From assembly GCA_018241325.1 (NCBI GenBank), contig JAFEEB010000019.1, positions 95,779 to 128,823 of the forward strand: a DNA stretch of 33,045 nt, in the 5' to 3' direction. This document shows, in pieces, positions 1 through 33,045 of this stretch (position 1 is the stretch's first letter; each line of letters opens with the position of its first letter). The notes under the pieces were generated by a model. It ran no database searches. It was not told the origin of the DNA and saw only the letters and a list, made by a program, of their open reading frames with translations. The DNA comes from Pseudomonadota bacterium (lineage in GTDB: Bacteria > Pseudomonadota > Gammaproteobacteria > Burkholderiales > Burkholderiaceae_C). The translations under genes were made by a program, and so were the position numbers.

Positions 1-455
1 CCGCTGGTCTGGATGCCGTGCATCGAGACGCTGGCCAAAAGCGCCATCACCTCGGGCGCCTTCACCAGCGGAATCCAGTTGAACTGGCAGTTGGTGCGCG
101 TGGTGAAGTGGCCGTAGCCAAAGCGCAAGGGCGGCGCGCTCAGTTGCAGGCCGGGCTGGGCGGCCTGCAGCGCGTCCTGCGTGGCCTGGGCGTGGGCCAG
201 CAGGGCGGGGTCGGGCCGGTCGTACTCGCGGGCGATGCGCGCCAGCATGCGCAGCTGCGTGCTGCTGACCTCGCCATAGGGCACGGCAATGCGCGCCATG
301 GGGGCGTAGCGCTGGATGTACCAGCCGTTTTGCAGGCGCAGGGGCAGCAACTGCTCCTCGCTCAGCTCGCCGCGCTGCCAGCGCTCGATCTGGTCGCGAA
401 ACTGCTCGGCGCGCTGGCGCACGAAGGCTTGGTCGAAGGCGGTGTATTGGTACAT
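1..455 (-). CDS. cysI: Nitrite/sulfite reductase hemoprotein, N-terminal part (cut by window edge)
   Basis: The first 151 codons are visible; the 3' end lies outside the window. The family reduces sulfite to sulfide in the cytoplasm with siroheme and a 4Fe-4S cluster, during cysteine synthesis. The N-terminal sulfite-reductase ferredoxin-like half is recognised by RLQNGWYIQRYAPMARIAVP (residues 40-59), LRMLARIAREYD (68-79) and GYGHFTTRTNCQFNWIPL (113-130), followed by the MHGIQTS segment at the edge. Residues 81-111, rich in Ala, Gln and Pro, interrupt a place where many relatives run directly from REYD to GYGHFTTR, so this looks like a lineage-specific loop. The start is the ATG 12 bp behind the stop of the upstream permease gene, so the two are probably one transcript. 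The siroheme and cluster cysteines would be in the missing C-terminal half. Family assignment is firm; sulfite rather than nitrite as substrate is inferred from the neighbour. Confidence 0.88.
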   Translation of the reverse strand, partial: MYQYTAFDQAFVRQRAEQFRDQIERWQRGELSEEQLLPLRLQNGWYIQRYAPMARIAVPYGEVSSTQLRMLARIAREYDRPDPALLAHAQATQDALQAAQPGLQLSAPPLRFGYGHFTTRTNCQFNWIPLVKAPEVMALLASVSMHGIQTS

Positions 456-467
456 CGACGCGATGGG

Positions 468-1262
468 TCAGGCAAACACGAGTTTGCTGCCGGCATAGGC
501 CAGCAACAGTGAAAGAATCGAGCGCACCAGGCGCTGCGGCGCATGCGCCGTCAGTCGCGCGCCCAGCCACACGCCGGGCAGCGAGCCGGCCAGCAGCAGG
601 CCCAAAAGCGGCCAGTTGATGGAGCCGATGGCCGCGTGGCCCAGGCCCGCCACCAGGGTCAGCGGCACGGCGTAGGCGATGTCCGCGGCGACGATGCGCG
701 CCAGGGGCAGGGCGGGGTACAGCAGCAGCAGCACCGCGACGCCGACGGCGCCGGCGCCCACCGAGGTCAGCGTCACCAGCGCGCCGATGGCGGCGCCCAG
801 CGCGATCGGCAGGGCCCAGTGGCGTGCCTGCGTCGGGTCGGTGTGGGCGGGCAGCGGCGCATCGTGGCGCTGGGCCGCGTGGCCCAGCGTGGCCTTGTAC
901 AAGGTGGCCGCGGCCGTGAGCAGCACCGCCACGCCCAGCGTCAGCGTGATCACGCGCTGCACGGCCGGCTCGGCCGGGCCGACGCGCTGCAATATCCAGA
1001 GCGTGGCCAGCGCCGCCGGCAGGCTGCCCAGGCTGAGCTGGCCCACCACACGCCAGGGCACCAGCCGGCGGCGCGCGAATTGCAGCGTGCCGCCCAGCTT
1101 GGTGCCGGCGGCAAACAGCAGGTCGGTGCCCACCGCCAGGTTGGGCGCGATGCCAAAGCCGAAGATGAGCAGCGGCGTCATCAGCGAGCCGCCGCCCACG
1201 CCCGTCAGCGCGACGACGAAGCCGACGAAAGAGCCCGCGAAAACAAAAGCCAGGTCGTGCAT
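468..1262 (-). CDS. TauE/SafE (TSUP) family membrane permease
   Basis: A 264-residue integral membrane protein of the TSUP family, whose members move sulfite, sulfonates or other sulfur-containing and organic anions across the inner membrane. The N-terminal signature is clear: hydrophobic helix, then GVGGGSLMTPLLIFGFGI (about residues 22-39) and GTDLLFAAGTKLGGTLQFARR (45-65, the repeat-motif region of the family). A second set of helices follows a hydrophilic loop rich in His, Asp and Pro (about 130-150), with LTSVGAGAVGVAVLLLLYP as the matching half-motif. Eight or so membrane segments fit the family. It sits directly upstream of, and 12 bp from, the sulfite reductase gene, which suggests a role in sulfur-oxyanion transport for assimilation, but the transported ion cannot be read from the sequence. 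The 270 bp upstream separate it from the divergent dehydratase gene and contain an AT-rich patch near 1303-1325 that may hold the promoter. Confidence 0.87.
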   Translation of the reverse strand: MHDLAFVFAGSFVGFVVALTGVGGGSLMTPLLIFGFGIAPNLAVGTDLLFAAGTKLGGTLQFARRRLVPWRVVGQLSLGSLPAALATLWILQRVGPAEPAVQRVITLTLGVAVLLTAAATLYKATLGHAAQRHDAPLPAHTDPTQARHWALPIALGAAIGALVTLTSVGAGAVGVAVLLLLYPALPLARIVAADIAYAVPLTLVAGLGHAAIGSINWPLLGLLLAGSLPGVWLGARLTAHAPQRLVRSILSLLLAYAGSKLVFA

Positions 1263-1467
1263 GATGGCGGCGATTGTTCAGTGCGCCGCGCCCATCACCA
1301 ACGACATTTTTTTGATTTGCTAATGCGTACCATGGCGCATGGCCCCGGGCCGACCCCGGTGTCGCGCGATCGGCGACGATGCGGGCAGGGGCCCGCGCCC
1401 GGCGGGCGCCATCGCCGGGCCGCCCGGGCGTCGCGCGCCGCGCCGGGTTCGCTTCATGCACGGTTTT

Positions 1468-1525
1468 TTGGTCAAATGGGCTCGCTGCGCTTGCTGGTCA
1501 TGCGCAAACAGCTATTGAATTGAGA
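1468..1525 (-). repeat. R58 dispersed repeat, intergenic copy
   Basis: Full-length but diverged copy of a 58-nt element seen four times in this window. It has the same ungapped length as the copy at 32642-32699 (reverse complement), with conserved ends: TTGG-CAAA on one side and GCGCAA-CAGCTAT on the other. It ends just before the start codon of the dehydratase gene and so overlaps its ribosome-binding region. The rest of the 1263-1532 gap holds no recognisable gene. Confidence 0.65.
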
Positions 1526-1532
1526 GTGATCG

Positions 1533-2507
1533 ATGTCTTCCGCGCTGCATCTTCCCACCTTGCCCGAGATCGAAGCCGCCGCCGCCGTGGTGTATCGCGC
1601 CTTTGCGCCGACGCCGCAATACCGCTGGGCCCTGCTGTCCGAGCGCCTGGGCACCGATTGCTGGGTCAAGCACGAGAACCACACGCCCGTGGGCGCCTTC
1701 AAGATTCGCGGGGGCCTGGCCTTCTTCGATGCCCTGGCGCAGCGCGGTGCGCTCCCGCGCGAGGTCATCAGCGCCACGCGCGGCAACCACGGCCAGAGCA
1801 TCGGCTGGGCCGCCAGGGCGCATGGCGTGCGCTGCACCATCGTCGTGCCGCGCGGCAATTCGCCCGAGAAGAACGCCGCCATGCGCGCGCTGGGCGCGGT
1901 GCTGGTCGAGCACGGCGACGACTTCACGGCGGCGGCCGACCACGCGCGCCAGTTGGCCCAGGAGCGCGGCGCGCTCCGGGTGCCCAGCTTCGACCGCGAT
2001 CTGGTGCGGGGTGTCGCCACCTACTGGCTGGAGTTCCTGCGCGCCGTGCCGCGGCTGGATGTGGCCTACGTGCCCATCGGCCTGGGCTCGGGCGCCTGCG
2101 CAGCCATTGCGGCCAAGCGTGCGCTGGGCCACGCGGTGCGCATCGTCGGCGTCGTCAGTCGGCACGCGCCGACCTACGCTCTTTCGCTGGCCGCCGGCCG
2201 GGTGGTCGAGGCGCCCGTTACCGCCCAGCTGGCCGACGGTATGGCCGTGCGCCGCGCCGACGCGCAGGCACTGGCGGTGCTGGCCCAGGGCCTCGACCAC
2301 GTGGTGCAGGTGGACGACGCGCAAGTCGCTGCCGCGATGCGCGCCCTGCACACCGACACCCACAACACGGCCGAAGGCGCGGGGGCCGCCGCGCTGGCCG
2401 CCGCCGTGCAGGAGCGCGATCGACTGGCCGGCCAGTGCGTGGGCCTGGCGCTGACCGGTGCCAACGTGGATGCCGGCGTCCTGGCCCAGGTCTTGCAGGC
2501 CGTGTAG
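1533..2507 (+). CDS. Threonine/serine dehydratase, catabolic type (PLP fold type II)
   Basis: A 324-residue PLP-dependent enzyme expected to deaminate threonine to 2-oxobutyrate or serine to pyruvate in the cytoplasm. HENHTPVGAFKIRGG (residues 47-61) holds the Schiff-base Lys57; ATRGNHGQS (81-89) holds the Asn that contacts the cofactor; GLGSGAC (183-189) is the glycine-rich phosphate cup. There is no C-terminal ACT regulatory domain, so feedback inhibition as in biosynthetic IlvA is not expected. A purine-rich stretch (GAGAGTGA) precedes the ATG and lies at the edge of an R58 repeat copy. The histidine-phosphatase gene follows in the same direction after 64 bp. Family members also include hydroxyectoine-pathway and hydroxyaspartate dehydratases, so the substrate is not certain. 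Confidence 0.86.
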   Translation: MSSALHLPTLPEIEAAAAVVYRAFAPTPQYRWALLSERLGTDCWVKHENHTPVGAFKIRGGLAFFDALAQRGALPREVISATRGNHGQSIGWAARAHGVRCTIVVPRGNSPEKNAAMRALGAVLVEHGDDFTAAADHARQLAQERGALRVPSFDRDLVRGVATYWLEFLRAVPRLDVAYVPIGLGSGACAAIAAKRALGHAVRIVGVVSRHAPTYALSLAAGRVVEAPVTAQLADGMAVRRADAQALAVLAQGLDHVVQVDDAQVAAAMRALHTDTHNTAEGAGAAALAAAVQERDRLAGQCVGLALTGANVDAGVLAQVLQAV

Positions 2508-2571
2508 CGCCGGCTCCACGCTGTCGCGCGCAGGACGGGCGCGCGCGTGGGCGGCCCAGCACAATCGCCGC

Positions 2572-3333
2572 ATGGGAACGCTTTACCTCGTGCGACACGG
2601 CCAGGCCAGCTTTGGCGCCGCCGACTACGACAACCTGAGCGACCGGGGGCGGCAGCAGTCGCGCCGTCTGGGCGAATACTGGCGCGAGCGCTGGGGCGAT
2701 GAACTGCGCTTCGATGCCGTGCTCACCGGCACGCTGCGCCGGCAGGTGCAGACCTGGCAGGGCATTGCCGAAGGCGCTGGGCTGGCCGCGCCGACCCCGA
2801 GCCGCGCCGGACCGCCGCAAGCGGCGAGCGCCCCCTCGGGGGGCAGCGACAGCGCGCCAGCGCCGCGCGTGGGGGCCCACGTTTTATGGCCCGGCCTGAA
2901 CGAATACGACAGCCATGCCGTCATCGCCGCCATTCACCCGCAGCCGCTGCCCAAGGCCGATACGCCCGAGCGCTATCGCGAGCACTTTCGCCTGCTGCGC
3001 ACCGGCCTGGCCGCCTGGATGCGCGGCGACACGCAGCCCGTGGGCATGCCCAGCTGGCGTGACTTCGTGGCGGGTGTGGCCGGCGCGCTGGAGCACGTGC
3101 GCACGCAACACGACGGACGGGTGCTGATCGTCTCCAGCGGCGGGCCGATCGCCACCGCCATCGGCCAGGTGCTGGGCACGCCGCCCGACACCACCATCGA
3201 GCTGAACCTGCGCTACCGCAACACGGCGGTGAGCGAGCTGACCTTCACGCCGCGGCGCCACATGCTGGTGACCTACAACACCTTGCCGCACCTGGACGCC
3301 GCGCCCTACCGGGATTGGGTGACCTACGCCTGA
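2572..3333 (+). CDS. Histidine phosphatase family protein with an in-frame repeat insert
   Basis: A 253-residue member of the phosphoglycerate-mutase-like superfamily. The phosphate-accepting motif LVRHGQASFG is at residues 6-15 (catalytic His9), and LTGTLRRQVQT (51-61) and GLNEYDSHAV (108-117, candidate acid Glu111) follow. The second catalytic histidine expected in a VSHGG-type motif is not there: the protein reads IVSSGGPIATAIG (186-198), with Ser189 in that place. That could mean altered or weak catalysis, although I believe some relatives share this change. Residues 79-102 are encoded by an R156-type repeat and have no counterpart in the fold; they fall just before the GLNEYD segment. 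The chosen ATG starts directly at the beta strand leading to RHG; upstream in-frame starts overlap the previous gene. The physiological substrate is unknown. Confidence 0.8.
   Translation: MGTLYLVRHGQASFGAADYDNLSDRGRQQSRRLGEYWRERWGDELRFDAVLTGTLRRQVQTWQGIAEGAGLAAPTPSRAGPPQAASAPSGGSDSAPAPRVGAHVLWPGLNEYDSHAVIAAIHPQPLPKADTPERYREHFRLLRTGLAAWMRGDTQPVGMPSWRDFVAGVAGALEHVRTQHDGRVLIVSSGGPIATAIGQVLGTPPDTTIELNLRYRNTAVSELTFTPRRHMLVTYNTLPHLDAAPYRDWVTYA
2806..2877 (+). repeat. R156-family repeat, short coding variant
   Basis: A 72-nt copy lies inside the histidine-phosphatase gene. Its left end, GCCGGACCGCCGCAAG, and the AGCGCCCCCTCGGGG block match the copy at 27605-27760, and its right end GCGTGGGGGC matches too; the hairpin module is absent. 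It is read in the same frame as the carboxylase copy (AGPPQ at the left end, VGA at the right end), and it leaves the host gene open on both sides. Confidence 0.8.
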
Positions 3334-3483
3334 CGCTTCAAATTCAGGAGCAATTGGGCGGGCATCGACAGGCGGCCCAGTCGGGTGCGGGGCCGGCCAT
3401 GCGAGCGGCCCTGGTTGCGCGGGCTTGAACCGGCCCCTGGCGGCGAGCCCCTGGCGCGTCGGCGCCGCGGGGCGCGCGCCGGT

Positions 3484-4455
3484 TCATTGCGGCTGAAACC
3501 CGCTGTCCTTGATGATGCGCGACCACACCTGGGTGTAGGCGCGCTCGCGCGCATCGAGCTGGCGCGGCGTCATGTAGCCCACCGTCAGGCCCATGTCGGT
3601 CAGCTGCTTGTGCACCTCGGGGACGGCCAGCGCCTTTTCGAGCGCGCGCGTGAAGCGGTTGACGAAGTCGGCCGGCGTGCCCCTGGGCGCCCAGATGCCG
3701 TAGTAGGGCGTGTCTTCCAGCCCCTTGATGCCCAGCTCGGCAAAGGTGGGCACGCCCGGCAGTGCGGCCTGGCGCTGGCCGCCCAGCACGGCGATCATGT
3801 GCAGCTTGCCGGCGCGCTGGTATTCGATGAAGTCGGGCACCGAGCCCACGCCGGCCGGAATCTGGTTGCCCAGCATGTCGGCCATCATGGGCGCGCTGCC
3901 CTTGTAGGGCACGGGCGTCAGCTTCAGGTCGTACTTCTTGCCCAGCAGCTGCACCAGGAATTCGGGCGTCGAGGCCGGCGCCGGAATGCCGATGCCCGCC
4001 TGCCCGCCCTGCTTGCGCACCCAGGCGATGAACTCGCTCACGCTGCGCGCCGGCGTGCCGCCGGACACCGCCAGCCCGTTGACGAAGGTGGCGATGCCGC
4101 CCACGGGCTCGAAGTCCGTCTGCGGGTCGAAGCCGGGCTTCTTGACGACTTGCGGCAGGATCGAGAGGGTGTGGTCGTGCGACAGGAACAGCGTGGTGCC
4201 GTCCGCGCGCGCCGCCTTCAGTTGCTGCCCCGCAAGCTGCCCGCCCGCGCCGGGGCGGTTGTCCACCAGCACCGGGCGGCCCAGATCGGCTTGCAGCTTT
4301 TCGGCCAGCAGGCGGGCGATGGCGTCCGAGCCGCCGCCCGGCGGAAAGCCCACCAGCAGGTGGATCGGCGCGTCGGACTGCGCCCACACCGCAGGCGCAG
4401 CGCCCAGCGCAGCGGCGGACAGCAGGGTGGAGCAGAAACGGCGGCGGTCCAGCAT
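3484..4455 (-). CDS. Tripartite tricarboxylate transporter receptor (Bug family)
   Basis: A 323-residue periplasmic solute-binding protein of the Bug/TctC family, which is greatly expanded in Burkholderiales. It begins MLDRRRFCSTLLSAAALG with an arginine-rich n-region and a hydrophobic stretch ending VWAQ, fitting an export signal (Tat-like or Sec). The mature part shows IHLLVGFPPGGGSDAIARLL (about 31-50), then RPVLVDNRPGAGG and later PVPYKGSAPMMADMLGNQI and YGIWAPRGTP, all hallmarks of the family. The ATG has a GAGGATC purine stretch about 8 nt upstream. No TctA/TctB membrane genes are nearby, which is usual for these orphan receptors. The creatininase-family gene lies upstream on the same strand beyond 356 bp of repeat DNA, so cotranscription is doubtful. 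Ligand unknown. Confidence 0.92.
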   Translation of the reverse strand: MLDRRRFCSTLLSAAALGAAPAVWAQSDAPIHLLVGFPPGGGSDAIARLLAEKLQADLGRPVLVDNRPGAGGQLAGQQLKAARADGTTLFLSHDHTLSILPQVVKKPGFDPQTDFEPVGGIATFVNGLAVSGGTPARSVSEFIAWVRKQGGQAGIGIPAPASTPEFLVQLLGKKYDLKLTPVPYKGSAPMMADMLGNQIPAGVGSVPDFIEYQRAGKLHMIAVLGGQRQAALPGVPTFAELGIKGLEDTPYYGIWAPRGTPADFVNRFTRALEKALAVPEVHKQLTDMGLTVGYMTPRQLDARERAYTQVWSRIIKDSGFQPQ

Positions 4456-4538
4456 GGCGAAGATCCTCAGGGCGAGCGAAAGAAAGATGACGATTCTAGG
4501 AGCGCCTGGCGGCCGATTGCCGCGCCGGTGGCCACAGC

Positions 4539-4599
4539 AATCCCAATGAGCCGGCCGGCCGCGGAGCAGGCCCCGCCAGCGAAGGCCGTGGCCGGGCTT
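4539..4599 (+). repeat. Dispersed ~61-nt GC-rich repeat, copy 1 of 2
   Basis: Aligns without gaps to 10761-10821 at about three quarters identity, with GGCCGCGGAGCAGGCC and CCGTGGCCGGG shared exactly. It lies in the 356-bp gap between the Bug receptor and the creatininase-family gene, next to the probable MITE. It encodes nothing recognisable. Its arms GGCCGCGG and CCGTGGCC could pair. Function unknown. Confidence 0.6.
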
Positions 4600-4646
4600 G
4601 CACCGGCGCTTGGCGTTGTGCCCTTGGGGGGAAGGCGGTTCAGGGA

Positions 4647-4815
4647 CTAGGAGCGTGGGCGGCAGAAGGGACGTCGGCTGCAAATGTGCCGCAGCCGTCC
4701 ATTTTTCACCGGCTTCTTGGCCCATAGCGGAGCTGTGGGCCTGCGAATCCGGCAAAAACTGTCCTCGCTGGGGCCCATTTTCGCTATCGACGCCTTCTGC
4801 CGCCCACACTCCTAG
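4647..4815. mobile_element. Probable MITE with 19-23 bp terminal inverted repeats
   Basis: CTAGGAGCGTGGGCGGCAGA begins at 4647, and its near-perfect reverse complement ends at 4815 (23 bp, one mismatch). If the outer CTAG on each side is a target duplication, the element proper is 4651-4811, 161 bp, with 19-bp terminal repeats. The interior has no coding capacity but folds into at least two hairpins: 4675-4697 (CGGCTGC/GCAGCCG) and 4719-4741 (GGCCCATAGC paired with GCTGTGGGCC, one wobble). CTAG fits the YTAR target rule known for IS5-group elements, so an IS5-type transposase may mobilise it; this is inference. The right CTAG contains the stop codon of the creatininase-family gene. The rest of the 4456-4811 gap holds the 61-nt repeat and no gene. 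Confidence 0.68.
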
Positions 4816-5663
4816 ATCGGTCGCAGGGTGTCGGCCGGCAGGCGGTCGATTTCCTTGAGCAGGGTGGCCAATGCCCGGCCGGCCGCATCGATCAGGGCCA
4901 AGCCATCCTCCAGGTCGGCGGCGGCGGCGTTGCCGGCGGCGCCCTCGGGGTTCAGGTCTTGCGCGGCCCAGGCGAGCTTGGCACTGCGGCCGTTGCCCAG
5001 GGTGGGGTACTCGCGCGCGCGCAGCTGCGATGTGGAGTCGAAGAACTTGAAGCGCGACTGGCGCACCAGGCGCGGCTTGAGCGCCAGCATCATGGCCGTC
5101 TCGATCTGGCCGCCGTGCACGCCAAAGCGCTGTTCCTCGGCGGGAAAACGCTCCATCGCGTCCTTGCCGTCGGGCTCGAGCAGCGGCAGGTTGAACCAGC
5201 TGGCGCTGTACACCAGCATGCCCAGCCGCGAGCGCCAGTCGCGGGCCACCACGTCCATCAGGCCCACGTTGCCGCCGTGGGTGTTGAACAGCACCAGCTT
5301 GCGCACGCCGCTGGCCAGCACGCTCTCGGCAATGTCGCTCCACAGGCGCATCACGGTGTCCGCCTTCAGGCTCAGCGTGCCGGCAAAGGCCGCGTGCTCG
5401 GGGCTGTAGCCGATGCGCTGCACCGGCAAAAAAAGCGCCGGCAGGTCGGCCGGCAGGTGCGCCGTTGCCGCCTGCACCATGCTGTGGGCCAGGTTGGCGT
5501 CGACCGACAGCGGCAGGTGGGGGCCGTGCTGCTCGGTGGCGCCCAGCGGCAGCACGGCAATGGCCCGGTGCAAGTCCAGCGTGGCGAAGTCGGTGGTCGC
5601 CAGGTCCGACCATTGGCGCGTGCGGGGTGGCTGTGCGGGCATGTCGCGCATCTTACGCAACAT
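4812..5663 (-). CDS. Creatininase-family amidohydrolase
   Basis: A protein of up to 283 residues in the creatininase superfamily, metal-dependent enzymes that hydrolyse cyclic or linear amide bonds (creatinine, formamides, mycofactocin precursor peptide). The metal-site motifs are present: LPLGATEQHGPHLPLSVDA (residues 38-56; Glu44, His46, Asp55), NTHGGNVG (second His) and GVHGGQIETAMM (the Glu of the ET pair). Length fits the family. Three start codons are possible within eight codons (residues 1, 5 and 8); none has a strong ribosome-binding site, and I give the longest. The gene diverges from the AlaX gene with under 50 bp between them. The stop codon lies within the CTAG end of the probable MITE. 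The nearby Bug receptor could supply a small substrate, but nothing in the sequence shows which one. Confidence 0.85.
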   Translation of the reverse strand: MLRKMRDMPAQPPRTRQWSDLATTDFATLDLHRAIAVLPLGATEQHGPHLPLSVDANLAHSMVQAATAHLPADLPALFLPVQRIGYSPEHAAFAGTLSLKADTVMRLWSDIAESVLASGVRKLVLFNTHGGNVGLMDVVARDWRSRLGMLVYSASWFNLPLLEPDGKDAMERFPAEEQRFGVHGGQIETAMMLALKPRLVRQSRFKFFDSTSQLRAREYPTLGNGRSAKLAWAAQDLNPEGAAGNAAAADLEDGLALIDAAGRALATLLKEIDRLPADTLRPI

Positions 5664-5690
5664 TGCTTACGGATCGCTACCATAGTCCGA

Positions 5691-6470
5691 ATGACAGAAG
5701 AACTTTTTCGTCAGGACGCAACACTCGCGCAGTGCCGCGCCACCGTGCTGGCCGTGACCGAGGCCGGCATCGTGCTGGACCGCACGGTGTTCTACCCGCT
5801 GGGCGGCGGGCAGGCGGGCGACACCGGCTGGCTGGAGCGGGCGGACGGCTCGCGCATCGCCATTGCCGACACGCGCAAGGAGAAGGATGCCGAGGGTGCG
5901 GTGACGGGGCGAATCGTGCACCTGCCCGCACCCGATCAGCGCGAGACGCTATTAAAATTGAAGCTTGACGAGGCGATCACGGCGCGCATCGACATGCCGC
6001 GGCGCCGGCGCCTGATGCGCTTTCACACCGCCTCGCACCTGCTGTGCCACCTGGTGCCGGTGCCCGTCAACGGCTGCTCGATCACGCCCGAGCACGCGCG
6101 CATCGACTTTCACATGAGCGAGCCGCTGGACAAGGAGGCCTTGACGGCCGGCCTGGCGCGGCTGGTGGCGGCGGCCCTGCCCGTGGTGGTGGGCCGCGTG
6201 ACCGACGCCGAGCTGGACGCGCACCCCGAGCTGGTCAAGAGCATGAGCGTGCAGCCCCCGCGCGGCAGCGGCACGGTGCGCACGATACGGATCGGCGCCG
6301 CGCCCGCGGACGCCGAGCGCATCGGCGCGCCGGGGGGCGAGCTGATCGACTTGCAGCCCTGCGGCGGCACGCATGTGGCCAACACCGCCGAGATCGGCGC
6401 CGTGGTGGTGACCAAGATCGAAAAGAAAAGCGCCATGTCGCGCCGCGTGGTGCTGGGCTTTGCCGATTGA
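5691..6470 (+). CDS. AlaX-type alanyl-tRNA editing protein
   Basis: A 259-residue stand-alone relative of the AlaRS editing domain, which hydrolyses Ser- or Gly-tRNA(Ala) in the cytoplasm. YPLGGGQAGDTGWL (about 35-48) is the typical N-terminal segment of AlaRS-like second additional domains. The zinc site is complete: HTASHLL supplies His112 and His116, and CGGTHV supplies Cys224 and His228. The stretch ETLLKLKLDE (about 85-94), in the linker before the ARIDMPRRRRLMRFHTASH segment, is AT-rich at the DNA level and may be a decayed repeat fragment. The ATG is the first start after the divergent gene's start, about 27 bp away. A DUF411 gene follows after 31 bp and may be cotranscribed. Family and activity class are secure. 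Confidence 0.9.
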   Translation: MTEELFRQDATLAQCRATVLAVTEAGIVLDRTVFYPLGGGQAGDTGWLERADGSRIAIADTRKEKDAEGAVTGRIVHLPAPDQRETLLKLKLDEAITARIDMPRRRRLMRFHTASHLLCHLVPVPVNGCSITPEHARIDFHMSEPLDKEALTAGLARLVAAALPVVVGRVTDAELDAHPELVKSMSVQPPRGSGTVRTIRIGAAPADAERIGAPGGELIDLQPCGGTHVANTAEIGAVVVTKIEKKSAMSRRVVLGFAD

Positions 6471-6501
6471 ACTTTGTCGCGGATACGACTCGAACCTTGC
6501 C

Positions 6502-6993
6502 ATGAAGCCCACGCACACCCCCCAGAGCGCGCGCCGCCGCGCCCTGCAATGGACCGCCGCCGGCCTGGCGGCCTTCGCCAGCGGCCCCCTGTGGGCGCAG
6601 CGCGCCGCGCCGGCCACGGCGGTCGAAGTCTGGAAAGACGCCAGCTGCGGCTGCTGCCATGACTGGATCGCGCACATGGAGCAAAACGGCTTCAGGCTGA
6701 CGGCGCACGACACCGGCAACACCGCCGTGCGCGCGCGCCTGGGGCTGGCGGCCCGATACGGCTCCTGTCACACGGCGCTGGTGGGCGGCTATGTGCTGGA
6801 GGGCCACGTGCATGCCGACGACGTGCGCCGCCTGCTGCGCGAAAAACCCCAGGCGCTGGGGCTGGCGGTGCCGGGCATGCCGGTGGGATCGCCGGGCATG
6901 GATGGCGCGGTGTACGGCGGGCGGCGCGACCGCTACGACACCCTGCTGGTACTGCGCGACGGCACCAGCCGGGTGTTCCGCAGCCACGCCTGA
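6502..6993 (+). CDS. DUF411 family metal-binding protein, exported
   Basis: A 163-residue protein of the DUF411 family, usually described as small periplasmic metal-binding proteins found near copper or other metal genes. The n-region SARRRALQW and a hydrophobic segment ending PLWAQ (about residue 33) form a signal peptide with a twin-arginine look. The mature part contains ASCGCCHDW (Cys49, Cys51, Cys52), which is the family's metal-binding motif, then GSCHTALV and GHVHADDVRRLL with further Cys and His residues, and PGMPVGSPGM near the end. There is no copper gene in the neighbourhood; it follows the AlaX gene and converges with the cyclopropane synthase gene. Start chosen at the MKPTHT codon because it gives a proper signal peptide; an ATG 14 codons upstream overlaps the AlaX gene. 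Metal specificity unknown. Confidence 0.85.
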   Translation: MKPTHTPQSARRRALQWTAAGLAAFASGPLWAQRAAPATAVEVWKDASCGCCHDWIAHMEQNGFRLTAHDTGNTAVRARLGLAARYGSCHTALVGGYVLEGHVHADDVRRLLREKPQALGLAVPGMPVGSPGMDGAVYGGRRDRYDTLLVLRDGTSRVFRSHA

Positions 6994-7023
6994 CGGCCGC
7001 CCAAAGGCGCCGCGCTCAGCCTC

Positions 7024-8271
7024 TCAGGCCGCGCCGTACATGAATTTCCGCGACCGGGGCAGGCTGGTGGCGCTTTGCCCCGCGCGGCGGCACAGCACCT
7101 GAAACAGCGAGATCTCGTCGTGCTCGAAGGCCCACTGGCAGCCCACCAGGTACATGCGCCAGATGCGCCAGGTGCGCTCGTCCACCAGGCTCTTCAAGTA
7201 CTCGCCCTTGGCCTCGAAGCGCTCGCTCCAGCACTGCAGCGTGCGCGCGTAGTGGCGGCGCAGGCTTTCGGCGTCCACCGGCTCCAGGCCGCCGCGCTGC
7301 AGGGTGGACATGATGGTGCTGACGTGCGGCAGCTCGCCGTGCGGAAACACGTAGCGCTCGATGAAGGTGCCCCCGCCGTGGCTGGTCTCGCCGTTGTCGG
7401 CGTCGGTGGAGGTGATGCCGTGGTTCAGCGCCCAGCCATCCGGCGCCAGGCGGTCGTGGATGATGCGAAAGTAGGGCTCCAGGTTCTTCAGCCCCACGTG
7501 CTCGCACATGCCCACGCTGGTGATGCGGTCGAACGTGCCTTGCACGTCGCGGTAGTCCTGCAGGCGGATCTCGATGCGATCGGCCAAGCCGGCGGCTCGC
7601 ACCCGTTCGGTGGCCAGGTCGAACTGGTTTTGCGACAGCGTGATGCCCACGCACTGGGCGCCCCATTTTTGCGCCGCGCGCAGCACCAGGCCGCCCCAGC
7701 CGCAGCCGATGTCCAGCAGGCGCTGGCCGGGCTCGATGCGCAGCTTGGTCAGGATGTGGTCGATTTTTTTCTCCTGCGCCACGGCCAGCGTCTCGTCGCC
7801 GTTTTCGAAGTACGCGCACGAATACAGCATGGCCGGGTCCAGCCACTGGGCGTAGAAGGCGTTGGACACGTCGTAGTGGTAGTGGATCGCGCCGCGGTCC
7901 TCGGCCTTGCTGTGGTGCTGGGTTTGCACCACCCGGCGCACGATGCGCCCGGCCCAGCCCGGCGTGCTGCTGCTGGCGCCCGAGGCGGCCAGCCGGTGCG
8001 CGATGTCGATGATGTCCTGCACCGTGCCCGTGACGTCCAGGTGGCCTTCGACGTAGGCCTCGCCCAGGCTGTTGAGCGAGGGGGTGAGCAGCGCCGCCGC
8101 GCCCTTGGCGTCCTGCACGTCCAGTGTCACGCGCGCCTGGTCGAACTGCCCCAGTTTCAAACCCGCTCCTCCCTTCCAGCGCACCAGGACGGGCACATCC
8201 AGGTGCGTGCGCAGGTGGTCGGCCCAGTGCTTGAGGGATGCATCGACAGCGGAAGAGGGTGACCAGATCAT
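7024..8271 (-). CDS. cfa: Cyclopropane-fatty-acyl-phospholipid synthase
   Basis: A 415-residue SAM-dependent enzyme that methylenates the cis double bond of unsaturated acyl chains in membrane phospholipids. YHYDVSNAFYAQWLDPAMLY (residues 131-150) is the strongly conserved family segment; LDIGCGWGGLVLRAA (186-200) is the SAM-binding motif I; TLSQNQ (211-216) and SVGMCEHVG follow; and the C-terminal RMYLVGCQWAFEHDEISLFQ block carries the conserved Cys and Glu-rich region. The ATG used here is preceded by AAGGAG with 9 nt spacing, which decides against an upstream in-frame start. The gene diverges from dsbD with 214 bp between them, and ends 30 bp from the convergent DUF411 gene with no clear terminator. 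Confidence 0.93.
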   Translation of the reverse strand: MIWSPSSAVDASLKHWADHLRTHLDVPVLVRWKGGAGLKLGQFDQARVTLDVQDAKGAAALLTPSLNSLGEAYVEGHLDVTGTVQDIIDIAHRLAASGASSSTPGWAGRIVRRVVQTQHHSKAEDRGAIHYHYDVSNAFYAQWLDPAMLYSCAYFENGDETLAVAQEKKIDHILTKLRIEPGQRLLDIGCGWGGLVLRAAQKWGAQCVGITLSQNQFDLATERVRAAGLADRIEIRLQDYRDVQGTFDRITSVGMCEHVGLKNLEPYFRIIHDRLAPDGWALNHGITSTDADNGETSHGGGTFIERYVFPHGELPHVSTIMSTLQRGGLEPVDAESLRRHYARTLQCWSERFEAKGEYLKSLVDERTWRIWRMYLVGCQWAFEHDEISLFQVLCRRAGQSATSLPRSRKFMYGAA

Positions 8272-8485
8272 CGTGCGTGGACTCCTTCGCGGGCGGTGTC
8301 GGCGCGCCCGGTCGGATCGTGGGCGCATCACCGCAGGTTTCAGACGAGCCCAAAATTACCATGCTTGCGCGACATTTGCAGTCGGACGTCACCGACAATG
8401 GCGGCACGCGGTGTGCGCAGGCGCCGCCGCGTGCGGAACCTTGGCGCCTTCGCGCGCTCTGACCCCATTGCCCTTGACTTGCCCC

Positions 8486-10705
8486 ATGTCCGTTTTGCGA
8501 TCGATTGCCCGGGTTTTGTTTGCTACAATTATTGTAGCTGTCGGCGCTTTACCCATAGGCGCTACAGCCCAGATCGGCCAAAAATCCGAGATGCACACCG
8601 AGCAGGTGCAGGCGCGCCTGCTGGCCTGGGCGCCGCAGGGTGTTCCCAGCGGCGCGCAGGCCACGGGCCAGCCGGGCACCGTCTGGGTGGGCCTGCAGCT
8701 CACGCATCAGCCGCACTGGCACACCTACTGGAAGAACTCGGGCGACTCGGGCCTGCCCACCGAGCTGCAATGGACGCTGCCGCCCGGCGTGATGGCCGGC
8801 GACATCGCCTGGCCGGTCCCCAAGAAAATCCCCATCGGCACCCTGGCCAACTATGGCTACGAGGGCACGGTGCTGCTGCCGGTGCCGCTCATCGTCACGC
8901 CCGAATACAAGCCCGGCCCGCTGGTGGACGCCATGGACATCGGCCTGAAGGCCAACTGGCTGGTGTGCCGCCAGGAGTGCATTCCGCAAGAAGGCGAGAT
9001 GACCCTGCGCCTGCCGCTGCGCAGCTCCACCGCGCTGGACGGTGCGGCCTTCGAGGCGGCGCTGAAGGCCCAGCCCACCGATTTGAATGGCGCGCAGGCC
9101 GTGCAGGTCGCCGGAGAACGGCTGCACCTGCGCGTGTCGGGGCTGCCTGAATCGGCGCGCGGCCAGACGCTGGAGCTGTTCCCGGAGACGCCCAACGTCG
9201 TGCTGACCGCCGCCACCATGGGCGACGCACCGGGTCCCCGCACCTGGGTGCAGCGCTGGGACGGCGCGGTGTGGACGGCCGACGTGCCGCTCTCGCCCGA
9301 GCGCGCCGACAGCCCGGCCGCGATGGCCTTTGTCCTGGCGGCCGGCTCACGGGGCTGGCGCCTGGACGCGCCGGTCACCGGCGCCTGGCCCGCCCTGGCG
9401 CCGGTGACCGGCATGTCCCCGGCGCTGGAGGCGGCGCTGTCCGCCAACGCCGCAGCCCGGGCGCTGCCAGCGCCACCGCAAGCCGTGCCGGTGGGCACCT
9501 TCGCCTGGGCGCTGCTGGGTGCCTTGCTGGGTGGGCTGGTGCTCAACCTCATGCCCTGCGTGTTTCCCATCCTGGCCATCAAGGTGCTGGGCTTTGCGCA
9601 GCACGGCGACGACCGGCGCGCGCATCGCGTCAGCGGCCTGGCCTACAGCGCCGGCGTGGTGCTGTCCTTTCTGGCGCTGGGCGCGCTGATGCTGGCGCTG
9701 CGCGCGGCCGGCCAGCAGCTGGGCTGGGGCTTTCAGCTGCAGTCGCCCGCGGTGGTGGCGCTGCTCGCGACCTTGTTCACGGTCATCGGCCTGAACCTGG
9801 CCGGGGTGTTCGAGTTTGGCCAGTTCCTGCCCAGTCGCGTCGCCACGCTGGAGCTTCGCCATCCGGCGCTCAATGCCGGGCTGTCCGGCGTGCTGGCGGT
9901 GGCCGTGGCCTCGCCCTGCACGGCGCCTTTCATGGGCGCCTCGCTGGGCCTGGCCGTCGGTTTGCCGCCCGCGCAGGCACTGGCCGTTTTTGCCGCCATC
10001 GGCGCCGGCATGGCCCTGCCCTATCTGGCCGCCAGCTGGTGGCCGGCGGTGGCGCGCGCACTGCCCCGGCCCGGCGCGTGGATGGAGGTGTTCAAGAAGT
10101 TCATGGCCTTCCCCATGTTCGGCACCGCCGTGTGGCTTTTGTGGGTGCTGGGCCAGCAAAGCGGCATCGACGGCGCGGCGGCCCTGCTGGCGTTGCTGGT
10201 GTTGCTGGCCTTTGCGCTGTGGGCGCTGGGCCTGGCCGGGCGCGCGCGCTGGGTCGTGGGCGTGCTGGCGGCCGTGCTGGTGGTGCTGGCGCTGCCCGGC
10301 CTGGCCCCCCACGTCGTCGCGCCCCCGCCGCCGACCACCGCGGGCAGCGCGCAAGCGGGCGAACGCTGGCAGCCCTGGTCAGCCGCCCGCGTGCAGGCGC
10401 TGCTGGCCGAGGGCAAGCCGGTGTTCGTCGACTACACCGCTGCCTGGTGCGTGACCTGCCAGTACAACAAGAAGACGACCTTGGCCAACACCGAGCTGCT
10501 GGCCGCCATGGATGCCGCCCGCGTGCAAACCTTGCGCGCCGACTGGACGCGCCGCGACGCCGCCATCAACGCCGAGCTGCAAAAACTGGGCCGCAGCGGC
10601 GTGCCGGTGTATGTGCTGCTGGCGCCGGGGCAGGCGCCGGTGGTGTTTTCCGAGGTGCTGAGTGCGGCCGATGTCAAGGACGCGCTGGCGGCACTGAAGT
10701 CGTAG
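8486..10705 (+). CDS. dsbD: Protein-disulfide reductase DsbD, ScsB-like N-terminal domain
   Basis: A 739-residue inner-membrane thiol transporter that passes electrons from cytoplasmic thioredoxin to periplasmic thiol proteins. Signal peptide: residues 1-29, most of it encoded by an R58 repeat copy. The periplasmic N-domain (about 35-320) has HWHTYWKNSGDSGLPTELQW and a Cys161-x3-Cys165 pair (VCRQEC), which is the ScsB type rather than classical E. coli DsbD alpha. The membrane core of about eight helices contains NLMPCVFPI (Cys358) and ASPCTAPF (Cys478), the redox pair of the DsbD/CcdA fold. The C-terminal thioredoxin-like domain has AAWCVTCQYNKK (Cys655, Cys658). The assigned ATG gives a complete signal peptide. 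A 431-bp block of repeats follows before the convergent ohr gene. Partners are not encoded in the window. Confidence 0.92.
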   Translation: MSVLRSIARVLFATIIVAVGALPIGATAQIGQKSEMHTEQVQARLLAWAPQGVPSGAQATGQPGTVWVGLQLTHQPHWHTYWKNSGDSGLPTELQWTLPPGVMAGDIAWPVPKKIPIGTLANYGYEGTVLLPVPLIVTPEYKPGPLVDAMDIGLKANWLVCRQECIPQEGEMTLRLPLRSSTALDGAAFEAALKAQPTDLNGAQAVQVAGERLHLRVSGLPESARGQTLELFPETPNVVLTAATMGDAPGPRTWVQRWDGAVWTADVPLSPERADSPAAMAFVLAAGSRGWRLDAPVTGAWPALAPVTGMSPALEAALSANAAARALPAPPQAVPVGTFAWALLGALLGGLVLNLMPCVFPILAIKVLGFAQHGDDRRAHRVSGLAYSAGVVLSFLALGALMLALRAAGQQLGWGFQLQSPAVVALLATLFTVIGLNLAGVFEFGQFLPSRVATLELRHPALNAGLSGVLAVAVASPCTAPFMGASLGLAVGLPPAQALAVFAAIGAGMALPYLAASWWPAVARALPRPGAWMEVFKKFMAFPMFGTAVWLLWVLGQQSGIDGAAALLALLVLLAFALWALGLAGRARWVVGVLAAVLVVLALPGLAPHVVAPPPPTTAGSAQAGERWQPWSAARVQALLAEGKPVFVDYTAAWCVTCQYNKKTTLANTELLAAMDAARVQTLRADWTRRDAAINAELQKLGRSGVPVYVLLAPGQAPVVFSEVLSAADVKDALAALKS
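8524..8581 (+). repeat. R58 dispersed repeat, copy encoding the DsbD signal peptide
   Basis: This copy aligns over 58 nt without gaps to 32642-32699 with 39 identities by hand count, including GCGCTTT, GGCGCTACAGCC and GGCCAA. It covers dsbD codons 13-32, so the hydrophobic core and the signal-peptidase region (AVGALPIGATAQIG) are repeat-encoded. The sequence GCTACAAT-T-ATTGTAGC, overlapping its left end, forms a perfect 8-bp palindrome. Confidence 0.75.
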
Positions 10706-10760
10706 CGCCGGCCGCGGCATCCCGGTCATCCGTGACGCCGGGTGCCAACCGCCGGCCATG

Positions 10761-10821
10761 AACCCCAAAGAGCCGAACGGCCGCGGAGCAGGCCAAGTGA
10801 GCGATCGCCGTGGCCGGGGCC
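10761..10821 (+). repeat. Dispersed ~61-nt GC-rich repeat, copy 2 of 2
   Basis: Partner of 4539-4599, sharing GGCCGCGGAGCAGGCC and CCGTGGCCGGG exactly in an ungapped alignment. It begins 55 bp after the dsbD stop and is the first of three repeat units filling the 10706-11136 gap between dsbD and the convergent ohr gene. No coding content seen. Confidence 0.6.
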
Positions 10822-10856
10822 TCTCGGGTCTCTGGCGATGCCCCGGCGAGCGGGCT

Positions 10857-11019
10857 GAGAGGCTGAGAGTCTTTTGTTCATGCCCGCTGATCACGCCCAA
10901 ACGCACCCACTCGGCGTTGCAAATGCTCGCCGTAGCCCGAGCTACGACTGCGCTTTGCGCCTTGATTGGGCGCGTTTGGACGCGCTCCTCGGGCACGCTC
11001 AAAAAACTCTCAGCCTCTG
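10857..11019. repeat. 163-bp imperfect palindrome with ~30-bp inverted ends
   Basis: The left arm (10857-10886, starting GAGAGGCTGAGAGTCTTTTG) is the inverted match of the right arm (10990-11019, whose complement starts CAGAGGCTGAGAGTTTTTTG). Both arms end inward in TGCCCG. The centre contains a nested hairpin CGTAGC-CCGA-GCTACG at 10931-10946 and further imperfect pairing outside it. It lies between convergent dsbD and ohr, so it could end transcription from both sides, or be a non-autonomous mobile element; no target duplication is obvious. Confidence 0.6.
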
Positions 11020-11130
11020 AGGTCTGCGGCTCCAGACCTGCCTGCGCAGGTCTGGACAGGCCGAAGGGCCGCCGCCTCTGGCGGCGAGCACCCGGCGCCA
11101 CATCGCGAAGCGAGTGGAGGCTGGGGGTGT
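11020..11130 (+). repeat. R156-family repeat, intergenic variant with perfect 10-bp hairpin
   Basis: It shares CTGCGGCTCC, GGACAG-CCGAAG and GCCTCTGGCGGC, in the same order and spacing, with the copies inside the carboxylase alpha and acyl-CoA dehydrogenase genes. The hairpin at 11032-11055 is CCAGACCTGC-CTGC-GCAGGTCTGG, a perfect 10-bp stem with a 4-nt loop. The left end of the full element is missing, replaced by the palindrome at 10857-11019. The right end (GGCTGGGGGTGTTTTG) resembles the AGCGTGGGGGCA end of other copies and stops just before the ohr stop codon. Confidence 0.7.
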
Positions 11131-11136
11131 TTTGTT

Positions 11137-11556
11137 TCAGACCACGGTCAGCGTGACCTCGATGTTGCCGCGCGTGGCGTTGGAGTAGGGGCACACCTGG
11201 TGCGCGGCCTGCACCAGTTGCTCGGCGGCGGCGCGCTCCATGCCGGGCAGGCTGATGCGCATGCGCACCGCGATGCCGAAGGCGTTGGGGATCGGTCCCA
11301 GGTCCACTTCGGCGTCGATGGACAGGTCGGCCGGCAGCGCCGTCTTGGTGCGGCCCGCCACGGCCTTCATCGCACCGATGAAGCAGGCCGAATAGCCGGC
11401 CGCAAACAACTGCTCGGGGTTGGTGCCGGTGCCGCTGGTGCCGGGCGAGCTGAGCTTGACGTCCAGCCGGCCGTCGTCGGTGCGCGAGGCGCCGTCGCGC
11501 CCGCCGGTGGTGTGGGCGTGGGCGGTGTAGAGAACCTTGTCGAGTCGGGTGGGCAT
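11137..11556 (-). CDS. ohr: Organic hydroperoxide resistance protein (Ohr subgroup of OsmC family)
   Basis: A 139-residue thiol peroxidase that reduces organic and fatty-acid hydroperoxides in the cytoplasm, usually with lipoylated protein as reductant. [11 protein letters not shown] holds the peroxidatic Cys58, and [12 protein letters not shown] holds the resolving Cys122; both motifs are those of Ohr rather than OsmC proper. The N-terminal [22 protein letters not shown] is the standard Ohr beginning. The ATG is preceded by AAAGGAAAGG, a good ribosome-binding site, so an ATG 11 codons upstream is not used here. No ohrR-type regulator is adjacent. The crotonase gene lies 90 bp upstream on the same strand. 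Confidence 0.93.
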
Positions 11557-11646
11557 GGCCTTTCCTTTGGGGAGCGTTGCGAAAGACATGCATCATGCCT
11601 GCGATCGGGATCGGCTGCCGCAGCCGCGCGCTGGCCGCGGCAGGCG

Positions 11647-12465
<819 letters not shown>

Positions 12466-12480
12466 CGGACGGGGTCGGGT

Positions 12481-12496
12481 TGAGTGAAGACACTCA
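12481..12496. promoter_or_regulatory. Short inverted repeat between the two beta-oxidation genes
   Basis: TGAGTG-AAGA-CACTCA is a perfect 6-bp inverted repeat with a 4-nt loop, 16 bp upstream of the crotonase ATG on the minus strand. It could be an operator or a small hairpin. No T-tract follows on either side, so it is not a convincing terminator. Confidence 0.3.
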
Positions 12497-12582
12497 GCTT
12501 ATCCAGTCATGCGCATGCCCGCCGTCGCCTTGGTGCCACGCGGGCCTTTCTTGTTGTGCCATGCCCCGGGGCGCGAACACCT

Positions 12583-13431
12583 TCAGTAGTGGTACACCCC
12601 GCGCCCGGTCTTGCGTCCCAGGTGGCCGGCGGCCACGTATTCGCGCAGCAGGGGGCAGGGGCGGTACTTGCTGTCGCCGAACTGCTCCAGGTACACCTCC
12701 ATCACCGCCAGGCACACGTCCAGGCCCACCATGTCGGCCAGGGCCAGCGGGCCGATCGGGTGGTTGCAGCCCAGGCGCATGCCGGCGTCGATGTCCTCGG
12801 GCGTGGCCAGGCCTTCGGCCAGCACGAAGAAGGCCTCGTTGATCATCGGCACCAGGATGCGGTTGACGACGAAGCCGGGCGCGTTCTTGACGGTGATGGG
12901 CGACTTGCCCAGGCGCACCGCCAGCTCCTTGACGGCGTCGTGCGTGGCGTCGCTGGTCTGCAGGCCGCGGATGATCTCCACCAGCGCCATCATGGGCACG
13001 GGGTTGAAGAAGTGCATGCCGACGAAGCGGTCGGGGCGCTGGGTGGCGGCCGCCAGCTGCGTGATCGAGATCGACGAGGTGTTGGTGGCGACGATGGCCT
13101 CGGGTGCCAGCAGGCCGTCGAGCTGCTTCAGAATCTTGTTCTTCAGCTCGTGGTTCTCGGTGGCGGCCTCGATCACCAGCTGCGCGCCTTTCAGGTCGTC
13201 GTAGGACGTCGAGCCCTGGATGCGGCCCAGCGCGGCGGCTATGTCCGCTTCGGTGATCTTTTCCTTTTGCAGCAGGCGATCCAGGCTCTTGGCGATCGTG
13301 GCCAGCCCCTTGTCCACGGCGGATTGGGCGATATCGACCATGATGACGCGGATGCCCGAAACGGCGCAGGCCTGCGCGATGCCATTGCCCATGGTGCCTG
13401 CGCCCACGACGCCGACGGTGGTGATGTTCAT
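12583..13431 (-). CDS. 3-hydroxybutyryl-CoA dehydrogenase
   Basis: A 282-residue NAD-dependent 3-hydroxyacyl-CoA dehydrogenase of the short-chain (Hbd/PaaH) type, oxidising 3-hydroxyacyl-CoA to 3-ketoacyl-CoA in the cytoplasm. The Rossmann motif GVVGAGTMGNGIAQACA (residues 7-23) is followed by an Asp-ending second strand (VIMVDIAQ). The catalytic histidine is in VGMHFFNPVP with a paired Glu in EIIRG, and NTSSISIT supplies the conserved Asn/Ser segment. The C-terminal dimerisation domain has APGFVVNRILVPMINEA and HPIGPLALADMVGLD. The ATG has GGAAAA about 6 nt upstream. It is transcribed ahead of the crotonase gene on the same strand. It might serve poly-3-hydroxybutyrate, butanoate or phenylacetate metabolism; sequence alone does not decide. 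Confidence 0.93.
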   Translation of the reverse strand: MNITTVGVVGAGTMGNGIAQACAVSGIRVIMVDIAQSAVDKGLATIAKSLDRLLQKEKITEADIAAALGRIQGSTSYDDLKGAQLVIEAATENHELKNKILKQLDGLLAPEAIVATNTSSISITQLAAATQRPDRFVGMHFFNPVPMMALVEIIRGLQTSDATHDAVKELAVRLGKSPITVKNAPGFVVNRILVPMINEAFFVLAEGLATPEDIDAGMRLGCNHPIGPLALADMVGLDVCLAVMEVYLEQFGDSKYRPCPLLREYVAAGHLGRKTGRGVYHY

Positions 13432-13528
13432 AGGGTTTTCCAGTAGAGACTTGTTGACAAAACCGTCAATGGTAACGGGCGCGCGCCGGCAAAATGCCGG
13501 CCACGACAACGGTGGGGGACCCAAGCCC

Positions 13529-15106
13529 ATGGACTACGTGATCGTTGGCGCCGGCTCGGCCGGCTGCGTGCTGGCTGCGCGCCTGACCGAAGACTCGAAC
13601 GTGCAGGTGACGCTGCTGGAGGCCGGGCCGCCGGACGCGAGCGTGCTGATTCACTGCCCGGCCGGCCTGGCGCTGCTGGCCAAGATGGGGCGCGCCAACT
13701 GGGCGTTTCAGACCGTGCCGCAAGCGGGGCTGAACGGCCGGCGGGGCTATCAGCCGCGCGGCAAGGTGCTGGGCGGCTCCAGCTCGGTCAACGCCATGAT
13801 TTATGCGCGCGGCGTGCCGCAGGACTACGACGCCTGGGCGGCCGAGGGCAACATCGGCTGGTGCTGGGACGAGGTGCTGCCTTTCTTCAAGCGCGCCGAG
13901 AACAACGAGCGCGGCGCGGATGCCTGGCACGGCACGGGCGGGCCGCTGAACGTGATGGACTTGTGCGACCCCAACCCCTTTGCCCACGCCTTTGTCGAGG
14001 CCGGCGTGCAGGCCGGGCAGGTGCACAACGCGGACTTCAATGGCCGCACGCAAGAGGGCGTGGGCCTGTACCAGGTCACGCACAAGGGCGGCGAGCGCTG
14101 CTCGGTGGCCAAGGGCTACCTCACGCCCAACCGCGCGCGGCCCAACCTGCATGTGCTGACCGGCGTGCAGGCCACGCGCGTGCTGCTGGAGCAGGGGCGG
14201 GCCGTGGGCGTGGCCTATGTGCAGGATGGGCAGGAACACACCGTGCGCGCCGAGCGCGAGGTGATCCTGAGCGCCGGGGCCTTTCAGTCGCCGCAGTTGC
14301 TGATGCTTTCTGGCATCGGCCCGGCCGACCATTTGCGCCAGCACGGCATCGACGTGGCGCTGGATTTGCCCGGCGTCGGCGCCCACCTGCACGACCACCC
14401 CGACGTGGTGCAGGTGTGGGACGTGCCCGGCGCGCACGAGCTGTTCGGCCTGTCGCTGGCCGGCGCCTGGCGCACGATCGGCGACGTGCAGCGCTGGCGG
14501 CGCGAGCGGCGCGGGCCGCTGACCACCAACTTTGCCGAGGCGGGTGGCTTCATCAAGAGCGATGCGAGCGAGCCGGTGCCTGATTTGCAACTGCACTTCG
14601 TGGTCGGCAAGCTGGTCGATCACGGGCGTGCCACGGTGTTCGGCCACGGCTTTTCGTGCCACGTGTGCGTGCTGCGGCCCAAGAGCCGCGGCAGCGTGAA
14701 GCTGGCCAGCAAGGACCCGCTGGCCGCGCCCTTGATCGACCCGGCCTTCTTGCAGGAGGGCGACGACGTGCGGCGGCTCATCCAGGGCTTCAAGCAGATG
14801 CGCGCGATCCTGAGTCAACCCGCGCTGGCCAGGCACGGCGGGCGCGAGAAATCTTTTGATGTGCGCAGCGACGCCGCGATCGAGGCCTTCATCCGCCAGC
14901 ACGCCGACACCATCTACCACCCCGTGGGCAGCTGTCGCATGGGGCGCGGGCCGATGGATGTGGTGGACGAGCGGTTGCGCGTGCGCGGCGTCGCCGGTTT
15001 GCGCGTGGTGGACGCCTCGGTCATGCCCGGCGTGCCGGGGGGCAACACCAATGCGCCGGTCGTCATGGTGGCGGAGAAGGCCGCCAGCATGATCCGCCGC
15101 GCTTAA
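13529..15106 (+). CDS. GMC family oxidoreductase (choline/alcohol dehydrogenase-like)
   Basis: A 525-residue FAD-dependent glucose-methanol-choline oxidoreductase. The dinucleotide-binding motif VIVGAGSAGCVLAARL lies at residues 4-19, the second signature PRGKVLGGSSSVNAMIYARG at about 72-91, and the active-site blocks HPVGSCRMG (His464) and GGNTNAPVVM (Asn508, the His/Asn pair type) near the C-terminus. The nearest well-known relatives are AlkJ-type alcohol dehydrogenases and choline dehydrogenases. There is no export signal, so the enzyme is cytoplasmic or loosely membrane-bound. The gene diverges from the hydroxyacyl-CoA dehydrogenase gene with 97 bp between starts. The ATG is the only start that opens directly into the FAD-binding strand. 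Substrate unknown. Confidence 0.92.
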   Translation: MDYVIVGAGSAGCVLAARLTEDSNVQVTLLEAGPPDASVLIHCPAGLALLAKMGRANWAFQTVPQAGLNGRRGYQPRGKVLGGSSSVNAMIYARGVPQDYDAWAAEGNIGWCWDEVLPFFKRAENNERGADAWHGTGGPLNVMDLCDPNPFAHAFVEAGVQAGQVHNADFNGRTQEGVGLYQVTHKGGERCSVAKGYLTPNRARPNLHVLTGVQATRVLLEQGRAVGVAYVQDGQEHTVRAEREVILSAGAFQSPQLLMLSGIGPADHLRQHGIDVALDLPGVGAHLHDHPDVVQVWDVPGAHELFGLSLAGAWRTIGDVQRWRRERRGPLTTNFAEAGGFIKSDASEPVPDLQLHFVVGKLVDHGRATVFGHGFSCHVCVLRPKSRGSVKLASKDPLAAPLIDPAFLQEGDDVRRLIQGFKQMRAILSQPALARHGGREKSFDVRSDAAIEAFIRQHADTIYHPVGSCRMGRGPMDVVDERLRVRGVAGLRVVDASVMPGVPGGNTNAPVVMVAEKAASMIRRA

Positions 15107-15176
15107 GATATTTTGAGGATTGCGCTAAGCGATTTTTAGCAGCACGAAGGGCGTGTCGTTCCTACAGTCATGGTGC

Positions 15177-15195
15177 GGGGCAAATGGGTTGCCCC
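15177..15195 (+). promoter_or_regulatory. Hairpin ahead of the hemerythrin-like gene
   Basis: GGGGCAA-ATGGG-TTGCCCC forms a perfect 7-bp stem with a 5-nt loop, ending about 8 nt before the AAGGAAG ribosome-binding site of the hemerythrin-like gene. In RNA it could influence translation; as DNA it could be an operator. It is not followed by a T-tract, so it is not an intrinsic terminator for the GMC gene. Confidence 0.35.
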
Positions 15196-15215
15196 CGAGC
15201 ACCAAGGAAGCATTC

Positions 15216-15956
15216 ATGCACGTCAATCCAGAGGAAATCACGGCGCTGGCCCATGCCGAAGCGGTCGCGCCGCGCTACGACATTTACGTTCTTATCCACA
15301 AGGCATTGCGCGCCTATATGGTCGACACGCTGCTCGCCGTGGGCCAGCTTGACGTCGACGATGAGGCCGCGCTGGCGCAGGCAGCCCAGCGTGTCACGGA
15401 GCTGCTGGCGTTCTGCCGCTCTCACCTGATGCACGAGAACCATTTCATCCACCCGGCGATGGAGCGGCACGCTGCCGGCAGCAGCCAGGTTATTGCCGCC
15501 GATCATGTGGACCACGAGCGCGCCATCGACGCGCTGGGCGCCGTCGTGCAGGCGCTGGCATGCTGTCCGCCGTCGGCGCGTGGGCGGGTGGCACGGGCGC
15601 TCTACCAGCAGTTGGCACTGTTCGTGGCGCACAACTTCGAGCACATGCACCAGGAGGAAACCGCACACAACGCCGTGCTGTGGGCACACCACCGCGACGA
15701 GGAGATTGCTGCCATCGAGCGCGCAATTCACGCCAGCCTCGAACCCGATGAAGCCATGCTGTGCATGCGCTGGATGCTGCCTAACCTGGCGCCCGCCGAG
15801 CGTGCCCTGGTGCTGGCCGATCTGCGTGCCCAAGCGCCGGCGCCGGTGTTCCAGGCGGTGGTCGAGCAGGTGCGGCCGTTGTTGTCCAGCTACCAGTGGA
15901 ACCGGCTGGTCCGTGATTTGGGCGAAGTGCCGGCGTCCGCTGGCACAAGCTGTTGA
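15216..15956 (+). CDS. Hemerythrin (HHE) domain protein
   Basis: A 246-residue helical protein with the spacing of iron-ligand residues expected for a hemerythrin-like four-helix bundle: His28 (YDIYVLIHKALRAYM), His73/His76/His79 with Glu83 (MHENHFIHPAMERH), His97/His100 (DHVDHERAID), and His139/His143/His145 with Glu147-148 (VAHNFEHMHQEETAHN). Such proteins bind a di-iron centre and sense or carry oxygen or nitric oxide, or act in iron-centre repair; which applies here is not known. The last 70 residues form an extra helical tail (EPDEAMLCMRWMLPNLAP and onward). AAGGAAG lies 6 nt before the ATG. It is preceded by a stable hairpin and followed after 67 bp by the PhlG-like gene. Confidence 0.82.
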   Translation: MHVNPEEITALAHAEAVAPRYDIYVLIHKALRAYMVDTLLAVGQLDVDDEAALAQAAQRVTELLAFCRSHLMHENHFIHPAMERHAAGSSQVIAADHVDHERAIDALGAVVQALACCPPSARGRVARALYQQLALFVAHNFEHMHQEETAHNAVLWAHHRDEEIAAIERAIHASLEPDEAMLCMRWMLPNLAPAERALVLADLRAQAPAPVFQAVVEQVRPLLSSYQWNRLVRDLGEVPASAGTSC

Positions 15957-15958
15957 GT

Positions 15959-15972
15959 GAGAACTCGTTCTC
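15959..15972. promoter_or_regulatory. Small palindrome after the hemerythrin-like gene
   Basis: GAGAAC-TC-GTTCTC is a perfect 6-bp inverted repeat starting 3 bp after the stop codon and about 50 bp before the PhlG-like start. It could be a repressor operator for the downstream gene. It is too short to assign with confidence. Confidence 0.25.
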
Positions 15973-16023
15973 CAACGTCAAATGCACCTCCCCATCCCCC
16001 CAGAACGTCCTCACGCAGGTCCC

Positions 16024-16614
16024 ATGAAGTCTCTGGCCTCTGCGCGCACCACACAGACGATCACGCCGGCCGGGCAGCTCCTGCTCACCATCGAACACGA
16101 CGCCGTTCGAGGCGTCAGCCCTGCCATGCTCCGCTGGTGGTTCGAAAACCTTGGGAAGGAAATGACCTTCAATGGTCAGACCTACCCTCGCTACCTGCTC
16201 TGGCATCCACGAGATCACATCCATTGGGAACTTGCCCAGCGCTCTCCTGATGGGGGATCCGGCAAGGGCGCACATTTTCGCATCGTTGAGGCTTTCGCCG
16301 CCAATCCCGCCTACTACGTGGACTCCACCGAGTGCGTGGAGAAACTTGACGAGGAGGGAATCTCATTGGTCCGGCGCATCGCCGGCGTTGAGATCTTTCG
16401 CCTAGAGCACCGCTTCGGTGAGGTCCCGGCGGGCGCAAGCTACAAATCACGAATGGTTGTCGGTGTCGCCTCAGGCGCGTTCAGGTGGCCGTTCAACCAC
16501 ATTGCCCGGCAAAGGATTTTTTCTGATGCCATGGGTACCGCGTGGCTCACTCACAACGTCGAGGAGGTCAGCATGTTGGAGAACATTGTTCCCAGTTTGT
16601 ACTCCGCACGGTAA
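16024..16614 (+). CDS. Small DAPG-hydrolase-like (PhlG domain) protein
   Basis: A 196-residue protein resembling the core of PhlG, the zinc enzyme that cleaves a C-C bond in 2,4-diacetylphloroglucinol. Visible matches are MLRWWFENLGKEM (about 35-47), YLLWHPRDHIHWEL (57-70) and WLTHNVEEVSMLENIVPSLY (174-193). PhlG's zinc ligands are two His and two Glu, with an HxxxE pair near the end; His177 and Glu181 fit that pair, and His65/His67 and Glu89 are candidates for the others. The protein is shorter than PhlG (just under 300 residues). An in-frame ATG 14 codons upstream has a poorer ribosome-binding site. GC content and third-position bias are visibly lower than in neighbours, and an IS5-type remnant follows, so it was probably acquired horizontally. 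Natural substrate unknown; a phloroglucinol or other beta-diketone-like compound is a guess. Confidence 0.72.
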   Translation: MKSLASARTTQTITPAGQLLLTIEHDAVRGVSPAMLRWWFENLGKEMTFNGQTYPRYLLWHPRDHIHWELAQRSPDGGSGKGAHFRIVEAFAANPAYYVDSTECVEKLDEEGISLVRRIAGVEIFRLEHRFGEVPAGASYKSRMVVGVASGAFRWPFNHIARQRIFSDAMGTAWLTHNVEEVSMLENIVPSLYSAR

Positions 16615-16687
16615 CACCAGAGACCTTTTCAAGGGCCCGTGTCCTCATGCACCGCAGCCTTTCGAACGACCAAGGCGCGACTTTGTC

Positions 16688-16803
16688 ATGACCTGTTCCT
16701 GCAGCGTCAAGGGCGGGCGCCCGACGTACCCCGCCGAGGTCATGGTGCTCATCCTGGTTTTGAAGCGCCGGAAAAACGTCTCTGACGAATGGTGCCGACA
16801 CTT
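16688..16803 (+). pseudogene. Remnant of an IS5-family transposase
   Basis: In the forward frame, the stretch KGGRPTYPAEVMVLILVLKR followed by RKNVSDEWCRHL resembles the N-terminal region of IS5-family transposases, which typically read KGGRPPYPTEVM and then LVLKRLYNLSDEQ. Only about 35 residues remain; there is no catalytic DDE part, and the frame runs into the ribosome-binding site of the next gene. It is a decayed fragment, not a functional gene. The rest of the 16615-16824 gap shows nothing else recognisable. Confidence 0.6.
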
Positions 16804-16824
16804 GAAAAAAAGAGGAGAAATGCC

Positions 16825-17280
16825 ATGCTCGATTTCGCATTCAGTGCAGTCAGCTTGGTTGCTGTGGCGGCGTGGTTGATGTTGGCCCTGGCCTGCGCCG
16901 TGCGCATCGGAGCCGCCCGGCGCCTTGTCTTGTTTGTCGCGGGTCGCGGCGCGCCGATTTTTCTGTCCGCCGTGTACCTGTTCGTTCTGGTTCGATACTG
17001 GGGTTCGACGCCGGGCGGAGGCTTTCAGTCCTTGACCGGCGTGCAGCTGTTGTTTGCCGCGCCCGGCAAAATGCTGGGCGCCTGGACGCACTTCCTGGCC
17101 TTTGACCTGCTAATCGGGCGCTGGATGGTCGACGACGCACTGGGTCCTGGCCGTTCACGCCTGCCGCTGGTGCTCTCGTTGCCGGTGACCTTCATGTTCG
17201 GGCCTCTCGGGTTGTTGCTTTACCTTGGGGGAAGATCCCTGCAGCGCGGCTGGTCGAGAGGGCGCCTGGCAACCCAATGA
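16825..17280 (+). CDS. ABA4-like (DUF4281) membrane protein
   Basis: A 151-residue protein with about four membrane helices. FVLVRYWGSTPGGGFQSLTG, LLFAAPGKMLGAWTHFLAFD, LLIGRWMVDDAL and LPVTFMFGPLGLLLYL match the family named after plant ABA4, which is needed for neoxanthin formation in plants; the bacterial members have no established function. The ATG at 16825 has AGGAGA 8 nt upstream; another ATG five bases earlier is in a different frame and dead. The gene follows the transposase remnant and ends 9 bp before the convergent PPOX-GAF gene. No carotenoid or other isoprenoid gene lies next to it. Family assignment fairly sure, role unknown. Confidence 0.78.
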   Translation: MLDFAFSAVSLVAVAAWLMLALACAVRIGAARRLVLFVAGRGAPIFLSAVYLFVLVRYWGSTPGGGFQSLTGVQLLFAAPGKMLGAWTHFLAFDLLIGRWMVDDALGPGRSRLPLVLSLPVTFMFGPLGLLLYLGGRSLQRGWSRGRLATQ

Positions 17281-17289
17281 AGCATCCCT

Positions 17290-18633
17290 TCAGGCGATCC
17301 ATTCCAGCCGCACCGGCGCGTCCAGGCCCAGGCGGACACGGCCGCGGCCTGCTTTTTCGAGCCGGATTCCGAGCTGGCTTTCCTGCAGCCGTCGCTGCAG
17401 CAGGAGCAGGCGCGCCTCCAGGTTGTCGGCCACCTCGGGCAAGCCCAGGCTGCGGTCCAGGCGCAGCTCACGGTTGCTGAACTCCGTGCGGCCACTTGCG
17501 GCGTGTTCGCGCAGCAGCTTGTACAGGATGGCGCCGGCCACACCCTTGATCAGGTAGGCGTCGTTGACGAACACGCTCCCATTGGCGGCGAAGTGGCGCA
17601 CGCGCAGGGGCTGCCCCTGGGGCGGCGCGGTTGCCACCACCGGTGACGCTGTTTCGGAAGGCTCGTCTGGGCGCTGCAACAGGTCAATGGCGACCGCCAG
17701 TTGCCCGGCCAGGGTCATCAGGGCATCTTCCTCGGGGTAGCGGAACTGCAGGTCCAGTTGGCTCTCGACAAACAGCACGCCCAGCGTGCGCCCGCTGCTC
17801 ACCAGCGGCACCGCCAACTGGCTGTGCGGGTGGGCCAGACCGGGGTAGGGAATGTCGGGGCCGGGCGTGGCCCCGTCGGTCCCCAGATTGCTGCGTAGCG
17901 TGTGGCTGTACAGCGCCGCGTGCGTCACGTGGCCGATGCGCACCGGCGTGGCCTCGCGCGCGGCCACGCCGATCACGCCCTGGCCCAGGCGGATCTCCGA
18001 GCCCACGCCCGAGTGCGGGTAGCCGCAGCTGGCCACGGTGTAGAGCTGGCCGGCGGGTGCGTCCAGCATCAGCACCATGGCGTGCTGAATGGCGAAGTGC
18101 TCGCGCAGGCTGGCCAGCAGCGCCTGCAGCAGCTCGTCCAGCCCGTTGCAGCGTGCCAGGCGCTGGCTGCACAGGCGCAGCGCGCCCAGCAGGTCGGCGC
18201 GCGGGGGCGCGGGTGGCAGGCCTTCACCGGGCAGGGCCTCGACGCGCTCGACCGCATAGATGTCCGAGCCCTTGAGTGCAAACACCTCGGCCATGCCCTC
18301 GTGTGAGGCAATGCCCGCCAACTGGGCCTTCATGCGTTCGAACAGCGCTCCAGTGGTTTCCGTGCGCAGGTAGCGCAGGTGCAGCCGGTAGTAGCGCGCC
18401 GTCACGGGGTCCGTCACCAGCACGTTGGCGCAGGGGTTGGCCAGAATGTTCTGGCGCGTCTTGTTGAAGAACTGGAAGGACAGCGCCACGTGCCCTTCGT
18501 CCACGTAGAACACCTGTGACAGATAGGCCACGTTGGGTGTGCCGTCGGCGGCGCAGGTGGCCGTCATGCCGGGCACTGCGCCTTCGAGACAGGCGCGGAT
18601 GGAGCGCAGGCTCGGATCGGGGCTGTGGGTCAT
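17290..18633 (-). CDS. PPOX flavin-binding domain + GAF + winged-helix-like fusion protein
   Basis: A 447-residue three-part protein. Residues 10-145 resemble the pyridoxamine-phosphate-oxidase (PPOX, FMN-binding split barrel) fold: GMTATCAADGTPNVAYLSQVF, then FFNKTRQNILANPCANVLVTD. Residues 150-315 form a GAF domain, including IRLGQGVIGVAAREATPVRIG and LAVPLVSSGRTLGVLFVES. Residues 345-447 look like a winged helix with an extended wing: KGVAGAILYKLLREH, FSNRELRLDRSLGLPE, DNLEARLLLLQRRLQE and GRGRVRL. The likely job is to sense a redox or small-molecule signal through the barrel or GAF domain and act on DNA or a partner; this is inference. Its start overlaps the stop of the upstream PPOX gene by ATGA, so translation is coupled. 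No transmembrane segment. Confidence 0.8.
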   Translation of the reverse strand: MTHSPDPSLRSIRACLEGAVPGMTATCAADGTPNVAYLSQVFYVDEGHVALSFQFFNKTRQNILANPCANVLVTDPVTARYYRLHLRYLRTETTGALFERMKAQLAGIASHEGMAEVFALKGSDIYAVERVEALPGEGLPPAPPRADLLGALRLCSQRLARCNGLDELLQALLASLREHFAIQHAMVLMLDAPAGQLYTVASCGYPHSGVGSEIRLGQGVIGVAAREATPVRIGHVTHAALYSHTLRSNLGTDGATPGPDIPYPGLAHPHSQLAVPLVSSGRTLGVLFVESQLDLQFRYPEEDALMTLAGQLAVAIDLLQRPDEPSETASPVVATAPPQGQPLRVRHFAANGSVFVNDAYLIKGVAGAILYKLLREHAASGRTEFSNRELRLDRSLGLPEVADNLEARLLLLQRRLQESQLGIRLEKAGRGRVRLGLDAPVRLEWIA

Positions 18634-19121
18634 GGCGTGGGGCGCGCGGGCAGGGGGGTGCCGGCGCGTGCGCCGGGGGTCTGGTCAAACGCGGCTTCGG
18701 GCGTGAACTCGATCGCTACCAGGTCATCGGGCGGCGCCGACAGCATGGCCGCCACAAAGTCGGGGCCAAAACCCAGCAGACCGATGAAGTGCTGCACGGC
18801 CACCCGGTAGCGCCGCAGTGCGGCCTGATCGCTGGGCTCGACGGCGCGGGTGCGCGCGCCGCTCGCCTTGAGTTGCACCGTGCGGTTGGTCGGCGGGTGG
18901 CTGAACACCACGGCAATGGGGCCGCCAGCCTGCAGATCAGCCAGCAGGACTTGCGACTGGCTGGGGCGCAGGAACACGGTGATCTGAGCGCCGTCGGCGC
19001 TGATGCGCGATCCCATGCCGCGCATCAAGCTGGGGCGCAGTTGCGCATCGCGCGAGGCGACGATGACGGACACACCCGAGTCGATCAGGGCGATGTGCTC
19101 CGGGCTCAGCAGGGCGGCCAT
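18630..19121 (-). CDS. PPOX-fold protein (pyridoxamine 5'-phosphate oxidase-like)
   Basis: A 163-residue single-domain protein with the split-barrel pattern of PPOX family members: an N-terminal helix (LSPEHIALIDSGVSVIVASR), then RPSLMRGMGSRIS, ITVFLRPSQSQVLLADLQAG and IAVVFSHPPTNRTVQLKA. The family binds FMN, F420 or heme and often acts in redox handling of small molecules. It lies 10 bp downstream of the ABC permease gene and its stop overlaps the start of the PPOX-GAF gene (ATGA), so it is in the middle of a compact transcription unit. The ATG chosen gives the normal start of the first helix; longer forms run into the permease gene. Cofactor and substrate are not known. Confidence 0.78.
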   Translation of the reverse strand: MAALLSPEHIALIDSGVSVIVASRDAQLRPSLMRGMGSRISADGAQITVFLRPSQSQVLLADLQAGGPIAVVFSHPPTNRTVQLKASGARTRAVEPSDQAALRRYRVAVQHFIGLLGFGPDFVAAMLSAPPDDLVAIEFTPEAAFDQTPGARAGTPLPARPTP

Positions 19122-19131
19122 GGTGGTCGGT

Positions 19132-19932
19132 TCAGCGCCGAAACCGCTGCCGCGTGAAGGCCAGCGCCACCCACAACCCGACGATGGCATACGCCGTCAG
19201 CACCCCGGCCCAGCGCCACGGCTGCTCGGGCCACTGGCCCAAAAACAGCGGGCGCGCCAGCTCGACCGCGGCCGTCAGCGGCAGCCAGTCGGTCACCACG
19301 CGCGCGGCTTCGGGCAGTTGCTCGCGCGGAAAGAACACGCCCGACAAAAACATCATGGGCGAGAGCACCAGCGTGAAGTAGTAGGTGAAGAAGTCGTAGC
19401 CCGGCGCCTTGGCGTTGAACACCAGCGCCATGCTGGCAAAGGTGATGCCCGCGCCCAGCAGGATGGGCACGGCCAGCCACATGCGCGGCGTGCGGCTGAT
19501 GTCCAGCGCCCAGATCACGCCCAGGATGATGGTGACCGAAAACAGCGCCTTGAAGCCCGCCCACAGCATCTCGGCCAGCACCACGTCGTCGAGCTGAACG
19601 GGGGTGTTGAGGATGCCGTCCCAGGTCTTTTGCACGTGCATGCGCGAGAACGCCGAGTACAGCGCCTCGAAGCTGGCCGCGTTCATGGCGCTCATGCACA
19701 CCGAGCCGCTGGCCAGGTACAGGATGTAGGGCACCTGCTGCCCGTGCGTGGCCACCTGGCCGATCATGCTGCCCAGGCCGTAGCCAAAGGCCACCAGCCA
19801 GATCAGCGGCTCGCCAATGTTGGCCAGCAGGCTGGGAATGGCCAGCTTGCGCCACACCAGCCAGTTGCGCCGGAACACCGGCCACCAGCGCAGCGAGGGG
19901 CGTGGTGGGGCCCAGAGGGAAAGGTTGTTCAT
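19132..19932 (-). CDS. ABC-2 type transporter permease (NodJ/DrrB-like)
   Basis: A 266-residue inner-membrane protein with six expected membrane helices and the ABC-2 permease pattern: N-terminal amphipathic WRKLAIPSLLANIGEPLIWL, then LASGSVCMSAMNAASFEALYSAF, and the C-terminal signature SPMMFLSGVFFPREQLPEAA followed by WLPLTAAVELARPLFLG. NodJ and DrrB relatives form the channel of exporters for lipo-oligosaccharides or drugs. The cognate ATPase gene lies upstream on the same strand, separated by 203 bp that contain a repeat unit. Two PPOX genes follow within 10 bp. The exported compound is unknown. Confidence 0.9.
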   Translation of the reverse strand: MNNLSLWAPPRPSLRWWPVFRRNWLVWRKLAIPSLLANIGEPLIWLVAFGYGLGSMIGQVATHGQQVPYILYLASGSVCMSAMNAASFEALYSAFSRMHVQKTWDGILNTPVQLDDVVLAEMLWAGFKALFSVTIILGVIWALDISRTPRMWLAVPILLGAGITFASMALVFNAKAPGYDFFTYYFTLVLSPMMFLSGVFFPREQLPEAARVVTDWLPLTAAVELARPLFLGQWPEQPWRWAGVLTAYAIVGLWVALAFTRQRFRR

Positions 19933-19984
19933 GTCATGGGCCCGTGATGTCCGCTGTCACGCACAACGCAAGACGGGCTGATCG

Positions 19985-20094
19985 CCCTCGCCCCTTTGGG
20001 GAGAGGCAGGGGTGAGGGGCGGCGGCGCTGCGTGATCGCTGCGCGTGTGGATGGGCCCGCGCCCTCACCCCCACCCTCTCCCAGAGGGAGAGGG
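19985..20094. repeat. Inverted-arm intergenic repeat, copy 1 of 2
   Basis: Two arms face each other: 19985-20019 (with CCCCTTTGGGGAGAGG and GGGGTGAGGGG) and 20062-20094 (with CCCTCACCCCCACCC and CTCTCCCAGAGGGAGAGGG). Each arm also has its own small hairpin. The same arrangement occurs at 26503-26599. The unit fills most of the gap between the exporter ATPase and permease genes. If transcribed it could form a long stem that affects expression of the downstream permease. Confidence 0.65.
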
Positions 20095-20135
20095 AGCAAA
20101 CACCGGGGCGCGGCGGGAGTGCGTGTGGTTTCATT

Positions 20136-21083
20136 TCAGCCGTCATCCCGGATTTGCCGACCCGTCAGTTTCAAGAACAAATCTTCCAGATTCGCCGGCC
20201 GATGCAGCGTGCGCAGCTGCGGATGCGCCTCCAGCGCTTGCAGCAGGGCGCGCGCGTGGCGGGTGTAGAAAAACACCGTCTCGCCGCTGGTCTCCACGCG
20301 CTGGGCGTGCGCGGCCAGCGGCGACGCGGCCAGCGCCAGCGCGCCGTTGCCATACACCTCGACCACCTCGGGCTCCAGGTGCTCGGCAATCAAGGCGCGC
20401 GGCGCGCCCTCGGCGATCTTGCGGCCGTGGTCGAGCACCAAGAGGCGCTGGCACAGGCGCTCGGCCTCGTCCATGAAGTGCGTCGTCAGCAAAATCGACT
20501 TGCCCTGCGCCAGCAGCATGTGCAGGCGCTCCCACATCAGGTGGCGCGCCTGCGGGTCCAGGCCCGTGGTGGGCTCGTCCAGCAGCAGCAGGTCGGGGTT
20601 GTTGATCAGCGCGCGCGCCAGCGACAGGCGCCGGCGCATGCCGCCCGACAGCTCGCTGGGCCGTGCCTTGGCCTTGTGCGACAGCGCGGCAAAGGCCAGC
20701 AGCTGCGGCACGCGCTCGGCCAGCGCGGCGCGTTTCAAACCGAAGTAGCGGCCAAACACAAACAGGTTCTCGGCGCAGTCGAAGTCCGGGTCCAGCGAGT
20801 CGAACTGCGACACCACGCCCAGGCGCTGCTTGATGGCCAGCGCGTCGCGCGGCATGGCCAGGGCCGATCCGCCTTCGCGCGCAAAGTAGTGGATCTGCCC
20901 CGCCTCGGGGGCCGTCAGGCCCAGCGCCAGGCGGATGGTGGTGGTCTTGCCCGCGCCGTTGGGGCCGATCACGCCCAGGCATTCGCCCGGCGCGATCGAG
21001 AGCGACACGCCATCGACCACGCGCGTGCCGCCGTAGCTCTTGACGAGCTCGCGGATGTCCAGCAGGGGCAGGGCAGGCGTCAT
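20136..21083 (-). CDS. ABC exporter ATP-binding protein (NodI/DrrA-like)
   Basis: A 315-residue ATPase subunit. Walker A is GPNGAGKTTT, the Q-loop is SQFDSLDPDFDCAENLFVFG, the signature is LSGGMRRRLSLARAL, Walker B is LLLLDEPTTGLDPQ, and the H-loop is TTHFMDEAERL. The C-terminal 80 residues (from EPEVVEVYGNGALALAASP) form the regulatory extension found in DrrA/NodI-type exporters. The ATG selected at 21083 opens a few residues before PLLDIRELVKSYGG; an upstream in-frame ATG adds a low-complexity Ala/Pro stretch and reaches across to the divergent gene's start. It works with the permease encoded downstream, and heads a probable four-gene unit with the two PPOX proteins. Confidence 0.92.
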   Translation of the reverse strand: MTPALPLLDIRELVKSYGGTRVVDGVSLSIAPGECLGVIGPNGAGKTTTIRLALGLTAPEAGQIHYFAREGGSALAMPRDALAIKQRLGVVSQFDSLDPDFDCAENLFVFGRYFGLKRAALAERVPQLLAFAALSHKAKARPSELSGGMRRRLSLARALINNPDLLLLDEPTTGLDPQARHLMWERLHMLLAQGKSILLTTHFMDEAERLCQRLLVLDHGRKIAEGAPRALIAEHLEPEVVEVYGNGALALAASPLAAHAQRVETSGETVFFYTRHARALLQALEAHPQLRTLHRPANLEDLFLKLTGRQIRDDG

Positions 21084-21159
21084 GGGCGGCCATTGTGCCC
21101 GCGCGGCCGGCGGCGGGCGCCGCGCGCCTACACTGGCACTTTCTGCGACAGGAACGATC

Positions 21160-21858
21160 ATGAGCGACTTTGTCTTTGCCCCCCCGGCGCAGGCCAGCGT
21201 GGCCGTGCGCGACAGCCGCCAGCGCTATGCCGTGGGCCGCATCTTTTGCGTGGGCCGCAACTACGCCGCCCACGCGCGCGAGATGGGCGGCAACCCCGAG
21301 CGCGAGCCGCCGTTCTTCTTCAACAAGGCGCCCGCGCACCTGGTGGCCAGCGGCGCCACCGTGCCCTACCCGCCCGGCACGCGCGACTACCACCACGAGA
21401 TGGAGCTGGTGGTGGCCATCGGCGCGCCGGCGTTTCGCATCACGCCCGAGCAGGCTGGGGCCTGCGTGTGGGGTTACGCCTGCGGGCTGGACATGACGCG
21501 GCGCGACCTGCAGGGCGAGGCCAAGAAGGGCGGGCGCCCGTGGAGCTTCGGCAAGGACTTCGAGAACGCCGCCGTCATCGGCGAGCTGGTGCCGGCAGCC
21601 GAGGTGGGGGCCCTGACCGGCGGTCGCATCGAGCTGGCCGTCAACGGCCAGACGCGCCAGCAGGGCGACCTGTCCGACCTGATCTGGAGCGTGCCCGAGG
21701 TCATCGCCAACCTGTCGCAGTACTACCACCTGCGGCCGGGCGATCTGATCTACACCGGCACGCCCGAGGGCGTGAGTGCCGTGCGGCCGGGCGATGTGCT
21801 GGCCGGCCACATCGACGGCGTGGGCGAGATTCAACTGGCCATCGGCCAGCCCGAATAA
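21160..21858 (+). CDS. Fumarylacetoacetate hydrolase (FAH) family protein
   Basis: A 232-residue single-domain FAH-fold enzyme, probably cytoplasmic, of the group that hydrolyses fumarylpyruvate or related acylpyruvates. The conserved blocks are present: FCVGRNYAAHAREMG (residues 29-43), FFFNKAPAHLV, HHEMELVVAIG with metal ligands Glu80 and Glu82, GYACGLDMTRRDLQ with Asp111, WSFGKDFENAAVIG and YTGTPEGVSAVRPGD. Some FAH-family members are oxaloacetate decarboxylases or tautomerases, so the reaction is not certain. The ATG is preceded by AGGAA at 8 nt. The stop is followed immediately by the GTG start of the phosphatidylserine decarboxylase gene, so the two are translated from one transcript. 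No gentisate-pathway genes are adjacent. Confidence 0.9.
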   Translation: MSDFVFAPPAQASVAVRDSRQRYAVGRIFCVGRNYAAHAREMGGNPEREPPFFFNKAPAHLVASGATVPYPPGTRDYHHEMELVVAIGAPAFRITPEQAGACVWGYACGLDMTRRDLQGEAKKGGRPWSFGKDFENAAVIGELVPAAEVGALTGGRIELAVNGQTRQQGDLSDLIWSVPEVIANLSQYYHLRPGDLIYTGTPEGVSAVRPGDVLAGHIDGVGEIQLAIGQPE

Positions 21859-22725
21859 GTGGCGCTGCCCGAGCGCTGGGCCGTCGCGGCCCAATACGCC
21901 CTGCCCAAACAGGCCTTGACGCGCCTGGCCGGTGCCTTTGCAAACGCCCGGCTGGGCGGCCTGACGCAGGCCGTCATCCGCCGCTTTGTGGCGCGCTACG
22001 GCGTGGACATGAGCGAGGCCGCCGAGCCGCGCATCGAGGCCTACGCCTGCTTCAACGACTTCTTCACCCGCGCGCTGCGCGCCGATGCCCGCCCGCTGGC
22101 AGAGGCCGACTATCTGTGCCCGGTCGATGGCGCCATCAGCCAGTTCGGCGCGATCGAGCGCGACCAGATCTTTCAGGCCAAGGGCCACGCCTACAGCACG
22201 CGCGCCTTGCTGGGGGGCGATGCTGCGCTGGCCGCCGAGTTCGACGACGGCCAGTTCGCCACGCTGTACCTGAGCCCGCGCGACTACCACCGCATCCACA
22301 TGCCCTGCGCCGGCCGGCTGCGGCGCATGGTGCATGTGCCGGGCGATCTGTTCTCGGTCAACCCCGTCACGGCGCGTGGGGTGCCGGGCCTGTTTGCGCG
22401 CAACGAGCGCGTGGTGTGCGTGTTCGACACCGCACGCGGGCCCATGGCGCTGGTGCTGGTGGGCGCCACCATCGTCGGCAGCATGGCCACCGTGTGGCAT
22501 GGCGTGGTCAACCCGCCCAGACCGGGCCAGGTGCGGCGCTGGGACTACACCGACCCCGTCGTCGAGCTGGCCCGCGGCGCCGAGATGGGGCGCTTTTTGC
22601 TGGGCTCCACCGTCGTGCTGCTGTGGCCGCGCGGCGCGCTTCGATTCAACCCCGGCTGGGCGCCGGCGGGTGCCGTCCGCATGGGCGAGGCCATGGGGCA
22701 ATGGGCCCCATCGCCGGCCCCATAA
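21859..22725 (+). CDS. psd: Phosphatidylserine decarboxylase proenzyme
   Basis: A 288-residue pyruvoyl enzyme that converts phosphatidylserine to phosphatidylethanolamine at the inner membrane. The self-cleavage motif LGST is at 248-251, so Ser250 becomes the pyruvoyl group and the protein splits into a large beta and a small alpha chain. The charge-relay residues Asp90 (CPVDGAIS) and His147 (YHRIHMP) are present, as are [10 protein letters not shown] (65-74) and GDLFSVNP (162-169). Translation starts at GTG directly behind the stop of the FAH-family gene; the next in-frame ATG is at codon 51, inside the domain. Length and motifs fit the E. coli-type enzyme. Confidence 0.93.
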
Positions 22726-22731
22726 TTTTAC

Positions 22732-22749
22732 AAATCAAACGCTTGATTT
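22732..22749. promoter_or_regulatory. Palindromic operator, probably for the TetR regulator
   Basis: AAATCAAAC-GCTTGATTT is an 18-bp palindrome with one mismatched pair in an AT-rich strip, 28 bp upstream of the TetR start codon. Position and symmetry are typical of a TetR-family autoregulatory site that would control the whole downstream acyl-CoA cluster. I did not find a second copy upstream of other genes in the window. Confidence 0.55.
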
Positions 22750-22777
22750 AATTCTCGGGCCGGCCTATGCTTGGCGC

Positions 22778-23461
22778 ATGGTCCAGACAACTTTGCACGC
22801 AACGGCGCCGCGGCGTGGGCGCCCGCGCAAGAGCGCCGAGGAGCGCGACGAAAGCCGCCGCCGCGCCGACTTGGTGCGCGCCGCCGCGCGCCTGTTTCGC
22901 AAGCAGGGCTTCGACGGCACCAGCACGCGCGACATCGCGACGGCCGCGGACATGCAAAGCGGCTCGCCGTTTTATTACTTCGACAGCAAGAGCGCCATAT
23001 TGGCCGCGGTGATGCAAAGCGGCATGGCCGACGCCACGGCGCGCCAGGCCAAGGCGCTGCAGGCCCTGGACGACGACGCATCGCCGCGCGAGCAGTTGCG
23101 CGCGCTGATTCGCCAGCATCTTCAGGTGTGCCTGGGCAAGGGCAGCGATTTCATCCCGGTGATGCTGTACGAGTGGCACACGCTCTCGCCCGCCCAGCGC
23201 GGCGCCATCGCCAGCCAGAAGGATGCGTACGAAGCGGCCTGGATGCCGGTGCTCCACGGCCTGCACCAGGCCGGGTCGTTGCGCGCCGATCCGCAGGTCG
23301 CGCGGCTGTTCGTCTTCGGCGCGCTGAACTGGACGGTGCAGTGGTTCCGCCCCGGCGGCCCGCTGACGCTGGATGGCCTGACCGAGCAAGCCATGCAGTT
23401 GTTCGTCGGCGAGGCCTCCGATCGCAAGGGGCCGCGTGCGCGCGCCACCTCCAAAACGTAA
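22778..23461 (+). CDS. TetR family transcriptional regulator
   Basis: A 227-residue regulator. An Arg-rich N-terminal tail (PRRGRPRKSAEERDESRRR) leads into the helix-turn-helix: AARLFRKQGFDGTSTRDIAT then AADMQSGSPFYYFDSKSAIL (about residues 36-75), the standard TetR pattern. The C-terminal part is the ligand-binding helical domain. The gene is the first of a same-strand cluster, 19 bp ahead of the carboxylase beta gene, and a palindrome lies in its promoter region, so it probably represses its own operon until an acyl-CoA or related ligand binds. This role is inferred from context; the ligand is unknown. Confidence 0.92.
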   Translation: MVQTTLHATAPRRGRPRKSAEERDESRRRADLVRAAARLFRKQGFDGTSTRDIATAADMQSGSPFYYFDSKSAILAAVMQSGMADATARQAKALQALDDDASPREQLRALIRQHLQVCLGKGSDFIPVMLYEWHTLSPAQRGAIASQKDAYEAAWMPVLHGLHQAGSLRADPQVARLFVFGALNWTVQWFRPGGPLTLDGLTEQAMQLFVGEASDRKGPRARATSKT

Positions 23462-23480
23462 ACACCGTCAGGACTCTCCC

Positions 23481-25124
23481 ATGAGCGCATTCGTTTCCAG
23501 CTGGAACGCCGCCAGCCCGCCCGCGCAGCAGCGCCGCGCCGTCATGGTGTCGCGCATCGAGCGCCTGCGCGCGCTGGAGGGCCGCGCGGCCGAAGCATCG
23601 GCCCAATCGGCGGCGCGTTTTGCCAAGCGCCAGCAACTGCTGCCGCGCGAGCGCGTGGCGCTGCTGCTCGATGCGGGCGCGCCCTGGCTGCCCCTTTGCA
23701 CGCTGGCGGGCTTCTTGCACGACGTGCCCGATGCCGACCAGTCGGTGCCCGGCGGCGGCATCATCGCCGGCATCGGCACCGTCTGCGGCACGCGCTGCAT
23801 GGTCGTGGCGTCAGATTCGGGCATCGAGGCCGGCGCCATCCAGCCGATGGGCCTGGACAAGATCCTGCGCGTGCAAGAGATCGCCCTGCGCGAGCGCCTG
23901 CCCTTCATCCATCTGGTCGAGAGCGCGGGCGCCAACCTGATGCGCTATCGCGTCGAGGGCTTCATCCATGGCGGCTCGCTGTTTCGCAACCTGGCGCGCC
24001 TGTCCGCCGCGGGCATTCCGGTCATCACGGTGCAGCACGGCTCGGGCACGGCGGGCGGCGCCTACATGCCGGGGCTGTCCGACATCGTCATCATGGTCGA
24101 GGGCCGCTCGCGCGCCTTTCTGGCCGGCCCGCCGCTGCTCAAAGCCGCCACCGGCGAGATCGCCACCGAAGAAGAACTGGGCGGCGCGCTGATGCACACC
24201 ACGGTGTCGGGCCTGGGCGAATACCTGGCGCAGGACGACCGCGAGGCGCTGGGCATCGCACGGCGGGTGGTGGCGCAGCTTGATTGGTCAAATCGTGTTA
24301 CAGCGACCGCCAATCAAGCGCAAGCAGCTATCAAATCAGGAATAACTCCACCGCCTTGGCCGGTGGATGAACTGCTCACGCTGATCCCCGCGCACCACCG
24401 CGAGCCGGTGGACATGCGCGAGGTGGCGGTGCGCCTGGTCGATGGCGGCGCGCTCTTGCAGTTCAAGGCCGGCTACGGCGTGGCCACCGTGTGCGCGCAG
24501 GGGCACATCAACGGCCATGCGGTCGGCATCATCACCAACAACGGGCCGATCGACATCGCCGGCGCCAACAAGGCCACGCACTTCATCCAGTGGATGTGCC
24601 AGTTGGGCCACCCCATCATCTATCTGCAGAACACCACCGGCTACATGGTTGGCAAAGATGTCGAGCAGGCCGGCATGATCAAGCACGGCAGCAAGATGAT
24701 CCAGGCCGTCACCAACGCCACCGTGCCGCAGCTCACCATCCAGTGCGGCGCCAGTTTTGGCGCCGGCAACTACGGCATGTGCGGACGTGGTTTTGCACCG
24801 CGCTTTCTGTTCAGCTGGCCCAGCGCCAAGACGGCCGTGATGGGCGGCGAGCAGGCCGCCGGCACCATGCGCATCGTGACCGAGGCAGCCTTGAAACGCA
24901 AAGGCATCGAGCCCGATGCGGACAAGATGCAAAAGCAGTTCGACGCGGTGGTCGCCATGTTCGAGCGCCAGCAAGACGCCTTTGTCACCAGCGGCCTGCT
25001 GCTGGACGACGGCGTGATCGACCCGCGCGACACCCGCGCCGTGCTGGCCTTTTGCCTGGACACGCTGGCCGAAGGCGCGGCGCGCGCCGTGCGGACTATG
25101 CAGTTTGGCGTGGCGCGGATGTAA
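23481..25124 (+). CDS. Acyl-CoA carboxylase, carboxyltransferase (beta) subunit
   Basis: A 547-residue biotin-dependent carboxyltransferase of the methylcrotonyl/geranyl-CoA carboxylase type. Both halves of the crotonase-like double domain are present: QLLPRERVALLLDAG (about 53-67), GGSLFRNLARLSAAGIPVIT, HGSGTAGGAYMPGLSD and FLAGPPLLKAATGE in the N half; NNGPIDIAGANKATHFIQW, NTTGYMVGKDVEQAGMIKHG, GASFGAGNYGMCGRG and TAVMGGEQAAGTM in the C half. It moves carboxyl from biotin on the alpha subunit to a branched enoyl-CoA. AGGACT lies about 7 nt before the ATG. Residues 268-287 (around SNRVTATANQAQAAIKSG), in the linker between halves, are encoded by a full R58 repeat copy without breaking the frame. 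Substrate could be methylcrotonyl-, geranyl- or another branched acyl-CoA; the FGVARM C-terminus does not decide this. Confidence 0.9.
   Translation: MSAFVSSWNAASPPAQQRRAVMVSRIERLRALEGRAAEASAQSAARFAKRQQLLPRERVALLLDAGAPWLPLCTLAGFLHDVPDADQSVPGGGIIAGIGTVCGTRCMVVASDSGIEAGAIQPMGLDKILRVQEIALRERLPFIHLVESAGANLMRYRVEGFIHGGSLFRNLARLSAAGIPVITVQHGSGTAGGAYMPGLSDIVIMVEGRSRAFLAGPPLLKAATGEIATEEELGGALMHTTVSGLGEYLAQDDREALGIARRVVAQLDWSNRVTATANQAQAAIKSGITPPPWPVDELLTLIPAHHREPVDMREVAVRLVDGGALLQFKAGYGVATVCAQGHINGHAVGIITNNGPIDIAGANKATHFIQWMCQLGHPIIYLQNTTGYMVGKDVEQAGMIKHGSKMIQAVTNATVPQLTIQCGASFGAGNYGMCGRGFAPRFLFSWPSAKTAVMGGEQAAGTMRIVTEAALKRKGIEPDADKMQKQFDAVVAMFERQQDAFVTSGLLLDDGVIDPRDTRAVLAFCLDTLAEGAARAVRTMQFGVARM
24284..24341 (-). 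repeat. R58 dispersed repeat, copy inside the carboxylase beta gene
   Basis: Aligned with the reverse complement of 32642-32699, this copy shows 41 of 58 identities by hand count with no gaps, including AAGCGCAAGCAGCTATC and TCAGGA at one end and TTGG-CAAA at the other. It is coding here, in the interdomain linker. Since 58 is not a multiple of three, the insertion must have been accompanied by other bases to keep the frame. Confidence 0.82.
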
Positions 25125-25134
25125 AGCCAAACAG

Positions 25135-25268
25135 CCGGACGCAGAGGACGCAGAAATTACGCAGAGAACGCAAAAAATTCGAAGAGGATTGTGATTCAAG
25201 GCCGGGGCACAAAGAATTTTTGGATTTTTTTGCGTCCTTTGCGACTCCTTTGCGTCCTCTGCGTCCGG
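25135..25268. repeat. Long inverted repeat with ~45-bp arms built of GACGCAGAG-like units
   Basis: The left arm (25135-25180) begins CCGGACGCAGAGGACGCAGA, and the right arm (25224-25268) ends with the inverted match CTTTGCGTCCTCTGCGTCCGG-like sequence. Each arm consists of near-repeats of a GACGCAGAG unit. The 176-bp gap between carboxylase beta and the first acyl-CoA dehydrogenase is almost entirely this element. In RNA the arms would pair into a long stem within the polycistronic message. Confidence 0.75.
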
Positions 25269-25300
25269 TTTTCATTTTGGGGAATTGAAAGAGACCAGCC

Positions 25301-26479
25301 ATGCAACTCACCCACGACCACGAGCAAATCCGCGACACGCTGACGCGCTACATCGACGAGCACATCAACCCGCACGTCGATGAATGGGAGGCGGCCGAGA
25401 TCTTTCCGGCGCACCAGGTGTTCAAGGGCCTGGGCGAGCTGGGTCTGCTGGGCCTGACCAAGCCGGTGGAGTACGGCGGCATGGGGCTGGACTATTCGTA
25501 CAGCATGGTGATGGCCGAGACGCTGGGTCGCATCACTTGCGGCGGCGTGCCCATGGCCATTGGCGTGCACACCGACATGTGCACGCCGGCACTGGCGCGC
25601 TTTGGCAGCGATGAGCTGAAGCGCGAGTTTCTGGCCCCGGCCATCGCGGGCGACATGGTGGGCTGCATCGGCGTGAGCGAGCCCGGAGCGGGCAGCGATG
25701 TGGCGGCCATCAAGAGCCACGCGCGCAAGGACGGGGGCGACTACCTGATCAGCGGCCAGAAGATGTGGATCACCAACAGCCTGCAGGCCGACTGGATGTG
25801 CATGCTGGTCAACACCGAAGGCAGCAACCCGCACAAGAACAAGAGCCTGATCATGGTGCCGATGCGCGACGGCCCCAATGGCAAGCTCACCAAAGGTATT
25901 TCGGTGGCGCAGAAAATTCGCAAGATCGGCATGGACTCCAGCGACACCGGCCTGATCTATTTCGACGAGGTGCGCGTGCCGCAGCGCAATCTGATCGGGC
26001 AGGAAGGCCAGGGCTTCATCTACCAGATGCAGCAGTTTCAGGAAGAGCGCCTGTGGGCCGGCGCCAACGCCCTGTGGGTGCTGGACGAGTGCATCCGTCA
26101 GACGATCGAGTGGGCGCAGCAGCGCAAGCTGTTTGGCGGCGCGCTGATCGATCAGCAGTGGGTGCAGTTCAAGCTGGTCGAGCTGCAAACCGAGGTCGAA
26201 GCCCTGCGCGCGCTCACCTGGTCCGCGTGCGAGCGCTACGTGGCCGGCGACGACGTGCTGCAGTGGGCCAGCATGGTCAAGCTCAAAGCCGGGCGCTTGA
26301 TGCGCGAGGTCAGCGACACGTGTTTGCAGTTCTGGGGCGGCATGGGCTACACGCTGGACAACCGCGTCTCGCGCCTGTACCGCGACGGCCGCCTGGCGTC
26401 GATCGGCGGCGGCGCCGACGAGGTGATGATGGGCATCATCGCCAAGACCATGGGTATGGCCAAACGCCATGGGGGTTGA
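25301..26479 (+). CDS. Acyl-CoA dehydrogenase (citronellyl/isovaleryl-CoA dehydrogenase-like)
   Basis: A 392-residue FAD enzyme of normal family length. INPHVDEWE, FGGMGLDYSYS-like EYGGMGLDYSYSMVMAE, GVHTDMCTPALARFGSDE, GCIGVSEPGAGSDVAAIKS and MWITNSLQADWMCMLVNTEG are the characteristic blocks. The position of the catalytic Glu of medium-chain enzymes (IYEGTSE type) reads SIGGGADEVMM here, so that Glu is absent; a Glu in the EERL segment (Glu249) matches the alternative base position known from isovaleryl-CoA dehydrogenase. This points to a branched or prenyl acyl-CoA. It resembles AtuD of acyclic-terpene degradation in gene order (between carboxylase beta and alpha). Electrons would go to ETF. 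It lies between two repeat units within the operon. Confidence 0.9.
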   Translation: MQLTHDHEQIRDTLTRYIDEHINPHVDEWEAAEIFPAHQVFKGLGELGLLGLTKPVEYGGMGLDYSYSMVMAETLGRITCGGVPMAIGVHTDMCTPALARFGSDELKREFLAPAIAGDMVGCIGVSEPGAGSDVAAIKSHARKDGGDYLISGQKMWITNSLQADWMCMLVNTEGSNPHKNKSLIMVPMRDGPNGKLTKGISVAQKIRKIGMDSSDTGLIYFDEVRVPQRNLIGQEGQGFIYQMQQFQEERLWAGANALWVLDECIRQTIEWAQQRKLFGGALIDQQWVQFKLVELQTEVEALRALTWSACERYVAGDDVLQWASMVKLKAGRLMREVSDTCLQFWGGMGYTLDNRVSRLYRDGRLASIGGGADEVMMGIIAKTMGMAKRHGG

Positions 26480-26502
26480 AGTGCGCACGTGCCGGCATGG
26501 CT

Positions 26503-26599
26503 CCTTCCCCCTGTGGGGGAGGCGGGGATGGGGGCGCGCAGCGCGCCCACGTTCAACGCTGCCGGCCCCCACCCCAACCCTCCCCCAAAGGGGGAGGGA
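26503..26599. repeat. Inverted-arm intergenic repeat, copy 2 of 2
   Basis: The left arm 26503-26535 (CCTTCCCCCTGTGGGGGAGG, then GGGGATGGGGGC) faces the right arm 26561-26599 (GCCCCCACCCCAACCC, then CTCCCCCAAAGGGGGAGGG-like). The arrangement matches that at 19985-20094. Between the arms is GCGCGCAGCGCGC, itself palindromic. It sits in the gap between the first dehydrogenase and the carboxylase alpha gene. Confidence 0.65.
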
Positions 26600-26620
26600 G
26601 ACTGACCGCATGGAGGCGGT

Positions 26621-26783
26621 CGATGAAGCCGCGAGCACAGACATGAAAAAAATCCTCATCGCCAACCGCGGCGTTCATGCCGCAGGCATGGCCAAGCAAA
26701 TGGCCCGTGCACGCGCAGCGTGCGAGCGGGCGATGAAGCCGCGAGCACAGACATGAAAAAAATCCTCATCGCCAACCGCGGCG
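26621..26783 (+). repeat. Perfect 53-bp direct duplication of the carboxylase alpha start region
   Basis: 26621-26673 and 26731-26783 are identical over 53 bp: the upstream CGATGAAGCCGCGAGCACAG, the ATG and the first ten codons plus one base. The period is 110 bp. The 57-bp spacer contains a hairpin GCACGC-GCA-GCGTGC at 26709-26723. The second copy continues into the intact gene; the first continues into a short open frame. Confidence 0.9.
26643..26756 (+). other. 37-codon leader reading frame made by the duplicated gene start
   Basis: Starting at the ATG of the first duplicate, the frame shares the first ten residues with the carboxylase alpha subunit (MKKILIANRG) and then reads VHAAGMAKQMARARAACERA and a short tail. 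It stops at TGA 26754-26756, overlapping the true start codon at 26753-26755 as ATGA. It is either an accidental by-product of a duplication or a translated leader that couples ribosomes into the gene. No strong ribosome-binding site is seen before either ATG. Confidence 0.6.
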
Positions 26784-28924
26784 AAATCGCCCGCCGCGTC
26801 ATCGCCACCGCGCACCGCATGGGCATTCAAACCGTCGCGGTGTATTCCGACGCCGATGCCAATGCCCTGCATGTGCGTGAGGCCACCACGGCCTATGCGC
26901 TCGGCGGCAATGCGTCGGCCGACAGCTATCTGCGCGTGGACAAGCTGCTGGCCGCCGCCAAGGCCACCGGTGCCGACGCGGTGCACCCCGGCTACGGCTT
27001 CCTGAGCGAGGATGCGGGCTTTGCGCAAGCGGTGCAGGACGCCGGCTTGATCTGGATCGGCCCGCCGCCGGCGGCCATTCGCGCGCTGGGCGACAAGGCC
27101 GCGGCCAAGGCGCTGGCCGCCCAGCAGGGCGTGCCCTGCCTGCCGGGTTATGCGGGCAGCGACCAGAGCGAGCAGCGCTTTGCGACCGAGGCCGCCAAGA
27201 TCGGCTTTCCCGTCATGGTCAAGGCCGTGGCCGGTGGCGGCGGGCGCGGCATGCGCCTGGTCACCGTGGCGGGGCAACTGGCGCAAGCCATGACCAGCGC
27301 GCGCTCCGAGGCGCTGGCCGGCTTTGGCAATGGCGACTTGCTGATGGAGCGCGCCGTCATGCACCCACGCCACGTCGAGGTGCAGGTGTTTGCCGACACC
27401 CACGGCAACGCCGTCCACCTGGGCGAGCGCGACTGCTCGGTGCAGCGGCGCCACCAGAAGATCATTGAGGAGGCGCCCAGCCCGGCCGTGTCGCCCGAGC
27501 TGCGTGCGCGCATGGGCCAGTGCGCGGTGGCGCTGGCGCAGGGCGCGGGTTATGTTGGCGCGGGCACGGTGGAGTTCCTGCTGGAGGAATACGACATGAG
27601 CGCCGCCGGGCCGCCCCAAGGCGCGAGCGCCCCCTCGGGGCTGAGGGCTGCGGCTCCCGATTCGCCAGTGCGAGTCGGGACAGCCCGAAGAGGAGTCGCC
27701 TCTGGCGGCTCCGCGGCCTGCAAGGCCAGCGAACCACGCGCAGCGGGGAGCGTGGGGGCACGATTTTTCTTGATGGAGATGAACACCCGCCTGCAGGTCG
27801 AGCACCCGGTGACCGAAGCCATCACCGGACTCGATCTGATGGAATGGCAAATCCGCGTCGCGCGCGGAGAGCCGCTGCCGTTGAAGCAAGATCAGATCAA
27901 GTTGACTGGCCACGCCATCGAAGTGCGCCTGTGCGCCGAAGACGAAAACTACGTGCCGCACGCCGGCCGCATCGTGCATTTCAGCGCGCCGCCAGCCAGC
28001 CAGTTTGAGCGCGCGCCGGTGCGCTTCGACCACGCCATCGCTGCCGGCGGCGAAGTCTCGCCTTTCTACGACGCCATGCTGGGCAAGCTGATCGTGCATG
28101 CGCCCACGCGCGCCGAAGCCATCGATGCGCTGATCGGCGCGCTGGCGCAGACCGAGGTGCTGGGCCTGCCCACCAACCGTGCATTCTTGATGGAGTGCCT
28201 GGATGACGCGCGCTTCCGACGCGGCGAAGCGCTGATTTCGTTCTTGGCCGAACACGGCGACGCCTTGCGTGAATCGCTATTGAAAAAAGAGCGATCGGCG
28301 CATGACCACTGTGCGCTGGCGGCCGTTTATCCGCAAGGCACGGGCGAGTTGCCCTGCGCCTTTGCTGCCCCCTGGCGGCTGGCGCATCGCGGCGACGTGG
28401 CGGCCCTGGCCGTGCGCCCGGTCGCGGGCGGCCTGCAGGTGCAGGGCGAGGCCGCGCGCACGATCCATCTGCGCCCGCTGGCCGACGGCGCCGTGCAGTG
28501 CCGTGAGGGCGGCATCACGCGGCGCGTGCGCGCCGTGGCCGCCCCGACGCCCAACGCACCGCGCCGCTGGCACGCCCAGGCGGGCGGCGTGGACTGGTGG
28601 TTCGATGATGAGTCCTTTGACCCGGTAGCCGGCGCCGGACAAGCGCAAGCAGCTACAGAATTGAAAGCGCCGTTCAACGGGAAGGTGGTGCGCGTGGCGA
28701 GCGCGGCGGGCCAGGCCCTGAAGGCGGGCGAGACGGCGGTGGTGATCGAATCGATGAAACTGGAGCACAGCGTCTCGCCGCGTGCTGATGTGACCGTGGC
28801 CGAGGTGCTGGTGGCCGACGGGCAGCAGGTGACGCCGGGGCAGGTGCTGCTGCGCTTCGAGGTGCCGACGAAAGGCCAGGGCGACGCGCAAGCCGAGCCG
28901 GTCGAACAAGGAGCGCCAGGGTGA
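26753..28924 (+). CDS. Acyl-CoA carboxylase alpha subunit (biotin carboxylase + biotin carrier)
   Basis: A 723-residue subunit that carboxylates its own biotin with ATP and bicarbonate and hands it to the beta subunit. Biotin carboxylase domain: MKKILIANRGEIARRVI, HPGYGFLSEDAGFA, VKAVAGGGGRGMR, the Glu of GAGTVEFLLEE, and MEMNTRLQVEHPVTE (from Met341). The biotinyl domain at the C-terminus has VIESMKLEHS with biotin-accepting Lys669. Residues about 283-335 are an R156 repeat-encoded insert falling in the short beta hairpin between the two metal-ligand motifs (E. coli AccC Glu276 and Glu288 regions); the frame is intact on both sides. A second, small repeat piece (R58 half) encodes the linker before the biotinyl domain. 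The start is the second copy of a 53-bp duplication. Its stop overlaps the next gene (GTGA). Confidence 0.9.
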   Translation: MKKILIANRGEIARRVIATAHRMGIQTVAVYSDADANALHVREATTAYALGGNASADSYLRVDKLLAAAKATGADAVHPGYGFLSEDAGFAQAVQDAGLIWIGPPPAAIRALGDKAAAKALAAQQGVPCLPGYAGSDQSEQRFATEAAKIGFPVMVKAVAGGGGRGMRLVTVAGQLAQAMTSARSEALAGFGNGDLLMERAVMHPRHVEVQVFADTHGNAVHLGERDCSVQRRHQKIIEEAPSPAVSPELRARMGQCAVALAQGAGYVGAGTVEFLLEEYDMSAAGPPQGASAPSGLRAAAPDSPVRVGTARRGVASGGSAACKASEPRAAGSVGARFFLMEMNTRLQVEHPVTEAITGLDLMEWQIRVARGEPLPLKQDQIKLTGHAIEVRLCAEDENYVPHAGRIVHFSAPPASQFERAPVRFDHAIAAGGEVSPFYDAMLGKLIVHAPTRAEAIDALIGALAQTEVLGLPTNRAFLMECLDDARFRRGEALISFLAEHGDALRESLLKKERSAHDHCALAAVYPQGTGELPCAFAAPWRLAHRGDVAALAVRPVAGGLQVQGEAARTIHLRPLADGAVQCREGGITRRVRAVAAPTPNAPRRWHAQAGGVDWWFDDESFDPVAGAGQAQAATELKAPFNGKVVRVASAAGQALKAGETAVVIESMKLEHSVSPRADVTVAEVLVADGQQVTPGQVLLRFEVPTKGQGDAQAEPVEQGAPG
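27605..27760 (+). repeat. R156 repeat, full-length copy inside the carboxylase alpha gene
   Basis: 156 nt (52 codons), read in frame as part of the biotin carboxylase domain. Ends: GCCGGGCCGCCCCAAGG and AGCGTGGGGGCA. The central hairpin at 27656-27679 is CCCGATTCGC-CAGT-GCGAGTCGGG (10 pairs, one G-T). The inverted copy at 29463-29619 matches it over nearly the whole length except in the hairpin stem. Confidence 0.9.
28640..28668 (-). repeat. R58 repeat, partial copy in the linker before the biotinyl domain
   Basis: ACAAGCGCAAGCAGCTA followed by AATTGAAA matches the conserved right half of the R58 copies (as read in 24284-24341). The left half is not recognisable. It encodes GQAQAATELK in the flexible linker just before the biotinyl domain, where extra residues should be tolerated. 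Confidence 0.65.
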
Positions 28925-30312
28925 CCGACATGACCGATGCCGAACTGCGCGAAGCGCGCATCGCGCTGGCGGACCTGGTCGAGCGCTTTGCGCGCACCGA
29001 GATCGCGCCCAAAGTGACCGCCTGGGACGCCGCGGGCGAATTCCCGCGCGCGCTGTACCGCCGTGCGGCCGAGCTGGGCCTGCTGGGCATGGGCTACCCC
29101 GAAGAATTCGGCGGCACGCCGGCACCCCACGCCCTGCGCATGGTGATGTGGCGCGCGCTGTGCCGCTTTGGCACCTCGGGCGGTGTGCAGGCCAGCCTGC
29201 TGTCGCACAACATCGGCCTGCCGCCGGTGGTGGCGCTGGCGAGCGACGCGGTCAAGCGCGAGGTCGTGCCGCCCGTGCTGGCGGGCGAAAAAATCGCCGC
29301 GCTGGCCATCACCGAGCCCGGCGGCGGCTCGGACGTGGCGGCGGTGCGCACCACGGCGCGGCGCGAGGGCGATGAATACGTGGTCGATGGCGAGAAGATT
29401 TTCATCACTTCGGGCATGCGTGCCGACTGGATCACGGTGGCCGTGCGCACCGGAGAAATCGATGCCCCCACGCTTCCTGCTGCGCATGGTGCGCTGGCCT
29501 TGCCGGCCGCGGAGCCGCCAGAGTCGGCTCCTCTTCGGGCTGTCCAGGCTCGCGCAGGCGAGCCCGGAGCCGCAGCCCTCAGCCCCGAGGGGACTGCCGC
29601 CACCTTGGCGCGGGGCGGCGGCGGCGGCGGCGTCAAGGGCGCCGGCGGCATCAGCCTGCTGCTGGTGCCGGGCGACAGCAAGGGCTTGTCGCGCACGCGC
29701 CTGGACAAGATGGGCTGGCTGTGCTCCGACACCGCGCAGCTGCGCTTTGACGGCGTGCGCGTGCCGGCGCGTTACCTCTTGGGCGCCGAGGGTGCGGGCT
29801 TCAAGGCCATCATGGGCAACTTCAACGGCGAGCGTTTCGGCATCGCCGCCGGCGCCCTGGGCTTTGCCGAAGCCTGCTACGACGAAGCCCTGGCCTGGGC
29901 GCAGCAGCGCAAGGCCTTCGGGCAGGCGCTGGTGGGCCATCAGGTGATTCGCCACAAGCTGGTGGACATGCAGCAGCACATCCGCGCCACGGCGGCGTGG
30001 CTGGAGCAGCTGGCGGCGCGCGCGGACGGTGGAGACACCGGTGCCGCTGTGCCGCCGGGCCGCCCCAAGGCGCAGCAGGGGAGCGTGGGGGCAGACAATG
30101 ACTGGGTCGGCGAGGTGGCCGCGCTGAAGAACCAGGCCACGCAGACCCTGCAGTTCTGCGCCGATGCCGGTGTGCAGATCCTGGGCGGCATGGGCTACAT
30201 GCGCGGCACCGTGTGCGAGCGCATCTACCGCGAGGTCAAGGTCATCACCATCGGCGGCGGCACCGAGGAGATCATGAAAGAGTTGGCCGCCAAACAGTGG
30301 GGCATTGTGTGA
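28921..30312 (+). CDS. Acyl-CoA dehydrogenase with two repeat-encoded inserts
   Basis: A 463-residue FAD-dependent dehydrogenase, about 75 residues longer than the family norm. Core blocks: YPEEFGGTPAPHALRMVMW, AITEPGGGSDVAAVRTTARR, EKIFITSGMRADWITVAVRTG, RLDKMGWLCSDTAQLRFDGVRVPA, ALAWAQQRKAFGQALVGHQV, ALKNQATQTLQFCADAGVQI and GGMGYMRGTVCERIYREVKVI. The IYEG-type Glu is replaced by IGGG, and Glu304 in FNGERF is the likely base, as in isovaleryl-CoA-type enzymes. Residues about 181-233 (between VRTGEI and the GGISLLLVPGD strand) come from an inverted R156 copy, and residues about 378-391 from a deleted R156 copy. The GTG start overlaps the stop of the carboxylase alpha gene; an ATG three codons later is an alternative. 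Confidence 0.88.
   Translation: MTDMTDAELREARIALADLVERFARTEIAPKVTAWDAAGEFPRALYRRAAELGLLGMGYPEEFGGTPAPHALRMVMWRALCRFGTSGGVQASLLSHNIGLPPVVALASDAVKREVVPPVLAGEKIAALAITEPGGGSDVAAVRTTARREGDEYVVDGEKIFITSGMRADWITVAVRTGEIDAPTLPAAHGALALPAAEPPESAPLRAVQARAGEPGAAALSPEGTAATLARGGGGGGVKGAGGISLLLVPGDSKGLSRTRLDKMGWLCSDTAQLRFDGVRVPARYLLGAEGAGFKAIMGNFNGERFGIAAGALGFAEACYDEALAWAQQRKAFGQALVGHQVIRHKLVDMQQHIRATAAWLEQLAARADGGDTGAAVPPGRPKAQQGSVGADNDWVGEVAALKNQATQTLQFCADAGVQILGGMGYMRGTVCERIYREVKVITIGGGTEEIMKELAAKQWGIV
29463..29619 (-). repeat. R156 repeat, full-length inverted copy inside the second dehydrogenase gene
   Basis: 157 nt, in opposite orientation to the host gene. Its reverse complement matches 27605-27760 almost throughout, sharing exactly CCCCTCGGGGCTGAGGGCTG, GACAGCCCGAAGAGGAG, CTCTGGCGGCTCCGCGGCC and AGCGTGGGGGCA. 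The hairpin at 29544-29567, read on the minus strand, is CCGGGCTCGC-CTGC-GCGAGCCTGG: same geometry, different stem sequence. Both strands of this repeat are thus open in the frame used. Confidence 0.9.
30054..30093 (+). repeat. R156 repeat, internally deleted 40-nt copy in the second dehydrogenase gene
   Basis: The left 20 nt GCCGGGCCGCCCCAAGGCGC and the right 20 nt AGCAGGGGAGCGTGGGGGCA correspond to the two ends of the full element, joined directly. The left end is read in a different frame from the carboxylase copy, but the right end is read in the same one (GSVGA). It lies in the C-terminal helical domain before the VAALKNQATQTLQF helix. Confidence 0.8.
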
Positions 30313-30352
30313 TGCGGCACCGGTCGAACAACACGAGTCGAAGGGGCGTTTG

Positions 30353-31009
30353 ATGATCCACCTCTATCACTGCGTCGATGCGCGCTCGTTCCGGCCCCTG
30401 TGGGTGCTGGAGGAAATGGGCCTGCCCTACGAGCTGACGGTGCTGCCCTTTCCGCCACGCGTGCTGGCGCCCGAGTACAAGAAGGTCAACCCGCTGGGCA
30501 CCATTCCACTGCTGCTGGATGGCGCCACGCGCATGACCGAGTCCGCCGCCATCGGCCACTACCTGGCCACGCGCCACGGCCCCAGCCCGCTGGCGGTGGA
30601 TGTGGCCGAGGACGACTACGGCGCGTTCCTGAACTGGACGCACTTTGGCGAGGCCACGCTCACTTTTCCGCAAACCCTGGTGCTGCGCTATTCGCTGTTG
30701 GAGCCCGAGGCGCGCCGCCTGCCGCAGGTGGCCGACGCCTACGCCCAATGGTTTTTGGCGCGCCTGCGCGCCATCGAGGCGGCGCTGCAAGGCAAGGAGT
30801 GGTTATGCGCCGGGCGCTTCACCGTGGCCGACGTGTCGGTGGGTTATGCCTTGCTGCTGGCCACCACCTTGAAGTTGCACGGCGGTTTCGGCCCTCGTGT
30901 CGCGCAATACTGGGAGCGCTTGCAGCAGCGCGAAGGCTATCAACGCGCCCGTGTCGCGCAGCGGCGTGCGGCCGAACAAGCGGGGGTGAAGTCGGACGGC
31001 GCGTTCTAG
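30353..31009 (+). CDS. Glutathione S-transferase family protein
   Basis: A 218-residue cytoplasmic protein with the thioredoxin-like N-terminal domain (MIHLYHCVDARSFRPLWVLE, then VNPLGTIPLLLDG and MTESAAIGHYLA, where the NPLGTIP cis-proline and the ES pair bind glutathione) and an all-helical C-terminal domain (LCAGRFTVADVSVGYALLLA holds the conserved N-capping box Asp). AAGGGG precedes the ATG by about 8 nt. Its place between an acyl-CoA dehydrogenase and an acyl-CoA ligase suggests glutathione handling of an electrophilic pathway intermediate, such as an unsaturated acid or isomer. That is inference; GST-family members also act as isomerases. Confidence 0.9.
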   Translation: MIHLYHCVDARSFRPLWVLEEMGLPYELTVLPFPPRVLAPEYKKVNPLGTIPLLLDGATRMTESAAIGHYLATRHGPSPLAVDVAEDDYGAFLNWTHFGEATLTFPQTLVLRYSLLEPEARRLPQVADAYAQWFLARLRAIEAALQGKEWLCAGRFTVADVSVGYALLLATTLKLHGGFGPRVAQYWERLQQREGYQRARVAQRRAAEQAGVKSDGAF

Positions 31010-31041
31010 AACATCACCCGCAAACCAAGGAGACCACGACG

Positions 31042-32640
31042 ATGATCGACATGCCCATTTCCGATGCCCAGCGCCGCATCCGCCGCGTGGCTCTGGGTGA
31101 TTTCGTGCACCGCAGCGCGCTCAAATTTGCCGGGCGCACGGCGGTGGTCGATGGCGATTTGCGCCTGAGCTACGCCGAGCTCGACGCGCGCAGCTCGCAC
31201 TTTGCCCACCATCTGCTGACCACCCTCGGCACCGGCAAGCAGGTCGGCATGCTGTGCCAGAACTCGGCCGACATGGTGGTGGCCTACAACGGCATCCACA
31301 AGTCGGGCAACGTGTGGGTGCCCGTCAATATCCGCCTGGATGCCGGTGCCATCGAATTCGTCCTGAGGCACGCCGAAGTCTCGGCCGTGGTGGTGGACGA
31401 AGCGCTGCGTGCCGAGCCGGCGCTGGCCGCCGTGCTGGACAAGTTGGGCGTGCCCTTGATCCTGACGATGAGCGCGCCCATCGATGCGCCAGCCGATGCG
31501 CGCGTGCGCACGCTGGCCGCATGCGAAGCCGGCCAGAGCCCTGTGCTGCCCGACGTGGCGATCGACAGCGAGCAACCGGCGCTCATCATGTACACCAGCG
31601 GCACCACCGGCAACCCCAAGGGCGCGGTGCATTCGCATGCCTCGGTGGCGGCGGCGCTGATGGGCAACCTGACCGGCATGGCGATCACCGAGCGCGACGT
31701 GTTCTCGGGGCTGCTGCCGCTGTACCACTGCGCCCAGCACTGCCTGGTGGCCACCGTGCATGTCGCCGGCGGCTGCGTGGTGCTGCTGCGCGGCTTCGTG
31801 CCCGACGAGGTGCGCGCGTCGATGCGCAAGGAAGGCTACACCGCCTTCACCGGGCTGCCCATGATGTACGCGGCGCTGCTGGCCGACCCGGCGTTTCGCA
31901 TGGAGAGCATGCGCCTGGCCATCTACGCCATGGCACCCATTCCCAAGCCGCTCATCCGGCAGATTGCCGATCGCCTGACGCCCAACGTGCAGCTGGCCAC
32001 CGGCCAGACCGAGATGTACCCCGGCACCATGACCTTCAAGCCGCTGGAGCATCCGGGCCTGGACGCCAACTACTGGGGCACTTCGCTGCCGCACAACGAG
32101 ACAGCGGTGATGGACGACGAGGGCAACTTGCTGGGCGAAGGCCAGAGCGGCGAGATCGTGCACCGCGGCGCCAACGCCATGCTGGGCTACTTCAAGGACC
32201 CCGAAGCGACGGCCGCCGCGCAGCGCTTCGGCTGGCACCACACGGGCGACCTGGGCCAGTGGGGGCCGGGCGGGCAGATGATGTTCCTGGATCGCAAGAA
32301 GGACATGATCAAGACCGGCGGCGAGAACGTCGCCAGCATCAAGATCGAGGCCGTGCTGCTGGCGCACCCCGGCGTCGCCGGTGTCGGGGTGATCGGCCTG
32401 CCGCACCCGCGCTGGGCCGAGGCGGTGTGCGCCTTCGTGGTCAAAAAGCCGGGCGCCGACGTGGACGAGACCGCGCTGGAGGCGCATTGCCGCCAGCACC
32501 TGGGCGACTTCGAGGTGCCCAAGCTGATCCACTTCGTCGATGCCCTGCCCGCCACCTCGACCGGCAAGGTGCAGAAGCACCGGCTGCGCCAGCAGTTCGA
32601 GGCGCTGGCGCAAAAGGCCTGGAGTGACGGCGTGCGATGA
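31042..32640 (+). CDS. Acyl-CoA ligase (AMP-forming, fatty-acyl-CoA synthetase family)
   Basis: A 532-residue ANL-superfamily enzyme that activates a carboxylic acid with ATP and CoA. The phosphate loop is MYTSGTTGNPKG (residues 183-194); ATGQTEMYPGTM is the A5-type motif; HHTGDLG (399-405) contains the ribose-binding Asp403; DRKKDMIKTGGENVASIKIE is the hinge region; and PATSTGKVQKHRLR contains the catalytic Lys509. An ideal AAGGAG lies 9 nt before the ATG. It is the last gene of the cluster and would supply its first reaction, making the CoA ester used by the two dehydrogenases and the carboxylase. Chain length or branching of the acid cannot be told from sequence here. An R58 repeat and a terminator hairpin follow. 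Confidence 0.92.
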   Translation: MIDMPISDAQRRIRRVALGDFVHRSALKFAGRTAVVDGDLRLSYAELDARSSHFAHHLLTTLGTGKQVGMLCQNSADMVVAYNGIHKSGNVWVPVNIRLDAGAIEFVLRHAEVSAVVVDEALRAEPALAAVLDKLGVPLILTMSAPIDAPADARVRTLAACEAGQSPVLPDVAIDSEQPALIMYTSGTTGNPKGAVHSHASVAAALMGNLTGMAITERDVFSGLLPLYHCAQHCLVATVHVAGGCVVLLRGFVPDEVRASMRKEGYTAFTGLPMMYAALLADPAFRMESMRLAIYAMAPIPKPLIRQIADRLTPNVQLATGQTEMYPGTMTFKPLEHPGLDANYWGTSLPHNETAVMDDEGNLLGEGQSGEIVHRGANAMLGYFKDPEATAAAQRFGWHHTGDLGQWGPGGQMMFLDRKKDMIKTGGENVASIKIEAVLLAHPGVAGVGVIGLPHPRWAEAVCAFVVKKPGADVDETALEAHCRQHLGDFEVPKLIHFVDALPATSTGKVQKHRLRQQFEALAQKAWSDGVR

Positions 32641-32641
32641 G

Positions 32642-32699
32642 TCCTGAAAAGATAGCTGCTTGCGCTTTGTTCATGGGCGCTACAGCCTTGTTTGGCCAA
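32642..32699 (+). repeat. R58 dispersed repeat, intergenic reference copy
   Basis: It starts 1 bp after the ligase stop and runs up to the terminator hairpin. It has the clear internal symmetry AGCTGCTTGCGC / GGCGCTACAGC that gives the element a weak hairpin. The copies at 24284-24341, 8524-8581 and 1468-1525 align to it without gaps over 58 nt. It lies between convergent genes, a position where such elements may end or process transcripts. Confidence 0.8.
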
Positions 32700-32703
32700 T
32701 AAA

Positions 32704-32723
32704 AAGCCGCCCGCAGGCGGCTT
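32704..32723 (-). terminator. Intrinsic terminator of the LivK-type receptor gene
   Basis: AAGCCGCC-TGCG-GGCGGCTT on the minus strand is a perfect 8-bp GC-rich stem with a 4-nt loop, followed on that strand by TTT and ATT. It lies 20 bp after the receptor stop codon. On the plus strand only two T follow the stem, so it is at best a weak terminator for the acyl-CoA ligase transcript. Confidence 0.8.
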
Positions 32724-32743
32724 GGGATCGAGGGCAGGGCGGC

Positions 32744-33045
32744 TTACTTGAAATAGTCCGACACCACCTTCCACTTGCCGTCCTGGATCTGCGACAGGCG
32801 CGAGCGCTCGGTGCCCAGGCGCTTGGTGGCGGTATAGCGCAATGTGTCGCTGCCGAACATGTCGGGCTCGATCGGGGCGCTTTCCATGCCCTTGATGAAG
32901 CTCTCGGTCGTCAGGTTGGCGCCGGCGCGCTGCACGCCCTGGATGAAGTTGTCCATGATCTCGTAGCCATAGACCGAGAACACGCCCGGGTCCTCGTTGA
33001 ACTTGGTCTTGTACTTGTTGGCCCAGAAGCGGATCGGCTGCGAGG
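32744..33045 (-). CDS. ABC transporter substrate-binding protein, LivK type, C-terminal part (cut by window edge)
   Basis: The last 99 codons or so are visible; the open frame continues to the window edge, so the start lies outside. FWANKYKTKFNEDPGVFSVY, GYEIMDNFIQGVQRAGANLT and the C-terminal QIQDGKWKVVSDYFK are typical of branched-chain amino-acid-type periplasmic receptors (Leu/Ile/Val-binding fold). In this family the solute may be an amino acid, aromatic acid or urea; here the convergent acyl-CoA cluster makes a carboxylic acid attractive, but the gene is on the other strand and not cotranscribed with it. A clean terminator follows the stop. Confidence 0.85.
   Translation of the reverse strand, partial: SQPIRFWANKYKTKFNEDPGVFSVYGYEIMDNFIQGVQRAGANLTTESFIKGMESAPIEPDMFGSDTLRYTATKRLGTERSRLSQIQDGKWKVVSDYFK

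Follow-up and report, generated by a model that had tools for sequence, protein, structure and literature searches.

A covarying hairpin as a probable module of a mobile palindromic repeat family in Ottowia and related Burkholderiales

What keeps a hairpin paired while the letters of its stem change from copy to copy, and to what kind of element does such a hairpin belong? The question is raised by three hairpin copies in the window (the whole 33,045-nt stretch of DNA that was analysed), which a first-pass annotation had grouped as a single repeat, R156. Each copy had been described as a 10-bp stem with a 4-nt loop, with two copies inside open reading frames, and membership of a REP/RAYT-like or IS200/IS605-like mobile system had been suggested. 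The three 24-nt centres are indeed present at the positions claimed for them (Table 1), and two copies do lie within open reading frames while the third is intergenic. The centres fold as described but are better represented as an 11-bp stem, P2, that stands upon a 6-bp stem, P1, and is set off from it by a 4-nt bulge. This bulge is CGGC in 166 of 172 distinct cores, a set collected with a pattern that requires the 24-nt centre and few flank mismatches and leaves out decayed copies and copies with indels. One G.T wobble in each of the stems at 27656 and 29544 keeps them from being perfect 10-mers. Folds place a second variable hairpin, P3, on the 3' side of P1-P2, followed in part of the copies by a short P4. 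Together these stems (P1-P2, P3 and sometimes P4) make up a module of 84-90 nt, which we call B.

Table 1. Coordinates of the hairpin modules, the repeats that hold them and the associated genes in the window
Feature	Position	Strand	Evidence
P2 centre, copy 1: CCCGATTCGC/GCGAGTCGGG	27656..27679	+	sequence, fold
P2 centre, copy 2: CCGGGCTCGC/GCGAGCCTGG	29544..29567	-	sequence, fold
P2 centre, copy 3: CCAGACCTGC/GCAGGTCTGG	11032..11055	+	sequence, fold
Module B copy 1 (P1, P2, P3, P4)	27638..27727	+	model R1 match, 107.8 bits
Module B copy 2	29496..29585	-	model R1 match, 99.9 bits
Module B copy 3, intergenic	11014..11098	+	model R1 match, 73.9 bits
A+B composite, in-frame in biotin carboxylase gene, 168 nt, 56 codons	27596..27763	+	ends from insert-free relatives; BLAST 27605-27765
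A+B composite, inverted, in-frame in acyl-CoA dehydrogenase gene	29457..29619	-	BLAST match, 85% identity
Host gene of copy 1, biotin carboxylase subunit	26720..28924	+	PF00289, PF02786, PF02785, PF00364
Host gene of copy 2, acyl-CoA dehydrogenase	28921..30312	+	PF02771, PF02770, PF00441
Repeat C (limits approximate), holds B copy 3 and inverted repeat 10855-11021	10761..11130	+	direct repeat D8, inverted repeat I2, other C copies
OsmC-like gene, stop codon just past 3' end of C	11137..11589	-	PF02566

Module B is far more abundant than the three copies in the window suggest. A covariance model built from 23 copies (22 in loci of the same genome and one in the window) matched the genome 45 times at E<=0.1, including 43 matches at E<=2.1e-4; uncertain members are the last two matches and the seven lowest-scoring copies above E 0.001 (41-46 bits). 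The covariance-model search found B in 30 of 100 genomes, this one included, all 100 belonging to its own order and searched with stricter filters that lose weak matches. All B-bearing genomes are in the same family (30 of 60, against 0 of 40 from other families). A pattern scan of named genomes gave at least 108 stretches with B, and the titles among the matches listed include Ottowia beijingensis, Hydrogenophaga, Rhodoferax, Curvibacter, Acidovorax, Comamonas, Hylemonella, Rubrivivax, Rivibacter and Azohydromonas, as well as a few metagenome-assembled genomes under other titles, such as Bradyrhizobium and Methyloversatilis; Rickettsia is not among the titles listed.

The earlier claim that both arms had changed together with pairing kept is borne out by covariation in this and in other genomes. 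Standard pairs fill 97.4% of the cells in the 23 own-genome copies (19 distinct), and cells changed on both sides number 61, compared with 18.3 in shuffles. Among 104 distinct matches from other genomes, drawn from 100 of the at least 108 named loci (L093, L103, L105, L118, L143, L169, L173 and L198 were left out), 93.2% of cells pair, both-side changes occur at 27 of 31 pairs, and both-side-changed cells number 542 against 150.8 in shuffles, in an alignment fitted to the structure. We also applied a tree-based null, a home-made imitation of R-scape with 60 replicates, to 140 distinct ungapped cores that had not been fitted. The 13 top-ranked pairs were all structural. E<=0.05 was reached by eight pairs, all from the 26 that are structural; five of them lie in P2, two in P3 and one in P1.

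Pairing in double-stranded DNA, or copying from one arm to the other, should yield G.T and A.C mismatches equally. Parsimony on the 172 cores, in which events are not fully independent, instead counted 90.7 changes from Watson-Crick pairs to G.U and 45.6 to A.C (p 1e-4). The asymmetry resides in P2 (37.3 against 8.6, p 4e-5) and P3 (39.4 against 19.9, p 0.02); P1 has no strand bias (14.0 G.U and 17.1 A.C events) and the unpaired columns, taken as a control, are likewise unbiased (39.8 and 44.1). The plus strand seems to be the strand that folds, as RNA or as single-stranded DNA, because G.U is more tolerated than A.C. Selection on the structure, as the first-pass annotation proposed, is thus supported by covariation and strand asymmetry together. 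Its alternative forms fare differently, since a symmetric cruciform, or correction between arms alone, is disfavoured by the G.U/A.C asymmetry and by the P2 loops, which are in the usual sense in 160 of the 172 cores, inverted in none and in neither sense in 12.

The same counts bear on the idea that replication produces the paired changes by switching template between the arms of the hairpin, with no selection on structure. According to excerpts of PMC8794818, template switching can create and mend hairpin stems in a single step, and it is said to account for base-pair frequencies that are asymmetric in RNA stems. Double changes are common in our cores (about 158 Watson-Crick to Watson-Crick events). 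However, arm copying treats the strands alike, which does not fit the greater tolerance of G.U; inversion of the spacer would be expected (PMC8604942, in excerpt), whereas no P2 loop is inverted; and the 4-nt bulge has been kept nearly throughout. We therefore regard template switching as a quite improbable sole source of the pattern, and suggest that it may still help supply the changes.

R156 proved not to be a single repeat, and two nested elements had been missed in it. Module B lies within A, a repeat of about 72 nt that surrounds B in R156 and also exists alone. A BLAST search of copy 1 against its own genome returned 55 matches, which comprise full composites, directly joined outer ends and lone inner parts, and A alone gave 50 matches, some of them halves of composites. 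B is also found in both orientations within a third repeat, C; among the C copies read, two are without B and one has A inside. Of 147 distinct copies of B, 138 begin immediately after a C4..G4 hairpin, one substitution being allowed. The C copy of the window also contains an inverted repeat (10855-10912 / 10964-11021; 58-nt arms, 79%) at a place that a short C-run/G-run hairpin occupies in other C copies. At G000:C73:15990-17230 (L006), A is arrayed in tandem with an 87-nt period and a short spacer of constant length. Two further repeats of the window are an inverted repeat at 25135-25183 / 25220-25268 (49-nt arms, 80% complementary) and a dispersed 50-nt pair at 8535-8584 / 32653-32702 that is 76% identical and does not resemble A, B or C.

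P0, the outermost stem of A, differs in its arms from copy to copy, yet the two arms of a copy tend to pair. Left arms across the own-genome copies share a mean identity of 42% over the outer five positions, and these positions form 3.59 pairs, compared with a mean of 2.49 and a maximum of 3.09 in shuffles (22 distinct arm pairs; copies L001-L030 and L199-L228). In other genomes the value is 3.23, against a shuffled mean of 2.14 and maximum of 2.71 (35 arm pairs). Pairing of P0 is poor in several copies, for example L025, L213 and L222. An insert in a phosphoenolpyruvate carboxylase-like (PEPC-like) gene that is common to this genome and a relative (G025) keeps the same left arm in both, which suggests that the arms are perhaps set at insertion. 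That the left arm is host DNA was unsupported at the RadA-, RND-, UvrD- and PEPC-like sites, where empty relatives were compared by eye.

Comparison with relatives reveals filled and empty orthologous sites, which supports the mobility proposed earlier. In the window, the best PF02786 stretch of the biotin carboxylase ends at residue 291 and PF02770 of the acyl-CoA dehydrogenase ends at residue 181, in both cases the position of the insert. The acyl-CoA dehydrogenase insert (residues about 180-235) is absent in six of six relatives. The closest biotin carboxylase homologues of nine relatives (L231, L232, L235-L241) are without the insert at that turn, one of them (L240) being four residues longer there. 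Other A-type inserts occupy the same place in the biotin carboxylases of G016 (L230), G024 (L234) and L184, and G028 (L233), whose homologue is more distant, has two A-type inserts. A 58-nt direct repeat (26616-26673 / 26726-26783; 98% identical, start-to-start 110) spans the start of the biotin carboxylase gene of the window.

Seven further insert sites were compared with four relatives. The HyuB-, RadA-, GcvP-, RND- and UvrD-like genes align straight across the site in all four; the UvrA-like gene does so in three, the fourth (G014) having about 18 extra residues there; and the PEPC-like insert shared with G025 is absent in G017, while G014 and G023 gave no listed match. By eye, a 12-nt direct repeat is present at the GcvP-like site and none is clear at the RadA- and UvrD-like sites. 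The inserts of the GcvP- and PEPC-like sites (L024, L203) end in GTGGGGGC and relatives show GTGGGCGCC or GTCGGCGCG at that point, so the 3' end of the insert may match its target. Using a home-made codon score trained on this genome, which also assigned gene strand and frame for the intergenic counts below and was applied to other genomes too, we found 18 of the 25 own-genome A or A+B copies scored to run in-frame through an open reading frame (two A+B and 16 A). The in-frame A copies read in the sense direction in 14 of 16 cases, tandem copies being counted singly.

Most copies of B lie between genes, and their placement there is strikingly regular. Only seven of 129 distinct B copies with context were read as within open reading frames. 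Of the remaining copies, 92 have on their 3' side a gene that is antisense to B and 21 a sense gene, the others being unassigned; on the 5' side, 41 have a sense gene and 61 an antisense one. A terminal G-run is present in 75 copies, and in 70 of them the distance from its end to the antisense gene's stop codon is 0-18 nt. In some copies that lie in neither A nor C, the upstream gene has its stop codon within a conserved CTGAGG, and the stop of the left gene was found at the CTGAGG position in five copies. L130, L151, L159, L164 and L170 have B without the C4..G4 foot, and the TGA of CTGAGG closes the upstream reading frame.

Such a tight, orientation-biased spot after stop codons could indicate a host function. 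On this reading B serves the host as an RNA element at the 3' ends of genes (a terminator, an mRNA stabiliser or an antisense RNA) and is kept because it is useful, its in-gene copies being by-products of spread; the closeness of the G-run to the antisense stop, the excess of antisense 3'-side genes and the stop codons held in CTGAGG all speak for it. Against it, the strand transcribed would for the majority of these genes be the minus strand, whereas the wobble test favours the plus strand, and in-gene copies run in both directions. No Rfam 15 family reached its gathering score across the window, and a permissive search (E<=5) of five loci returned just four sub-threshold matches, all to unrelated families. 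A host RNA element is therefore, in our judgement, an unlikely account of B.

Membership of the REP/RAYT or IS200/IS605 systems found no support in the Y1 loci, the distribution among genomes or the foot tags. The search for a transposase covered the Y1_Tnp family, and the only Y1_Tnp gene of the genome (L031 1001-1900) is flanked not by the element but by a short repeat of its own, ATGGGGTCAGATC.., which by eye belongs to a separate RAYT-like system. Across 30 Y1_Tnp loci of the genus, the model for B gave just two weak matches (E 0.099 and 0.71). B is present in 18 of 29 genomes of the genus and a Y1_Tnp match in 21 of 29. No Y1_Tnp match was obtained for four of the 18 B-bearing genomes (G016, G017, G020 and G024; completeness is 99% for G017 and G024), and seven of the 11 genomes without B have one, with G014 reaching 20 matches and no B. 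Neither GTAG nor CGTC occurs as a tag at the 5' foot of P1 or P2 in any of the 172 cores. REP/RAYT elements are, moreover, expected to be extragenic, and here both window composites lie in genes, as do many other A and A+B copies. Movement of B as a REP/REPIN-type element by a RAYT (Y1) transposase, possibly lost or missed in some genomes, would accord with the compensatory changes of REPIN hairpins (PMC3116915, in excerpt), with the frequency of Y1_Tnp matches in the genus and with weak opposite-strand model matches that adjoin B copies in two contigs. Set against the loci, genomes, tags and in-gene copies described here, we consider it very improbable. These weak matches (G000:C49:31168-31254 and G000:C19:1613-1699) possibly represent a degenerate doublet.

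Given the covariation, strand asymmetry, nesting, empty sites and in-frame inserts, we propose that B is probably a module of a modular, non-autonomous family of mobile palindromic repeats, resembling the Rickettsia palindromic elements (RPEs), in Ottowia and related Burkholderiales, whose folded plus strand would be read by its shape. B would have entered A and C, in nearly every case at a position adjoining a C-run/G-run hairpin, and A or C carrying B would have been placed at gene ends, and A with B in-frame inside genes. During movement, the folded plus strand, as single-stranded DNA or an RNA copy, may be recognised by shape, and such recognition would keep the stems paired. The moving enzyme is probably supplied in trans and seems unlike a Y1/RAYT transposase. 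It is possible, if doubtful, that an undescribed mobilisation system reads the folded plus strand with nearly any stem sequence and inserts, without a Y1 enzyme, by GC-rich hairpins, after stop codons and in-frame, with the outermost stem of A receiving new complementary arms at each insertion.

A literature search limited to titles and the starts of abstracts, and weak to that extent, retrieved no description of the B family, and a 14-nt piece of A was not found as printed text in the literature. Searches within PMC3733652 gave no mention of Acidovorax, Comamonas, Burkholderia, Delftia or Polaromonas, and those within PMC12306157 none of Acidovorax, Comamonas, Burkholderia, Ottowia, Hydrogenophaga or betaproteobacteria. 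The family varies enough to demonstrate that a folded strand is kept through changes of its letters, and makes testable both the spread of palindromes without a visible transposase and the entry of new loops into conserved enzymes.

Several known systems share part of this behaviour. The attC sites of integrons have the core motifs GTTRRRY and RYYYAAC, and we rejected them as a match because these occur in seven and none of the 172 cores, respectively. Template-switch hairpins, from excerpts of PMC8794818, resemble B in their paired stem changes and differ in the strand asymmetry and the lack of inverted loops in B. Bacterial MITEs such as ERIC, NEMIS/Correia and RUP, according to part of PMC2229807, are similar in size (about 100-200 bp), fold strongly and are in some cases fused to open reading frames, whereas no regular target duplication is apparent in the B family at the sites read by eye. 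REP/REPIN-RAYT elements, as far as the available part of PMC3116915 describes them, likewise show compensatory hairpin changes and many copies per genome; B differs in having no GTAG or CGTC at the tested feet, no link to a Y1 gene, and copies within genes. Closest in behaviour are the RPEs of Rickettsia, described in the accessible parts of PMC2229807 and PMC3733652 as short palindromic repeats found between genes and in-frame within conserved protein genes, as are those of the B family. The in-frame palindromic inserts described there for Rickettsia thus have a counterpart in other bacteria, Ottowia and its relatives, in many copies and with a nesting of modules (B in A, B in C and A in C) that is a feature of the B family.
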